This document shows positions 1 to 56,521 of a DNA stretch of 56,521 bases, piece by piece. Position 1 is the first letter of the stretch; every line of letters begins with the position of its first letter. Under the pieces are notes generated by a model that was not told where the DNA came from, searched no databases, and worked only from the letters and a program-made list of their open reading frames with translations. The stretch comes from Acidimicrobiia bacterium. GTDB lineage: Bacteria > Actinomycetota > Acidimicrobiia > IMCC26256 > JAMXLJ01. The position numbers and the translations under genes were made by a program. The DNA is taken from the NCBI GenBank assembly GCA_024281095.1, contig JAMXLJ010000013.1, positions 1 through 56,521 on the forward strand, written 5' to 3'.

Positions 1-866
1 CCATCAGCACCACGCTCACGAGCGGTGCCGCGCAGTCGATCACGCTCGGCGCCACCGGCCTGCCTTCCGGCGCCACCGCGTCGTTCAACCCGCCGACGAT
101 CAGCTCCGGCCAGAGCTCCACGCTGACGATCTCCACCAATAGCGCGACACCGGCCGGATCGTCGACCGTCACGGTCACCGCTACGGGCACGACCGCGACT
201 CATTCCACGTCGGTGACCCTCACGGTCAACGCCCCGGTCACGGGCTCGTCGCCCAAACTGGTGCAGGCCGCCGGCTCGACGTCGGCCACGGTCACGTTCC
301 CGGCACCGACGACCCCCGGGAACCTGCTCGTCCTTTCTGCGTCCCTCTACACGGGTCTGACGAAGCCGATCACCGCGGTGTCCGACGGGAAGAACACGTG
401 GACGAAGATCGGAGCGTTCGCGGTGTCGGGGAAGAACTCCGACGGCGAGATCTGGTACGCCCCGAACGCGGCCTCCGTGACGACCATCACCGTGACCACG
501 GGCGCGAGCCCGATCGCGCTCGCGGCGCAGGAGTTCTCCGGTGTCGCGGCAACCGCGCCGCTCGACGTCTCGATCGGCACGTCCAACACGGGCACGTCCG
601 CAAACTCTGGCTCGGTGACTCCGACGGCAACCAACGACCTCGTCGTCGGGTTCGTCGCCGGACACTCGAACACCCAAGCAATCGCCGTCACGTCCACGGG
701 GTTCACGGTGCAACCGCAGCAGACGGCCGGCAGCGGCTCGACGGTCGCGACCGTCGTGAGCGGCTACCAGGTCCTGACCACCGCGAACCCATTGTCGTTC
801 GCGGGGACGTTCGGGTCCTCGATGAACTGGGCTGCCGCGGTGGTCGCGTTCAAGGCCGGCCCGTGA
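1..866 (+). CDS. C-terminal part of a secreted Ig-like repeat protein (5' partial)
   Basis: The frame is open from base 3 to the stop at 864-866, so the window begins inside the gene; an internal ATG at 213 is not a convincing start. The first 75 or so residues are Ser/Thr-rich and look like one Ig-like beta-sandwich repeat (pattern LPSGATASFNPP followed by STLTIST and ending VTLTV). The remaining 210 residues form a second Ser/Thr/Gly-rich beta domain with the pattern GNLLVLSAS, then NDLVVGFVAG, and ending MNWAAAVVAFK, often seen at the C-terminus of large secreted actinobacterial proteins. There are no Cys residues, no sortase motif and no membrane anchor. The N-terminal catalytic or binding region lies outside the window, so the role is unknown; an extracellular adhesin or a tail domain of a secreted hydrolase are both possible. 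Confidence 0.75.
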   Translation, partial: ISTTLTSGAAQSITLGATGLPSGATASFNPPTISSGQSSTLTISTNSATPAGSSTVTVTATGTTATHSTSVTLTVNAPVTGSSPKLVQAAGSTSATVTFPAPTTPGNLLVLSASLYTGLTKPITAVSDGKNTWTKIGAFAVSGKNSDGEIWYAPNAASVTTITVTTGASPIALAAQEFSGVAATAPLDVSIGTSNTGTSANSGSVTPTATNDLVVGFVAGHSNTQAIAVTSTGFTVQPQQTAGSGSTVATVVSGYQVLTTANPLSFAGTFGSSMNWAAAVVAFKAGP

Positions 867-1005
867 CGTCGCGCGTCCACGAACCGCGCTCTCAAACAGG
901 AATTAGGCGTTGCGTTTCGCCCCGCTTGGGCGTACACCACCAATGAGGGTGCCGCTCTGGCTTGACCGGTAGGGGTTCAGGGCAGGCCACACCGCCGGGT
1001 GGCGC

Positions 1006-1070
1006 CGTCGGGCGTAGGGTGCTGCGCCCGGAGAGCCCCTGCCCCTCCGCGCGGCACCCTACGCCCAACG
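1006..1070. terminator. Long hairpin between convergent genes
   Basis: Two 22-base arms (1006-1027 and 1049-1070) pair with two mismatches around a 21-base loop; the core of each arm is a perfect 13-base match. The hairpin lies between the secreted Ig-like gene ending at 866 on the plus strand and the Asp-box gene ending at 1077 on the minus strand, so it can end transcription from either side. No T tract follows, as is common in high-GC actinobacteria. Confidence 0.65.
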
Positions 1071-1076
1071 CTTGCC

Positions 1077-2525
1077 TCAGTTGTTCGGAGCGCCGACGAC
1101 GGACCCACCGGTCTGTACCGCGTAGCCGGTGTACGTGCCGCTCCCACCGAGAGCGGGCGCGTCATGCGAATACGCGACGTGCGCGTTCCCAGTGCTGTCG
1201 GTGTCGACGCCGAAGTCGTCGAAGAGCTGACGGCCACTGGTGCAGTTGATCCCGCCCTCGCACACGTCGCCGGTGTGCACCGGGACGACGGACTGCGGCG
1301 TGCCCCAACCGCCGCTCGTCGCGGTCGGGTTCTGCTGGAAATACACCGACCACGTCATCGCCGGGCCGGTCGCGTCAGTCGTGCCGTAGTACACGAGGTC
1401 GACGCCCGCGGCGGTCGCCGCGAGCCACGGGAAGATCGCCCGCTTCAGCGTCGAGCTCACCGGGCCCGAGCACGTCCACGTGACACCATGGTCGCTCGAC
1501 GACGCCGTGAAGACGTTGGTGTCGTCCGACCACGCCGCCCACACCGTGCCGTTCGGCGCGACCGACACGTTCGGGAAGTTGTGGTCGAGGTTCTTGCCGG
1601 GCGCGAGGCTGCACGGGATCGGTCGTGCCGTCCACGTGTACCCGCCGTCGTTCGACACGGCGACCGACATCCGGTCGAAGGTCGAATCGGTCGCCGTCGT
1701 CGGGCCGACGTACGACTGGTAGGCCCAGAATCCGCCGACGCCGCTGGTGTCGAGCGGGCTCGTCGTCGTGCCGGCCGCGTTGACGTGATCGATCACGATG
1801 TTGCCCAGCTCGTTCGAGGTCGCGGCCGGGTCTGACGATGCGATCGCCTGCGAGATCTGATGGTACGTGGCACCCCCGTTGTCGGAGCGCAGCACGTCGA
1901 TCTGGCTCGTGGCGATGTCGTGGTAGGTGAGCAGCGACGACTGGGCGCCGTACGCCGCGATCCACTCGCGGTCGTCAAGCGGCAGACCGGCCTGCACCGG
2001 CGTCTGGCTGAACGTCGTGCCGTTGTCGGTCGACGTCGCGACGTTCACCGAGCCGAGGTTGAGGCTGGCGACGTAGATGTTGTAGTTGCCCGCCGCGTTC
2101 TTCGCGCTGGCGATGGCGACGTCGATGTCGCCGCCCGACGCGCCGAGCCCCGACGTCACGGCGTTGGGCTGACCTCGGTACTCGGGCGCACACGCCGACG
2201 CCCCGGCACCGCCGGTCGCTGCGAGCTGCCGCCACAGCACGCTGCCGCCGCCGACTCCGAGCTCCGAGCCGAGGACCAATTCGTTCGCACGCGACACGTG
2301 GATGGCCGGCTCACCGGCGGCGTTGGTGCCACACCCGGTCGCGCCGACCGTCTGCGACTGCAGCTCGCCGGTCGCGAAGGTCGGCGCACCGGTTGCCGCC
2401 GCGGCCTGCCGGCGCGGGGTTCGGCGGGCCGGGGCCGCGGCCGCGATTCCTGCACCGACCAGCCCGAGAGCAAGAGCGAGCGCGCCTGCGAGCGTGACCC
2501 GCCGTCCCCATCGACCGTGACGCAT
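1077..2525 (-). CDS. Secreted sialidase-like (Asp-box/BNR) beta-propeller protein
   Basis: A 482-residue exported protein. The N-terminus has basic residues, a hydrophobic stretch (about residues 11-30) and an Ala-rich cleavage region, so a Sec signal peptide is clear. The body carries at least four Asp-box motifs of the form S-x-D-x-G-x-[TA]-[WFY] (STDNGTTF, RSDNGGATY, SNDGGYTW, SSDHGVTW), the signature of sialidase/BNR beta-propellers. I do not see the Arg triad of a true sialidase clearly, so the activity could be glycoside hydrolysis or simply binding of extracellular polymers. The ATG at 2523-2525 is preceded by GGGGGA, a good ribosome site. The stop is followed by a strong hairpin. No operon partner is apparent. 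Confidence 0.75.
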   Translation of the reverse strand: MRHGRWGRRVTLAGALALALGLVGAGIAAAAPARRTPRRQAAAATGAPTFATGELQSQTVGATGCGTNAAGEPAIHVSRANELVLGSELGVGGGSVLWRQLAATGGAGASACAPEYRGQPNAVTSGLGASGGDIDVAIASAKNAAGNYNIYVASLNLGSVNVATSTDNGTTFSQTPVQAGLPLDDREWIAAYGAQSSLLTYHDIATSQIDVLRSDNGGATYHQISQAIASSDPAATSNELGNIVIDHVNAAGTTTSPLDTSGVGGFWAYQSYVGPTTATDSTFDRMSVAVSNDGGYTWTARPIPCSLAPGKNLDHNFPNVSVAPNGTVWAAWSDDTNVFTASSSDHGVTWTCSGPVSSTLKRAIFPWLAATAAGVDLVYYGTTDATGPAMTWSVYFQQNPTATSGGWGTPQSVVPVHTGDVCEGGINCTSGRQLFDDFGVDTDSTGNAHVAYSHDAPALGGSGTYTGYAVQTGGSVVGAPNN

Positions 2526-2557
2526 GTGTCCCCCGTTCCTCCGTCTGCCCGTGGGCG

Positions 2558-2582
2558 CGACGCTTCGACGCCGAAAGCGTCG
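2558..2582. terminator. Hairpin upstream of the Asp-box gene
   Basis: A perfect 8-base inverted repeat (CGACGCTT at 2558-2565, AAGCGTCG at 2575-2582) with a 9-base loop. It lies about 75 bases downstream of the DUF6308-like gene on the minus strand and about 30 bases upstream of the next minus-strand start. It could be a terminator of the former or an operator in the leader of the latter; the sequence does not decide. Confidence 0.4.
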
Positions 2583-2657
2583 AAACTTCGCCCTATGTAC
2601 CCGGGCCGAGCGGCCGCGAAGCGAAAAAGGAACCGGCGTGAAGCGGAAGACGAGCCG

Positions 2658-3338
2658 TCAGGTCGCGGACAACACGTGCCGCGAGCCATTCGACTCGTTC
2701 ACTCGCGCGTAGGCCTCATGGATCCGGATCACGACATCGAGCACCCGCAGCAGCGGCAGCCCGGGCCCGTCGGCTTCGATCGCGATGTCGCTGAGGTGGT
2801 CACGCAGGACGTGGTCACGAAGACGCTCGCGCAGTCCCTGCCAGAGCCATGCGCTGCTGGGCTGCGTCGGGCGCAGCGCGCCGAGGATGACGTCGTCGAC
2901 GACAGGAATGAGATGGGGACGCTTCCGGGCCAGAAGCTTGCTCGTGGTGGTCTCGCCCAATCCGTGACGGTCGTGGAGGACGTCCCACAACTCCCACGGC
3001 TCCGTCGAGATGGGGAGCGCGTCGTCCCAGATGCGCGCCTCCACCGGGATCCGCGCGAGGAGGCGCGAAACTTCCGCGTCCTCGAGCAGCCACGGGATCT
3101 GCGGCGGCGCGATGCGCGCGTCGAGCATCTGGAGGGCGAGCAGGTCCGCGGGGGTGAGCCGATCGGGTGCGGGATCCGGCTCGCCGCGATGGCCGAGGTC
3201 GTCGAAGAACCCGCCGGTGGACGGCCCGACACCCCGCAACGCGTCCCCGTGGAAGTAGGCCCGGACCCACACGACGACGTCGGGATGGGCCGCGAACAGA
3301 CCCGGATCCTCGGCGAGGTACTCCTGCCAGCTCACCAC
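2658..3338 (-). CDS. DUF6308-like protein of unknown function
   Basis: A 226-residue soluble protein with no signal peptide or membrane segment. It reads as a compact mostly alpha-helical protein with motifs DLLALQMLDARI near residue 65 and TTTSKLLARKRPHLIPVVDDVI near residue 130. That combination is what I associate with the actinobacterial DUF6308 family, whose function is unknown; the assignment is from memory of the pattern. The ORF begins with two consecutive GTG codons (3336-3338 and 3333-3335) and I cannot tell which is used. It stands alone, with a strong hairpin about 60 bases upstream that isolates it from the preceding gene. Confidence 0.6.
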   Translation of the reverse strand: MVSWQEYLAEDPGLFAAHPDVVVWVRAYFHGDALRGVGPSTGGFFDDLGHRGEPDPAPDRLTPADLLALQMLDARIAPPQIPWLLEDAEVSRLLARIPVEARIWDDALPISTEPWELWDVLHDRHGLGETTTSKLLARKRPHLIPVVDDVILGALRPTQPSSAWLWQGLRERLRDHVLRDHLSDIAIEADGPGLPLLRVLDVVIRIHEAYARVNESNGSRHVLSAT

Positions 3339-3396
3339 GAAGACGGTACCGGCGCGACCAGGTCAAATGGTGGATGCGACGGTGCGCGACCGCGCG

Positions 3397-3434
3397 CGGT
3401 TCGGCCGGCACCGTGATCGGTGCCGGCCGAACCG
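3397..3434. terminator. Perfect 17-bp hairpin terminator
   Basis: Two perfectly complementary 17-base arms (3397-3413 and 3418-3434) around a 4-base loop TGAT, 16 bases after the stop of the small secreted gene ending at 3450 on the minus strand. The position and stability make it a confident intrinsic (I-shaped, T-tract-less) terminator. Confidence 0.8.
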
Positions 3435-3449
3435 AGCGTCGGATGGGTG

Positions 3450-4007
3450 TTACGCGGTGCGGGTGATGGTGAAGGGGTCGGTACGGGGGTGACGCGCGTC
3501 GTGGCCGATGACGACCCGGCCTGCGGCCAGCTTGTGCCCGTCGGCCTTGAACCCGAAGCCCAGGCGCGGGGCACACACCGTCTTGAAGGTGAGCCCGTCG
3601 ATGTGGCCCGAGTTGACGAACCGGAACGTGAGCCGGTGGTGGTCCTTCGACACCGCGAGCTTGTCGTCCTTCTCGAGCGCGACTCCGTGCACGTCGACGA
3701 ACCGGCCGCGGGTCTGGATCACACCGGTGACCGCCTTCTTGTCGTCGCCGCGGTGGGTGACGACGAGATGCCAGCCCTCGGTGTCGTGCCAGAGGTACAC
3801 GCCGCCGTTGTCGCCGGCGTCGAGACCGGCCGGCCGGCCGTTGACCCAGTCGGGCCACTCGTCGTCATGGTTGGCGAGGCAACGTTGTGCGACGACCGGC
3901 TTGGGCTTCGACTCGGTTGCGGCCGATGCGGGCCCGGCGACCGCGAGCGTCGAACCCATCACCGTGGCGGCCACCACACCGCTCGTCACGAGGGACTTGA
4001 TGTTCAT
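3450..4007 (-). CDS. Small secreted protein of unknown function
   Basis: A 185-residue exported protein. Residues 1-31 are a classic signal peptide (basic MNIK start, Val/Ala-rich core, cleavage after ASA). The mature part is polar, rich in Asp, His and Lys, and looks all-beta, with a WPDWVNGRPAGLDAGDNGG segment and a repeated pattern of hydrophobic alternation around VVTHRGDDKKAVTG. It has two Cys in the mature part (in QRCLAN and TVCAPR) that could form one disulfide. No catalytic motif is recognised. The ATG at 4005-4007 has AGGAG 8 bases upstream. It is monocistronic, ending at a perfect hairpin. Confidence 0.7.
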   Translation of the reverse strand: MNIKSLVTSGVVAATVMGSTLAVAGPASAATESKPKPVVAQRCLANHDDEWPDWVNGRPAGLDAGDNGGVYLWHDTEGWHLVVTHRGDDKKAVTGVIQTRGRFVDVHGVALEKDDKLAVSKDHHRLTFRFVNSGHIDGLTFKTVCAPRLGFGFKADGHKLAAGRVVIGHDARHPRTDPFTITRTA

Positions 4008-4115
4008 TGCAACTGCTCCTGTTTCGGAGGGCTCGGGGGGTGCCCTGTCGAGACAGAAGATCGCCCTCGTTTGTCAGGTGCGTGTGAGCGCGACGCGAGA
4101 TGTCGCCCAAGGCGG

Positions 4116-5516
4116 CTAGGGCTCCGGTGGGCTGCTCACTTCGAGTCGGAGCGGTGCGGACACCACCAGACGGAACCGGCCGCGGCCGGACTTCTCGATG
4201 CGGACGGGTGCGCCACGTTCGTCGAGACGCCGTTTCAGGAGGATCAGGCGGCTCTCGAGGTTGTCCCGGAACTCCGGCAGCTCCAGCGTCGGGTCGAGCC
4301 GCACCTCCTTGTTCGTGAACTCGTCACGACCGTCGTTCGTGTACTGGCGGAGCAGCGACCACAGGATGCGCCCGGCAACACCCTTGATCAGATAGTCGGT
4401 GTCGACGAACACGCTTCCGTCGACAGGGAAGAAGCGCACGAGACGCGCGTCGTTCCCGGTAACCGGCGGCCGGGCCGTAGACGTGGTGGAGGGCTCGGCG
4501 GCTTCGGCACGTTCCTGCGCAAAGTCGATCTCGACCGCACTCGCGATGATCCCCGCGACGACGGTGAGCAGCGCCTCGTCGGTCTCGTCGAAGGCAACGG
4601 GCTCGGTGCTCTCGACGACCAGGACACCGACGAGCTGACCGAGCACCATCGCCGGCACCGCGACCTGACTGTCTGCGCCGGCAAGGCCCGGCACCGGGAC
4701 CTCGTGCCCCGGGCCGACATGCCCGTGTTCCTCGAACGTGCGCCGCACCGCGCGCGAGTACTTCCCCATCTGACGCAGGCTCCCGAGGCGCATGGCGGCA
4801 CCGCGCGCCGCGACCATTCCGGTGAGCCCCTCTCCCACGACGACCTCCGAGCCCACGCCCTCCGCGTCGTAGCCCCGGCTCGCGAGCGTGTAGAGCCGCT
4901 TTCCCGTCTCGTCGAGGAGGAGCAGCATCGAGTGCTCGTAGCCCAGCAGGTCGGCGAGGCCGTCGAGCGCGGTGCTCACAAGGGTGTCGAGGTCGGGGCA
5001 GCGGCTGAGCCGCGCACTGAGCTCGGCAAGTTGAACCGTCGCGGCACCCCGCGCGCGTCGCTCGACGTCGCCGGGAGCCGGTGACGTGCGGGTCTCGAGG
5101 GGAATCGCCTCGATGTGGAGCACCCGGTAGACGTCGGCCGCGCGCAGCTTGAACACGTTCTCCATGCCCGTGAGCGCGGCGATCGCGTCGACGTCGCTTC
5201 GCAGCTGCTCGAACAACGGGCCGCGGCGCTCGGTGCGTTCGTAGACAATCGTGAGGCGGAACTGGTCGTACGTGGTCGGATCGACGAGCAGCACGCTCGC
5301 ACGCGGGTTCTCGGCCAGGTTGCGCGAAGTCTTCGAGAAGAACTGGTTCGACACCGCGATCCGCTCGTCGTCCACCATCCGAACGCGCGACAGGTAGGTC
5401 ACATTCGGCGTGCCGTCGGCTGACGCGGTCGCGATGACCGCGGGAACGACACCTTCGAAGCAGTTCGCGAGGTCGCCGAGCCGGGGCGCCGTCTCCGGGT
5501 CGTAGCCGGCTGTCAC
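4116..5516 (-). CDS. FMN split-barrel (PNPOx-like) plus GAF domain regulatory protein
   Basis: A 466-residue soluble protein. The N-terminal 150 residues are a pyridoxamine-phosphate-oxidase-like split barrel (pattern VVPAVIATASADGTPNVTYLS, then FFSKTSRNLAENPRASVLL), which in this superfamily binds FMN, F420 or haem. Residues of about 180-340 form a GAF domain (LLGYEHSMLLLLDETG, then VPAMVLGQLVGVLVVES), and the C-terminal 100 residues are a charged domain with LLKRRLDERGAPVRIEKSGRGRFRL, resembling a winged-helix or effector module. The chosen GTG start (5514-5516) overlaps the TGA of the upstream gene in the tetranucleotide GTGA, a typical coupled start; a longer ORF to 5594 reads through low-quality Arg-rich sequence and is rejected. 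Probably a redox or small-molecule sensor acting with the upstream split-barrel protein. Confidence 0.75.
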   Translation of the reverse strand: MTAGYDPETAPRLGDLANCFEGVVPAVIATASADGTPNVTYLSRVRMVDDERIAVSNQFFSKTSRNLAENPRASVLLVDPTTYDQFRLTIVYERTERRGPLFEQLRSDVDAIAALTGMENVFKLRAADVYRVLHIEAIPLETRTSPAPGDVERRARGAATVQLAELSARLSRCPDLDTLVSTALDGLADLLGYEHSMLLLLDETGKRLYTLASRGYDAEGVGSEVVVGEGLTGMVAARGAAMRLGSLRQMGKYSRAVRRTFEEHGHVGPGHEVPVPGLAGADSQVAVPAMVLGQLVGVLVVESTEPVAFDETDEALLTVVAGIIASAVEIDFAQERAEAAEPSTTSTARPPVTGNDARLVRFFPVDGSVFVDTDYLIKGVAGRILWSLLRQYTNDGRDEFTNKEVRLDPTLELPEFRDNLESRLILLKRRLDERGAPVRIEKSGRGRFRLVVSAPLRLEVSSPPEP

Positions 5517-5986
5517 TGCACTTGCGCCGGCAGCGGCGCGCCGGCACGCGGGCCGGGCGTCTGGTCGAAGAGCGTGTCGACCGCGATCACGCACGCGATG
5601 TAGCGACGCGGCACGAGCCGCTCGATCAGATGCCGTGGCGTGCCGTCGGTCGCGTTGATCGCGGTGATCAACTGGTCACAGAACTGCAACGCCCGATCCT
5701 CGTCCGCGTCGGTGGCAGGCTCGAACGAGATCGCGCGGCCCTTCAGCTGCACGGACCGCAGCGTCGGCACGTCGGTGCCGGTGACGGCGATCGCTCCACT
5801 CCGGGCGAGGTCTTCGAGGATCGGTGCATCCGAGGCGTCGAGCAGCACGCGGACCCGGCTCGGCTCGTCCGGAAGCACCCTGAGCCCCCAGCTTCGCGTC
5901 GCGTGGGGCTCACCGTCGGGCCCGACCGTACCGACGATCAGTGAGCAACCCGACTCGAGATGTGCCGCCGTTTCCGGGCTGATCAC
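5513..5986 (-). CDS. Pyridoxamine 5'-phosphate oxidase-family (split-barrel) protein
   Basis: A 157-residue protein with the split-barrel pattern CSLIVGTVGPDGEPHATRSWG followed by VRVLLDASDAPILEDLARSG and a GTDVPTLRSVQLKGRA segment. These families bind flavin or deazaflavin and act on small substrates or serve as sensors; the substrate cannot be read from sequence. The start is a GTG at 5984-5986. Its stop overlaps the start of the downstream GAF/split-barrel gene by four bases, so the two are translationally coupled. The divergent hemerythrin gene starts 151 bases away, hinting at a shared redox-responsive promoter region. Confidence 0.75.
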   Translation of the reverse strand: MISPETAAHLESGCSLIVGTVGPDGEPHATRSWGLRVLPDEPSRVRVLLDASDAPILEDLARSGAIAVTGTDVPTLRSVQLKGRAISFEPATDADEDRALQFCDQLITAINATDGTPRHLIERLVPRRYIACVIAVDTLFDQTPGPRAGAPLPAQVQ

Positions 5987-6137
5987 GGGCGGATCCGTCC
6001 TTTCGCAGTTGCGAAGGGAATTCTTAGCGTTCGGCTATGTGCCTTTGAGGAGCGGCCTCGGGCGGATTCCCGGATGATGGTCACGCGGCGATTTGCGGCG
6101 AGCCACGAGGGCGAGCCGACGACAGGGAGGACATCTC

Positions 6138-6848
6138 ATGACCGTGACCATGACCGGGCCCCGCACGACGTCCACGTTCGATCTCGTGCCGGTCGATCTG
6201 TACCGCGACATCCACAAGGCCATTCGGGCCGAGCTCTTCGGCGTGACGGTCGACGCGGGCCGCACCGATCCGGCCGACCGTGCGGCCCGGGTCGGCGTCG
6301 CCGACCGCGTCCACCGTCTCGTGGAGCTCCTCGTCTCGCACGCCGAGCACGAGGACGCGCACGTGCAACCCGCCATCGAGGAGTACCTGCCGGTCGTGGC
6401 CGCGCAGATCGTGGCGGACCACGTGGCACTCGACGCGCGACTCGGGCAGCTCGACGCGCGAGCACGGGACGCGGTCGACGCGCCAGTGTCCGAACGCCGC
6501 GGTCGCCTGCACGATCTGTACCTCGAGCTGGCGACGTTCACCTCGGCGTATCTCGCCCACCAGGACGTCGAGGAACGCGTCGTGATGCCCGCACTCGAGG
6601 TCGCGCTCGGTGCCGGGCCGCTCATGGGCATTCACGAGGCCATCGTCGGAAGCATCCCGCCCGACGAGATGGCGCGCAGTCTCGCCATCATGATTCCCGC
6701 CATGAACATCGACGACCGCTCCGAGCTCCTCGGGGGGATCCGTGCGGGAGCGCCGGCGGAGGTGTTCGGCGGCGTGTGGGCCCTCGCGGGCACGGTGCTC
6801 TCCGACGCCGACCGCGGCGCGCTGGCGACACGCCTCGGCATCGACTGA
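6138..6848 (+). CDS. Hemerythrin-domain protein
   Basis: A 236-residue soluble helical protein. It has the spacing of ligands expected of HHE/hemerythrin proteins: an early His in RDIHKAIRAELF, HAEHEDAHVQPAIEE around residue 72, a DHVALDARL helix, and HQDVEERVVMPAL around residue 147. Such proteins bind a di-iron centre and handle oxygen, nitric oxide or iron. The last 80 residues (GIHEAIVGSIPPDEMARSL onward) add a second His-containing helical segment common in actinobacterial members. ATG 6138 has GGGAGG eight bases upstream; an in-frame ATG at 6093 lacks one. The gene is divergent to two split-barrel proteins and ends just before a strong hairpin. Confidence 0.8.
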   Translation: MTVTMTGPRTTSTFDLVPVDLYRDIHKAIRAELFGVTVDAGRTDPADRAARVGVADRVHRLVELLVSHAEHEDAHVQPAIEEYLPVVAAQIVADHVALDARLGQLDARARDAVDAPVSERRGRLHDLYLELATFTSAYLAHQDVEERVVMPALEVALGAGPLMGIHEAIVGSIPPDEMARSLAIMIPAMNIDDRSELLGGIRAGAPAEVFGGVWALAGTVLSDADRGALATRLGID

Positions 6849-6862
6849 CCTCCGACATGAGT

Positions 6863-6910
6863 CAGTTGGGACGATTTTCCGCCGGTGCAAGCGGGAAATC
6901 GTCCCAACTG
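6863..6910. terminator. Bidirectional hairpin terminator (repeat-family member)
   Basis: Arms of 20 bases at 6863-6882 and 6891-6910 around an 8-base loop, with one mismatch that becomes a G-U pair in RNA. It lies in the 73 bases between the convergent hemerythrin and SWIM genes, 14 bases from one stop and 11 from the other. The arm sequence GTTGGGACGATTTCCCGC recurs with one change at 10494-10511, so it may also belong to a dispersed repeat family. Confidence 0.75.
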
Positions 6911-6921
6911 CGCGTTCAGGG

Positions 6922-7626
6922 TCAGCGCGACGACACAGAGACGTCGAAGGGCGCCGGCGCGATGGACATCGCGCGCGTCAGCACGTCGTCGACCGTGACC
7001 GGTGCGAACGTGAACGCGGCCAACAGACGCTCCGCCAGCGCGTCGAGCTCGGCCGGTTCGGCCTCGGCGGCATTGCTCGAGGGCTCGCCCAACCACCGGC
7101 GCCGAAGCGACTCGGTACGGGCCAGGCGATCGGCCGCCACGAGCGCGACCGCCACGACGTGCTTGCAGGTGCCTCGGCGGTGCTCGGCCGCGTACGGACA
7201 GTTGCAACTCCATCGGACGCGGCGCACCACTTCGGGCGGCGGCTGACCGGGTGTCGCGAGCTCGACCTGGTAGCGCTGCGCGGCCGACCCCTGGACGCGT
7301 GCACGCACCCGTCCCGCGCCGACGCGCAGGTTCGACACACGGTTGCGCTTCGCGTACCCCTTGCCGCGGTTGAGCACGGCCGCGGTGGTGTGACGCAGCA
7401 CGGCTTCGCGCAACGAGTCGGCCAGCCCGCGCGCCTCGTCGTCGGCGGGCGTCTCCTCTGGCGCGCGGCGCGGTGCCTGCGCGCGCGGTGCCGTTGCGGC
7501 CGCTGCAGCCGCGGTCCCCTGCTTGCGCGCCCCGCCACGTCCGCGGCGGCGACCACCGCGGCGTCTTCGCCTCGGGGAACCGGAGCCCGGTGTGCCCGGC
7601 GTGGCGCTCGTGTTGTCGTCGCTCAT
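6922..7626 (-). CDS. SWIM zinc-finger protein
   Basis: A 234-residue protein. After a low-complexity Arg/Gly/Ala-rich N-terminus (residues 1-60, typical of a nucleic-acid-binding tail) the centre carries the SWIM signature C-x-C-x(n)-C-x-H (SCNCPYAAEHRRGTCKHVV). SWIM fingers bind DNA or protein and are regularly encoded beside SNF2 helicases in bacteria. The start at 7624-7626 overlaps the SNF2 stop by one base (TGATG), so the two are coupled. An upstream extension of the frame to 7950 runs antiparallel to conserved SNF2 motif VI and is rejected. Confidence 0.85.
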   Translation of the reverse strand: MSDDNTSATPGTPGSGSPRRRRRGGRRRGRGGARKQGTAAAAAATAPRAQAPRRAPEETPADDEARGLADSLREAVLRHTTAAVLNRGKGYAKRNRVSNLRVGAGRVRARVQGSAAQRYQVELATPGQPPPEVVRRVRWSCNCPYAAEHRRGTCKHVVAVALVAADRLARTESLRRRWLGEPSSNAAEAEPAELDALAERLLAAFTFAPVTVDDVLTRAMSIAPAPFDVSVSSR

Positions 7627-10370
7627 CACAGCTCCCCGGCCCGATCGGTGTCGAGCTCCACCAGCGCGGCCAGCGCGGCGTCGTCGAGCTCGCTGATCAG
7701 CTGCTCGGGCGACGACGAGACGACCGCGTCGGCGAGACTGCGCTTCTGGTCGAGCAGATCGGCGATGCGCTCCTCGAGCGTGCCGGGGCACACCAGGGTG
7801 TGCACGACGACACCGCGAGTTTGACCGATCCGCCACACTCGGTCGGACGCCTGGTCCTCCACCGCCGGATTCCACCAACGGTCGAAGTGGATCACGTGGT
7901 TGGCGCGCACGAGGTTCAGGCCGGTGCCCCCGGCCTTGAGCGACACGCACAACACCGGCGGCCCGTCGGGAGCGCCGAAGCGGGCCAGTGCGTTGTCGCG
8001 CGCCGTACGGCTCATCTTGCCGTCGAGGTTCTCGACGCCGATCCCGAGCTCCGTGCGCAGGTGCTCAGCGACCCGGCGGAGGAACGTCGCATATTGACTG
8101 AACACGACGACGGCCTCGCCCTCGTCGACGATCTCGTCGACCAACGCGACGAGCCGATCCAGTTTGCCGGAGCGCCCGGTGAGGTCAGCCTTGTTGTCGT
8201 CGTCGGCGATCGTGGCCGGATGGTTGCAGATCTGCTTCAGGCGCGTGATGCCGGCGAGCACCTTCCCCTTGCGCGCGATGCCCTTGGCGCCGGCGACGTC
8301 GCTGCGCATGTCGTCGACGACGGCCTGATACAGCGCCGTCTGCTCGCGCGTGAGACTGCAGTCATCGCGCATGATGATGCGCTCCGGCAGCTCGTCCGCG
8401 ATGCCGGGATCGGTCTTGTGCCGCCGCAGCACGAACGGTGCGATCCGCTTGCGCAGTGCGGCCAGCGCGGCGTCTTCGCCTCGATCGATCGCCGCGTCGT
8501 AACGGGCTTTGAACGCGGCCTGCGTGCCGAGCAGGCCGGGGTTCGCGAACGTCATCAGGCTCCAGAGCTCACCGAGATGGTTCTCGACCGGTGTGCCCGT
8601 GACCACGAGCCGGTGGGTGCCGGAGAGCTTGCGAGCCGCGCGCGCGGTCGCGGTGGACGGGTTCTTGATCGCCTGGGCCTCGTCGAGCACGATCCGGTGC
8701 CAGTCGATGCCGCGCAGCTTCTCGTCGCGGCGCATCACGCCGTAGCTCGTGACGACGACGTCGGCGTCGCCGACGTACGACGTCGGATCGTCACGGCCCG
8801 ACCCGTGGTGCAACACCACTCGAAGTCCGGGCGTGAAGCGCGCCGCCTCGCGCATCCAGTTCGACGCCACCGACGTGGGCGCGACGACCAGCGTCGGCGC
8901 AACGGGTCGCTCGGCGCTCTCCAGGTCGTGGGCGATGATCGCGAGAGCCTGCGCGGTCTTCCCGAGCCCCATGTCGTCGGCGAGTATCCCGCCGAGCTCG
9001 TTGTGCTCCAGCCACGCCAGCCATGCGAGGCCGTCTTGCTGGTAGTGACGCAGCGTCGCGGTGAACGACGCAGGCGTCTCGACCCGCTCCGCGGCAGTCG
9101 GGCGGAACTCCCCGGCGAGCGCGCGGGCGACCCATCCCGAGGCCGCGCCGGCATCGATCTCGTCGGCCGTGGCGGCGAGGTCGAGAACCTCGGCGGTGGA
9201 CGCGTCGCCTTCCGCGAGCCGCTTCGCGAACTCGAGCGTCGCGTGCCGGGTCTGCTCGTCGATACGCATCCAACGCCCGCGCACCGCCACGAGCTCGCCG
9301 CGGGCGCGCGCGAGTGCGTCGAGCTCCTCGGCAGTGAGTGGTTCGCCGTCGACGAGCACCTCACCCGTCAACGCGAGCGTGCGCGCGTCGAGCCCGGCAG
9401 ACGAACCCGCGACGACGACACGCCGCACGAGCGAAGGACGGGCCAGCAGCCCCGAAGGGAGGTGCACCGCGATGCCGGCCGATTGCAACGCGTCGACACC
9501 CTCACCAAGGAGGTCCGCGACCGCATCGGGCGTGAGCACGATCGCGTCCGCTGGTTGATCGGGGAGCTCGGGCCAGGCTCGCCGCGCGAGTTCCCACTCG
9601 CGTGCAAGCAGCGTCACGGCATCGTGCGGTGTGGTGCCCAGCATGTCGGCGGTATCGGGATCCAGCGCAGGCAACACGATCGACGAGTCGGTGAGCGACT
9701 CGAGTCGCGCAAGGAAGGAGAACGCGCCGTCGATTTCGTCGGGCTCGGTGAGGTGGAACCGCAGACGGGCGCCTGCGCTCGCGCGCGCCGCAACCTGGTC
9801 GGCCCACCGGTGCACCCGGGCCTCCGGCGCCGAGGTGGAGAGCTGCGGCGGCCCGAGCCTCGCGACCGCCAACTCCGCCACCGTCGAGTCGAACCACCCC
9901 GCGAGCACCTCGTCGGGGTCCCCGTCGTCGACGGCCTCCGACGCCTGGAACCAGACCTTGCCGATCCGGCCGGCAGCTTCCGGGCCCGGCGCCGGCCGCC
10001 ACGACCACGTGCGCTGCGTCGTGTCCGTGGCGAGGTCCGGTGTGAGCTCGCCGCGCGTGGTGAGCTCGGCCGCCTCCACGATGAGCGACGCCATCGCCGT
10101 CACGGTCACGTCGACCGACGCCCGCCGGTCGACCAACCACCGCACGAGGGCGAGCGCGCCGACGACCGGCGCGCCGAACCAGCGCCCGGCGCTGCCGTCG
10201 TCGAGCATCACGGGCACGATCCGGAGCGCGTCGACGTCCACCGGCACGTCGCCCTGAGAGCCCGTGAGCAGGTCGCGGGCGGGCGCGCACAAGTGGAGGC
10301 GTCCGTCGATGATGCGCACCGTGAGGGGTGCGGCCGGCGCCGACGCCGGCCTCGTCGTGGTGACGGTCAT
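7626..10370 (-). CDS. SNF2/RapA-family DEAD-box helicase
   Basis: A 914-residue SWI2/SNF2 ATPase. The N-terminal 400 residues are the bacterial SNF2-associated region (strand-rich, containing WELARRAWPELPDQPADA). The motor has motif I DDMGLGKTAQ near residue 461, motif II DEAQ near residue 560, a GTPVENHLGELWSLM segment, VVFSQYATFL, and motif VI DRVWRIGQTRGVVVH near residue 840. All motifs needed for DNA-stimulated ATPase activity appear intact. The ATG at 10368-10370 is chosen because the long frame upstream to 10772 is low-quality and overlaps the divergent gene's leader. The operon continues into the SWIM gene. The role is probably chromatin or protein-DNA complex remodelling in transcription or repair. 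Confidence 0.9.
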   Translation of the reverse strand: MTVTTTRPASAPAAPLTVRIIDGRLHLCAPARDLLTGSQGDVPVDVDALRIVPVMLDDGSAGRWFGAPVVGALALVRWLVDRRASVDVTVTAMASLIVEAAELTTRGELTPDLATDTTQRTWSWRPAPGPEAAGRIGKVWFQASEAVDDGDPDEVLAGWFDSTVAELAVARLGPPQLSTSAPEARVHRWADQVAARASAGARLRFHLTEPDEIDGAFSFLARLESLTDSSIVLPALDPDTADMLGTTPHDAVTLLAREWELARRAWPELPDQPADAIVLTPDAVADLLGEGVDALQSAGIAVHLPSGLLARPSLVRRVVVAGSSAGLDARTLALTGEVLVDGEPLTAEELDALARARGELVAVRGRWMRIDEQTRHATLEFAKRLAEGDASTAEVLDLAATADEIDAGAASGWVARALAGEFRPTAAERVETPASFTATLRHYQQDGLAWLAWLEHNELGGILADDMGLGKTAQALAIIAHDLESAERPVAPTLVVAPTSVASNWMREAARFTPGLRVVLHHGSGRDDPTSYVGDADVVVTSYGVMRRDEKLRGIDWHRIVLDEAQAIKNPSTATARAARKLSGTHRLVVTGTPVENHLGELWSLMTFANPGLLGTQAAFKARYDAAIDRGEDAALAALRKRIAPFVLRRHKTDPGIADELPERIIMRDDCSLTREQTALYQAVVDDMRSDVAGAKGIARKGKVLAGITRLKQICNHPATIADDDNKADLTGRSGKLDRLVALVDEIVDEGEAVVVFSQYATFLRRVAEHLRTELGIGVENLDGKMSRTARDNALARFGAPDGPPVLCVSLKAGGTGLNLVRANHVIHFDRWWNPAVEDQASDRVWRIGQTRGVVVHTLVCPGTLEERIADLLDQKRSLADAVVSSSPEQLISELDDAALAALVELDTDRAGEL

Positions 10371-10493
10371 GGATCCCGTCTCGTCGTCCGATGGTGTGGG
10401 TCTGCGCGACTCCGCATCGCGCTGCGCACGGGGGTGCCGGCCCGACCAGGGCCGAGGAACATCATCATGATACCACCACCCGCCGCTTCCCCT

Positions 10494-10512
10494 GTTGGGA
10501 CGGTTTCCCGCC
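10494..10512. repeat. Second copy of the GTTGGGACG-type repeat arm
   Basis: This 19-base stretch differs at one position from the arm RC of 6891-6910 and at two from the arm at 6865-6883. A partial reverse copy (GGCCCAAC) follows at about 10545. It lies in the 262-base gap between two divergent genes, where a terminator is not expected, so it may be a REP-like repeat or a regulatory site. The rest of that gap shows no convincing gene. Confidence 0.45.
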
Positions 10513-10632
10513 GTATGACCGATTGAGACGCCCCCGAAATTCGGCCCAACTCGCCCGGGAGGCGGCGCGCTTGCACGCTTCGTGGTGGTCTGGTCGCGTC
10601 TCGGTGGAGGACGCGGGACAAGGGGGAACGAC

Positions 10633-13251
10633 ATGGGTCGGCGTGCCGGTGTTCTGATCACCTTGACCACCGTGCTCGCGGTGACCGCGCTGACGGCGGC
10701 CGGGCTGGGCCCACCGGCGGGGGCCCGCACGACGTCGCAAGCCTGCGCCGGGGAGAGTGTCGGCAGTGGCACGCGCCAGGCGACGATCTGCCGCGACGCG
10801 CGCTACGGCGTGCCCTCGGTGTACGCGTCCCGGATGCCGGGGGTGTGGTTCGGCACCGGATGGGCCCAGGCCGAGGACCGCCTCTTCCAGATCGAGCTGG
10901 TCCGGCGCAACGCCCGCGGCTCACTCGCCGAGCTGTTCGGGAGCGTCGACTCGTCGACCATCGACCAGGACAAGCAGAGCCTCACCCTGTTCTACACCGA
11001 CGCGGAGCTACAGCAGCAGTACGACTCACTTCCCCATTGGACGAAGGACGCGGTCTCCGACTTCGTCGCCGGGCTCAACGCCTACGTCGACCACGCATAC
11101 GCGACGCCGGCATCACGCGCCCAGCTGGTGCCCTTCCAGTTCTGGACGGTGGGCCTGCTGCGGCACGAGGAGGTCTACAAGCCGCCGCCGTTCACCGTGC
11201 TCGACGTGATCGCGAACGGCAACTTCCTGGCGCGCGAGTTCGGCGGCGGCGGCGGAAGCGAGCTGTCGAACCTCTCGTTCCTGCAATTCCTCCAGGCGCG
11301 TTATGGCGCCGCGCAGGGCTACGCGATCTTCAACGACGCTCGTTGGGTCGACGATCCGACTGCTCCGGTCACCGTGCCCGATGGCAGGCCGAAGTACGGA
11401 GTTGGCGGCAGTCGCGACAACCCGGTGCCGCCGGCGCCCGACTTCCTCACACCGCCGGCGAGCGACAACGGCGGCGAGCGACACGACCCCCCGAGCGACG
11501 TCGTCAACAACGGTGAGCGTGATCACGCCATGCGGAAGGCGCTGCTCGAGTGGATCGGACGGCGTTACCACGTGCCGTGGAAGGACGGCTCGAACGCGTG
11601 GGTCGTCTCACCGAAGAAGACGACGAACGACCGCACCTTTCTCTGGGGAGCCCCGCAGGAAGGCTTCGACTCCCCCAGCATCGACTGGGAGATCTACCAG
11701 CACGGCCCGCACTTCGACGTCGGCGGCTTCACCATTCCGCTCGCACCCGTCGTGCTCATCGGGCGCAACGCCGACGTGGCGTTCACCACGACGAGCGAGG
11801 AGACGGTCGATCAGCAGGTCTACCAGGAGCAGGTCGACTTCTCACACAACCCGCCCACGTACCGGTTCCGTGGCGCGAACGTGCCGATGCAGCCGGTGCC
11901 GCACGTGCTCAAGGTCGCCGGACAGCCCGATCAGACATTCGTGACCTATCGAACGGTGCACGGGCCGGTGTTCTCGACCGACCCCGCGCACGGGATTGCG
12001 TATTCGATGCGGTTCGCGTCGTTCGGTAGGGAGTGGCAGACCTTCGTCGGCTTCGCGATGCAGTCCACCGCGCACGATCTCGACGACTATCGCACGGCCA
12101 TGTCGAAGATCGCCACGTTGCACAACTTCTTCTACGCGGACCGCCGCGGCAACATCGCGTACTTCGGCGCCGGCCTCGTACCGCAGTTGAAGCCGTGCCC
12201 CGATCTCACGAAGCCGCGCGCGTGCGACCCGCGGCTACCGCACGCCGGCGACGGGAGCCAGGAATGGCTCGGTCTCGTCCCGTTCGACCAGATGCCGCAC
12301 GCCGTCAATCCGAAGCAGGGATACCTCGCGAACTGGAACACGAAGCCAAGCGTGGCGCACTACCTGCAGCACAACGGCGGCGAGGAGTACTGGGGCACGA
12401 TCTACCACTCCGAGCCGATCGCGCGTGATCTCGCGGCGAGCGACAAGTTGTCGCCGGAGCAGCTCACCGCGATCGAGGCCGACATCGGCACGATCGACGA
12501 TGCCGACTCGCGTCCGGCCGCGCCGTACTTCCTCCCCCGACTGTTCCAGGCGTACGACGCCAACCCGGCCCTCCACACGCCCCGGCGCGATCAGGCGATC
12601 CACCTGCTCGAGGCCTGGGACCGCAGGACGACGATCGGCAGCGTCGCGATGTCGATCAACACGCAATGGATGCAAGCTCTCGAACGTCGCGTCGCGGGGC
12701 CCAACGGCACGGTGCCGTTCGCTGACAGCACGCATGACTTCACAGGCAAGATGACGTTCAACCTCCTGTGGCACGCGCTCGACCACACCCACGGGCTGGT
12801 TCCGTGCGACACCATGTGCGCGACGGTCGAGTACTTCGGTGGGCATCCCGCGTCCCTCTTCGTGGGCGCACTCGACGACGCGATGGCGCTGCTGAGCGGC
12901 ACGGCCGAGCTCCCCGGAACCCAGGGCGCGCATGGCTTCGGGACGACCGACATCACGAAGTGGGGGTGGACCCCCGCGCTCAACAAGGACTGGGCCGACC
13001 TCGACGCGGTTGCCAACACGGCCGCGGACCTCGGCCTGCTCACCAAGCCGAGCCTCGGCCGCAGTGCGACGCAGAACCGCAGCACCTGGATGCAGGCGAT
13101 CGACCTCTCACGGTCGGTGATCGACGGCGTCGCGGTGCTGCCGCCCGGCGAGAGCGGCTTCATCGCCAAGGACGGCACGTTCAGCCCGCACTTCGCGGAC
13201 CAGGTGACCCTCTTCGACCAGTTCCGCTACAAGCCCATGCCCCCACCCTGA
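10633..13251 (+). CDS. Secreted penicillin acylase-family (Ntn) hydrolase
   Basis: An 872-residue precursor. Residues 1-32 form a signal peptide (MGRRAGVL, hydrophobic core, cleavage near GAR). The alpha-chain carries the family pattern GVPSVYASRMPGVWFGTGWAQ and RLFQIELVRRNARG. After a spacer the beta-chain would begin at Ser320 in DGSNAWVV, the conserved N-terminal nucleophile created by self-cleavage, and later come NADVAFTTTSEETVDQQVY and NTQWMQALERR. Family members hydrolyse amides such as penicillins, acyl-homoserine lactones or other N-acyl compounds; the substrate here is not predictable. ATG 10633 has AAGGGGG upstream; an earlier GTG/ATG-type start at 10582 is rejected because it adds non-signal sequence. 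A D-aminoacylase-type gene lies nearby. Confidence 0.88.
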   Translation: MGRRAGVLITLTTVLAVTALTAAGLGPPAGARTTSQACAGESVGSGTRQATICRDARYGVPSVYASRMPGVWFGTGWAQAEDRLFQIELVRRNARGSLAELFGSVDSSTIDQDKQSLTLFYTDAELQQQYDSLPHWTKDAVSDFVAGLNAYVDHAYATPASRAQLVPFQFWTVGLLRHEEVYKPPPFTVLDVIANGNFLAREFGGGGGSELSNLSFLQFLQARYGAAQGYAIFNDARWVDDPTAPVTVPDGRPKYGVGGSRDNPVPPAPDFLTPPASDNGGERHDPPSDVVNNGERDHAMRKALLEWIGRRYHVPWKDGSNAWVVSPKKTTNDRTFLWGAPQEGFDSPSIDWEIYQHGPHFDVGGFTIPLAPVVLIGRNADVAFTTTSEETVDQQVYQEQVDFSHNPPTYRFRGANVPMQPVPHVLKVAGQPDQTFVTYRTVHGPVFSTDPAHGIAYSMRFASFGREWQTFVGFAMQSTAHDLDDYRTAMSKIATLHNFFYADRRGNIAYFGAGLVPQLKPCPDLTKPRACDPRLPHAGDGSQEWLGLVPFDQMPHAVNPKQGYLANWNTKPSVAHYLQHNGGEEYWGTIYHSEPIARDLAASDKLSPEQLTAIEADIGTIDDADSRPAAPYFLPRLFQAYDANPALHTPRRDQAIHLLEAWDRRTTIGSVAMSINTQWMQALERRVAGPNGTVPFADSTHDFTGKMTFNLLWHALDHTHGLVPCDTMCATVEYFGGHPASLFVGALDDAMALLSGTAELPGTQGAHGFGTTDITKWGWTPALNKDWADLDAVANTAADLGLLTKPSLGRSATQNRSTWMQAIDLSRSVIDGVAVLPPGESGFIAKDGTFSPHFADQVTLFDQFRYKPMPPP

Positions 13252-13280
13252 CTCAGCGGTGGCGAGCGAGTTGGCCGGCG

Positions 13281-13796
13281 TCAGGCGACGTGGGCGACGC
13301 GGCACGCCTCCACCATCGGCCCGACCGGCGGCACCTCCATCACGTGCGACGTGTCGAGATAGCAGATGCGGCCTTCGGTGTTCACGAGCAACAGCACACG
13401 GTCGGGGACGCCCCATTCATTGAGCACGCCGTACGTCGCGCAGACGTCGCCGTGCGGCCAGAAGTCGGCGAGGAGCGGGAACGACAACGTGCCCAGCGCA
13501 CCGGCATACGGGTGCAGCGAGTCGGCGTTGTCGCACGAGATGCCGAACACCTGCACGTTGTACGCGTGAAGCTCCTGCATCTTGCTCTCAACTGAGAGCA
13601 ATTCCTGCGTTCAGGTCGGCGTGAAGGCCGCGCTGAAGAACACGAGCAGGACGGGCCGGCCGGGGTGGTTCTCGAGTCGGTAGCGCGACTTCGGGTGCTC
13701 CCGCACCTCGCCCGCCCGTAGCGACGTGCCGGTGAGCTCGAACGTGGGGGCGACGTCGCCCTCCCGGAGACCGGTTCGCGTGACGTTGTCGTCCAT
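13281..13796 (-). CDS. AhpE-like peroxiredoxin, predicted selenoprotein (in-frame TGA = Sec62)
   Basis: A single 171-residue thioredoxin-fold peroxidase is interrupted by one TGA at 13611-13613. Residues 1-61 end in LVFFSAAFTPT, and the same frame resumes with TQELLSVESKMQEL and runs through VFGISCDN, FPLLADFWPHG and RVLLLVNTEGRI to a normal stop at 13281. In peroxiredoxins of the AhpE group the peroxidatic Cys follows exactly this segment (T-x-x-C then x-x-E-L), so the TGA replaces the catalytic Cys and the residue is read as selenocysteine. A 9-base perfect inverted repeat follows at the right distance (separate entry). Cys88 and Cys119 are candidates for a resolving thiol. ATG is at 13794-13796. 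Without readthrough the product would be a useless 61-residue peptide. Alternatives are a recent nonsense mutation or a base error; the intact downstream frame and the hairpin argue against both. The role is peroxide detoxification in the cytosol. Confidence 0.85.
13582..13601 (-). promoter_or_regulatory. Candidate bacterial SECIS element of the peroxiredoxin
   Basis: On the coding (minus) strand, 9 bases after the TGA, an 8-bp perfect stem TTGCTCTC/GAGAGCAA closes an AGTT loop. The loop begins 18 bases after the TGA and has G in its second position. From memory, bacterial SECIS hairpins need a short apical loop with a G among the first two bases, about 16-37 bases after UGA; this fits. The stem lies inside the coding region, as bacterial SECIS elements do. 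Confidence 0.75.
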
Positions 13797-13843
13797 GTCC
13801 GGCGTCCTACCCCGACCGCTTGGGGTTCGACGCCGAGCAATGT

Positions 13844-15334
13844 TCAGTCGCGGGCGCGCCGCAGTGCCCGTCCCGGACGTTCCCCGGTGTGCGCGCCGTC
13901 ATGCATCACGCGGGTACCGCCCACCCAGACCGCGGTCACCCCCGCCGGGTACCGCCGGGGCTCGTCGTACGTCCCGGTGTCGTCGATCGTCGCCGGGTCG
14001 AACAGCACGAGGTCGGCCGCCGCCCCGGGTTCGATCGCCCCGCGGCCGGCAAGGCCGAACTTCGCCGCCGGCATCGCCGTCATCCGGCGGATCGCCTCCG
14101 CAAGCGTGAACACGCCGGCATCGCGCGCGTAGTGCCCGAGCACTCGGGGAAACGTTCCGTACAGGCGCGGATGGGGCTTGCCGCCGAACGTCGGGATGCC
14201 GTCGGAGCCGATCATCGTGCTGGGGTGGCCCATCACCGTGCGCACGTCGTCCTCGTTCATCGTCTCCATCACCACGACCGCGCCGTAGCCCTCGGCGTCG
14301 ACGACGGCGCGAGCCGCTTCCACCGGATCGGCGTGGAGCTCTGCGGCGAGGTCCGCGATCGAGCGACGCTCCCACTCCGGGTGCCGGGGCGCGGAGGCGA
14401 GCGTGATGCGTTCCCACTCCACGTCCCCGACGCCGTGCGCCCGCTCCTCGTGGTTTTGCAGCACTGCGAACAGTGCCGTGCTGCCGGCGGTGTAGGGGTA
14501 CTGGTCCGCGGTGACGTCGACACCGCGCGAGCGTGCTCGCTCGATCAGGGCCAGGGAGTCGTGCACGAGACCCCACGCCGAGCGACCACTCGCCTTGTGA
14601 TGGGAGATCTGCACCGGTACGCCGCCGTCCGCGCCGATCCGGATGGTCTCGGCGACCGCGTCGAGCAGCCCGTCGCCCTCGTTTCGCATGTGGCTGGCGT
14701 AGACGCCGCCGGATTGCGCCATCTCCTGCGCGAGGGTCACGAGCTCGTCGGTCTGTGAGTAGCGCCCCGGCTCGTAGACGAGACCGCTCGAGTACCCGAT
14801 GCACCCCGCGTCCAGGCCCGCCGCGAGTGTGTCGAGCATTCCGGCGAGCTCGCGGTCGGACGGCGGTCGCCGGTCGTTGCCCATGACGTCGAAGCGCAGG
14901 GTGCCGTGACCCACGAGGACGGCGACGTTGAGGCTCGGTGGATGACGGTCGACGGCGTCGAGATAGTCGGCGTAGGTCGTCCACGCCGGCAAGCGGTCTC
15001 GGTGCGCGTCGGCGCCGAAGAACGGGAGATAACGCTGGGCGGCCTCGTGTGGTGCCGCGCCCAGGCCGCAGTTGCCCACGACCGTCGTCGTCACACCCTG
15101 CGCGACCTTGAAGTCCATCTCCGGCGTGAGGAACACGGCGAAGTCGTCGTGGCTGTGCACGTCGATGAAGCCCGGCGCGAGGGCGAGCCCGGTGGCCGCG
15201 ACTTCGGTCGCGCCAGCCTCACGCGTCAGGTCTCCGACGGCCGCGATCGTGCCGCCGGAGACGCCGACGTCAGCCAGGCATGGCGGGCCGCCGGTGCCGT
15301 CGTAGACGGTCGCGCCGCGGATCACCAGATCCAT
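13844..15334 (-). CDS. N-acyl-D-amino-acid deacylase-family amidohydrolase
   Basis: A 496-residue amidohydrolase-superfamily enzyme. The first 55 residues form the small beta domain (MDLVIRGATVYDGTG), then the metal-binding H60-S-H62-D-D, the GNCGLGAAP strand, CIGYSSGLVYEPG, ASHMRNEGDGLLDAV and QISHHKASG, all characteristic of the D-aminoacylase branch, which releases D-amino acids from N-acyl forms using one or two zinc ions. The C-terminus returns to the beta domain (GRGAIEPGAAADLVLFDP). The protein is cytosolic. The start at 15332-15334 gives the usual family length. It lies between the membrane protein upstream (27 bases) and the predicted Sec-peroxiredoxin downstream (47 bases) on the same strand, so they may be co-transcribed. 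Confidence 0.88.
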   Translation of the reverse strand: MDLVIRGATVYDGTGGPPCLADVGVSGGTIAAVGDLTREAGATEVAATGLALAPGFIDVHSHDDFAVFLTPEMDFKVAQGVTTTVVGNCGLGAAPHEAAQRYLPFFGADAHRDRLPAWTTYADYLDAVDRHPPSLNVAVLVGHGTLRFDVMGNDRRPPSDRELAGMLDTLAAGLDAGCIGYSSGLVYEPGRYSQTDELVTLAQEMAQSGGVYASHMRNEGDGLLDAVAETIRIGADGGVPVQISHHKASGRSAWGLVHDSLALIERARSRGVDVTADQYPYTAGSTALFAVLQNHEERAHGVGDVEWERITLASAPRHPEWERRSIADLAAELHADPVEAARAVVDAEGYGAVVVMETMNEDDVRTVMGHPSTMIGSDGIPTFGGKPHPRLYGTFPRVLGHYARDAGVFTLAEAIRRMTAMPAAKFGLAGRGAIEPGAAADLVLFDPATIDDTGTYDEPRRYPAGVTAVWVGGTRVMHDGAHTGERPGRALRRARD

Positions 15335-15361
15335 CGGCGCGCAGCGTAACCGCCAACTGCT

Positions 15362-16120
15362 TCAGACGCGAAGGATGATCTCCCACAGCGCGTAGTACAC
15401 GACTGCGAGCGCCACACCCGTGATGATCGCGTTCCGGTGCGTCTCGTACGGCCACTTGAGCGGGCCGGGGTCCGTGCCACCGATCACGCCCACCGCGTTG
15501 AGCTCGAACACGAGCCAGATCACGATGGCGATGATCCAGTACACGCCGCGCTCACCGCCGCTCGGCAGGACCTTGAAGTGCCGCGAGTCGTTGAAGAAGT
15601 GGCTCGTGCCGACCATGAACAACAGCATCGGGAACGAGAAGATGACGTTCTGGCGCGAAGCGAGCGCGGCACGACGCGCCGCTGCCGGCGCCGCCGGATC
15701 GGCCGTGCCACCGGCCGCGGTCGCGCGCGCGTTGCCGATCACCACGCGCTGTTTGGGCCAGATGATCGACCACACGTTTCCCAACATCGTGAGGGCAAGA
15801 AGGATGCCGGTCGCGATGCTGATGCCGGGCGCCGACTTGAAGTAGCTGTTCTTGTACTGCTCGTTGAAGCCGAGGATCAGCAACCCCGTTGCTGCGGTGA
15901 TCGCCGCGCTCCAACGGAACCACCACAACGCCCGCCAGGCGAGCTTGTCCATCGCTTCGGCCCGGGCTTCCGGCGACATCTGTGCGAACGCCGGGACCTG
16001 CACGAAGTTGAAGTAGTACAGGAGCCCGATCCAGGTGATTCCGGCCAGCACGTGGCCCCACCGTGAGGCACCCGACAACCCGTACTTCGTGAAGATCTCG
16101 AGTGGCGCCCCGAGGTACAT
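15362..16120 (-). CDS. PuuD-like (urate oxidase N-terminal domain) membrane protein
   Basis: A 252-residue membrane protein with about six or seven transmembrane segments. The first segment, HVLAGITWIGLLYYFNFVQVP, is the hallmark of the DUF989/PuuD N-terminal domain; FSFPMLLFMVGTSHFFN and ELNAVGVIGG match later segments. In characterised PuuD the membrane domain is fused to a C-terminal cytochrome c and hydroxylates urate; here the cytochrome c domain and its CxxCH motif are absent, so electron transfer would need another partner and the substrate may differ. No other purine-catabolism gene is in the window. The start is the ATG at 16118-16120, preceded by AAAGGGGGG. Confidence 0.75.
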   Translation of the reverse strand: MYLGAPLEIFTKYGLSGASRWGHVLAGITWIGLLYYFNFVQVPAFAQMSPEARAEAMDKLAWRALWWFRWSAAITAATGLLILGFNEQYKNSYFKSAPGISIATGILLALTMLGNVWSIIWPKQRVVIGNARATAAGGTADPAAPAAARRAALASRQNVIFSFPMLLFMVGTSHFFNDSRHFKVLPSGGERGVYWIIAIVIWLVFELNAVGVIGGTDPGPLKWPYETHRNAIITGVALAVVYYALWEIILRV

Positions 16121-16202
16121 GAGACAACCCCCCTTTGCTCATGCCAAGACCGCCCGAGCGGGAACGTAGCACCGACCGCGGAATTCGTCAGGGACCTTCG
16201 GG

Positions 16203-17243
16203 TCAGGACCAGCGACCGAGCATGTACGGGACGAGGCCGCGCACGAACGCCACGTCGGGCCCGGCCGGCGCAGCCGCGAACGCTTCGTCGAAGGCGTGGA
16301 GCGCCACACCGGCGATGCCACGCGCATATTCGGTGGCGAAGCCGATGCTGTCGTACCGGTCCATGAGCCCGCGGATCTCCTCGACCACCGCGTCGGTCCG
16401 AGCGTCGCGCTCCATCAGCAGATAACGCTGCACCGCGGCGGCATCTGCCCCGCGGGCCCGTCCCATGAGATGGATGAGCATCAGTGTGCGCTTGCCTTCG
16501 TAGAGGTCGCCGTTGATCTCCTTGCCGTACAGCGACTCGTCGCCGATCAGGTTCAAGAGGTCGTCGCGGATCTGGAACGCGGCGCCCAGGTGGAACCCGA
16601 AGCGCACCATCGGTCGGAGGTCGGCTCGGCCGTGCGACCCGATGAGCGCGCCGGTGCGCAGCGGATGGATCGTCGTGTACCAGCACGTCTTGTGCATGAT
16701 CAGGTCGAGGTAGTCCTCGGGCGTGAGCCGAACGAGGTTGTCGCGACGCCAGCCGAGCTCCGTCGCCTGACCCTCGAGGGTCCGCAGAGCCATCGTGTCG
16801 AACTCGTCGAGGATGCGGTCGCCGAGATGCTGGTCGAGACCGCGGGTGTGCCGGCGCAGCACTTGGTTCGCGAACACGGCCAAGGCGTCGCCCGCATTGA
16901 GCGCGAGCTCGAGCCCGTGCTCGGCCGACAACGTCGGGCGCCCCCGGCGCCTGAGACTTGCGTCCGCGATGTCGTCGTGGACGAGGAACGCGTTGTGCAT
17001 CATCTCGATCGCGACCGCCACGGGGAAGCACTCGGCGTCGCTGCCGCCGAACGCGCGGCAGGTGGCGAGACACAGCGCCGGACGCAGCGCTTTCCCCGGC
17101 CGGCTCGGATACGCGCGCACGAGCCGGTACAGCCAACGGTGCGGTTCCGCGTCGGGGATGAGATCCATGATCGCCCTGCGGACACGGCGCTCGACGTCGC
17201 GCAGGGCCGGCTCGACGTCGATCGCAACGGTGTGCGTGCTCAC
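16203..17243 (-). CDS. Polyprenyl (geranylgeranyl-type) diphosphate synthase
   Basis: A 346-residue all-alpha trans-prenyltransferase. The first Asp-rich motif is D90-D91-x-x-D94 (VHDDIADASLRRRGRPT) and the second is D227-D228-L-L-N231 (QIRDDLLNLIGDE), followed by GKEINGDLYEGKRTLMLIH. PGKALRPALC near residue 50 is the usual diphosphate-binding segment. It condenses IPP with allylic diphosphates; Phe and Ala residues before the first motif do not let me fix chain length. The second motif has Asn for the last Asp, a tolerated change. The start is the GTG at 17241-17243, overlapping the upstream TGA as GTGA; an in-frame extension to 17693 overlaps the real upstream gene. It is the downstream gene of a two-gene operon divergent from the cyclase/FAD oxidoreductase operon. 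Confidence 0.88.
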   Translation of the reverse strand: MSTHTVAIDVEPALRDVERRVRRAIMDLIPDAEPHRWLYRLVRAYPSRPGKALRPALCLATCRAFGGSDAECFPVAVAIEMMHNAFLVHDDIADASLRRRGRPTLSAEHGLELALNAGDALAVFANQVLRRHTRGLDQHLGDRILDEFDTMALRTLEGQATELGWRRDNLVRLTPEDYLDLIMHKTCWYTTIHPLRTGALIGSHGRADLRPMVRFGFHLGAAFQIRDDLLNLIGDESLYGKEINGDLYEGKRTLMLIHLMGRARGADAAAVQRYLLMERDARTDAVVEEIRGLMDRYDSIGFATEYARGIAGVALHAFDEAFAAAPAGPDVAFVRGLVPYMLGRWS

Positions 17244-17938
17244 GTCGCGCCCGTGACGGTGAGCTCGATCGACAGTGCGACATCGGGCGCACCGGCGGCC
17301 TGGAGCAGCCCGCGGTATCGGCCCACCGGCAAGCGAGCGGCGCTCCCGATCGACACGGAGATCCCACGGCTCGAGCGTGGCGGTAGTTGCCCGATTCCTT
17401 CCGGATCGAGATTCACGACGGTGGCCGGAAGCGTGGCGCCCTCCGCGCTCCGCAACTCGCTCACGTGCAGTTGCACCGGCCCGATGGAGCGTTGCGACGG
17501 ATTGTGCAACCACAGTTCGACCGAGCCCACGGGGGCGTCCGTGCCGTTGACGCTCAACGCGACAGTGTGACATCCGCTGCCATTCGTGACGTCGACCCAG
17601 AGCGGCCCCCCGGTTGGTTGCACCGGCCCACCCGCGTCCGGTACCGACAATCGCGCCATCGCCTGCAACGTTCGCGTCACGAGGTCGGCCCATACGCCGA
17701 CGAGGTCGCTCGCGGCGGATCCCGTCGATCGTGTGCCGTGCGACTCACCGTTCGTCATGACCGCGTCAAAATCCCGATCGCCATCGACGGCGGACACGAG
17801 ACGATCGACGAGCTCCCCCGCGGCCTTCAGGCCGCGCCGCTGGATCTGCTCCAACGCGCGGGCGTTCGCTACAGGATCGAAGACCGACGCCCACGGAAAG
17901 CCGACGCCTGCCGCGCCCTCGCCCGAACGCTCGGACAA
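17240..17938 (-). CDS. Unknown protein: helical module plus C-terminal beta-sandwich
   Basis: A 232-residue soluble protein that I do not recognise. Residues of about 20-110 are amphipathic helices (ANARALEQIQRRGLKAAGELVDRLV, then DLVGVWADLVTRTLQAMARL) resembling phasin or granule-associated helices. Residues 115-232 look like an Ig-like beta domain (HTVALSVNG, SVELWLHNPS, YRGLLQAAGAP). Both parts resemble the 167-residue product of 19529-20032, whose end YVGAVQVKAGDN lines up with YRGLLQAAGAPD. The start is at 17936-17938; the stop overlaps the polyprenyl synthase start by four bases, so the two are coupled. A structural or scaffolding role for prenyl-lipid metabolism is inference only. Confidence 0.7.
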   Translation of the reverse strand: MSERSGEGAAGVGFPWASVFDPVANARALEQIQRRGLKAAGELVDRLVSAVDGDRDFDAVMTNGESHGTRSTGSAASDLVGVWADLVTRTLQAMARLSVPDAGGPVQPTGGPLWVDVTNGSGCHTVALSVNGTDAPVGSVELWLHNPSQRSIGPVQLHVSELRSAEGATLPATVVNLDPEGIGQLPPRSSRGISVSIGSAARLPVGRYRGLLQAAGAPDVALSIELTVTGAT

Positions 17939-17949
17939 GCCTGCCTCCC

Positions 17950-17978
17950 TTGCCCTTCCGGCATGCCCCTTTTATGCC
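17950..17978 (+). promoter_or_regulatory. Candidate promoter for the plus-strand cyclase/FAD operon
   Basis: TTGCCC (17950-17955) and TATGCC (17973-17978) are separated by 17 bases in the 109-base divergent gap. A GGCAT/ATGCC inverted repeat (17960-17964, 17973-17977) overlaps the spacer and could be an operator. The prediction is by eye. Confidence 0.35.
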
Positions 17979-18047
17979 GTCGCCGTCGCCCGGATACGTC
18001 GGTAGGCTACGACGCCGGCAGGGACGCGCGCAGGGAGGAAGCTCGGA

Positions 18048-19532
18048 ATGAGCGAACCCAGCGGCGAGCTGAACGATCAGGGCGGCGGCGAACTGAGCGA
18101 CCAGGTCGCGATTCTCGGCGCGATCGACCAGAAGGTGGTCGCGGACCCGACCGTGATGGGGAAGGTCGCGCCACTGTTGTGCCCATACCGCGACGAAGCG
18201 CGCGGATGGTTCGAGCCGTTTCACACCTGGGTCCGGGACCAGACGCACAGACCGCTTCCTGACCTCGAAACCGCCGTCGCCAGCCTCGGGAACCGTCGCG
18301 GCGTCCGTCGCCACCACCGCGCACGACGACTCCTGCTCGCCGCCGCACTCTCGCGCGCGTTCCCCGAGAAATACGGCCCCGGAGGAGACCAGGCACTGCA
18401 CGTCGTCGACGCGTTGAAGGTTGCGACACCAGGTGCGGACGCGGACCGCGCGAAGAAGCTGCATGCGCTCATCGCCGATGACCGACATCTCCCGCACGTT
18501 TCCCGGTGGCACGGGTTTCTCGATCATGCGCACACGCTCGATCTCATAACGCCCGAGACGCACCAACCCGCGCCGTGTCAGGGCGACGTCGTCGAGGCGC
18601 CCATTGACGGACGCGATCGCCCCGCCACGGCCCTGAGGAGCGGCTTCGTCGCGACCGATCTGCCGTTCGAGCGGGCGAAGTTGTTTCTCGAACCGCACCG
18701 CTGGAAGGGATGCCTGGACTTCTGGTGCGAGATGGAGCGCCTCGACGACGCACCGCAAGGTGTCGACCGGTATCTCGAGACTGTCAGCCTCGACTGTCAA
18801 GCGGGCGGCCTGAAGATCCAGACCTGCCTCGATTTTCGAAGGAAGGACTTCGACGAACACCTCTCTGTCGTGTCGTACCGTTTGACGGACAACCAGACGG
18901 CACTTGGCGGTGACGGCGCAATCGTCGTCGACGAGGGAAGTCTCATGGTCCGTCAGGTCGAAGGCGGCGTGCACGTCAGTACCACCAAGCGCGTCCTCTT
19001 CGACCAGCAGCGACTACCGGTCAACCCGTATCAGCTCGCGATGGTCTGTTGCGCGCTCGGTTACGGCGCGATGGGCGAGCAGTTCGTCTACAACTGCGCC
19101 CACGCGGGACGACCGGCAGGTGCGACGACGTCGAGTGGTTCTGGCGGATCACGGCCCGCGGAGTACGCGCGGTACGTCGAGGAAGTCGCGGCCGAGGTCG
19201 AGTCGTGCCTCACGGACTGGAACGAGATGTACCGGAGCGCCTACAGCAAGGCGATGGGCGGCACCTACACCGCGGACGACTTCAGCAATGGCGTCGCTCG
19301 CGTGTACAAGCGCATGGCCCGGGAGACGTACCGCACGATCCAGCTCGGGATGGAGGGCTTGCGCGTTGCCGGCGGCGACGCACCGGCGCCGGCAGCGTCT
19401 CCACCTCCATCACCGGCGCCGACAAGCGAGTCGCCGAGTTCAGCCGGTTCCGAAACACCTGGGGGCGCTTCCCGTGGCCCCGATGGAGGCGCGGCGCCGA
19501 ACTCCGACATCCCGGACGACGGCACGTCATGA
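18048..19532 (+). CDS. Unknown protein with SRPBCC-like centre and phasin-like C-terminal helices
   Basis: A 494-residue soluble protein that I do not recognise. Residues 1-185 are Arg/His-rich and helical. Residues of about 195-355 run as alternating strands ending in a long helix (FVATDLPFERAKLFLEPHRW, then LSVVSYRLTDN, GGVHVSTTKRVLF, YQLAMVCCALGYGAMGEQFVY), compatible with an SRPBCC/START-like lipid-binding fold. Residues 375-435 are helices (CLTDWNEMYRSAYSKAMGG, then MARETYRTIQLGMEGL) resembling the helical module of the 167- and 232-residue neighbours. The tail is a Pro/Ser/Gly linker. ATG 18048 has AGGGAGG upstream. The stop overlaps the next start as ATGA. It is probably an intracellular partner of the prenyl synthase/oxidoreductase set; the fold assignment is inference. 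Confidence 0.75.
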   Translation: MSEPSGELNDQGGGELSDQVAILGAIDQKVVADPTVMGKVAPLLCPYRDEARGWFEPFHTWVRDQTHRPLPDLETAVASLGNRRGVRRHHRARRLLLAAALSRAFPEKYGPGGDQALHVVDALKVATPGADADRAKKLHALIADDRHLPHVSRWHGFLDHAHTLDLITPETHQPAPCQGDVVEAPIDGRDRPATALRSGFVATDLPFERAKLFLEPHRWKGCLDFWCEMERLDDAPQGVDRYLETVSLDCQAGGLKIQTCLDFRRKDFDEHLSVVSYRLTDNQTALGGDGAIVVDEGSLMVRQVEGGVHVSTTKRVLFDQQRLPVNPYQLAMVCCALGYGAMGEQFVYNCAHAGRPAGATTSSGSGGSRPAEYARYVEEVAAEVESCLTDWNEMYRSAYSKAMGGTYTADDFSNGVARVYKRMARETYRTIQLGMEGLRVAGGDAPAPAASPPPSPAPTSESPSSAGSETPGGASRGPDGGAAPNSDIPDDGTS

Positions 19533-20032
19533 CCAACCGCCGAAGAGACGCCGCGTTCATGGCCGACGCGTACACGCGGTCGATGCGGGCCGCGTACGAC
19601 ACATGGGCCAGCGGCATGACACAGATGGCAGCACGCTTCGAGACCGGCGCCATGTCACCGGCCGAGCTCGCTGCGGACGCCGTCAACTACGCGTCGGAGT
19701 TCTGCCGAATCGGCTACGAATGGCTCGAGTCTTTGGTGAGCGGGACGGTCGTCGAGCGGATCCAGTCAGACGAGTTCACGTTCACGCGTCATGGTCCGGG
19801 TATGCGAACGCTCGAATTGGCCGGCCCACTGGTTGGACAGGCCGATCCGCAGGCAACGGTGGAACGGTCGCGCGTCAGGATCGTGCCGGCGAAGGTGCAC
19901 GGCTCGCAGAGCGCCTTCCGGCTCGACGTCAACGTGACGGGTCTACGCGGCGACGCGTATGTGGGAGCCGTCCAGGTCAAGGCGGGTGACAACGTCGAGC
20001 AGACGGTATCGGTCGTCGTCCAGGTCCCTTAG
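19529..20032 (+). CDS. Unknown protein: phasin-like helices plus beta-sandwich
   Basis: A 167-residue protein that I do not recognise by family. Residues 10-75 are amphipathic helices with TWASGMTQMAARFETG and DAVNYASEFCRIGYEWLESL; residues 80-167 are strand-rich (RMRTLELAGPL-type pattern, VRIVPAKVHGSQ, LDVNVTGLRGDAYVG, VSVVVQVP). The same order of parts occurs in the divergent 232-residue gene, and the helical part resembles the C-terminal helices of the preceding gene. ATG 19529 overlaps the previous stop as ATGA. The next gene starts 13 bases after its stop. A granule-surface or scaffold role is possible but unproven. Confidence 0.7.
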   Translation: MTNRRRDAAFMADAYTRSMRAAYDTWASGMTQMAARFETGAMSPAELAADAVNYASEFCRIGYEWLESLVSGTVVERIQSDEFTFTRHGPGMRTLELAGPLVGQADPQATVERSRVRIVPAKVHGSQSAFRLDVNVTGLRGDAYVGAVQVKAGDNVEQTVSVVVQVP

Positions 20033-20044
20033 CAAGGACGCTGC

Positions 20045-23000
20045 ATGTCCAGGCAGGGTGAAACGGAAGAACTGATTGCCGGGTTGATCGACCGGGCACT
20101 CGACGCGGCGAATCGCGGCGACATCAACACGGCGCAGCGGCTCGCGGGCGAGGTGCTCGCGGAAGACGCGACGAACGCCGAAGCCGGCGAGCTCCTGGCG
20201 AGTGAGCGATGGGGCGTCGGAGAGCTGCGCCGCGCAACGCTGATGTTCTGTGATCTTGTCGGCTCGACCGAGCTTTCCACTCGTCAGGAGCCCGAGCGGT
20301 ATCGGACGGTCGTTCGCCAGTACAAGGCGAAGTGTCGCAGCGTGATCGAGGACGGCTACGACGGTCATGTCGTCGGCTCGAAAGGTGACGGCCTCCTCGC
20401 CCTCTTCGGCGTGCCCCGCGCGCACGGCAACGACGTCGAACGGGCGATCCGCGCCGGTCTCGACGTCGTGGAGTCCGTACACGAGCTCTCTGACCTCACG
20501 CAGCAGAAGATCGGCGAGTCGCTCGACGTCCGCGTCGCGGTTCACCGCGGCATCGTGTACTTGGACAACGAGGAAGACGACGTGTACGGCTTGGCGGTCA
20601 ACGTCGCAGCACGGCTCGAGAGCCTGGCCGAGCCGGGCACCGTGGTCGTCTCGGAGGCGGTGCGGCGGCTGGCCGACGCGACCTTCGTCCTCGAAGCCCA
20701 GCCACCGCGACCGGTCAAGGGCGTCTCCGAACCTCTGCAGCCGTACAAGGTCGGAGGCATTCGGCCCGGAGCACGGAAGGCCCAGGATCGGGCCCGGTCG
20801 CCACTCGTCGGGCGAACCGAGGAGCTTGCTCGTATCGAGCGCGCGTGGAGGCAAGTCCAGGAGCGGTCGGTCGAGCGCCCGATCGCAGTGCTTCTCCGGG
20901 GCGAGGCCGGCATCGGCAAGTCGCGGATCGCGGGCGCGGTCGTCGACATGGTCCGTCGCGACGGCGCGACCGTGGTGGAGCTCTCGGGGTCGCCGTTCCA
21001 CGTCGACACCGGCTTCCATCCCGTGCGCATGCTCATCGAGCAACGTGCGGGCCTGGTCAAAGGCGCAGGCGGTGCCGACGCACTCCGGCGGCTTCGCGCC
21101 GAGCTCGTCGGCGCGGGTATGGAGCCCGACTCTCTCGTGCCGCTGCTCGCGCCGATCCTCGGCATCCCGCCTTCGGCCGGCTACGAACCCGCCCGCTCCG
21201 CCGGGCGAAAGTTGGCCGAGGAGATCTCGCACGGTGCCATCTCCTATGTGGCCGCTTGTCTCGACGGCGGCCCCGCGCTGCTGCTCGCCGAGGACCTGCA
21301 GTGGTACGACGAGTCGACCCGAGCGCTTCTCGACCGGCTCATCGGACGTCTCGGCGCGTCGCTGCTCGTCGTCCTCACTGGGCGACCCGACGTGTCACCA
21401 CCCACTCGCGCCGAAGTGGTCGAGGTCGCACCGTTGTCGGCGGACGAGAGCCAGGCGCTCCTCGATGCCATCGGGCTCGAGCAGCTCGATCCCGACCATC
21501 GGCGCGCGCTCGTGACACGCGGTGACGGAGTACCGCTGTATCTCGAAGAGCTCGCACGCGCGACCGCTGACTCGCCGGCAGGGGGAGCGACACCGTCGCG
21601 TACCGACGGGGACGGAGCGGCAGTACCGGACCTGCTCTACGAGCTGCTCGTCGCACGGCTCTACGCGACACCGGCAGCCGCGCCAGTTGCCGCCGCCGCC
21701 GCGACCATCGGGACCGAGATCGACCATGCGCTCCTCGCGGAGATCGTCGACATCCCGTTCCAGGAGCTTCAGCGCGCCATCGAGGTCCTGCACACCGAAC
21801 AGGTTCTCGAGCGGCAAGGTGGGCAACACAGCCGGTTCCGCCACGACCTGCTGCGCGACGTCGCCTACGAGCTGCAGCCGCCGTCCAAGCGGTACCAACT
21901 CCACGCGCGCATCGGTGACATCCTGATGAGGCGGCGCACCGAGAACGACGTCGCCGACTGGGCGCTGATCGCCAACCACTTCGAGCAGGCCGGCAGGCGC
22001 GCCGCCGCCGCGGACGCCTTCGAGCACGCGGCCGCGCAAGCACGCCAGCGAGGCGCATTCGACGAGGCGAAATCGAATCTGACGAAGGCCATCGAGAGCA
22101 TCGAAGGCCTCCCGGCGTCTGTCGGCCGCGACCGACGCGAGGTCGAGCTGCGGCTCCAACGCGGCTTCTTCGCGTCCACGGTAGAGGGAAACGGCTCCGC
22201 GAGCGCGGCCGTCGACTACGGCCGCTGCCTCAGCCTCGCCGGCCTCGACGCGCACGACGAGGAGATGTTCCGCACACTCATCGTCCTGTGGGGATACTTC
22301 GCCATTCGTGGTGAGCTCGAGCGTGCGCGCCAGGTTCTCGTGATCCTGCGTGGCGCGCTCGACGGTCCCCGAGAGCGGTGGAGGGCGTTCAACGCGGCCG
22401 GCTTCGGGATGCTCGACTGGTGGGGCGGCCGCGTTGCCGAAGCCCACGAGCAGCTCGAGGAAGCGGCCTCCGGCGCGCGCGCGGTCGAACCGGGCGACGA
22501 GATGCTGTCGTCGTGGCTCAACCCGATGGATCCGCAGGTCGCCGTCCACATTCATCTGGCGCTGGCGCGCTTCACGCGCGGTCTCCGGGCCGGGGCCGAC
22601 GGCGCGCTGGCCGACGCGGAGATGGCAGCTGCGCGCCTGGAATTCCCACAGGGCGCGTTCTCGGCGGCATACGTGCATTGGTATGCGGCGTGGATGCAAC
22701 TCGAGTCGAAAGAGTTCGACGGCGCCGACGAATCGCTCCAACGGCTCATGGACCTGTCACTCGAGCACGGGTTCGACGGCTTCGTTCTGATGGGGGCCAT
22801 GCAACAGGCGGCGGCCGAGGGCCTGCGGGTGTTGCATTCCTCGGCGACGCCACGCGTGCTCGAGCGGTGTGCCGGAACGCTGCAGGGTCTCATCGCGACA
22901 TGGGACCAGTTCCAGGTCAAGATGATGCTGCCCTTCTACTGGACGGTGCTCGGCGCCGTGGTCGCCGAGACAGGGGACTTGCCCGGGGCCCGTGCCCACT

Positions 23001-23302
23001 TCGAGTCCTCGCTGGCGATCGCGAAGACGACGGGAGGCCACCTGTACGACGCCGAGACGCTCCGCCGCGCCGCCGCGCTGAGCCGCGATCCGGCTGAGAA
23101 GATCTCCGGGCTTCGTGACGCGTGCCGCACGGCGCGTGCCCAAGGCGCGCGGCTGTTCGAGCTGCGGGTCGCACTTGACTTGTGGGAGCACGACCCGCAC
23201 GCGTACGCAACGGATCTCCGAGCTGCCGCACGTCAGTTCACAGCGAACGCGCGCTACCCGGAGGTCGCGCGCGCCCTCGCTGCGCTTGCGCGCACCTCGT
23301 GA
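20045..23302 (+). CDS. Class III adenylate/guanylate cyclase fused to AAA ATPase and TPR repeats
   Basis: A 1085-residue regulator. After a short helical N-terminus, the cyclase domain (about 60-235) has the first metal Asp in LMFCD70LVGST, the second in KGD115GLLALFG with the purine-contacting Lys113, and the transition-state Asn and Arg in VNVAARLE; all catalytic residues seem present. The AAA module (about 255-560) has Walker A GEAGIGKSRI near 285 and Walker B LLLAEDLQWYDEST near 420. The C-terminal half is helical repeats of the TPR/MalT type. Such proteins usually act as signal-dependent cyclases or regulators. ATG 20045 has AGGACG just upstream; its stop overlaps the FAD oxidoreductase start as GTGA, so it is part of the same operon and likely controls or senses its product. 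Confidence 0.88.
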   Translation: MSRQGETEELIAGLIDRALDAANRGDINTAQRLAGEVLAEDATNAEAGELLASERWGVGELRRATLMFCDLVGSTELSTRQEPERYRTVVRQYKAKCRSVIEDGYDGHVVGSKGDGLLALFGVPRAHGNDVERAIRAGLDVVESVHELSDLTQQKIGESLDVRVAVHRGIVYLDNEEDDVYGLAVNVAARLESLAEPGTVVVSEAVRRLADATFVLEAQPPRPVKGVSEPLQPYKVGGIRPGARKAQDRARSPLVGRTEELARIERAWRQVQERSVERPIAVLLRGEAGIGKSRIAGAVVDMVRRDGATVVELSGSPFHVDTGFHPVRMLIEQRAGLVKGAGGADALRRLRAELVGAGMEPDSLVPLLAPILGIPPSAGYEPARSAGRKLAEEISHGAISYVAACLDGGPALLLAEDLQWYDESTRALLDRLIGRLGASLLVVLTGRPDVSPPTRAEVVEVAPLSADESQALLDAIGLEQLDPDHRRALVTRGDGVPLYLEELARATADSPAGGATPSRTDGDGAAVPDLLYELLVARLYATPAAAPVAAAAATIGTEIDHALLAEIVDIPFQELQRAIEVLHTEQVLERQGGQHSRFRHDLLRDVAYELQPPSKRYQLHARIGDILMRRRTENDVADWALIANHFEQAGRRAAAADAFEHAAAQARQRGAFDEAKSNLTKAIESIEGLPASVGRDRREVELRLQRGFFASTVEGNGSASAAVDYGRCLSLAGLDAHDEEMFRTLIVLWGYFAIRGELERARQVLVILRGALDGPRERWRAFNAAGFGMLDWWGGRVAEAHEQLEEAASGARAVEPGDEMLSSWLNPMDPQVAVHIHLALARFTRGLRAGADGALADAEMAAARLEFPQGAFSAAYVHWYAAWMQLESKEFDGADESLQRLMDLSLEHGFDGFVLMGAMQQAAAEGLRVLHSSATPRVLERCAGTLQGLIATWDQFQVKMMLPFYWTVLGAVVAETGDLPGARAHFESSLAIAKTTGGHLYDAETLRRAAALSRDPAEKISGLRDACRTARAQGARLFELRVALDLWEHDPHAYATDLRAAARQFTANARYPEVARALAALARTS

Positions 23303-25374
23303 CGCCGACGCGTCGCCATCGCGACCGCATCGCGATCCTTGGCGGTGGCATGGCCGGGATGGCGGCCGCGTGGCGGTTGAGCGAGCCGGGCTGGCGCGAG
23401 GAATTCGAGTCCATCACCGTCTACCAGCGCGGCTGGCGACTCGGCGGGAAGGGCGCGAGCAGCCGTGGCGCGTTCGGCCGGATCGAGGAGCACGGGTTGC
23501 ACGTGTGGCTCGGCTCTTATGACAACGCATTCCGATTACTACGCGAGTGCTACGCGGAGCTCGACCGTCCGGCGACAGATCCCACGGCGCGACTCCAGCG
23601 TTGGGATGACGCGATGATCCCCGCGCCCACGCTCGGCCTGGAGGACCTTTACGAGGGCGAGTGGCACCATTGGTTGGGGACCTTCAGCGAGAACGCGCAG
23701 CTCCCCGGTGAGCCGGAGGAAACCGGGCGGGCGCTCACGATGGTGGAGTTCGTCGGCCGTGCGGTGCTCCTGATCCTGGACTTCGTGCGCTCGGTGCCGA
23801 ATCCGCAGCATCGCCGCGATCGAGGCGATGCCGGGACGCTGGCGCCCGCGCTCGTCGCGGCGGCTCTGGGCGCGCTGCTCGAAGTGACGAGGCAGACGGA
23901 CGGCAACGGCGCGCGCGACGACGGGCGGTTGCTCGGAGCACTCGACGACGTTCTCACCGGGATACGCGCGCTCCTCGGCGACAACAGCGAGCCGCAGCCC
24001 GAACTGCGACGCACGTGGGGCTTGATCTCGATGGTCACGGCCGCCGTCCGCGGCATCCTGGCCGACGACCTGGCGTCGCAGCCATTGGGCTTCCGGGCCG
24101 TCAACGACGAGGACCTGCTCGAATGGATGCTCCGGCACGGTGCCTCGCCGAGCATCGCCGAGCTTCCTCTCGTACGGGGCCTCTACGACCTCGTCTTCGG
24201 TTATGTGGACGGCGACCCGAAGCAACCGCAATTCGCGGCGGGTCTGGCCGCGTTCCTCATCGGCAAGATGCTGTTCGACTACAAGGGAGCGATCTTCTGG
24301 AAGATGACGGCCGGTATGGGCGACGTCGTGTTCGCGCCGCTGTACCAGGTGCTCACCCGCCGGGGCGTGGGATTCGAGTTCTTCCACCGGGTCGACACGC
24401 TGCATGTGTCGGCAGACCGCAACGCAATCGACGCGATCACGATTGGGCGGCAAGTCGCGCTGGCGCCCGGGCGCGCGCGATACGAGCCGCTCGTGCGCGT
24501 GGAAGGGCTTCCGTGCTTCCCGGTCAAGCCCGTAGCCGAGCAACTTGCCGGAGGAGGCGGGGTCGCGGACCAACCGTTCGAGTCGTCGTGGTGCGAGTGG
24601 CCCGACGCCGAGCACCGAGTACTTCGCCGCGGCGACGATTTCGACATCGCGGTACTCGCCATACCCGTGGGCATGGCACCGACGGTGTGCCGCGAGTTGA
24701 TCGCCGACAGGCCGGAGTGGCGCGACATGGTGGACAACGTGGCGACGGTTGCCACCCAGGCGTTCCAGATCTGGCTTCGTGACGACGAGCCGGCGCTGGG
24801 CTGGCCGTATCCGGGTGTCACCGTCAGCGCGTACGAACAGCCGTTCAGCACCTGGGCCTCGATGCCGCAACTCATCGAGGCGGAGGGCTGGCCGGAGCAG
24901 CAACGGCCCGGCACGATCGCGTACTTCTGCGGCGCGTGCGACGCCCCGACACACGACGGCATCGTCACGTCACGCGAAGCAGCGCGCTTCCGCGACCGCA
25001 CCCGGAGCGAGGCCCTTCACTTCCTCGACCATCACCTCGGCCACCTGCTGCCCGGCGCGGTGCGCGACCGCGGCTTCCGCTGGGAGCTCCTGTGCGGGTC
25101 GGATCGCGAGGACGACACCGCGTTCGACTCGCAGTACTGGGTCGCGAACGTCGACCCATCGGACCGTTACGTGCTCTCACTCCCCGGCACCGATCAGTAC
25201 CGCCTGCGCTCCGACGAGAGCGGGTACGACAACCTGTTCCTCGCCGGCGACTGGACGGATTCGGGCATGAACGCCGGATGCATCGAGTCGGCGGTGCTCT
25301 CCGGGTTGCAGGCAGCCAATGCCGTGCTGGGCCGCCCCCGCGCTCACCGCATCGCGGGCCACTTCCTCCCGTAA
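23299..25374 (+). CDS. Large FAD-dependent oxidoreductase (amine oxidase/phytoene desaturase-like)
   Basis: A 691-residue flavoprotein. A Rossmann dinucleotide site is at the N-terminus (IAILGGGMAGMAAAWRLSE, residues 11-29), followed by the RGWRLGGKGAS segment typical of the desaturase/amine-oxidase branch. The C-terminus has the second FAD contact NLFLAGDWTDSGMNAGCIES. The middle (about residues 90-380) is long and helical, larger than in HpnE or carotenoid desaturases (usually 420-520 residues), and may be a substrate or membrane-contact domain. The start is GTG 23299, overlapping the cyclase stop as GTGA. The polyprenyl synthase in the divergent operon suggests an isoprenoid substrate, an inference from context. 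It is convergent with the crotonase gene, which ends 11 bases away. Confidence 0.85.
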   Translation: MTPTRRHRDRIAILGGGMAGMAAAWRLSEPGWREEFESITVYQRGWRLGGKGASSRGAFGRIEEHGLHVWLGSYDNAFRLLRECYAELDRPATDPTARLQRWDDAMIPAPTLGLEDLYEGEWHHWLGTFSENAQLPGEPEETGRALTMVEFVGRAVLLILDFVRSVPNPQHRRDRGDAGTLAPALVAAALGALLEVTRQTDGNGARDDGRLLGALDDVLTGIRALLGDNSEPQPELRRTWGLISMVTAAVRGILADDLASQPLGFRAVNDEDLLEWMLRHGASPSIAELPLVRGLYDLVFGYVDGDPKQPQFAAGLAAFLIGKMLFDYKGAIFWKMTAGMGDVVFAPLYQVLTRRGVGFEFFHRVDTLHVSADRNAIDAITIGRQVALAPGRARYEPLVRVEGLPCFPVKPVAEQLAGGGGVADQPFESSWCEWPDAEHRVLRRGDDFDIAVLAIPVGMAPTVCRELIADRPEWRDMVDNVATVATQAFQIWLRDDEPALGWPYPGVTVSAYEQPFSTWASMPQLIEAEGWPEQQRPGTIAYFCGACDAPTHDGIVTSREAARFRDRTRSEALHFLDHHLGHLLPGAVRDRGFRWELLCGSDREDDTAFDSQYWVANVDPSDRYVLSLPGTDQYRLRSDESGYDNLFLAGDWTDSGMNAGCIESAVLSGLQAANAVLGRPRAHRIAGHFLP

Positions 25375-25385
25375 CAGGCGACTTG

Positions 25386-26258
25386 TCAGGTCTCGGGTCG
25401 CGATGGCCGCTCGCCATAGTCGCCCCAGGGGCGGTCCCGGTCGCGGATCACCTCCCGGAAGCCACGCGTGGAGAACGACTCCATCCACTGCAAGGCCTCC
25501 TCGGTGTGGCGCGTCACGCCGTCGAAGAACGTGCCGAGCAATTGTGTGGTGCGCAGGCCCATGTTCTCGTAGGCCTGGTTGATCAGGAGCTTGTTCAACG
25601 CGAGTTGGTTGGCGGGAATGTGCCGGAACCGTCGTGCGTGCGCTTCCACGCGGGCCGCGAGATCGCCCGCCGGATGAACCTCCGAGACCAGGCCGATGCG
25701 CAACGCGGTGCGGGCGTCGAGCTCGGACCCGGTGAGGAGGTACTGCTTCGCGCGTTCGAGCCCCAACCGGTAGACCCACATCATCGTGGTCGGTGTGCCG
25801 AAGATGCGCGACGGCGCGTAACCGATGACTGCGTCGTCGGCCATGAACAGCTGATCGCAGCACAGTGCGAGATCCGACGCGCCGCCGATGCACCAGCCCT
25901 CGATCTGTGCGATCACCGGCTTCGGACACTCCCATATCTTCATGAATCGGCGGACGTTGTGACCCATGAACTGCCAGTCACGCACCGGGTCCCACGCGCC
26001 GGGCCGGGGCTCCGGGTGCGGCGCGTCGAACGGCGACGTCCATCCACCATCCGCGGTGAGGTCGTAACCCGCGCAGAACACGCCGCCGGCGCCGCGCAGC
26101 ACGACGGCGCGTGCGTCGCGGCTCGCGGTGGCGCGATCGACGCCGTCGGCGATGCCCTGGATGACGGCGTCGGTCAACGTGTTCTTCTTGTCCGGCCGGT
26201 TCAAGGTGAGGAACGCGACCGCATCCCGTTCCTCGTACAGCACCGGTTCGTCACTCAT
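25386..26258 (-). CDS. Enoyl-CoA hydratase/isomerase-family (crotonase) protein
   Basis: A 290-residue crotonase-fold protein. The oxyanion-hole segments are VLRGAGGVFCAGYDL and IEGWCIGGASDLALCCD; AFLTLNRPDKKNTLTDA is the usual first strand-turn. The catalytic Glu positions of true hydratases are not clear: after GGASD the next helix carries DDAVIGYAPSRIFGTPTT, without the Glu pair, so the activity could be isomerase, hydrolase or another crotonase reaction. The ATG is at 26256-26258. It stands on the minus strand about 50 bases downstream of the MBL hydrolase gene and may share its transcript. The role is probably in fatty-acid or steroid acyl-CoA turnover. Confidence 0.85.
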   Translation of the reverse strand: MSDEPVLYEERDAVAFLTLNRPDKKNTLTDAVIQGIADGVDRATASRDARAVVLRGAGGVFCAGYDLTADGGWTSPFDAPHPEPRPGAWDPVRDWQFMGHNVRRFMKIWECPKPVIAQIEGWCIGGASDLALCCDQLFMADDAVIGYAPSRIFGTPTTMMWVYRLGLERAKQYLLTGSELDARTALRIGLVSEVHPAGDLAARVEAHARRFRHIPANQLALNKLLINQAYENMGLRTTQLLGTFFDGVTRHTEEALQWMESFSTRGFREVIRDRDRPWGDYGERPSRPET

Positions 26259-26307
26259 GATCCGAGGGCAAGGCGGTTGCGCGGTTCACGTCCACACCTC
26301 CGTGGCG

Positions 26308-27174
26308 TCAAGCCGAGATCCGCACGCCCGTGGCGTCGAGATCGACGACCATGCCCTCGCGCGCGAGTCGCACGCGGTCGACGTCGCCATCCCAACGACG
26401 GCGCGCGTCGGTGAGGAGCACTTCGAGCTGCTCGTCCGTGTGGTACGGGTCGTGATGGAACAGCACGAGTGTCCCGACCGCCGTCTTGCGGGCGAAGCCG
26501 ATCACGTGGTCGACCGACGAGTGACCCCACCCGACATGGGTCGGATACTCGTCGTCGCCGTATTGCGCGTCGTGGAACAACACGTCGGCACCCTGTGCGA
26601 GATCGTGGCCGCTGATCCACGACGGCGGTTGATCGTCGAGACGTACGCCGAGCGACGGCTCGTGGTCGGGCAGGTATGCGAGCGCGCGTCCGCTCTCTTC
26701 GATGCGGTAGCCGACCGTCGGGCCCTGATGGGCGACGCTGGACGCGCGCAACGTCGCCGAGCCGATCGTGACGTCGTGCGGTGCGTCATGGAACACGACG
26801 GTTGCCGGGATGTCGCCGAGGCGCACCGGGAACAGGGGCGGCGACAGGTACCGCGCGATGCGCTCGGCCAGGCTCTGGACGGGCGACGGGGGTCCCCAGA
26901 CGTGAACGGTCGTGCCGGCTTCGAACAACGGGCGGAAGAACCCCAGACCCTGCAGGTGGTCGAGGTGCAGGTGGGTCAACAGGACATGGATCTCGGCCGG
27001 GAGATCGCGCATCAGCTCGACACCGAGCGGCCGCATCCCTGTGCCGGCGTCGAGCACGAGGAACTCCCCGCTCTCGAGCTGAACCGCCACGCACGACGTG
27101 TTCCCTCCGTATCGCACCGTGTCCGCTCCGGGCGTGGCGAGCGAGCCGCGACAGCCCCACACGCACGCGCGCAT
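26308..27174 (-). CDS. MBL-fold metallohydrolase (cyclic-phosphodiesterase/RNase Z-like)
   Basis: A 288-residue metallo-beta-lactamase-fold hydrolase. The N-terminus CVWGCRGSLATPG then GGNTSCVAV, the metal motif HLHLDHLQGLGFF (H-x-H-x-D-H), an LAYLPDHEPS strand, DVLFHDAQYGDDEY and GWGHSS and LVLFHHDPYHTDEQL match the PhnP/RNase-Z-like branch that acts on phosphodiesters. The ATG at 27172-27174 overlaps the stop of the upstream PAS-domain gene by one base (TGATG), so both are produced together; the PAS protein may modulate it or sense a linked signal. It is cytosolic. Confidence 0.85.
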   Translation of the reverse strand: MRACVWGCRGSLATPGADTVRYGGNTSCVAVQLESGEFLVLDAGTGMRPLGVELMRDLPAEIHVLLTHLHLDHLQGLGFFRPLFEAGTTVHVWGPPSPVQSLAERIARYLSPPLFPVRLGDIPATVVFHDAPHDVTIGSATLRASSVAHQGPTVGYRIEESGRALAYLPDHEPSLGVRLDDQPPSWISGHDLAQGADVLFHDAQYGDDEYPTHVGWGHSSVDHVIGFARKTAVGTLVLFHHDPYHTDEQLEVLLTDARRRWDGDVDRVRLAREGMVVDLDATGVRISA

Positions 27175-27602
27175 CAGGTCGAGTCCGCGGGCCAGAACAC
27201 GGTGACGACGCCGTGCAGCTCGTCAGTGGTGCCGAACAGCGGGTACGCGGTTGCATGGACCTTCCGGCGCACTCCGTCGAAGCCCGTTGCGACGACGGTC
27301 TTGTGGCCGGGCCGGCGTTCGAAGTAGGCGGTACCGGACGGCGTGTCGCGGCCCCGCACCGGCTTCCCATGAGCGTCGGTGAGGTCGAGCACGTTCCCGA
27401 ACTCGACACCGGTCATCGTGTCGAGCTCGCCGAACGGCTTGCCGATGAGCAGCGCGGCTGCGTCGTTGTAGAAGACGAGCATTCCTGACGCGTCGAGGAG
27501 GAACATCGGGGTCGCGAGGTTCGCCGCGAGCTCTCGCGCCAGGATCAACGGCAGGCTGGGCGCTCCGCCGTTCCCTGCGCCCCCGGCGTCGGAGCCACTC
27601 AC
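27174..27602 (-). CDS. Single PAS-domain protein
   Basis: A 142-residue protein almost entirely made of one PAS fold: NLATPMFLLDASGMLVFYNDAAALLIG, then a GVEFGNVL helix, and the C-terminal sheet RRKVHATAYPLFG and HGVVTVFWPA. There is no output domain, so it would act by binding a partner. It is coupled by a 1-base overlap to the downstream MBL hydrolase gene. The gene upstream on the same strand begins beyond 27651 and ends 48 bases away, with no obvious terminator between them. Confidence 0.8.
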   Translation of the reverse strand: MSGSDAGGAGNGGAPSLPLILARELAANLATPMFLLDASGMLVFYNDAAALLIGKPFGELDTMTGVEFGNVLDLTDAHGKPVRGRDTPSGTAYFERRPGHKTVVATGFDGVRRKVHATAYPLFGTTDELHGVVTVFWPADST

Positions 27603-27650
27603 GGCGGTGAGCCTAACGAGCCGGATGACGCCGTGCGCCGGCGCCTGCTC

Positions 27651-30518
27651 TCAGACCTGCGGCACCGACGACCGCGATCCCGAGCGGCCGGCCGCGGCAG
27701 CGAACTCGGGCCCGTGTGCCGCCAGAAGACGCGCGTCGATCATCGCGGTGACCTCGCCCGGGCCCACCGGCGCGGCGACGAGAAATCCCTGCACCACGTC
27801 ACAACCATGACGCCGGGCCAGCTGCAGCTGCTCGATGGTCTCCACCCCCACCGCGACGACCTCGAGCTCGAGACCGTGGCACATCGTGGTGATCGCAGGC
27901 ACGATCGAGTCACCCTCGTTCGACGCTCGCACGAACGAGCCGTCGATCTTGACGCGCTGCATCGAGAACCCGCGGAGGCGGCCGAAGAGCGAGTACCCGG
28001 TGCCAAAGTCGTCGAGTGCGAGCGACACCCCCATGTCACGCACCGCGGCGAGCACGTCGAGCGCGTCGGGGCTCGGGTCCAGCGCCGCGGTCTCACTGAT
28101 CTCGAGCTCGAGCCCGCTCGGCGGCAAGCCGCTCTCGCGAAGCGCGACGGAAACCGCGTCGACGAGCTCCTCGCGCCCGCAGCTCGTCGGGGCAACGTTG
28201 ACGGCCACACGTACATCGGGACTGCGCTCGCGCCACGCCGCCGCGTGACGACACGCGTTGCGGAGCACCCACGCGTCGACCGCGAGGCTGAGACCGGCCT
28301 CCTCTGCCGTGTGCAGGAAACGACCGGGTGCAAGGCGTGACAGCACCGGATGGTCCCACCGCACGAGCGCCTCGAGCGCGACCACCCGATCGGCCGCGAG
28401 GTCGACCTCGGGTTGGAAGACGAGCGCCAGCTGATCGTCGAGCAGCGCCCGCCGGAGATCGGTCTCGAGCGCGAGACGCGCGCGCCCGTGGGTCGCGGCA
28501 CCCGGCTGGTACTCGCGACATGCGTTGCGACCGCGCTCCTTCGCCTCGTACATCGCCATGTCGGCGTTGCGCAGCAGGTCGGCGTAGCAGGCGCCGTCGT
28601 TGGGAAAGACGGCGATGCCGATGCTCGCCGAGACCACGACCGGCTGGCCGTCGAGCACGACGGGCTCGGCGAGCGCGGTGCGGATCCGCTCGGCAAGCTG
28701 CAGCGCGTACGCGCGGTCGACGTCGTGCAGGAGGACACCGAACTCGTCGCCGCCCAGCCGGGCCAGCGCGTCGCCCGCCCGCAGCCCGTCCCCGAGCCGG
28801 TCCGCCACCGCGCAAAGGAGGCGGTCGCCGTAGTCGTGCCCGAGGCTGTCGTTCACCCGCTTGAACCGGTCGAGGTCGACGAAGAGCAGTGCCGGGCGCC
28901 TGCCGTCGCGGGACGAACGGGCGATCGCCGCCGTCACGAGCTCCTCGAACAGGGCACGGTTCGCGAGGCCTGTGAGCGTGTCGTGCAGACCCTGACGCCG
29001 GACGCGCTCCAGCAGTGACGCGTTGCGCAGCGCGGTCGCGGCCTGATCCGCGGCACCAGCCAGCCGCTCGAGCAGGCGACCTTCGGTAGCGGGAGGGACA
29101 CCTTCCGCGAACGCAGCCACCGCGAGCCCGAGGAAGTCGCCCTGATGCTGGACCGGCACACAGGCGAGCGTCTCCACCTCGAACAATTCGACGATGCCGC
29201 GCAACGAGGCGTCGACGTCCTCGGCACGGATCAGCGCGGGCTCCGGATCCCTGATGAACGCGTCCACGGAAGGGTGCTCCGACCGGGCGAGCACCAGTGA
29301 GCCCAACCGATCGTGCACGTGGCCGGGCCAACCGTGACGCCCGTGCACGGTGAGCGCCGCGTCCTCGGGCTCCCAGAGGAACACGAGCCCCGCGTCGGCA
29401 TCCACGACGGGGGGCAGTGCCTCGGCGAGGTTCTGGGCAACCTCGGGAGCGGACGACACATCCGACAGTGCGCGAGCGAGATCGAGCAACGCCTGCGCCG
29501 TCGCACCGCGCCGGCGCGCCGCGTCGAGAGCGGTTGCGGCATCGAGCGCGGCCGCGGCACTCCGGGCGTAGGCCGAGAGCAGGCGACGCTCCTCCTCGAA
29601 GAACTCGTGTCCGTCGAAGAAGGCCGCCAGCCGGCCGTAGAAACGGCGCGACGTGGCGACGTCGATCACCATCGCGCCGCGGAACGCCGTCCCGGGCTCG
29701 GTCTCGAGCAGCTCGGCGCCGACATCCGCCGCCTCGGCCCGGTTCGCGAAGCCGTCCGCGTGCACGCTGATCGGGGCTCCGTCCGACGCGCGTACGGCGA
29801 GGAGGTACCGCGGCGCCCGCAGCGCGACACCAGCGCGGGACACGATGCGGCCGAGCACGGCCTCCACGTCGTCGTCGGCCACGAGGTCGGCCGCGGTCGA
29901 TTCCAGCGACTCGAGCTGCGCAGCCATCGCGGAGAGTTGCTCCTCGAGATACCGCCGGCGGCCCCGGCCGCGAAGCCGTGCGAACCGCGGCGTCCAGCGG
30001 ACCTCGTACCGGCAACGCGCCGCGCCGTCCACCTGGCACTCCGGATGCGAGACGGCGAGCGGAGGCATTCCGAACAGCGGCCCGATCAGGCTGATGAGGC
30101 CGATGTTGCACTGGCAGTCCAGGAAGTGCGGTTCCTTCGGCGCATGCAGCTCGTATGTGACGACCGCGCTGGAACGCTGGACATCGAGCGCCTCCATCGT
30201 CGCGACGGTCGAGAACTTCGGGCTCGTCTTGGCGATGTTCGACAGCACGAGGCGGGGCGACCCCAATGCGCGCAGCAGGACGCGGAGGCTCGCGCCGACG
30301 CTGTGCCGGAGAGCGGATTCACCGACGTGGCGCGACACCACGGGGTCGTCGAGCACGAGCGCGGCCGCCTCCCACAGCGCGATCTTCTGCTCGTACGTGC
30401 TCCAGCGGCACTCGTCCTCGAGCTCGGCGGCGGTGCGCTCCTCCCCGGCGAGCGCGAGCACGCGCGCGACGCCGGCGTCGCCCGCCTGCTCGCGGACGTA
30501 GCGAATCGTCAGACACAT
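27651..30518 (-). CDS. Diguanylate cyclase/phosphodiesterase (V4R-like, GAF, GGDEF, EAL)
   Basis: A 955-residue cyclic-di-GMP enzyme. The N-terminal 200 residues include HPECQVDGAARCRYEVRW, the Cys-containing pattern of V4R-like ligand-binding domains. A GAF-like sensory region follows (about 200-510). The GGDEF domain has LGGDEFGV with an RxxD product-inhibition site (RAGD) five residues before it; the EAL domain has EALVRW, DDFGTGYS and KIDGSFV. Both active sites look intact, so direction of activity may depend on the sensor. The ATG at 30516-30518 with GGCGGGAA upstream is preferred to a GTG at 30554. There is no transmembrane segment, so it is cytosolic. The nearest downstream gene on this strand is the PAS gene. 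Confidence 0.9.
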   Translation of the reverse strand: MCLTIRYVREQAGDAGVARVLALAGEERTAAELEDECRWSTYEQKIALWEAAALVLDDPVVSRHVGESALRHSVGASLRVLLRALGSPRLVLSNIAKTSPKFSTVATMEALDVQRSSAVVTYELHAPKEPHFLDCQCNIGLISLIGPLFGMPPLAVSHPECQVDGAARCRYEVRWTPRFARLRGRGRRRYLEEQLSAMAAQLESLESTAADLVADDDVEAVLGRIVSRAGVALRAPRYLLAVRASDGAPISVHADGFANRAEAADVGAELLETEPGTAFRGAMVIDVATSRRFYGRLAAFFDGHEFFEEERRLLSAYARSAAAALDAATALDAARRRGATAQALLDLARALSDVSSAPEVAQNLAEALPPVVDADAGLVFLWEPEDAALTVHGRHGWPGHVHDRLGSLVLARSEHPSVDAFIRDPEPALIRAEDVDASLRGIVELFEVETLACVPVQHQGDFLGLAVAAFAEGVPPATEGRLLERLAGAADQAATALRNASLLERVRRQGLHDTLTGLANRALFEELVTAAIARSSRDGRRPALLFVDLDRFKRVNDSLGHDYGDRLLCAVADRLGDGLRAGDALARLGGDEFGVLLHDVDRAYALQLAERIRTALAEPVVLDGQPVVVSASIGIAVFPNDGACYADLLRNADMAMYEAKERGRNACREYQPGAATHGRARLALETDLRRALLDDQLALVFQPEVDLAADRVVALEALVRWDHPVLSRLAPGRFLHTAEEAGLSLAVDAWVLRNACRHAAAWRERSPDVRVAVNVAPTSCGREELVDAVSVALRESGLPPSGLELEISETAALDPSPDALDVLAAVRDMGVSLALDDFGTGYSLFGRLRGFSMQRVKIDGSFVRASNEGDSIVPAITTMCHGLELEVVAVGVETIEQLQLARRHGCDVVQGFLVAAPVGPGEVTAMIDARLLAAHGPEFAAAAGRSGSRSSVPQV

Positions 30519-30678
30519 CGTCGTTCCCGCCGTCTCGCGGGGCTGTTCGACCACGGCATCTCTATCGGCGGGTCGGTACGAGCCCGTGAGGGGGGCCCTG
30601 CCGATTTCTCAGCCTTTGACGCGAGCGACGACGCGCGCCGCCGCCGGCCGGTGCCCGCCGTTCTTTGACGCGATGCGT

Positions 30679-30951
30679 CTACGCGTCGAGGGCGCTCGCG
30701 GTACGGACGACATCGGCCGCGTCGACCACGTCGACGACGTCGTGCCAGCCGAAGCGCATCTCCGCGCCTTCCGCGACGACGGTGACGCTTGCGTCCGCCG
30801 GCGCGAGCCGGATGCGCTCGATCTGGACGACCCGACCGTTGCACCGCACACGCGCACCGAGCTCGAGCTCGCATGCTTCGCAGCGCGATCCCCTGCGATG
30901 CCGCCGGCGACGCACCGACAGATCGACGAACCCGCTCCCCGCCTCGACCAC
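30679..30951 (-). CDS. Small hypothetical protein
   Basis: A possible 90-residue protein in an otherwise empty 650-base stretch. It has good G/C third-position bias on the minus strand and a GTG start (30949-30951) with GGGGAGG five bases upstream. The sequence has an Arg-rich start, SRCEACELELGARVRCNG with two Cys two residues apart plus a third, and a strand-rich end (VVQIERIRLAP, VTVVAEGAEMRFGW). I do not recognise a family. The frame is open further upstream to 31020 without a better start. Confidence 0.45.
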   Translation of the reverse strand: MVEAGSGFVDLSVRRRRHRRGSRCEACELELGARVRCNGRVVQIERIRLAPADASVTVVAEGAEMRFGWHDVVDVVDAADVVRTASALDA

Positions 30952-31171
30952 GCCAACCTCCCCGCCCTGACCACGTGCCGTGGTCACCCTGGCCCGCGCG
31001 TACCGCGAAATTTGCCGCACGAAACGTCGATTTTGGTCGACGACCTGCTCGTTTCCGCGCGCGTCGGACAGGGCACACTGCCACGTAGTGCGCTATCGTC
31101 GCCAGATCTGACGCCACGCGTGACATCTTTTGGCGCGCGACGACGCTCGGAGCGTCCGGGTGGGAGGCACG

Positions 31172-32491
31172 TTGGGCACTGGGCCGGCTTGGCGATCACG
31201 CCTGCTGGGGGTGGGGATGGTCGTCGCACTCCTCACCACTGGCTGCAGCTCGAGCTCCGGCCCTTCCGCGGCCACAGCGCGGCGGAACTTCGCACCGGAG
31301 AACCCGCCGCACGTCGAGCCCTGCGGGCCGGGGAACGCCCGCGGTGCCACCGACACCGGCGTGACCAACGACGCCATCAGCATCGGCACCATCGCGGACA
31401 TCACGGGCGTCCGGCCCAACCTCTTCCTCGGCAACTGGCAGGCGATGGACGCCTTCGTCGCGTTCTGCAACAGCATGGGCGGCGTCAACGGCCGCCGGCT
31501 CGTGCTGCGCAAGCTCGACTCGGCCCTGTTCGACGAGCGGGCCCAGGTTCTGGCGGCGTGCGACTCGGTGTTCGCGCTGGTCGGCTCGGGCGCGGCGCAG
31601 GACGCGTCGGGAGCGCAAGCCGGCGTCGATTGCGGCATTCCCGACATCTCGGCGTTCTCGGCCGAGACGCCGCACTCCATGGCGCCCAACGTGGTTCAGC
31701 CCATCCCGAATCCGTCGGACACGTTCCCGGCCGGTCCGGCCCGGTACTTCGCGAAGAAGTTCCCGAACGCTCTCGACCAGTCGGCCATGTTCTACGGAAG
31801 CGTCGGCGTCACCGCAGTCCAGGCCCGTCGCCAGATCCAGGGATACGAGCACTTCGGGATCAAGTTCACCCACAAGGTGCCGTTCGACGTCGTGAGCTCC
31901 GACTTCGACAGCCTCGTGGCCGGCCTGGGCACGAACCGGCTCGGTTACGTATCGCTGTGGAGCGAGGTGGGCGACTTCGCCAAGCTCCTCAACGCCTTGC
32001 ACTCTCACGGCGTGCGCTACGTCGTCGCCGAGGGCGGCCAGCAGACCTACGACGCGCGGTTCCTGCAGAGCGCGGGCTCCTCGATCGAGGGGACCTACAT
32101 CACCACCACGACGGTGCCCTTCGCCGAGGCGTCCACCAGCCCGGAGATGCAGCGCTACCTCCACTGGCTCGACGTGACGCATCCCGGGGCGAGCCCGACC
32201 GCGCTCGGCGTGCAGGGATGGTCGGCGGCCCTGTTGTTCGCGGAAGCGCTGCGAAGCCTCGGGGGCGACGTCACGCGGGCCGGGCTCCTCGCGGCCCTGC
32301 ACCGTGTCCACAGCTGGGACGGCAACGGCATCCACATCCCGACGGACCCGGGCAGCAACAGCCAGCGGTCGTGCTTCATGCTGATACAAGTGCGCAACGG
32401 CGCGTTCGTGCGGGCGTTCCCGGATCACGGGTTCTCGTGTGCACCGGAGAACGTCGTGCCGCTGCGCCAAACGTTCACGGTCGCGCCATGA
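31172..32491 (+). CDS. Periplasmic-binding-protein (LivJ/Peripla_BP_6-like) lipoprotein
   Basis: A 439-residue exported lipoprotein. The signal peptide WRSRLLGVGMVVALLTTGC ends in a lipobox with Cys at the processing site. The mature part has the type I solute-binding fold (AISIGTIADITG at the first strand, GRRLVLRKLDS, FALVGSGAAQD, YVVAEGGQQTYD, WSAALLFAEALRSLGG), as in branched-chain amino acid or amide binding proteins. No ABC permease or ATPase gene is near. The stop overlaps the sensor kinase start as ATGA, so it probably delivers ligand information to that kinase rather than feeding a transporter. TTG 31172 has GGGAGG upstream; GTG 31160 and TTG 31130 are alternatives. Confidence 0.8.
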   Translation: MGTGPAWRSRLLGVGMVVALLTTGCSSSSGPSAATARRNFAPENPPHVEPCGPGNARGATDTGVTNDAISIGTIADITGVRPNLFLGNWQAMDAFVAFCNSMGGVNGRRLVLRKLDSALFDERAQVLAACDSVFALVGSGAAQDASGAQAGVDCGIPDISAFSAETPHSMAPNVVQPIPNPSDTFPAGPARYFAKKFPNALDQSAMFYGSVGVTAVQARRQIQGYEHFGIKFTHKVPFDVVSSDFDSLVAGLGTNRLGYVSLWSEVGDFAKLLNALHSHGVRYVVAEGGQQTYDARFLQSAGSSIEGTYITTTTVPFAEASTSPEMQRYLHWLDVTHPGASPTALGVQGWSAALLFAEALRSLGGDVTRAGLLAALHRVHSWDGNGIHIPTDPGSNSQRSCFMLIQVRNGAFVRAFPDHGFSCAPENVVPLRQTFTVAP

Positions 32492-35178
32492 CCGACTCCG
32501 TGCTGCCGCCGCGCGCTCCGCACCGCACGCCGTTCACCGGCATCCGGCGAGCGATGACCCTTCGCGACCTCAAGTTCCGTTCGAAGATGGCAGTGGCCGT
32601 CGCGCTGCCGCTGTGCGCGCTTCTTGCCGTGACGCTGATCGGTGTGACCAGTCGCCGCGGCGTCGTCGCCACCGAGACCCGCGCCGGGCACCTCTACGGT
32701 CCTGCGGCTTCGCTCGCGGACGTCGTCGTCGCGCTCGACGACGAGGCGCGCCTGTCGAACTGGGCCCTTGCCGGGACGAACCCGCCCGCCGACCGCCTGG
32801 CCGCGGCCCGGGCGGCCACCGACCGTGCCGTCGACGGCGTCCGTCGCCAGGTGCCGCAGTTGCAGAAGGCGCACGCGACGGCCGCCCTCGACCGCGCGGG
32901 CCGCCTGTTCGACCAGTTCGACCTGCTCGGCGAACAACGCCGGTTCATCGACCTCGGGCTGATGCCGATCGACGCGGCGGCCGGCTACTACAACGACACC
33001 GTCGGTGGTGTGCTGCGCGTCCTCGACAGCATGAACGCGACCATCCACGACGCAACGGAGGTCGCGAACCTCCGCGACTTCACCACGGTCGTGCGCTTTC
33101 TCGCGGCGACGGGCCAAGAGCACAGCGTGCTGACGGCCGGGTTCGCGCAACGAAGCCTCTCACCCGGACAGACCAGCGATCTTCTGAGCGCGATCGCCGC
33201 TCAAGATGCATACCAGGCCTTGTTCCTGTCGCAGGCGGGGCCTTCACTGCGCACCGCGTTCGCACAGCGGTATCAACCCGGGAGCAGCGTCGTGAACCGC
33301 GTCCACGCGATGCGCAGCGTCGCCCTCGCCGGGAAGCTCAGCAGCACGACGGTTCCCGTGCAGGACTGGTTCAGCGCCGGCACGGCCCGGCAGGCCTCCT
33401 TGCGCGACGCGGTGCACAACGTGCTGCGCGCGGTCGAACGCAGCGGACTCGACCGAAAGCACTCCGCGGAGCGGGCGATGCTCTTCTACGGCCTCGGTGC
33501 CGGCGCGGCGCTCCTCGCCGCGCTGGCGCTCGCATACGTCATCGTGCGCACCACCACGAGGCCGCTGCGCCAACTCACGGTCGCGGCGCGCGACGTGTCG
33601 GAGCGGCAACTGCCACAGCTCCTCGAGGCGCTGCACTCCGATCCGTCCGAGACCGACTTCGGCGCGATGCACCCGATCGAGACCACCTCACGCGACGAGG
33701 TAGGCGAGCTCGCTCACGCGTTCAACTCCATCGAGACGGTGACCGTCGAGGTGGCACGCGAGCATGCCGCGCTGTTGCGGCAGGGGATCAGCGATCTCTA
33801 CGTCACACTCGCGAGACGGAACCAGACCCTCATCGAGAGTCAGCTGCGCTCGATCGACGAGCTCGAATCCCGCGAGAGCAATCCCGAGACGCTCGCGACC
33901 CTCTTCCGGGTGGACCACTTCGCCACCCGCATGCGTCGCAACGCCGAGAGCCTGTTGATCCTCGCCGGCGTCGACCCGCCCCGGCCGTCGACGACTTCGG
34001 TGCGGATCTTCGACGTCGTGCGGGCGGCCGCCTCGGAGATCGACGACTATGCCCGCATCGACATCACGGACGTCGACGAGGAAACCGCGATCGCGGGCCG
34101 CGTGATGATCGACCTGACCCACCTGCTCGCGGAGCTGCTCGAGAACGCAACCGCGTTCTCGCCGCCTGGATCGCGGGTCGTCGTGCACGGCGCGGCAACT
34201 GACGACGGGTACGAACTTTCCGTGGTGGATCAAGGTCTCGGGATGCAGCCGGACGCGATGGCGGCCGCCAATCTTCTCCTGCGGGAGCCGACGCCGCCGC
34301 GCCTCGCCCTTTCCCACTCGCTCGGCCATCTCGTGGTCGCGCGTCTCGCGGCGCGCGCGGGCATTCAGGTGGAGCTGCGAGACGGCTCGCCCGGTGTGGT
34401 CGCAGTCGTCTCGATTCCCGGCGCACTGATCCTCGAGCCGGCGGCCGGTGAGGCGGCAACGCGTACGCCGGCCGAGGCGCCGTTACCCCGTCGTGTGACG
34501 CGCGGCATCGACACCCGGGCCCGTATCGAAGCGGCCGCGGGGGCCACGGGCACGGCGGCCGGCACGACCGGAGCGGAGGGAGCAACGCGAACAGGGCCGC
34601 CCCGGCGACCCGAGCCAGTCGGAGTCGACGCCGACGCGTCGAGAACCGCCGGGGGCCCCGAGATGACCGAGATCGCGTCGGGCGCCGACGCGGAGGCGCG
34701 CACCAGGCCACCGGGATGGACCGCGTCGGGCCTGCCCCGGCGCATCCGCAAGACCGCGATCAAGGCGTTCCGCCGCCGCGCGGTGTCGCAACCGCGGCCG
34801 CCCCACGAGGTCTTCGAGACCATCGCGCGCTACGAGTCGGGTCGCCGGCGCGGGCTGCGAGACGCGGCAGCGGGCGCGGCCTCGATCGCCGAGCCTGCGG
34901 CGCGGGGCGACAGCGGTGGCCCGACGCCGCCGGAGCAGGTCACCGACCGTGTACGCCCCGACGCATTGCCTCACCGGAAGCCAGGGAAGACACTCGTACC
35001 CGAACGCACCGAACCGGAGCCACGGCCCGATCCCCGATCGCCGGAGGAAGCATTCGAGACCGTCGCCCGCTACGAGTGGGGCCGGCGGCGGGCTCAGCTG
35101 TCCGGCCAGCCGGACGACGACGAGGGCAGCCGGCGGTCTGACGACCCCGGCGACACCGCCCCAGTGGAGGACGAGTGA
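32488..35178 (+). CDS. Conservon sensor histidine kinase (NIT domain), CvnA-type
   Basis: An 896-residue membrane sensor kinase. A transmembrane helix lies at residues 32-54 (MAVAVALPLCALLAVTLIGV), followed by an extracytoplasmic NIT-type nitrate/nitrite-sensing domain (YQALFLSQAGPSLRTAFA, then WFSAGTARQASLRDAVHNVL), a second helix (GAGAALLAALALAYVIV) and a HAMP domain. The kinase core has the His box in RVDHFATRMRRNAESLLILAG and an ATPase domain with LLAELLENATAFSPPGSRV and VVDQGLGMQ. A long disordered tail contains two copies of F-E-T-[IV]-A-R-Y-E-x-G-R-R-R. It heads a kinase/roadblock/DUF742/GTPase set, the actinobacterial conservon. The start overlaps the lipoprotein stop; an in-frame extension back to 30586 is spurious. 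Confidence 0.9.
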   Translation: MTDSVLPPRAPHRTPFTGIRRAMTLRDLKFRSKMAVAVALPLCALLAVTLIGVTSRRGVVATETRAGHLYGPAASLADVVVALDDEARLSNWALAGTNPPADRLAAARAATDRAVDGVRRQVPQLQKAHATAALDRAGRLFDQFDLLGEQRRFIDLGLMPIDAAAGYYNDTVGGVLRVLDSMNATIHDATEVANLRDFTTVVRFLAATGQEHSVLTAGFAQRSLSPGQTSDLLSAIAAQDAYQALFLSQAGPSLRTAFAQRYQPGSSVVNRVHAMRSVALAGKLSSTTVPVQDWFSAGTARQASLRDAVHNVLRAVERSGLDRKHSAERAMLFYGLGAGAALLAALALAYVIVRTTTRPLRQLTVAARDVSERQLPQLLEALHSDPSETDFGAMHPIETTSRDEVGELAHAFNSIETVTVEVAREHAALLRQGISDLYVTLARRNQTLIESQLRSIDELESRESNPETLATLFRVDHFATRMRRNAESLLILAGVDPPRPSTTSVRIFDVVRAAASEIDDYARIDITDVDEETAIAGRVMIDLTHLLAELLENATAFSPPGSRVVVHGAATDDGYELSVVDQGLGMQPDAMAAANLLLREPTPPRLALSHSLGHLVVARLAARAGIQVELRDGSPGVVAVVSIPGALILEPAAGEAATRTPAEAPLPRRVTRGIDTRARIEAAAGATGTAAGTTGAEGATRTGPPRRPEPVGVDADASRTAGGPEMTEIASGADAEARTRPPGWTASGLPRRIRKTAIKAFRRRAVSQPRPPHEVFETIARYESGRRRGLRDAAAGAASIAEPAARGDSGGPTPPEQVTDRVRPDALPHRKPGKTLVPERTEPEPRPDPRSPEEAFETVARYEWGRRRAQLSGQPDDDEGSRRSDDPGDTAPVEDE

Positions 35179-35600
35179 TGAACAACGGCGACAGCGAGTA
35201 CCACAACCTGAACTGGATCGTGACGCGGTTTGCGGAGCGCGTCCCGGATGTGGCCGAAGCCGTCGTCGTCTCGTCCGACGGTCTGCTGATCGCGATGTCG
35301 GACGGGCTCGACCGCGCCGGTGGTGACCGGCTCGCGGCCGTCGCGGCCGGTCTCATCAGCATCGCCCATGGCGCCGGCCAGCCCCTCGACGGTGGCCCGG
35401 TGCAACAGATCATCATCGAGATGGAACGCGCGCTGTTGTTGACGATGGCGATCAGTGACGGGTCGTCGCTCGCAGTCACCGCGACCCGCCCGTGCGACAT
35501 CGGGTTGATCGCCTATGAGATGGCGGTGCTCATCGAGAAGATGGGAAGCGGGCTCACCCCGCAGCTGATTGCCGAGCTGCAACAGGCGCTCCCGCGGTGA
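35178..35600 (+). CDS. Roadblock/LC7-domain protein, CvnB-type
   Basis: A 140-residue roadblock fold: LNWIVTRFAERVPDVAEAVVVSSDGLLIA, then LAAVAAGLISIAHGAG and IIIEMERALLLTMAISDGSSLAV. In conservons and in the MglA/MglB system such proteins bind and regulate the partner GTPase, so its target is expected to be the GTPase gene three places on. Start: ATG 35178 in a TGATG overlap with the kinase stop; a GTG at 35175 is also possible. It is cytosolic and co-transcribed. Confidence 0.9.
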   Translation: MNNGDSEYHNLNWIVTRFAERVPDVAEAVVVSSDGLLIAMSDGLDRAGGDRLAAVAAGLISIAHGAGQPLDGGPVQQIIIEMERALLLTMAISDGSSLAVTATRPCDIGLIAYEMAVLIEKMGSGLTPQLIAELQQALPR

Positions 35601-35950
35601 CCGACAACGGCAACGGCGGCCCCGCGCGTCTCGTCCGTCCGTACGTCATGACCGGCGGGCGCACGAATCCCGCCGCGCCCGACCTGCGCCTCGAGACCAT
35701 GGTGCGCGCCACCGGCAGGTCGCGGTCGGGACCTACCCCTTCCGCCGAGGCGCGGGCGATCCTCGAGCTGTGCCGTGAGCCGTCGTCGCTCGTCGAGATC
35801 TCCGCTCGGGCCCGCCTGCCCGTCGGCGTGACACGCGTCCTCGTCGCCGACCTCGCCGCCGAGGGGTTGGTCGAGACCGCGTCGCAACAGTCAGACCGAC
35901 ACGACGTTGCGTTCCTTCAAAAGGTGCTGGATGGAATACGTGAGCTCTGA
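35597..35950 (+). CDS. DUF742 protein, CvnC-type
   Basis: A 117-residue protein with the DUF742 pattern: RLVRPYVMTGGRTNPAAPDLRLETMV, a winged-helix-like middle (ILELCREPSSLVEISARARLPVGVTRVLVADL) and a C-terminal LQKVLDGIREL. It always sits between the roadblock and GTPase genes of conservons and probably forms a complex with them; the helical middle looks able to bind DNA but no DNA target is known to me. GTG 35597 overlaps the roadblock stop as GTGA, and its 3' end overlaps the start of the GTPase gene by 20 bases. Confidence 0.9.
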   Translation: MTDNGNGGPARLVRPYVMTGGRTNPAAPDLRLETMVRATGRSRSGPTPSAEARAILELCREPSSLVEISARARLPVGVTRVLVADLAAEGLVETASQQSDRHDVAFLQKVLDGIREL

Positions 35951-36566
35951 CCACGAGACGCTTCCCGCAGAGGCGTCGACCGTCTCTCCGCCGTCGCTGC
36001 CGCAGTCGGTGAAGCTGCTCGTCGCGGGTGGCTTCGCGGTCGGCAAGACGACGTTCGTGAGCGCGATCTCGGAGATCCGGCCGCTCACCACCGAAGCCGC
36101 GATGACCACCATCGGTCTCGGCGTCGACATCAGCGCGCCGGGCGAGAAGGTCAGCACCACTGTCGCGATGGACTTCGGGCGAATCACGCTCGAGAGCGGC
36201 ATCGTGCTGTACCTCTTCGGCACGCCGGGCCAGGATCGCTTCTGGTTCATGTGGGACGAGCTCACGCGCGGGGCGCTCGGCGCGGTCGTGCTCATCGACA
36301 CCCGCCGGCTCGACGAGTCGTTCGCGGCGGTCGACTTCTTCGAGTCGCGCGGCGTGCCATTCGTCGTGGCGCTCAACTGCTTCGACGGCTTCGCCCGGCA
36401 CATGCCATGGGAGGTCCGTGAAGCGCTGGCGGTGTCGGAAGACGTGCCGATCCTGCTCTGCGACGCGCGCAGCCGCAGCTCCGCGAAGAACATCCTCGTG
36501 ACCCTGGTCGAGGAAGCTCTCCGCCACGCGCGCACCGAGCCCAACACCTCCAGCCTCGCGATGTAG
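35931..36566 (+). CDS. Conservon GTPase, CvnD-type
   Basis: A 211-residue small GTPase-like protein. The P-loop is GGFAVGKTTF, switch-II-like G3 is FGTPGQDRFWFMWDELT, and the G4 position reads NCFDGF in place of the canonical NKxD, which is usual in this family; the fifth position DARSRSSAKN is also recognisable. Start ATG 35931 (MEYVSSD) has AAGGTG upstream and lies inside the DUF742 gene. The predicted role is a molecular switch responding to the kinase and roadblock protein. The gene ends eight bases before the convergent GNAT gene. Confidence 0.88.
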   Translation: MEYVSSDHETLPAEASTVSPPSLPQSVKLLVAGGFAVGKTTFVSAISEIRPLTTEAAMTTIGLGVDISAPGEKVSTTVAMDFGRITLESGIVLYLFGTPGQDRFWFMWDELTRGALGAVVLIDTRRLDESFAAVDFFESRGVPFVVALNCFDGFARHMPWEVREALAVSEDVPILLCDARSRSSAKNILVTLVEEALRHARTEPNTSSLAM

Positions 36567-36573
36567 CCCACGG

Positions 36574-37065
36574 TCAGCGCTGGAGATCGACCGCGATCTC
36601 GACGACGGGGCCGGCGCGTGACGTCGTCTCCGAGGGCGCCCGGAATCGCCGCAACGTCTCCATCATCGCGACATTCGACTGCAGGATCGTGCCGTACAAG
36701 CGGTCGACGTGCTCTTCACGTGCACGACGGGCGAGGGTTCGCAGGAGGCGCGAACCGATCCCTTGCCGGTGCCACTCGTCGACGACCTCGACCGCGACGT
36801 CGGCTGCACGCACGTCGTCGTGGCGACGCACGTAGAACGCGATCCCAACGGGCTCGGTGCCCGCCACGGCGACAACCGCCTCGTGATCGTGGTGGTCGAC
36901 CTCGCTGAAGTACCGCACTTCCTGTTCGGACAACTGCGGCTTCACGCCGTGATATCGGAGGTAGCGCGACTCAGGGCCGAGCCCGTCGAAGACGTCGCGC
37001 ACGGTTGACGTGTCGCCGGCGGCGAGCAGCTGGTACGCCAGGCGGCTCACGTCGCCGCTGCGCAT
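36574..37065 (-). CDS. GNAT-family N-acetyltransferase
   Basis: A 163-residue acetyltransferase. The acetyl-CoA-binding segment is VVDEWHRQGIGSRLLRTLARRA (the R/Q-x-x-G-x-G/A pattern), preceded by strands EAVVAVAGTEPVGIAFYVR and DVAVEV, and followed by HVDRLYGTILQSNVAMMETLRR. It resembles the GNAT domain found in Pat-type lysine acetyltransferases but is a stand-alone domain. The substrate is unknown. Minus strand; it follows the MFS exporter gene by 13 bases and could be co-transcribed with it. Confidence 0.85.
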   Translation of the reverse strand: MRSGDVSRLAYQLLAAGDTSTVRDVFDGLGPESRYLRYHGVKPQLSEQEVRYFSEVDHHDHEAVVAVAGTEPVGIAFYVRRHDDVRAADVAVEVVDEWHRQGIGSRLLRTLARRAREEHVDRLYGTILQSNVAMMETLRRFRAPSETTSRAGPVVEIAVDLQR

Positions 37066-37078
37066 CGTCGTACCCCGC

Positions 37079-38683
37079 CTATCCGGCTTCCATCTCGCCG
37101 ACGCCGGCCTGCACGAGCAGCGCGTTCTCGACGACCGGCTCCTCGAGCACGACCACGGACGCCCGGCCCGGCAGCACCCGCATGACGACGGCCGCCGCGA
37201 CCACCGCGACGACAGCCGCGATCACCGACACCACGTCCGCACCGTGGATGAACCCGTGGCGGGCGGCGTCGACCAGTTGCGCGCCCGCGTGTCCCCCGAC
37301 CTGGCGGCCGGCATCGATCGCGGCGCCGATCGACGCTCGGCTGGCCTGGAGCGCGGCCGCGGGAACCCCGCGCGGAGCACGCAGCGCCAGCGTCGAGCGG
37401 TAGCCCGACGAGAACACGCTCCCGAGCAGCGCGACACCGAGTGCCCCGCCGACTTGGCGCGTCGTGTCGTTCACCGCGGAGCCGACCCCGGCCTTCTCCT
37501 TCGGAACTGAGCCCATGATGGACGCGGTCGCCGGCGCGATGGTGAGACCCATCCCCGCCGCGAACAGCACGCTGCATACGAGCAGGAAGTCGTAATGGCT
37601 GTGCACGCTCGCCCCTGCGCGCACGGCTAGCGACAGCGCGACCACCGCCAAGCCCGTCGCAATCACCGCCCGCGCGCCGAAGGCGTGTACGAGACGGGGC
37701 GTGAGGTTCGCCACGGGCACCAGCACGAGCGCGAAGGGCAACACCCGGATACCGGCTGCGAACGGGCTGTATCCGAGCACGAACTGAAGGTGTTGCGTCA
37801 TCACGAAGATCGTGCCGAACAGGCAGAAGTACACGACCGTCACCGACAGGCTTGCGGCCGTGAAGCGCGGGTTGCGGAAGATCGCGAGATCGAGCATCGG
37901 GTGCGCGCTGCGAAGCTCGACGACGACGAACGTAGCCAGCGCGACGAGCGCGACCGCGAACGAACCGAGGATCTCCGCGCTGGTCCATCCGTGATCCGGC
38001 CCCTGGATGATCCCGAAGACCAACGCGACGAGCCCCACCAACGAGAGCAGCGCGCCCGCCGGGTCTGCTCGACCGGCGTCGGGGTCTCGCGACGTCGGCA
38101 CGAAGACGCGTCCACCTATCAGCGCGAGCGCGACGATCGGCAGGTTCACGAGGAAGATGGAGCCCCAGTAGAAGTGCTGGAGCAGCCACCCGCCGGTCAG
38201 CGGACCGAGGGCGATGCCGACGCCCGCCATACCGGCCCACACCGCGATCGCCTTGGCCCGATCGGTCGGGTCGGTGAACACGTTGGTCAGGATCGAGAGT
38301 GTCGACGGGAACACGAATGCCGCGCCGAGCCCCATCACGCCGCGGGTGAAGATCAGGGTCGTCGCGGTGCCGGCGAGCGCGGATGCCACGGAGCCCGCCG
38401 CGAACACGAGGAGGCCGGCGTTCAGTGCGCCTTTCCGCCCGAACCTGTCGCTCACACTCCCCGCGGTCAACAGGAGCCCGGCGAACACGAGCACGTAGCT
38501 GTCGACGATCCACTGCAACTGGTTGTTCGAGGCGTGGAGGTCTCGCACCAACGTCGGGATCGCGACGTTGAGGATCGTGTTGTCGAGCGTGATGATCACG
38601 AGGCTCAGACAGAGCACGAGCAGCGTCCACCAACGCCGCGAACCGGCCCGGTTGGCCCTTTCCTCGACCGAGATGACGTCCAT
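37079..38683 (-). CDS. MFS drug exporter, DHA2 (EmrB/QacA) family
   Basis: A 534-residue inner-membrane transporter with about 14 transmembrane segments. Motif C-like LDNTILNVAIPTLVRDL in TM1, QWIVDSYVLVFAGLLLTAGSVSDRFGRKG (motif A, TM2-3) and the DHA2-specific WAGMAGVGIALGPLTGGWLL (TM5) are clear. The family exports lipophilic cations and antibiotics with protons. ATG 38681-38683 has GGGGAG upstream; a GTG immediately before it is the alternative. The divergent HxlR regulator gene probably controls it. The C-terminal tail GRASVVVLEEPVVENALL is short and cytosolic. Confidence 0.9.
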   Translation of the reverse strand: MDVISVEERANRAGSRRWWTLLVLCLSLVIITLDNTILNVAIPTLVRDLHASNNQLQWIVDSYVLVFAGLLLTAGSVSDRFGRKGALNAGLLVFAAGSVASALAGTATTLIFTRGVMGLGAAFVFPSTLSILTNVFTDPTDRAKAIAVWAGMAGVGIALGPLTGGWLLQHFYWGSIFLVNLPIVALALIGGRVFVPTSRDPDAGRADPAGALLSLVGLVALVFGIIQGPDHGWTSAEILGSFAVALVALATFVVVELRSAHPMLDLAIFRNPRFTAASLSVTVVYFCLFGTIFVMTQHLQFVLGYSPFAAGIRVLPFALVLVPVANLTPRLVHAFGARAVIATGLAVVALSLAVRAGASVHSHYDFLLVCSVLFAAGMGLTIAPATASIMGSVPKEKAGVGSAVNDTTRQVGGALGVALLGSVFSSGYRSTLALRAPRGVPAAALQASRASIGAAIDAGRQVGGHAGAQLVDAARHGFIHGADVVSVIAAVVAVVAAAVVMRVLPGRASVVVLEEPVVENALLVQAGVGEMEAG

Positions 38684-38717
38684 CACCGCTCCCCGTCGTC
38701 GGAACTCGAGCGGACGC

Positions 38718-38758
38718 TAACGGTTCTACTACATTTTTGCAAGTCTTCAATACTGTTA
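38718..38758. promoter_or_regulatory. Candidate operator/promoter between MFS and HxlR genes
   Basis: An AT-rich island in the 134-base divergent gap has an inverted repeat TAACGGT (38718-38724) and ACTGTTA (38752-38758) with one mismatch. A minus-strand promoter TTGAAG (38745-38750)/TAGAAC (38723-38728) with a 16-base spacer lies between the arms. Binding by the HxlR protein here would block the exporter. By eye only. Confidence 0.35.
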
Positions 38759-38817
38759 CCAGAGCCACAACTGCACCTGTCATACCGAAGGCCGCGACGG
38801 CCGGGTACCATGGGCCC

Positions 38818-39489
38818 GTGAAGAAGCGCACGTACGACCAGTACTGCCCGGTCGCCGAGGCGCTCGACGTCGTGGGCGACCGCTGGGCCCTGCTGATCGT
38901 CCGCGAGCTGCTCACTGGCCCTCAGCGCTACAGCGACCTGCAGACCACACTCCCCCGCATCCCACCCAACGTCCTCGCCACCCGGCTGCGTGAGCTCGAA
39001 GACGCCGGCCTGGTCACTCGGCGTGAGCTGCCCCCTCCCGCCGCCCGCACCGTGTACGAGCTCACCGACGAGGGCCGCGGGCTCGAGGGAGTCATTCGCT
39101 CGCTCGCCCGCTGGGGGATGCAGCGTCTCACGCCCCCGACGCGCGAGACGGTCGTGTCGCCGCGCGTGGCCCTCAACGCCGGGTTGCTCGCCTACGGCCG
39201 CCCCCGCGCCATCCGCGCGGCGCGGCGCACGTGGCGCGTGGTGATCGACGACACGGCGTACGTCCTGCGCCTCGACGGTGGACGCATCAAAGCGACACAA
39301 GGCGTAGGCACCGACGACGTCGACCTCGACGTCGAGGTGCACACGTCGGCAGCCGATCTCGTGCGCCTCCGCAAGGGGCTCATCGATCTTGCGACCGCGA
39401 AGAAGCGACGGTCGATCACCTACGCCGGGGCGCGCGCGGACCGGATCGAGGAGTTCGAGCGGGTGTTCGCGCTCGAACCGGCGGGCTGA
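38818..39489 (+). CDS. HxlR-family transcriptional regulator
   Basis: A 223-residue regulator. The N-terminal 100 residues are a winged helix of the HxlR type (DQYCPVAEALDVVGDRWALLIVRELL, then RYSDLQTTLPRIPPNVLATRLRELEDAGLV), with the conserved Cys near residue 9. The C-terminal 100 residues form an SCP2-like domain (WRVVIDDTAYVLRLDGG, DVDLDVEVHTSAADLVRLRKG), possibly ligand-binding. GTG 38818 is chosen because the motif begins right after it; an earlier start at 38737 lies in the promoter. It is divergent from the MFS exporter and the likely ligand-controlled repressor of it. Confidence 0.88.
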   Translation: MKKRTYDQYCPVAEALDVVGDRWALLIVRELLTGPQRYSDLQTTLPRIPPNVLATRLRELEDAGLVTRRELPPPAARTVYELTDEGRGLEGVIRSLARWGMQRLTPPTRETVVSPRVALNAGLLAYGRPRAIRAARRTWRVVIDDTAYVLRLDGGRIKATQGVGTDDVDLDVEVHTSAADLVRLRKGLIDLATAKKRRSITYAGARADRIEEFERVFALEPAG

Positions 39490-39492
39490 TCG

Positions 39493-40710
39493 TCAGCGGC
39501 CCGGGTCGCGCGGCTCGACGACGATCGGGACGCGTTCGTTGCGACGCACCCACAGGCTGTCGACCCACGTCGGAGGGCCCTCCGGGTCCGGCGTGAAGCA
39601 CGCCGTGCGCGCCAGCAGGCGCGTGACGACGACGCGGGCTTCCAGTCGAGCGAGCGGGGCGCCGACGCAGTGATGAACGCCCCGCCCGAAACCGAGGTGC
39701 AGCCCGGCGTTCGCCCGACCCACGACGATGTCGTCCGGCTGATCGAACACCGACCCGTCACGGTTCGCGGCGCCCCAGAGGAGGCCCACGAGGGCGCCCG
39801 ACGGGATCTCGACGTCCCCCAGGCGTACCGGCTGCGTGGTGAGGCGCGGGTGGAAGCGGAACGGCGACTCGAACCGCACCACCTCCTCGACGAACGCAGG
39901 CACCTGCGACGGGTCGCGACGAAGCGCATCCTGGAGCTGCAGGCGCGCGGCGAGAAGACGGATGGCCGTCCCGATCAGGCTCGTGGTGGTCTCGCTTCCC
40001 GCGCCGGCGAGGACCATCAACGTGAACGCAGCCTCGTCGCGCGTGAAGACACCGTCGTGGACGCCTCGCGCAGCCGCACCGAGCACGTCGTCGGGCCCGG
40101 GTGAGTGCAACGCCCGATCGAGCTGGTCCATGACGAAGGGCAGCATCGCGCCCGCTTCCTCCGCCACCGCGGGCATCTCGGCCAGAGTCAGTCGGCCTCC
40201 CATGAGCCGAGATCCAGCGAACACCCACCGCTGGATCGCGGCCGGGTCGGCGTCATGGAACCCGATGACCGACTCCGCGATGACGCGCGCCGGGAGGGGA
40301 TTGCCGAGTTGCGCGGCCGCGTCGACTCGCTCCTGACGAAGCATTCCGTCGAGCAGCTCGTCGGCCAGCGCGCGCACGTGATCCTCGAGCGTCTCCATCT
40401 TCTTCTGCACGAGGTTGGGAAAGAAGGCCTTGCGGTGCAGCGTGTGTTCGGGCGGGTCGGCGCCGGCGAACACGTCGGGGCCTGAGCCGAGATCGAGAAC
40501 GCCGACGCTGCCGTCCTCGTTCGTGACGAACGCTCGACGGAAGTGGTTCGAGAACTCCGCGATCCGACCGGCAGCCTCGGTGACGAGCGGCCACGTCGAC
40601 ACGAGGTACGCGTCCGTGCCGGGGACGCGCCACACCGGCGACGTGGCCCGGAGGTGTGCGTAGAACGGGTACGGGTCGTCGACCAGGTCGGCGGCGACGA
40701 GGCGGTCCAC
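39493..40710 (-). CDS. Cytochrome P450
   Basis: A 405-residue soluble bacterial P450. The haem-thiolate loop is HLGFGRGVHHCVGAPLARLEARV with Cys near residue 346; the I-helix oxygen-binding segment is LVLAGAGSETTTSLIG; the ExxR motif lies in PAFVEEVVRFESPFRFHPR-type sequence with the Arg later in the K helix region. No fused reductase. The substrate is unknown; CYP families of this kind oxidise steroids, terpenes or fatty acids. The start at 40708-40710 follows the GHMP kinase stop by 10 bases, so an operon of kinase then P450 on the minus strand is likely. It needs ferredoxin and a reductase encoded elsewhere. Confidence 0.9.
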   Translation of the reverse strand: MDRLVAADLVDDPYPFYAHLRATSPVWRVPGTDAYLVSTWPLVTEAAGRIAEFSNHFRRAFVTNEDGSVGVLDLGSGPDVFAGADPPEHTLHRKAFFPNLVQKKMETLEDHVRALADELLDGMLRQERVDAAAQLGNPLPARVIAESVIGFHDADPAAIQRWVFAGSRLMGGRLTLAEMPAVAEEAGAMLPFVMDQLDRALHSPGPDDVLGAAARGVHDGVFTRDEAAFTLMVLAGAGSETTTSLIGTAIRLLAARLQLQDALRRDPSQVPAFVEEVVRFESPFRFHPRLTTQPVRLGDVEIPSGALVGLLWGAANRDGSVFDQPDDIVVGRANAGLHLGFGRGVHHCVGAPLARLEARVVVTRLLARTACFTPDPEGPPTWVDSLWVRRNERVPIVVEPRDPGR

Positions 40711-40720
40711 GGGCGGGACG

Positions 40721-41578
40721 CTAGGTCGCTGCGTCGTCGATCGTCACGCCTTCGTGGTCCGCGGCGACGTCGATCACGGTTACGCCCGCGCCTCGCAGTC
40801 GCCGGGCGACGGCCTCGCGCCCGCCCGGCGGCACGAAGAAGACGACACACCCGCCGCCGCCCGCTCCACACGCCTTGGCCGCCAGGGCCCCGGCGTCGCG
40901 GCCTACGTCGATGATGCGCTCGAGTACGCCGTTCGTGACCGACGGATGCAGCTCTTGCTGGAGCGCCCAGTTGTGGTCGATGCATTCCGCGATCTGCGCG
41001 CTGTCACGGCTTCGCAGCACGCGAGCCAGGTGCACCGCGACGTCGCGCAGTTCGCGCAACACGCCGGCGACCCGTGTGTCGCCCCGTTGATATGCACCCC
41101 AGACCGCGTCATGGATGTCACCCGAGAGCCGTGAGACACCCGAATGGCCGACGACGAGCCGTTCCACCAGCCCCCGCACCGCGATCGGTTCCACAGTCAC
41201 CTCGTCGGTGAAACGGAACAGGTTGATGCCGCCGAACGCAGCCGCGTACTCGTCCTGCTTTCCGCCGATCACGCCGACCGCGCTCGCGACCGCACACGCG
41301 CCTTCCGCGATCGCCGCCGGCGAGACGTCCTGCCGCGTCGCCTGCCGCATCAACGCGAGCCATGCGACCGTCAACGACGCCGAAGAGCCCAAGCCCGCGC
41401 CCGACGGAAGCTCGAGTCGGTATCGCACCTCGATGCCGCGGTCGTCGGAGACCATCTCCGCGTGCGCGCGTGGGGTGACCGCGACCGAAACCACCGCACC
41501 GCCCTCGTTCAGGGCGAACGGCGGGATGTCGCTCCAACCTCCGGCGAGATCGATACGCAGCGGAGCTCGGGCCCGCAT
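40721..41578 (-). CDS. GHMP-family kinase (heptose/fucose kinase-like)
   Basis: A 285-residue sugar or mevalonate-type kinase. It has the N-terminal RAPLRIDLAGGWSDIPPF motif, typical of heptose-7-phosphate and fucose kinases, the ATP loop PSGAGLGSSASLTVAW (motif 2) and a C-terminal KACGAGGGGCVVFFVPPG (motif 3). The first motif (DLAGGWSDIPPF) points to the HddA-like branch. No lipopolysaccharide or heptose gene is in the window, so the true sugar is uncertain. The start is at 41576-41578, near the phosphodiesterase gene on the opposite strand; about 47 bases separate the two divergent starts. Confidence 0.85.
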   Translation of the reverse strand: MRARAPLRIDLAGGWSDIPPFALNEGGAVVSVAVTPRAHAEMVSDDRGIEVRYRLELPSGAGLGSSASLTVAWLALMRQATRQDVSPAAIAEGACAVASAVGVIGGKQDEYAAAFGGINLFRFTDEVTVEPIAVRGLVERLVVGHSGVSRLSGDIHDAVWGAYQRGDTRVAGVLRELRDVAVHLARVLRSRDSAQIAECIDHNWALQQELHPSVTNGVLERIIDVGRDAGALAAKACGAGGGGCVVFFVPPGGREAVARRLRGAGVTVIDVAADHEGVTIDDAAT

Positions 41579-41625
41579 CGCGGCAGCATACGGGCGTGCG
41601 TGAAGTCGCGCGGGCCGCCGCTACG

Positions 41626-42429
41626 ATGCGACGAGTGATCCGTCTCGCTCATCTGAGCGACACCCATCTCGTGGCCGACCCCGCGGGTCTTGTCGCCGGT
41701 TACGACAGCAGAGCCAACCTCGAGGCCGTCTTGGAAGCGTTTCCGGCCCGGCCCGACGTCGCAGTCGTGACGGGGGATGTCGCCGAAGACGGGAGCGCGG
41801 ACGCGTATCACGGCGCCCGCGACGTCATCTCCTGCCTCACCGACGAGGTGCACTACGTCAGCGGGAACCACGACGATCCATCGACGATGAAGGCCGTGCT
41901 GGACGCGGGCGACGAGCTGCGCGTCGTGCCGCTGTCGCCGCAATGGAGCGTGGCCCTCTTGAGCTCGACGTGGCCCGGCCACGGCGCCGGGTGCGTCGAT
42001 CCCGACACGCTCGAGCAACTCCGCGATGCGCTCGCACGCGCCACCACCAACGTGCTCGTGTGCGTCCATCACCCGCCCCTGTCGACGTGCGGCTACCCGT
42101 ACTGCCGCACCGAGAACAGCTCCGAGGTGATGCAGGTGTTGACCACCTCGCCTCAGATCCGAGGCGTCCTGTCGGGGCACCTGCACCGGCGCTTCGACGT
42201 GCCGTACCGAGGGATCCGGTTCCTCGGCGCCCCGTCGACGTGCCGCCAGCTGAAGCACTGGCGCACCCCGACCCATTTCGCCTCCACGCCCGCACCACCG
42301 GCCGCGAGCCTCCTCCAGCTCCACGACGACGGCAGCATCGTCAACCGGTACGTCTTCGCGGATCGCCGCCAGCCACGTGCGTACCGACGCCTGCTCTCGC
42401 AGACATGGCAGCAGCTCGCGTCGCGCTGA
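41626..42429 (+). CDS. Calcineurin-like phosphodiesterase (CpdA-like)
   Basis: A 267-residue metallophosphoesterase. The five metal motifs are DTHL (AHLSDTHLV), GDVAEDG, GNHDD, the H in CVHHPPLS and GHLHRR. They match 3',5'-cyclic-nucleotide phosphodiesterases of the CpdA group; the cAMP assignment is from family resemblance, and lipid or nucleotide phosphoesters are possible. A class III cyclase is encoded at 20-23 kb but there is no direct link. The ATG at 41626 is preferred; GTG 41596 would add nine residues. It is convergent with the predicted Sec redox gene, four bases apart. Confidence 0.85.
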   Translation: MRRVIRLAHLSDTHLVADPAGLVAGYDSRANLEAVLEAFPARPDVAVVTGDVAEDGSADAYHGARDVISCLTDEVHYVSGNHDDPSTMKAVLDAGDELRVVPLSPQWSVALLSSTWPGHGAGCVDPDTLEQLRDALARATTNVLVCVHHPPLSTCGYPYCRTENSSEVMQVLTTSPQIRGVLSGHLHRRFDVPYRGIRFLGAPSTCRQLKHWRTPTHFASTPAPPAASLLQLHDDGSIVNRYVFADRRQPRAYRRLLSQTWQQLASR

Positions 42430-42432
42430 CGC

Positions 42433-42996
42433 TCACACTGCGAGCGCGGCGATGACCTCGTCGATCGACGCGTGGTCGGTGCTGTCGGCATCGAGGTGCT
42501 CGTAGCGAACGTTCGCTCCGGGGCCGAGCACGAATGTCGCGCCCAGTTGTGTCACCCGCTTGCCGGCCCGGTGCACGTGGTGTCCGTTGCGCCACGCCTG
42601 CACCGAGGCCCGCCACGTGCGCGGGTGCAGCAGCTCGGGAAAAGGAACGGCGCGCACCGAGGCCGCGCGAGCGGCCGCGCCGTCGTCGTCGACGAGCACG
42701 AGGAACGGAATCTGCTCGTCGTGCACGAACGCAGCCGCATAGCGGCGGTCTCCCGTGCCGATCGCGACGACCTCAGCGCCCTTGGCCGTGATCTGGTCGT
42801 ACCGGCTGCGCAACTGCGCGGCGTGCTCGCGGCAGTGCAGTCAACCGAAGTGCCGGAGGAACACCAACACGACCGGTCGGTCGCGCCAGCTGTCGCCCAG
42901 CCGGTGCATCGCACCGTCGGGGCCGGACAGTTTCAGATCGGCGAGCGCGTCGAGGTCCACGGCCGGAAGCGTACGCCCGCCCGGCCACAGCGGCAC
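42433..42996 (-). CDS. PRXL2/AhpC-TSA-like redox protein, predicted selenoprotein (UxxC, TGA = Sec52)
   Basis: A 187-residue thioredoxin-fold protein is broken by one TGA at 42841-42843. Upstream residues GRTLPAVDLDALADLKL and DRPVVLVFLRHFG lead straight into the TGA, and the same frame continues LHCREHAAQLRSRYDQI, AEVVAIGTGDR, FLVLVDDDG and ATFVLGPGANVRYEH to a normal stop at 42433. Close relatives have FGCxxCREH here, so the TGA sits at the first Cys and the motif becomes U52-L-H-C55. Hence a UxxC redox centre is likely rather than a pseudogene. The GTG start at 42994-42996 lies four bases after the TPP-enzyme stop, in the same operon as that enzyme. A candidate SECIS is listed separately. 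The role is thiol/peroxide reduction, perhaps protecting the operon's enzyme; that is inference. Confidence 0.83.
42805..42822 (-). promoter_or_regulatory. Candidate bacterial SECIS element of the PRXL2-like gene
   Basis: Counting from the TGA on the coding strand, bases 22-25 (GCGC) pair with 30-33 (GCGC) around an AGTT loop at 26-29, with two more pairs below one mismatch. The loop is identical to the one in the other predicted selenoprotein and has G in position two. A competing fold, bases 6-9 and 11-13 with 21-27 around a 7-base loop (AGCACGC), also has G second. The stem is shorter than in the first gene, so this call is weaker. Confidence 0.5.
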
Positions 42997-43000
42997 TGCC

Positions 43001-44599
43001 TCATCCCGCGCCGCGGAAGCTGCGGCCCGGGAAGTACTCGGCGGCCGGGTCCACGAGCACGTTGACGATCGCCGGTGCCTCGGCCGCCAGGGCCCGTGAG
43101 AGCGCCGGGCGCAGCTCCTCGGGACGTTCGACCAAGATGCCCTCGCCGTCGAACGCCGGTGCCATCCGCTCGTAGTGGCGTACACCGAGCGGGACCCACT
43201 GGGCGCTCCAGCCCAGGTTGTTGAGCACCACCGTGGTGATGGGCAGCCCGAAGCGCGCCGCGGTGTCGAGCTCCATCGCGTGGAACCCGAACGAACCGTC
43301 GCCGACGACCCAGACGACCTGGGTGCCCGGCCGCGCGCACGCCGCCGCGAGCGCGAAGCCGATGCCGTGACCGATGCATCCGAGGTTTCCCATGGTCGGC
43401 GTCCGGCCCGGTTCGTAGGCGGGGAACGTCGCGTTCGTCCACATGAGCATGTTGCTGGCGTCCGCGATCACGGTCGCGTCCCGACGCAGCAACGAAGCGA
43501 GCTCCATACAGACCCGGAGCGGATGCAGGGGGACGGCATCGGAACGCGCGAGCTCCTGCTTGGCGGCAGCAATCCGCTCGCGCTGCCCGCGCAGCGACGA
43601 GATCCATTCGTCGGTTGCGAGCGGCTCGGCCTTCTCGCTGAGCTGACGCAGTGCCGCCTTCGCGTCGGCGACCATCCCGAGGCTCACCGGCACGCGGTTC
43701 CGGCCGATCTCGCGCGGGTTCACGTCGATCTGGATCATGTGGTCGAGGTGCGGAAAGAACCCGTAGCCGAAGAAGTAGTCGAGCTGCTTGCCCACGACGA
43801 GCAGCACGTCGGCCTGGTACACGATGTTCTGCCAGTCCTGGCCGAAGCACAGCGGGTGGTCGTCGGCGACGATGCCCCGCGCCGCCTGCCGCGTCACGAG
43901 GGGAACACGCGCTCGTTCGACGAACATGCGCAGCTCCTCACCGGCGCCGGCCCACCACACGCCACTGCCGGCGACGACAGCCGGCCGTCGCGCTCCCGCG
44001 AGCAACTCGAGCGCGCGGGCGACGTCGGCGTCGGCCGGCGCGCCACCGCGAGCCAGCGACGCGGCGGCAACGGGGCTCTGCACCGTCTCCTCGTCGACGA
44101 CGCTGTGCACGAGATCGATCGCGAGCTCGAGGTACACCGGCCCCGGTCGGCCCGTCGTGGCCTCGCGGAACGCGAGATCGACGTATTCGGGGATGCGATC
44201 GGCGTGGTACACCCGGCGGGCCCACTTCGTGACGGGCCGCACGATGTCGAGCTGGTCGAGCGACTCGACCTCGCCCGTGTCCTGGCCCCGAAGCGTCGCC
44301 GCCCCGGCGATGCACACGAGCGGCGAACCGCTGTTCCACGCGTTCGCGATGCCAGTGAGCGCGTTCGTGAGACCGGGCCCCGCGGTGACGAGGCACACAC
44401 CAGGTTGCCCCGTCGCGAGCGCCCAGCCCTCGGCCGCGTGCGCGGCGGCCGCCTCGTGCCTCACGTCCACCACCGTGATTCCGAGGCGCTTCGCCGCGTT
44501 CCACGTCGGGTCGATGTGTCCGCCGGCGAGCGCGAAGACGTGACTCACACCGGCGCGCTGCAACGCCGTGGCCACGAGCTCGCCACCGGTGCGGGCCAT
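43001..44599 (-). CDS. Thiamine-diphosphate-dependent enzyme (acetolactate synthase/2-hydroxyacyl-CoA lyase-like)
   Basis: A 532-residue TPP enzyme of the acetolactate synthase family. The PYR domain has HEAAAAHAAEGWALATGQPGVCLVTAGPG, with the catalytic Glu in RHEAAA; the central domain has DVLLVVGKQLDYFFGYG; the PP domain has GLGCIGHGIGFALAAAC-type sequence and the metal-binding GDGSFGFHAMELDTAARFGLPITTVVLNN. Family members include acetolactate synthase, oxalyl-CoA decarboxylase and benzaldehyde lyase; the substrate cannot be fixed. The start is ATG 44597-44599 in a TGATG overlap with the preceding gene (a GTG is one codon earlier). It is third in an operon of SDR, small protein, this enzyme, and Sec redox protein. 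Confidence 0.85.
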   Translation of the reverse strand: MARTGGELVATALQRAGVSHVFALAGGHIDPTWNAAKRLGITVVDVRHEAAAAHAAEGWALATGQPGVCLVTAGPGLTNALTGIANAWNSGSPLVCIAGAATLRGQDTGEVESLDQLDIVRPVTKWARRVYHADRIPEYVDLAFREATTGRPGPVYLELAIDLVHSVVDEETVQSPVAAASLARGGAPADADVARALELLAGARRPAVVAGSGVWWAGAGEELRMFVERARVPLVTRQAARGIVADDHPLCFGQDWQNIVYQADVLLVVGKQLDYFFGYGFFPHLDHMIQIDVNPREIGRNRVPVSLGMVADAKAALRQLSEKAEPLATDEWISSLRGQRERIAAAKQELARSDAVPLHPLRVCMELASLLRRDATVIADASNMLMWTNATFPAYEPGRTPTMGNLGCIGHGIGFALAAACARPGTQVVWVVGDGSFGFHAMELDTAARFGLPITTVVLNNLGWSAQWVPLGVRHYERMAPAFDGEGILVERPEELRPALSRALAAEAPAIVNVLVDPAAEYFPGRSFRGAG

Positions 44600-44928
44600 C
44601 ACCGCGACGGTTCCGCGTCGAGGAGTTCGGTGATCTGACGGCGCACGGCCTCGACGCGCTCGCCAACCGGCGTCGCGTCGTTCAGCTCACCGAGACCGAT
44701 GACCGCGTCACGGTCGAGGCCGTAGACGCGGGCGACGACGTCGACGGCGGGGCCGCCGAGCTCGGGGTGAACCACCCCGAGGGTGTTGCTGTAGAGCGTG
44801 ATGGGGTGGAAGCCCGCGGTCAACAGCATCCAGCCGAGCACGCAGAAGCCGCCGTCGCCCATGAGGATGCCGGCGTTGAGCCGCGGCGGCAGGCCGTCGC
44901 GCGCTTGCGTGAGGAGCTCGCGGTTCAC
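44599..44928 (-). CDS. Small protein of unknown function
   Basis: A 109-residue protein with no family I recognise. It has a conserved-looking hydrophobic middle (GILMGDGGFCVLGWMLLTAGFHPITLYSNTLG) and a charged C-terminal helix (GERVEAVRRQITELLDA). One Cys is in GGFCVLGW. The GTG at 44926-44928 overlaps the SDR stop as GTGA and its own stop overlaps the TPP-enzyme start, so it is translated in step with both and may be a subunit or chaperone of that enzyme. An in-frame extension upstream would overlap the SDR gene and is rejected. Confidence 0.75.
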   Translation of the reverse strand: MNRELLTQARDGLPPRLNAGILMGDGGFCVLGWMLLTAGFHPITLYSNTLGVVHPELGGPAVDVVARVYGLDRDAVIGLGELNDATPVGERVEAVRRQITELLDAEPSR

Positions 44929-45704
44929 AGCATCTCCGGCACGTGCGGGCCACCGCCCACATAGATCGTCTCGCCCGAGAGGAAGCTCGCGGCATCGGAC
45001 GCGAGGAAGAGAATCGGGTACGCGATCTCCTCGGGCCGGCCGGCACGGCCGACCGCGTTGGAGGAGCCTCCCACCTCGTCGGGATCGCGGCCGATGCGAT
45101 GCATCTCCTTCACGAACCCCTCGGACGCGACCGCGCCCACCGCGACGCAGTTCACCCGGATGCCCTTTGGTGTCAGCGCGCCGGCGAGCGTCTTCGTGAG
45201 GTTGTTGACGCCCGCCTTCGCCGCCCCGTATGGCGCGACATACGGCAGGCCGAGCTGGCTCGCGCCCGACGACACGTTGACGATCGCGCCGCTCCCCTGC
45301 GGGATCATGTGATGCGCGGCGGCTTGCGACAGGAGGAACACGCTGCGCAAGTTGAGCGCGAGCATGTTCTCCCAGGCGTCCACCGTCCAACTCTCGAGCG
45401 GGTACGAGTGCGAGCCGCCCGCGTTGTTGACGAGGACGTCGATGCGGCCGTGCTCCTCGATGGCGCGGTCGATCAGTGCCTGGCACTGCGCCGGATCACG
45501 CACGTCGGTCGGCACGACGAGCGCGCGCCCGCCACGCTCGCGGACCTCGGCGGCGACCTTCTCCAGGTTCGCCGCCTTCCTGCTCGCGAGCACCACTGGC
45601 GCACCCGCGTCGGCGAACAGCAACGCGGTGGCCCGACCGATACCCGTGCCACCTCCGGTGATCACCGAGACCCGCCCCGCGATGTCGAACGCCTCGAGCG
45701 CCAT
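44925..45704 (-). CDS. Short-chain dehydrogenase/reductase
   Basis: A 259-residue SDR. The nucleotide site is VITGGGTGIGRATALLF, the DxD strand VVPTDVRD, NNAGG at NAD(P) contact, catalytic Ser in IVNVSSGASQ and Tyr/Lys in YVAPYGAAKAGVNN (Y-x-x-x-K), and a C-terminal GETIYVGGGP. The basic residue after the second strand (LASRKAAN) favours NADPH. It begins the four-gene minus-strand operon ending in the predicted Sec redox protein. Substrate unknown; a hydroxyacyl-CoA or ketone made or used by the TPP enzyme is plausible. Confidence 0.9.
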   Translation of the reverse strand: MALEAFDIAGRVSVITGGGTGIGRATALLFADAGAPVVLASRKAANLEKVAAEVRERGGRALVVPTDVRDPAQCQALIDRAIEEHGRIDVLVNNAGGSHSYPLESWTVDAWENMLALNLRSVFLLSQAAAHHMIPQGSGAIVNVSSGASQLGLPYVAPYGAAKAGVNNLTKTLAGALTPKGIRVNCVAVGAVASEGFVKEMHRIGRDPDEVGGSSNAVGRAGRPEEIAYPILFLASDAASFLSGETIYVGGGPHVPEML

Positions 45705-45848
45705 CGGCTCCCCCTACCGCCGGGACCCCTTCCCCGTTCGTGGAGGAACGGTCGCCGGCCCGCGCAATCTATGCCTTCCGCTCCGGCGGCGCGTGCGCCC
45801 GAACGCCGCTCGGGTCATGATCGACCGGGTGTGAGCGAAGGGTGGGCC

Positions 45849-46328
45849 ATGCTGAAGGACTTCTACATCGCGTTCTCGACGATCAGCTTCACACTGCTCG
45901 GCCTCTGGTTCATCGTCGTCCAAACTCGCCACGCGGAATGGCGTGGCCGCGCGCTGCACCGGCGCCGGGCATACGCCGTGTCGCTGCACTTCGCGTTGCC
46001 AGGGATCATGGGGCTGCTCTCGCTCGTCGACCCGAACAGCCGCACCATCTGGCGGGCGTCGTTCGCCGTCATCGCCATCGGCGGAGTCTTGGTGCTCGTG
46101 GCCGTGCGCGGGCCGGCACCGGGCCCGCTCGGCCTGGCCGCATACGCGGCCGCAATGGCGGGATACGCGCTCATCGCACTGATCGCGATCACGCCGAGCA
46201 CCGTGCACGAGGTCGGCATTGACCTCACCGCCGCCCGCGTCGAGGCCATCCTCTTGTCATCCGAGGTGTTCCTCGGGGCGAATGTCGCATGGTTGCTCAT
46301 GTTCGACCCGATCGAAACCCGCGAGTAA
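45849..46328 (+). CDS. Four-helix membrane protein of unknown function
   Basis: A 159-residue hydrophobic protein with four likely transmembrane segments (AFSTISFTLLGLWFIVVQ, SLHFALPGIMGLLSLV, WRASFAVIAIGGVLVLVAV, YAAAMAGYALIALIAI) and a final LLSSEVFLGANVAWLLMF helix. A short basic loop (RHAEWRGRALHRRRAY) lies after the first segment. No family is recognised. ATG 45849 has GAAGGG upstream. It is divergent from the SDR operon and precedes the sulfotransferase-like gene by 23 bases on the same strand. Confidence 0.75.
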   Translation: MLKDFYIAFSTISFTLLGLWFIVVQTRHAEWRGRALHRRRAYAVSLHFALPGIMGLLSLVDPNSRTIWRASFAVIAIGGVLVLVAVRGPAPGPLGLAAYAAAMAGYALIALIAITPSTVHEVGIDLTAARVEAILLSSEVFLGANVAWLLMFDPIETRE

Positions 46329-46351
46329 CGACCGCACACGAAAGGAACGGA

Positions 46352-46984
46352 ATGAACGAGACGAAGTTGCGCGTGGTGGGCGCCGGCCTGGGCCGCACCG
46401 GAACCCACTCGTTGAAGCTCGCGTTGGAGCAACTGCTCGGGGCGCCCTGCTACCACATGCTCGAGGTGTTCGCGCACCCCGAGCACGTGCCGCTGTGGCA
46501 GCAGGCCGTCGACACCGGCGACGCGCCGTGGGACGAGCTCTTCCGGGGCTACGCGGCAGCGGTGGACTGGCCGGTGGGCTCGTTCTACCGCGAGCTCGCC
46601 GACGCATACCCGGACGCGGTCGTGCTGTTGTCGACCCGCGACACCGATGGGTGGTGGAAGAGCGCCCACGCGACCATCTTCAACTTCCCCGACATGGAGA
46701 CTGCGCCGGAGATGGCCGGCTGGCTCCGCATGGTGAGCGACATGATGGCCAGCCGCTTCACGGCCGACCTCGACGACGAGGCCGCGGCGAAGGCCGCCTA
46801 CGAACGCCACAACGCGGAGGTCCGCGCGTCGGTGCCGCCGGAACGGCTGCTCGAATGGCAGCCCGGCGATGGCTGGAAGCCCCTCTGCGACGCGGTCGGC
46901 ATCGCCGTGCCCGACGAGCCGTTCCCGCATGTGAACACCACAGCCGAGTTCCGGGCCATGGCCGGCCTCGATCCACAGACCTGA
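46352..46984 (+). CDS. Sulfotransferase-family protein
   Basis: A 210-residue protein with an N-terminal P-loop-like GLGRTGTHSLKLALEQLLGAPCYHM, which matches the PAPS-binding 5'-PSB motif of sulfotransferases of the 'sulfotransferase family' found widely in bacteria; PDAVVLLSTRDTDGWWKS is the 3'-phosphate contact region. It is short, so probably a minimal domain. Acceptor unknown. ATG 46352 has AAAGGAAC upstream. A short direct repeat (CACAGACCTGA) spans its stop region. Confidence 0.8.
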   Translation: MNETKLRVVGAGLGRTGTHSLKLALEQLLGAPCYHMLEVFAHPEHVPLWQQAVDTGDAPWDELFRGYAAAVDWPVGSFYRELADAYPDAVVLLSTRDTDGWWKSAHATIFNFPDMETAPEMAGWLRMVSDMMASRFTADLDDEAAAKAAYERHNAEVRASVPPERLLEWQPGDGWKPLCDAVGIAVPDEPFPHVNTTAEFRAMAGLDPQT

Positions 46985-47008
46985 TCCAGGTACACAGACC
47001 TGACACGG

Positions 47009-47045
47009 TTGTCATGGTGAGGTGGCCGGGACGTACACTTCCCGG
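47009..47045 (+). promoter_or_regulatory. Candidate promoter just upstream of the HMGS-like gene
   Basis: TTGTCA (47009-47014) and TACACT (47034-47039) are separated by 19 bases; transcription would begin at about 47046-47048, at or next to the ATG at 47048, implying a leaderless mRNA. A CCGGGA/TCCCGG inverted repeat (47026-47031, 47040-47045) overlaps. No ribosome-binding sequence is present before the ATG. Confidence 0.35.
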
Positions 47046-47047
47046 CG

Positions 47048-48457
47048 ATGCGAGGGATCATCAGCACCGCCGGATACGTCCCGTACCACCGCCTCCAACG
47101 ACAGGCCATCAGCACAGTCTTCAAGGGCGCCCCCGCGAAGGGCTCCCGCGCGGTCGCGTCGTACGACGAGGACACGACCACGTTGGGAGTCGAGGCGGCG
47201 CGCTTCGCACTGCGCGCGGCGCCCGAGAACCTCGAGCCCGCCGCGCTGTGGTTTGCGACAGCCGATCCCGCCTACCTCGACAAGACCAACGCGACCGCGA
47301 TCCACGCCGCGTTGCGCCTCGGCGTCGAGACGCCGGCGTTCGACATGGTCGGCGCGGTGCGATCGGGCGTGGGGGCGTTGCGCACCGCGCTCGAGACGCG
47401 TGGGCCCGTCCTGGTCGTGACGTCCGATACGCGCAACGGCGCCCCCACGGGCATCGAAGAAGCCTCGGGCGGTGACGGCGCCGCGGCCGCGCTCATCGGC
47501 GACGACTCCGACGGACCGGTCATCGCCGAGTACCTCGGCGGCGCGAGCGCGACCGAGGAGTTCATCGACCGGTGGCGCACACCGGGCGATCGTGTCTCGA
47601 AGGTGTGGGAGGAACGCTTCGGCGAGACGCAGTACCTACCGCTCGGCGAACGGGCGTGGAACGGCGCGCTGAAGCAGGCCGGCCTCTCGCCCGAGCAGAT
47701 CGACCGGCTCATCGTCACCGGCCTGCACTCGCGCGCGGTTCGAGGCCTCGCGGGCCGGCTCGGTGCAACGAACGCCGCGACGGTCGACGACCTCTCGGCC
47801 ACCGTCGGCAACACCGGTGCCGGGCACCCCTTGCTGTTGCTCACGAGCACGCTCGAGGACGCCGAGCCCGGCACGGTGATCGCGCTCGTCGTGCTCGCCG
47901 ACGGCGTCGAGGTGCTGCTCTTCCGGGCCACCGACGCGATCAGTTCGTACCGCCCGGCCCGTAGCGTCGCCACGCAGGTCGGCGCGGGTGGCGACGTCGA
48001 CTACGGCAAGTTCCTCGCGTGGCGCGGCATGGTGACGCTCGAGCGGCCCCGGCGCCCCGAACCCGATCGCATCTCTGCGTCCGCAACAGGACGCAACACC
48101 GAGTGGAAGTACGCGTTCGTGGGCTCGCGCGACCGTGCAACCGGAGCGCTGCACCTGCCGCCGGCACGTGTGTCACGCGAAGGCGGCGCGCAGGACGACA
48201 TGGAGCCGGCGCCGATGGCCGACGTGCCCGGCACGATCGCGAGCATCACCGTCGACCGCATCGCCTATTCGCCCAGCCCGCCCATCGTGTTCGCCGTCGT
48301 CGACTTCGACGGCGGCGGGCGGCACGCGGTGGAGCTGACCGACAGCGACTTCGGTTCGCTCGAGGTCGGCGACCGCGTCGAGATGACCTTCCGCCGGCTG
48401 TTCACCGCCGACGGGATCCACAACTACTTCTGGAAGGCCCGGCCCATCCGGGCGTAA
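47048..48457 (+). CDS. HMG-CoA synthase-like thiolase-fold protein fused to DUF35/OB domain
   Basis: A 469-residue protein. The first 330 residues are a thiolase-superfamily fold of the HMG-CoA synthase type (RGIISTAGYVPYHRL, VVTSDTRNGAPTG, GGDGAAAALIGDD, ATVDDLSATVGNTGAGHP). The position of the catalytic Cys reads DMVGAVRSGVGALRTAL, with Val where Cys is expected, so it is probably not an active condensing enzyme. The C-terminal 120 residues are a DUF35-type OB domain (PGTIASITVDRIAYSPSPPI, then LEVGDRVEMTFRRLF) that typically partners a thiolase. The thiolase gene starts nine bases after its stop. Together they likely form a two-protein acyl-CoA or ketoacyl-CoA complex. Confidence 0.82.
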   Translation: MRGIISTAGYVPYHRLQRQAISTVFKGAPAKGSRAVASYDEDTTTLGVEAARFALRAAPENLEPAALWFATADPAYLDKTNATAIHAALRLGVETPAFDMVGAVRSGVGALRTALETRGPVLVVTSDTRNGAPTGIEEASGGDGAAAALIGDDSDGPVIAEYLGGASATEEFIDRWRTPGDRVSKVWEERFGETQYLPLGERAWNGALKQAGLSPEQIDRLIVTGLHSRAVRGLAGRLGATNAATVDDLSATVGNTGAGHPLLLLTSTLEDAEPGTVIALVVLADGVEVLLFRATDAISSYRPARSVATQVGAGGDVDYGKFLAWRGMVTLERPRRPEPDRISASATGRNTEWKYAFVGSRDRATGALHLPPARVSREGGAQDDMEPAPMADVPGTIASITVDRIAYSPSPPIVFAVVDFDGGGRHAVELTDSDFGSLEVGDRVEMTFRRLFTADGIHNYFWKARPIRA

Positions 48458-48466
48458 GGAGCAGCC

Positions 48467-49663
48467 ATGGCCTCGCAGGGCATCAAGGACCGTGTCGCGA
48501 TCGTCGGGATGGGCTGCACCCCGTTCGCCGAGCACTGGAACAAGAGCGCCGACGACCTCATGATCGAGTCCACGACGGCTGCGTTCCAGGACGCCGGCCT
48601 CGACAAGGACGCGATCGACGCGTACTGGGTCGGCACGGCGATGTCGGGCGCGAGCGGGATGATGCTCGCCCGGCCGCTGCAGCTGCAGAACAAGCCGGTC
48701 ACGCACGTCGAGAATTTCTGTGCCACGGCGTCCGAGGCGCTGCGCGGTGCCGCGTACGCGGTCGCGTCGGGTGCGTACGACGTCGCCATGGCCGTCGGCG
48801 TCGAGAAGGTCAAGGACAGCGGCTACCAGGGCCTCGTGGGTGCGGGCAAGCCTCCCACCGACGGCACGGGTCGTACCTTGACCGCGGCCGCGATGTTCGC
48901 CATGTGTGCTCCGGCGTACGGCGCGAAGTACGGCGTCGACAAGGACGAGATGCGCCAGGTGCTGGCCCGCATCGCGTGGAAGAACCACTACAACGGCGCC
49001 CGCAACCCCCGCGCGCAGTTCCGGCGCGAGGTGAGCATGGACACGATCTGCAACGCGCCGGTCATGGCCGGCGATCTGCGCGTGTTCGACTGCTCAGGCG
49101 TCGCCGACGGCTCGGCCGCAGCGATCCTCGTGCGCGCTGAAGACGCGCACAAGTACACCGACAAGCCGCTGTACATCAAGGCGCTGTCACTCGTCGCCGG
49201 TAACTGCAGCGGCAACGCCGACCCCAACTACGACTACACGTGGTTCCCCGAGATCAACGCGACGGCGCAGGACGCGTACGCGCAGGCCGGCGTCACGAAC
49301 CCCCGCGACGAGATCGCGATGGCCGAGGTGCACGACTGCTTCACGCCGGCCGAGCTGCTCATCATGGAGGACCTCGGGTTCGCCGACCGCGGCAGCGCGT
49401 GGAAAGAGGTGCTCGCGGGCACGTTCGATCTCGAGGGCGACCTGCCGGTGAATCCCGACGGCGGCCTCAAGTCGTTCGGGCATCCGGTCGGTGCCTCCGG
49501 GCTGCGCATGGTGTTCGAGGCGTGGCTCCAACTGCGCGGCGAGGCGCCCGAGCAGCGGCGCATCAAGACTGCTGATCGCGGGCTGGCCCTCACGCACAAC
49601 CTCGGCGGCTACCCCGGCGAGATGGTCAGCTTCATCTCCATCACCGGCACCGAGCGCGGCTGA
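48467..49663 (+). CDS. SCP2/thiolase-family acetyl-CoA acetyltransferase
   Basis: A 398-residue thiolase. Catalytic Cys is in VENFCATASEALRGAAYAVASG; the C-terminal active-site segments are AEVHDCFTPAELLIMEDLG and LKSFGHPVGASGLRM. The C-terminal His of classical thiolases is represented by HDCF and GHP. It resembles SCPx-type thiolases acting on branched or steroid 3-ketoacyl-CoA with a DUF35 partner. ATG 48467 has AAGGAGC upstream. It pairs with the preceding HMGS-like/DUF35 protein, whose own Cys is lost, so this is probably the catalytic partner. Confidence 0.88.
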   Translation: MASQGIKDRVAIVGMGCTPFAEHWNKSADDLMIESTTAAFQDAGLDKDAIDAYWVGTAMSGASGMMLARPLQLQNKPVTHVENFCATASEALRGAAYAVASGAYDVAMAVGVEKVKDSGYQGLVGAGKPPTDGTGRTLTAAAMFAMCAPAYGAKYGVDKDEMRQVLARIAWKNHYNGARNPRAQFRREVSMDTICNAPVMAGDLRVFDCSGVADGSAAAILVRAEDAHKYTDKPLYIKALSLVAGNCSGNADPNYDYTWFPEINATAQDAYAQAGVTNPRDEIAMAEVHDCFTPAELLIMEDLGFADRGSAWKEVLAGTFDLEGDLPVNPDGGLKSFGHPVGASGLRMVFEAWLQLRGEAPEQRRIKTADRGLALTHNLGGYPGEMVSFISITGTERG

Positions 49664-49680
49664 ACGACCCCCCGGCATTC

Positions 49681-49721
49681 CGGCGTCACTTCACGCGGAC
49701 AGTGCGCGTGAACTGACGCCG
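49681..49721. terminator. Hairpin terminator after the thiolase gene
   Basis: Seventeen-base arms (49681-49697 and 49705-49721) with one mismatch around a 7-base loop, 17 bases after the thiolase stop and 46 before the MMPL gene. No T tract follows. Confidence 0.7.
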
Positions 49722-49767
49722 TAATCTGGCGGTTCGGCGCGCCATCTCCCATTCTCGGAGGCTTGTC

Positions 49768-51966
49768 ATGTCGCTGCGTGCGCTCGCAGGGTTCTGCTAT
49801 CGACGGCGGTGGCTCGTCGTCGGCGTCTGGGTCCTCGCGCTCGTCGGGATGAACATGTTGTCGTCGGGCATCGGCCCGAACTTCACGACGAACTTCAGCG
49901 CGCCGCACACCGAGTCAACCCGGGCACAGAATCTCCTCACCACAGAGTTCAAGGCCCAATCCGGCGACACCGTGCAGGTCGCGCTGCAGGGCACCCCGTC
50001 GATGCGCGACCCGCAGGTGCACGCCCAGGTCGAGTCGTTGCGTGCCGCGCTCGCGCAGGTGCGGCACGTCACGAACGTCAGCGATCCCTACGCGACGCCG
50101 AACGGCATCTCGAAGTCGGGCACGATCGCGCTCGCGAACGCCCAGCTGAACGCGCCGGTCCACGAGATCTCGAACGACGTCGGCACACAGATGATCAGAC
50201 TCGCCGAACGTCACACCACCCCGCAGCTCGAGGTGCGACTCGGTGGTCAGCTCATCCAGCAGTCGGAACGACCCAAGCCGCCGTCGAGTGAGGCGATCGG
50301 CATCCTCGCGGCGATCGTCATCCTGCTCATCGCGTTCGGATCGGTGCTCGCGATGGTTGTGCCGGTCGTGGTCGCGCTGGGCGGCATCGCGGTCGGCCTG
50401 CCGATCATCGGTCTCCTGACCCACATCTTCCCGTTACAGAGCTTCACCACGACGCTGGCCGCGATGATCGGCATCGGCGTCGGCATCGACTACGCACTGT
50501 TCGTCGTGACCCGATACCGCCAGAGCCTCCACGCCGGACACACACCGGAAGAAGCCGTCATGATCGCGATCGACACGTCCGGTCGCGCCGTTCTCTTCGC
50601 CGGGATGACGGTGATCATCGCGTTGCTCGGGATGCTCGCCATCGGCTTGTCCTTCATCAGCGGGCTCGGCATGGGCGCGGCCGCCGTCGTCGCCGTGACC
50701 GTGCTCGCGGCGGTGACGCTGCTCCCCGCAGTGCTCGGCTTCGTCGGCACCAAGATCGACACGTTGAGACTGCCGTGGGTGCACCACGAGGACGGCACTC
50801 GCGAAACGGTCTGGCACCGCTGGAGCCGCTTCGTGCAGGCCCGACCGTGGCCGCTCGCCATCACCGGCCTCGCCGTGCTGCTTGCGCTGGGCGCACCGGT
50901 GTTGAGCATGCGGCTCGGCTTCGTCGACGCCGGCAACAACCCGACGTCGACCCAGAGCAGGCAGGCCTACGACCTGCTGTCGAAGGGGTTCGGACCGGGC
51001 TTCAACGGCCCGTTCGTGTTGGCGATGGAGCTCCCGCCGGCCGGTGACCACCGGGCCGAGCTCGACGCGGTGCGCAACGCTGCGGCCGCGACACCGGGCG
51101 TCGCGTCGGTCACGCAGCCGACCTCGAATCCGGCCGGCACGACCGCGGTGATGCGCGTCTATCCCACGACCGCGCCGCAGGACCAGGCGACGGGCGCGCT
51201 GCTGCACCGTCTGCGCGACGACGTGATCCCGAAGGCGACGGCCGGCTCGGGGATGAAGGTGTACGTCGGCGGCTTCGCCGCGCAGACCGAAGACTTCTCG
51301 AGCCTGCTCGGACGCCGGCTGCCGGTGTTCATAGGAATCGTCGTGCTCTTGAGCTTCTTGTTGTTGATGGCGGTGTTCCGCTCGATCCTCGTGCCACTGA
51401 AGGCCGCGATCATGAACCTGCTGTCAGTCGGCGCCGCCTACGGCGTGATCGTCGCGATCTTCCAGTTCGGGTGGGGAAAGCAACTCGTCGGCGTCGCGAA
51501 GCAAGGGCCCATCCAGGCGTTCCTGCCGATGATGATGTTCGCGATCCTCTTCGGCCTCTCGATGGACTACGAGGTGTTCCTGCTGTCACGTATCCGCGAG
51601 GAGTACCTCCGCTCGCGTGACAACGCCGTCGCAGTGGCGGACGGGCTCTCTGCGACGGCGCGCGTCATCACGGCTGCCGCGGCGATCATGTGCACGTTCT
51701 TCCTGTCGTTCGTGCTCGGCAACAACATCATCATCAAGCTCTTCGGCATCGGGTTCGCGAGCGCGATCTTCATCGACGCAACGCTCGTGCGGCTCCTGAT
51801 CGTGCCGTCGACGATGGAGCTGCTGGGCGAAGCCAACTGGTGGTTGCCGAAACCGCTCGACCGCCTGCTGCCGCACCTCGACGTCGAGGGCCACGCACTC
51901 GCCGCCGCGGCCTCCGAAGACCAGGACGAGCCGGACTACATCAGCCTCGGCAGCAGCACCGACTGA
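49768..51966 (+). CDS. MMPL-family RND transporter
   Basis: A 732-residue inner-membrane protein with twelve predicted transmembrane segments in two halves, each preceded by a large external loop. Signature segments are GIDYALFVVTRYRQSLHAG (TM4 region) and SMDYEVFLLSRIREEYLRS (second half), plus proton-relay Asp residues in GIDYA and SMDYE. MMPL proteins export lipids, polyketides or drugs. The C-terminal tail is acidic (EDQDEPDYISLG). ATG 49768 has GGAGGC upstream. A hairpin separates it from the upstream thiolase, so it is its own transcription unit; its cargo is unknown. Confidence 0.9.
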   Translation: MSLRALAGFCYRRRWLVVGVWVLALVGMNMLSSGIGPNFTTNFSAPHTESTRAQNLLTTEFKAQSGDTVQVALQGTPSMRDPQVHAQVESLRAALAQVRHVTNVSDPYATPNGISKSGTIALANAQLNAPVHEISNDVGTQMIRLAERHTTPQLEVRLGGQLIQQSERPKPPSSEAIGILAAIVILLIAFGSVLAMVVPVVVALGGIAVGLPIIGLLTHIFPLQSFTTTLAAMIGIGVGIDYALFVVTRYRQSLHAGHTPEEAVMIAIDTSGRAVLFAGMTVIIALLGMLAIGLSFISGLGMGAAAVVAVTVLAAVTLLPAVLGFVGTKIDTLRLPWVHHEDGTRETVWHRWSRFVQARPWPLAITGLAVLLALGAPVLSMRLGFVDAGNNPTSTQSRQAYDLLSKGFGPGFNGPFVLAMELPPAGDHRAELDAVRNAAAATPGVASVTQPTSNPAGTTAVMRVYPTTAPQDQATGALLHRLRDDVIPKATAGSGMKVYVGGFAAQTEDFSSLLGRRLPVFIGIVVLLSFLLLMAVFRSILVPLKAAIMNLLSVGAAYGVIVAIFQFGWGKQLVGVAKQGPIQAFLPMMMFAILFGLSMDYEVFLLSRIREEYLRSRDNAVAVADGLSATARVITAAAAIMCTFFLSFVLGNNIIIKLFGIGFASAIFIDATLVRLLIVPSTMELLGEANWWLPKPLDRLLPHLDVEGHALAAAASEDQDEPDYISLGSSTD

Positions 51967-51986
51967 GAGGGACGCGCAGCCGCGGC

Positions 51987-52003
51987 TCGCGCCGCCGGCG
52001 CGA
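51987..52003. terminator. Weak hairpin after the MMPL gene
   Basis: A 7-base stem (TCGCGCC/GGCGCGA) with a 3-base loop lies 21 bases after the MMPL stop, between it and the convergent nuclease gene. The rest of the 120-base gap has no other structure I can support. Confidence 0.3.
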
Positions 52004-52086
52004 ACGTGGAGCACGCCGTCAAGGACACGTCGCGAGACGGCAGACCCGGTCCACGCCGGCCGAATGCGCGCCGACGGCGCCGGATT

Positions 52087-53028
52087 TCAGAGGGCTGCCG
52101 CGACAGCAGCCGCGCGGAGGCTGCGGTAGAGCAGCGCCTGATCGCCGAGCCGGCGACGCAGCTCGCGTTCGAGCCCGGCGATCGGATACAGGTTCTGCGG
52201 GGCCCGCGTGTCCTTGTGCGGCTCCGACGCGAACCGCGGAAGCACTCCGCTTGCGACGTCCGCGAGCGCGATCGCGGCCTCGGGTGCCAGGTCCGAGGAG
52301 CACTCGCATCGCACGATGCCCGACCACGGCGAGCCCTCGGTGCCGGGGAGCCGCAGGTACCAGGAGTGCCGGCTGAACGACGTGCCGATCGTGAACACGG
52401 GCGTCCGCTCCCGCGGCGCGAGCGCACCCACGATGCGGTGCAGCTCCGGCGGGAGGTATGCCACTGCGTGGCTCTTGACGAACCCCACCGCACCTTCGAT
52501 GTGCTGACGACCGCGCAACGGACCGTCGATCACGATCAGGTCGACCGACGCGTCATTCCGCGCCGCGTCCGCGATCGCGATCTCGGTCTGGGTCATGCGT
52601 TCGTGCACCGCGAGCATCAGGCCGGCGAGATCCGACGACGCGGCCATGCGGGCCGGGTACGTCACGAGCGGTGTCTCGATGTCGGTCGCAGTGGGCGCAG
52701 TGGAGAACACACCACGGACGACCGTGGCCGCCACGACTTCCGCTCGTCCGTCGCAACACACGGCACCGGCCGCGAACGAAGAACAGATGCCGGGCGACGC
52801 CTCGCCGGGTGCTTCCTCGATCCACACCCTCGCGTCGATGCGCCGAACCCCGTCGACGAACAGGATGCGACCGGTAACAGCGTCGGCAACGGATGCGATC
52901 GGCGACCACTCGGCCGCCGGCCGTTCGAGGTCGACGGCGACCTCGGCACTCGACGGCTCGACCTCGTCGATCCCGAGGCTGGCGCCGTAGTCGACGTCCC
53001 ACGGGTCGACCGAGAACTTCATGATCAC
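52087..53028 (-). CDS. NurA-like nuclease
   Basis: A 313-residue protein with the RNase-H-like pattern of NurA: ILFVDGVRRIDARVWIEE (first Asp), DLIVIDGPL (second Asp), GAVGFVKSH (a NurA-typical helix start) and a C-terminal QNLYPIAGLERELRRRLGD. In archaea NurA is a 5'-3' nuclease acting with HerA and the Mre11-Rad50 complex. Here the gene lies directly after SbcC, with a GTG start (53026-53028) overlapping the SbcC stop as GTGA; an ATG two codons later is the alternative. It therefore probably works with SbcCD in end processing. The metal ligands are inferred by eye and the activity is unproven. Confidence 0.65.
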   Translation of the reverse strand: MIMKFSVDPWDVDYGASLGIDEVEPSSAEVAVDLERPAAEWSPIASVADAVTGRILFVDGVRRIDARVWIEEAPGEASPGICSSFAAGAVCCDGRAEVVAATVVRGVFSTAPTATDIETPLVTYPARMAASSDLAGLMLAVHERMTQTEIAIADAARNDASVDLIVIDGPLRGRQHIEGAVGFVKSHAVAYLPPELHRIVGALAPRERTPVFTIGTSFSRHSWYLRLPGTEGSPWSGIVRCECSSDLAPEAAIALADVASGVLPRFASEPHKDTRAPQNLYPIAGLERELRRRLGDQALLYRSLRAAAVAAAL

Positions 53029-55424
53029 GCATCCACCCGCGTCACGACCGCGGTGCGCGGCCCCTTCACCACTTCGTAACGAACGGGCACACGCTCCGCG
53101 AGATCGCGTACGTGGGTCACGATGCCGACCATTCGGCCGTCGCGGCCGAGCGTCTCGAGCGTCGCCGCGACGGTGTCGAGGCTCTCGGCGTCGAGCGTGC
53201 CGAAGCCCTCGTCGAGGAAGATCGCGTCGAGCTTCGCGGCACCGTCTGCCGCCAGGCTGCCGACATGGTCGGCGAGGGCGAGCGCGAGGGCGAGCGCCGC
53301 CTGGAACGTCTCGCCGCCCGAGAGCGTCTTCACGGGCCGGCGCTCGTCCGCGTTGCGGTGGTCGATCACCTCGAATTCGTTGTGGTCGTCGACGCGCAGC
53401 GCGTACTGGCCGTTCGAGAGCTGCTCCAGGGTGCCTGATGCGCCCTCGACGAGGATCTCCAGCGCCTCGTTGACGATCCACTGCTCGAAGCGGTTCGAAT
53501 GCAGCAGGCGGGCAAGCTCGCCGGCGACCTCGACCTGTTCGTGAACGGCCGCGAGACGCGCCGCGATGACGGCGGCCTCCCTCATGCCCGTGACGACTCG
53601 CTCGACCTCGGCCGACGCCGCTTGTTCCGCAGCCGCGGCGCGTTCGCGCAGGCTGCCAATGGTGGGCGCGGGACGCGCCGGTACGACCACGCCCGCGTGT
53701 TCGCACAGCTCCATGAGCTGTTGGAGCGCTTCGCGCGCGGCGGCCGACTGCTCCGCCGCCCGCTGCTCCTGCTCGGCCGCACGCTGCTTGTGGCCAGGGG
53801 ATTGGGCCGCGGCCCACGTTGCGAGCTCGACCCAGCTCGCGACCAGGTCGGTGCCCATACCGGGCACCTCGAGGCCGGCGCGGACGAGCGGGTCGCGTTG
53901 GCGTTCGCACTGCTTGCGCGCATCGGCGAGCTTCCGGTCGATCCCGTCGATCTCGGCGCGCGCATCACGTTCGGCGATCGTGGCCTGCTTGGCGGCGAGC
54001 TGCAGCTCCTTGTGTCGCGCCCGGGCGGCACCGATCTGCGCGATCTGCTCCTCGAGCGCGTGGAGCGGCGGCGCGCCCGCCAGCTTCGCCCGCAACGCCG
54101 AGCATTGCTCTTGCAGGGCGTCGAGATTCGCGGTGATCCCGCCGGCGCGCTTCACGACATCGTCGAGCTTCGCCCGCAGCGCGTCCTCCTTCTTTCGCGC
54201 CACATCGCGCGCCTTGCGCGCCCGCTCCTTGTCGCCGAGCCGGACCCTCGGCTTCTTGGTGACGACCTGCTCGCACACCGGACACGGCTCACCCTCCACC
54301 AACGCGGCGGCAAGCTGCGTGGCGACGGTCTCCTCCACGGCGGCGTCGTACTCCATCTCGGCATGCTGGCGGGAGTGGGTTGCGGCTTCGAGCTCGGCCC
54401 GTGCCGCGTCGAGTGTCGGGAGCGCGTCACGAGCTGCGGCCTCGAGCTGGGCCAGCCGTGGCCGCAGCTCGTCGAGCTGGTTGTACGCCTCGACTCGCAC
54501 ATGCAGCGGCGCCGGATCGGCCAGACGATCGATCGCCTCGCCTTGGCGCGTCAGGTCCTTCTCCGTCTGCTCGCGCCGCCTCGTCGCTTGCTCGAGCTCG
54601 GTGACCGCAGCGGCTCGCTGCTCACCGAGGGTTCGCACCCCCGCGGGGACCTTGACCGCCTCGAGGTGCCGGACGGTGTCGAGCGCGGCGGCGGCGTCCT
54701 GCGCCGCGGTCCCGGCGGCCTTCTCGAGCGCGTCGAGCTCGGCCTCACCCTTTTCGAGCTGCGCGCGCAACTGCTTCAGGGCGGTGACGGCCGCGCGCGC
54801 GTCCCTCTCGGCCTCGGGTGTGCAGCCGGCGAGGCCGTCGAGGCGTTGCTGGTCGAGTGCGATCGTGTTCGCGCCTTCTTTCGCGCGTGCCCCCGCCGCC
54901 TGACGCATGCGGTCGTAGACACCGAGGTCGAGCAGCCTCACGAGGAGAGCCTGGCGATCCGACGGTGTGTCGTGCAGGAACCGCGCGAACTCGCCTTGCG
55001 GCAGCACGACACACTGGGTGAAGTGACGGAACGGCAATCCGATGAGCTCGGCCACGGCGGCGTTCATCTCGCGTGCATCGCCGGCGAGCACGTCGCTCCC
55101 CCGCTCGAGCCGGGCCTCCTTGGTCGTCGCGCCGGTCTTCGTGCGGCGCACGACGCGCGTGGCGAGATACTCGTCACCATCGATGTCGAAGGTGAGACTG
55201 ACGCGGGCCTCGTTCGCACCCTGGGTGATCGCGGGTACCACGAGCCGGTCGTCGTCGTAGCGCGGCACCGAGCCGTAGAGCGCGAAGCAGATCGCGTCGA
55301 GCACGCTCGACTTGCCCGAGCCGGTCGGGCCGACGAGCACGAAGTAGTCGGCGTCGGTGAAGTCGATCTCCGTGCGGTCGCGAAACGCGGTGAAGCCCTC
55401 CACGATGAGACGGACGGGACGCAT
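53025..55424 (-). CDS. sbcC: Exonuclease SbcC (Rad50-like ATPase)
   Basis: A 799-residue SMC-like protein. Walker A is GPTGSGKSSVLDAICFALYG near residue 33; coiled-coil arms follow, meeting at the zinc hook CPVC (ECEPCPVCEQVV-type segment) near residue 380; the C-terminal half has the ABC signature LSGGETFQAALALALALADHV and Walker B LDAIFLDEGFGTLDAESLD. It forms the SbcCD nuclease, which cleaves hairpins and blocked DNA ends. Shorter than E. coli SbcC (1048), usual for actinobacteria. The ATG at 55422-55424 overlaps the SbcD stop as TGATG; its own stop overlaps the NurA-like start. Confidence 0.93.
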   Translation of the reverse strand: MRPVRLIVEGFTAFRDRTEIDFTDADYFVLVGPTGSGKSSVLDAICFALYGSVPRYDDDRLVVPAITQGANEARVSLTFDIDGDEYLATRVVRRTKTGATTKEARLERGSDVLAGDAREMNAAVAELIGLPFRHFTQCVVLPQGEFARFLHDTPSDRQALLVRLLDLGVYDRMRQAAGARAKEGANTIALDQQRLDGLAGCTPEAERDARAAVTALKQLRAQLEKGEAELDALEKAAGTAAQDAAAALDTVRHLEAVKVPAGVRTLGEQRAAAVTELEQATRRREQTEKDLTRQGEAIDRLADPAPLHVRVEAYNQLDELRPRLAQLEAAARDALPTLDAARAELEAATHSRQHAEMEYDAAVEETVATQLAAALVEGEPCPVCEQVVTKKPRVRLGDKERARKARDVARKKEDALRAKLDDVVKRAGGITANLDALQEQCSALRAKLAGAPPLHALEEQIAQIGAARARHKELQLAAKQATIAERDARAEIDGIDRKLADARKQCERQRDPLVRAGLEVPGMGTDLVASWVELATWAAAQSPGHKQRAAEQEQRAAEQSAAAREALQQLMELCEHAGVVVPARPAPTIGSLRERAAAAEQAASAEVERVVTGMREAAVIAARLAAVHEQVEVAGELARLLHSNRFEQWIVNEALEILVEGASGTLEQLSNGQYALRVDDHNEFEVIDHRNADERRPVKTLSGGETFQAALALALALADHVGSLAADGAAKLDAIFLDEGFGTLDAESLDTVAATLETLGRDGRMVGIVTHVRDLAERVPVRYEVVKGPRTAVVTRVDA

Positions 55425-56521
55425 CAGCTCGCCTCGCGATCGAGCAGCTCGGCGAAGAGCCGGTTCAGGCGCGGGTCGTCGATGCCCTGGTCGTCGAGGT
55501 AGGCGGCAAAGAGCCCGTGCGGCGTGTCGTAGCCGGGCCGGCCGCCTCGCCGGCGATCTGACCCGGGCTCGCGCTCGCGCGGTTGCAGCCGCACCTCGAC
55601 CACGCCCTCACCGAGCAGTTCGCGCACCTCTTCGCCGAGCCCGACGCGGCCGGGTTCCTCCACGAACACCCGGAGGAAGTCGTCGCCCGTACCGGCGAGC
55701 GCGCGCAGTTGTTCCGTGGTGCCGCGCAGTGTGCGCAGCCGCCGAGCGCCGCTCACCGCGACTTGACGGACCTGCGCGGGCGTCGACGGCGTCGCCTCGA
55801 CGACGAGCACGTTTCCCTCCGGCTCGACGTCGCCGAAGTCGACCTGCAACGGCGAGCCCGAATACCAGATCGGCGCGGCGCCGCCGATCTGCTGCGTGCG
55901 GTGCACGTGGCCGACGGCGACGTAGTGCGCATGCGCGGGAAACGCGACGGAGCCGATGCAGTAGTCGTCGTGGGTCTGGGCCGAGCGCTCGCCCCCACCG
56001 AGGTGCGCGCCGGTGACCATTCCGTGCAGGGCGACGACGTTCACCGCGTCACCGGTGAAGGCCTCGGTGAGGTGCGCGATCATGCGCCGCATCCGCTCGT
56101 CGTAGAGGCCCGCGGTCTGACTCGCGTCGAGCCCCATGAGCTGCTCGGTGCGGACGACGGCGCGCTGTGAGCAGAAGGGCAGCAAGGCGAGCCGCACGTC
56201 GCCGCCCGCGCCGGCGTGCTCGATGACCCCGCCGTCGGTCGCGCGCCGGGGTTCGCCGAGCACGGTGACACCGAGCGCGGCGAACACCGGGCGGACGGCC
56301 TCGAAGCGCCGGGCGTTGTCGTGGTTGCCGGCCAGCATCACGACCTGTGCACCGGTGTCGCGTAGGTCGAGCAAGGTTCGCAGCACCAGTGCTTCGGCGT
56401 CGGGGTTCGGCGCCGCGGTCTCGTAGACGTCGCCCGCGATCACCACGACGTCGACCCGTTCGGCGTCGGCGATGCGGACGATGTCGGCGAGCACCGCTCG
56501 GTGTTCCGCGATCCGCGACTG
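55424..56521 (-). CDS. sbcD: Exonuclease SbcD (Mre11-like), 5' end outside window
   Basis: The frame is open through base 56521, so the N-terminus (with the first metal motif) is missing; the visible part is 365 residues. It has VVIAGDVYETAAPNPDA (second metal Asp), LAGNHDNARRFEAV, VVALHGMVTGA and VAVGHVHRTQ, the remaining metallophosphoesterase motifs, then the DUF-like C-terminal cap ending in LNRLFAELLDREAS. It is the nuclease subunit of SbcCD. The stop overlaps the SbcC start by one base (TGATG). Confidence 0.92.
   Translation of the reverse strand, partial: QSRIAEHRAVLADIVRIADAERVDVVVIAGDVYETAAPNPDAEALVLRTLLDLRDTGAQVVMLAGNHDNARRFEAVRPVFAALGVTVLGEPRRATDGGVIEHAGAGGDVRLALLPFCSQRAVVRTEQLMGLDASQTAGLYDERMRRMIAHLTEAFTGDAVNVVALHGMVTGAHLGGGERSAQTHDDYCIGSVAFPAHAHYVAVGHVHRTQQIGGAAPIWYSGSPLQVDFGDVEPEGNVLVVEATPSTPAQVRQVAVSGARRLRTLRGTTEQLRALAGTGDDFLRVFVEEPGRVGLGEEVRELLGEGVVEVRLQPREREPGSDRRRGGRPGYDTPHGLFAAYLDDQGIDDPRLNRLFAELLDREAS

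Follow-up and report, generated by a model that had tools for sequence, protein, structure and literature searches.

A candidate AhpE-like selenocysteine peroxiredoxin encoded across an in-frame UGA in a selenoprotein-rich actinobacterial genome

A minus-strand gene in the window (the whole stretch of 56,521 nucleotides analyzed here) very probably encodes an AhpE-like peroxidase with one selenocysteine (Sec), inserted by recoding of a UGA codon. We favor this reading of the sequence because the frame is intact, the Sec falls in a Cys column, a hairpin accompanies the UGA, and the genome holds the sel machinery along with other Sec genes. Sec-containing peroxiredoxins (Prx) are a known selenoprotein family (PMC13188914, PMC1794560). 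Those with a TxxU motif had already been recognized, and the window gene would add an AhpE-like one, in a genome that appears rich in selenoproteins.

The frame of 171 codons reads from 13796 to 13281, and its sole internal stop is the TGA at 13613-13611, which stands between FFSAAFTPT and TQELL (Table 1). A preliminary description of this DNA had proposed that two split minus-strand ORFs are one peroxiredoxin interrupted by a single TGA, and both the frame and a match to AhpC-TSA that runs across the TGA agree with this. It had also held that standard gene finders miss the selenoprotein; ORF calling with table 11 indeed splits the gene, returning just the downstream piece (13281-13601, 106 aa) and leaving a 61-aa fragment upstream.

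Table 1. Positions of the peroxiredoxin gene, its neighbor, its hairpin and the other candidate selenoprotein genes of the genome
Feature	Location	Strand	Details
AhpE-like selenocysteine peroxiredoxin gene (predicted)	13281..13796	-	ATG at 13796; 171 codons; stop TGA 13283-13281
Codon 62, in-frame TGA, read as Sec at the peroxidatic position (predicted)	13611..13613	-	Aligned column: 60 C, 8 U, 1 S
Amidohydrolase gene (Amidohydro_3), possible operon partner	13844..15334	-	Its end lies 47 nt upstream of the Prx ATG
Bacterial SECIS hairpin core (predicted)	13582..13601	-	8-bp stem UUGCUCUC/GAGAGCAA; loop AGUU at 13593-13590
SECIS hairpin including 3-bp lower stem GCA/UGC (predicted)	13577..13608	-	Minimum-energy fold of 41-nt stretch
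Two Prx with TPGU	contigs 166, 133		TGA at expected Sec site
SelL-related redoxin, UxxC, GFAUPFC	contig 102		Below NCBIfam cut-off of SelL-related subfamily
SelL-related redoxin candidate, FLRHFGULHC	42433..43185 (stretch scanned)	-	TGA first in UxxC; below the subfamily's NCBIfam cut-off
Two paralogous ResA-like WAxxUGC proteins (L111, L110)	contigs 93, 162		TGA at expected Sec site
Formate-dehydrogenase-like protein (L119), ARIUHSS	contig 142:13778-16609		TGA at Sec site

The joined protein matches Pfam AhpC-TSA (PF00578) from residue 13 to residue 146, a span that includes the TGA codon (E 4e-22; 78.8 bits against a gathering score of 26), and its best matches of solved structure are those of Mycobacterium tuberculosis AhpE (1xxu/4x0x, E 3e-13). 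We aligned 69 Prx-like proteins from the window's genome and from its relatives in order to inspect the peroxidatic (CP) column. This column holds Cys in 60 proteins, Sec (TGA) in 8 and Ser in 1, so that 68 of 69 carry Cys or Sec there. The frame and this column together confirm that the TGA occupies the place of the peroxidatic Cys, as had been claimed. The active-site Thr59 and Arg133 are both kept in the window protein. Thr, Sec and Arg of the PxxxT/SxxC-plus-Arg pattern are thus present, while the Pro, found in 65 of the 69 proteins, is replaced by Ser. Cys residues stand at positions 88, 119 and 145, the latter two rare among homologs. The residue five positions past CP is Leu, which makes this a one-Cys type lacking a resolving Cys at that site. 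A Cys at +5 is found in none of the 8 Sec forms versus 44 of the 60 Cys forms, as raw counts that ignore kinship.

The stem of a hairpin, UUGCUCUC[AGUU]GAGAGCAA, opens after 9 spacer bases downstream of the UGA, and the distance from the UGA to the loop is 17 nt. The preliminary description had a perfect stem of 8-9 bp with an AGUU loop at this spacing; we found 8 bp, since the would-be ninth pair is A-G. Compared with the bacterial SECIS model (PMC13188914), the predicted structure agrees in every element, with 8 bp, a 4-nt loop starting A-G-U, the 17-nt spacing and a hairpin energy of -15.7 kcal/mol. Synonymous recodings, which kept the peptide and followed the codon usage of the window, were used to judge how often such features arise. 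Among 5000 of them, 73 had a perfect stem of 8 bp or more with a G at loop position 1-2, and among 20,000, 7 had an AGUU-capped stem of at least 4 bp, the latter figure being indicative only because the motif was seen before counting. Part of the stem consists of the rare codons TTG, TCA and GTT (0.09, 0.06 and 0.04), and such rarity occurred in 149 of 20,000. The bulk stability of a 45-nt stretch was not unusual, with 442 of 1000 recodings as low in folding energy, which places the signal in the stem, the loop and the rare codons. An Rfam scan of the window gave no matches.

We searched the assembly from which the window comes (4.39 Mb, 98% complete) for the machinery of Sec insertion. A tRNA-Sec gene (selC) with anticodon TCA is on contig 44, selA (475 bits versus a curated cut-off of 268) and selB (332 bits versus 242) adjoin each other on contig 112, and selD is on contig 30 (411 bits versus 125). 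All four genes, each scoring above its curated cut-off, are therefore present, and an objection from missing machinery falls away. The contigs that carry them have a GC content of 0.70-0.71, and their tetranucleotide profiles correlate with that of the window at r of 0.987-0.992. This composition check gave no sign of a mis-binned contig, and mis-binning is unlikely given the agreement in both measures.

With this machinery in place, one may ask whether the UGA is read through in some other way, by a suppressor tRNA or with insertion of Cys or Trp and not Sec. Any recoding of the UGA would open the frame, and UGA read as Cys would also yield an active Prx. UGA is, however, the ordinary stop codon of both the Prx gene and its upstream amidohydrolase neighbor, and the recoded UGAs that we found sit at Sec or redox positions in a genome with tRNA-Sec (TCA) and selAB. 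We regard readthrough of this kind as the most improbable of the alternatives and Sec insertion as the preferred reading.

Elsewhere in the phylum, three more families (L072; L079 and L093; L126) have AhpE-like homologs with a TGA in the same column, and the genomes that carry them are all selA-positive. Among genomes with Cys forms, some have selA and others do not. The closest relative of the window Prx is L072, at 41% identity, with no closer ortholog. One other genome of the same genus was searched and contains selA and no close copy of the gene; the viral contigs searched held no relative of it. The window's own genome also encodes a Cys homolog, with CxxxxC, on contig 167. In a phylogenetic tree of a smaller set of these proteins the Sec label requires about 5 changes, at least 3 of them forced by well-supported branches, so that repeated exchange between Sec and Cys is probable among these Prx. 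Exchange of Cys and Sec in Prx was reported earlier (PMC1794560). A scan of genome contigs also turned up one distant Acidobacterial homolog (L063:3986-4423) with Ser at the CP column, which shares the stretch WPHGDVCA with the window protein.

These comparisons bear on whether the gene is simply broken, a Cys codon having become TGA by mutation in a pseudogene or by sequencing or assembly error. The absence of a close ortholog, the long branch of the window protein and its derived motif (Ser for Pro) are what such a history might leave, and the sequence is a MAG consensus without reads. Against this, the 171 codons are disrupted once, at the catalytic column, and the TGA is followed by a fitting hairpin in which some of the codons are rare. 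Homologs of other families also carry a TGA at this place in the alignment. The complete Sec machinery of the genome, together with seven other genes patterned alike at a Sec/Cys site, argues in the same direction. We consider a broken gene very unlikely and a functional Sec codon the better explanation.

The description of the protein as AhpE-like is right in that AhpE is its nearest relative by sequence, while its place among the Prx subfamilies is loosely resolved, since it lies on a long branch with weak support for the nearest group (82/38). Like known bacterial Sec-Prx (PF00578 with TxxU; PrxU, NF040737), it has the fold, a predicted Sec after T-x-x and a bSECIS directly downstream. It differs from PrxU in scoring 36.2 bits against that model, below the NCBIfam cut-off of 270, in being nearer to AhpE by sequence and in having Ser for the motif Pro. 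With M. tuberculosis AhpE (Rv2238c; 1xxu, 1xvw, 4x0x) it shares the DFWPHG stretch, the Thr, the Arg and the lack of a Cys five residues after CP, whereas Sec replaces Cys and Ser replaces Pro, in an alignment that spans residues 40-151 only. The closest Sec relative (L072:1504-2340, in genome G476) has its TGA in the same column. Unlike the window protein, it has an intact PxxxTxxU and carries, fused at its C-terminus, a glutaredoxin domain with CTSWCPDC. An AlphaFold2 model of the window protein, built with one homolog as input, had a mean pLDDT of 40.9 and was set aside.

By analogy with known systems, we expect that UGA-62 is recoded by SelB-GTP-Sec-tRNA(Sec) bound to the in-gene hairpin 9 nt downstream. 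The resulting selenolate would lie at the N-terminus of helix alpha-2, where Thr59 and Arg133 would assist it if their roles follow the Prx fold, and, as in the Prx family, it would attack the peroxide to give a selenenic acid. Because there is no Cys five residues past CP, an external thiol or redoxin, and not an internal residue, would probably resolve the selenenic acid. The glutaredoxin fusion of the closest relative points in the same direction as the reductant of M. tuberculosis AhpE, which is mycoredoxin-1 with mycothiol (PMC4360819). A search of the window's own genome for a mycoredoxin found no clear one, the best match having 22.6 bits versus a cut-off of 89.5.

The long branch leaves room for relaxed constraint or altered function in the window protein. 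Sec might be inserted into a protein that serves as a redox sensor or specialized reductase on the Prx fold and not as a general peroxidase. A Ser where the motif has Pro would suit such a role, as would the Cys residues at 88, 119 and 145 with their two rare positions, and the Acidobacterial homolog retains WPHGDVCA even with neither Cys nor Sec at CP. The active-site Thr and Arg are nevertheless conserved, and the full PxxxTxxU and glutaredoxin fusion of the closest Sec homolog fit a peroxidase joined to its reductant. A sensor or reductase is the least improbable of the alternatives, though still unlikely, and a one-Sec peroxidase remains our preferred assignment.

Searching the genome with AhpC-TSA and Fdh-alpha recovered at least 7 more genes in which a single TGA falls on the expected Sec site (Table 1), a lower bound as two families were searched. 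The contig 93 protein matches NF041054 (WAxxUGC_long) at 554 bits versus a cut-off of 300, and it and its paralog on contig 162 have identical SECIS cores, CCUGCC[CGGGU]GGCAGG. The second candidate in the window, near 42.8 kb, is a redoxin gene split by its TGA, with a GCGC[AGUU]GCGC hairpin 25 nt downstream. The formate dehydrogenase alpha homolog has a strong hairpin, CGUCCCC[AGUUU]GGGGACG. AGUU-capped hairpins thus occur at 4 of the 8 UGA sites of this genome (the window Prx, the formate dehydrogenase and both SelL-related redoxins), and loops at the remaining 4 start C-G.

Putting right a gene that table-11 annotation had split brings to light 8 or more candidate Sec genes in one actinobacterial genome. 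The genome is taken to be actinobacterial from its AhpE-type relatives (Mycobacterium structures) and from the composition of the set of relatives compared. With AGUU loops at 4 sites and C-G-starting loops at 4, these genes offer a natural way to test which SECIS features a single SelB requires, and whether Sec frees a Prx from the resolving Cys and even from the motif Pro. It is possible, though we hold the proposal to be rather doubtful, that the organism is an unreported selenoprotein-rich actinobacterium. Thiol peroxidases and redoxins would then predominate among its 8 or more Sec genes, its SelB would read a shared AGUU-capped SECIS at half the sites, and the window protein would be a diverged Sec Prx type with Ser for a near-invariant Pro.

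Several other TGA matches were rejected. That on contig 113 is a Cys thioredoxin with TGA as its normal stop, that of G345 is a Cys protein with the TGA outside the domain, and in that of G140 (L065) a different redoxin motif, UPPC, stands at a shifted position. Farther downstream in the formate dehydrogenase-like gene, the matches move to another open frame (1111 and 894 aa), which may reflect a frameshift or an error of assembly. The TPGU Prx on contig 166 (L069, 1-8000) and one from another family (L066) lie near what looks by eye like a 2Fe-2S small subunit of the CO-dehydrogenase type.
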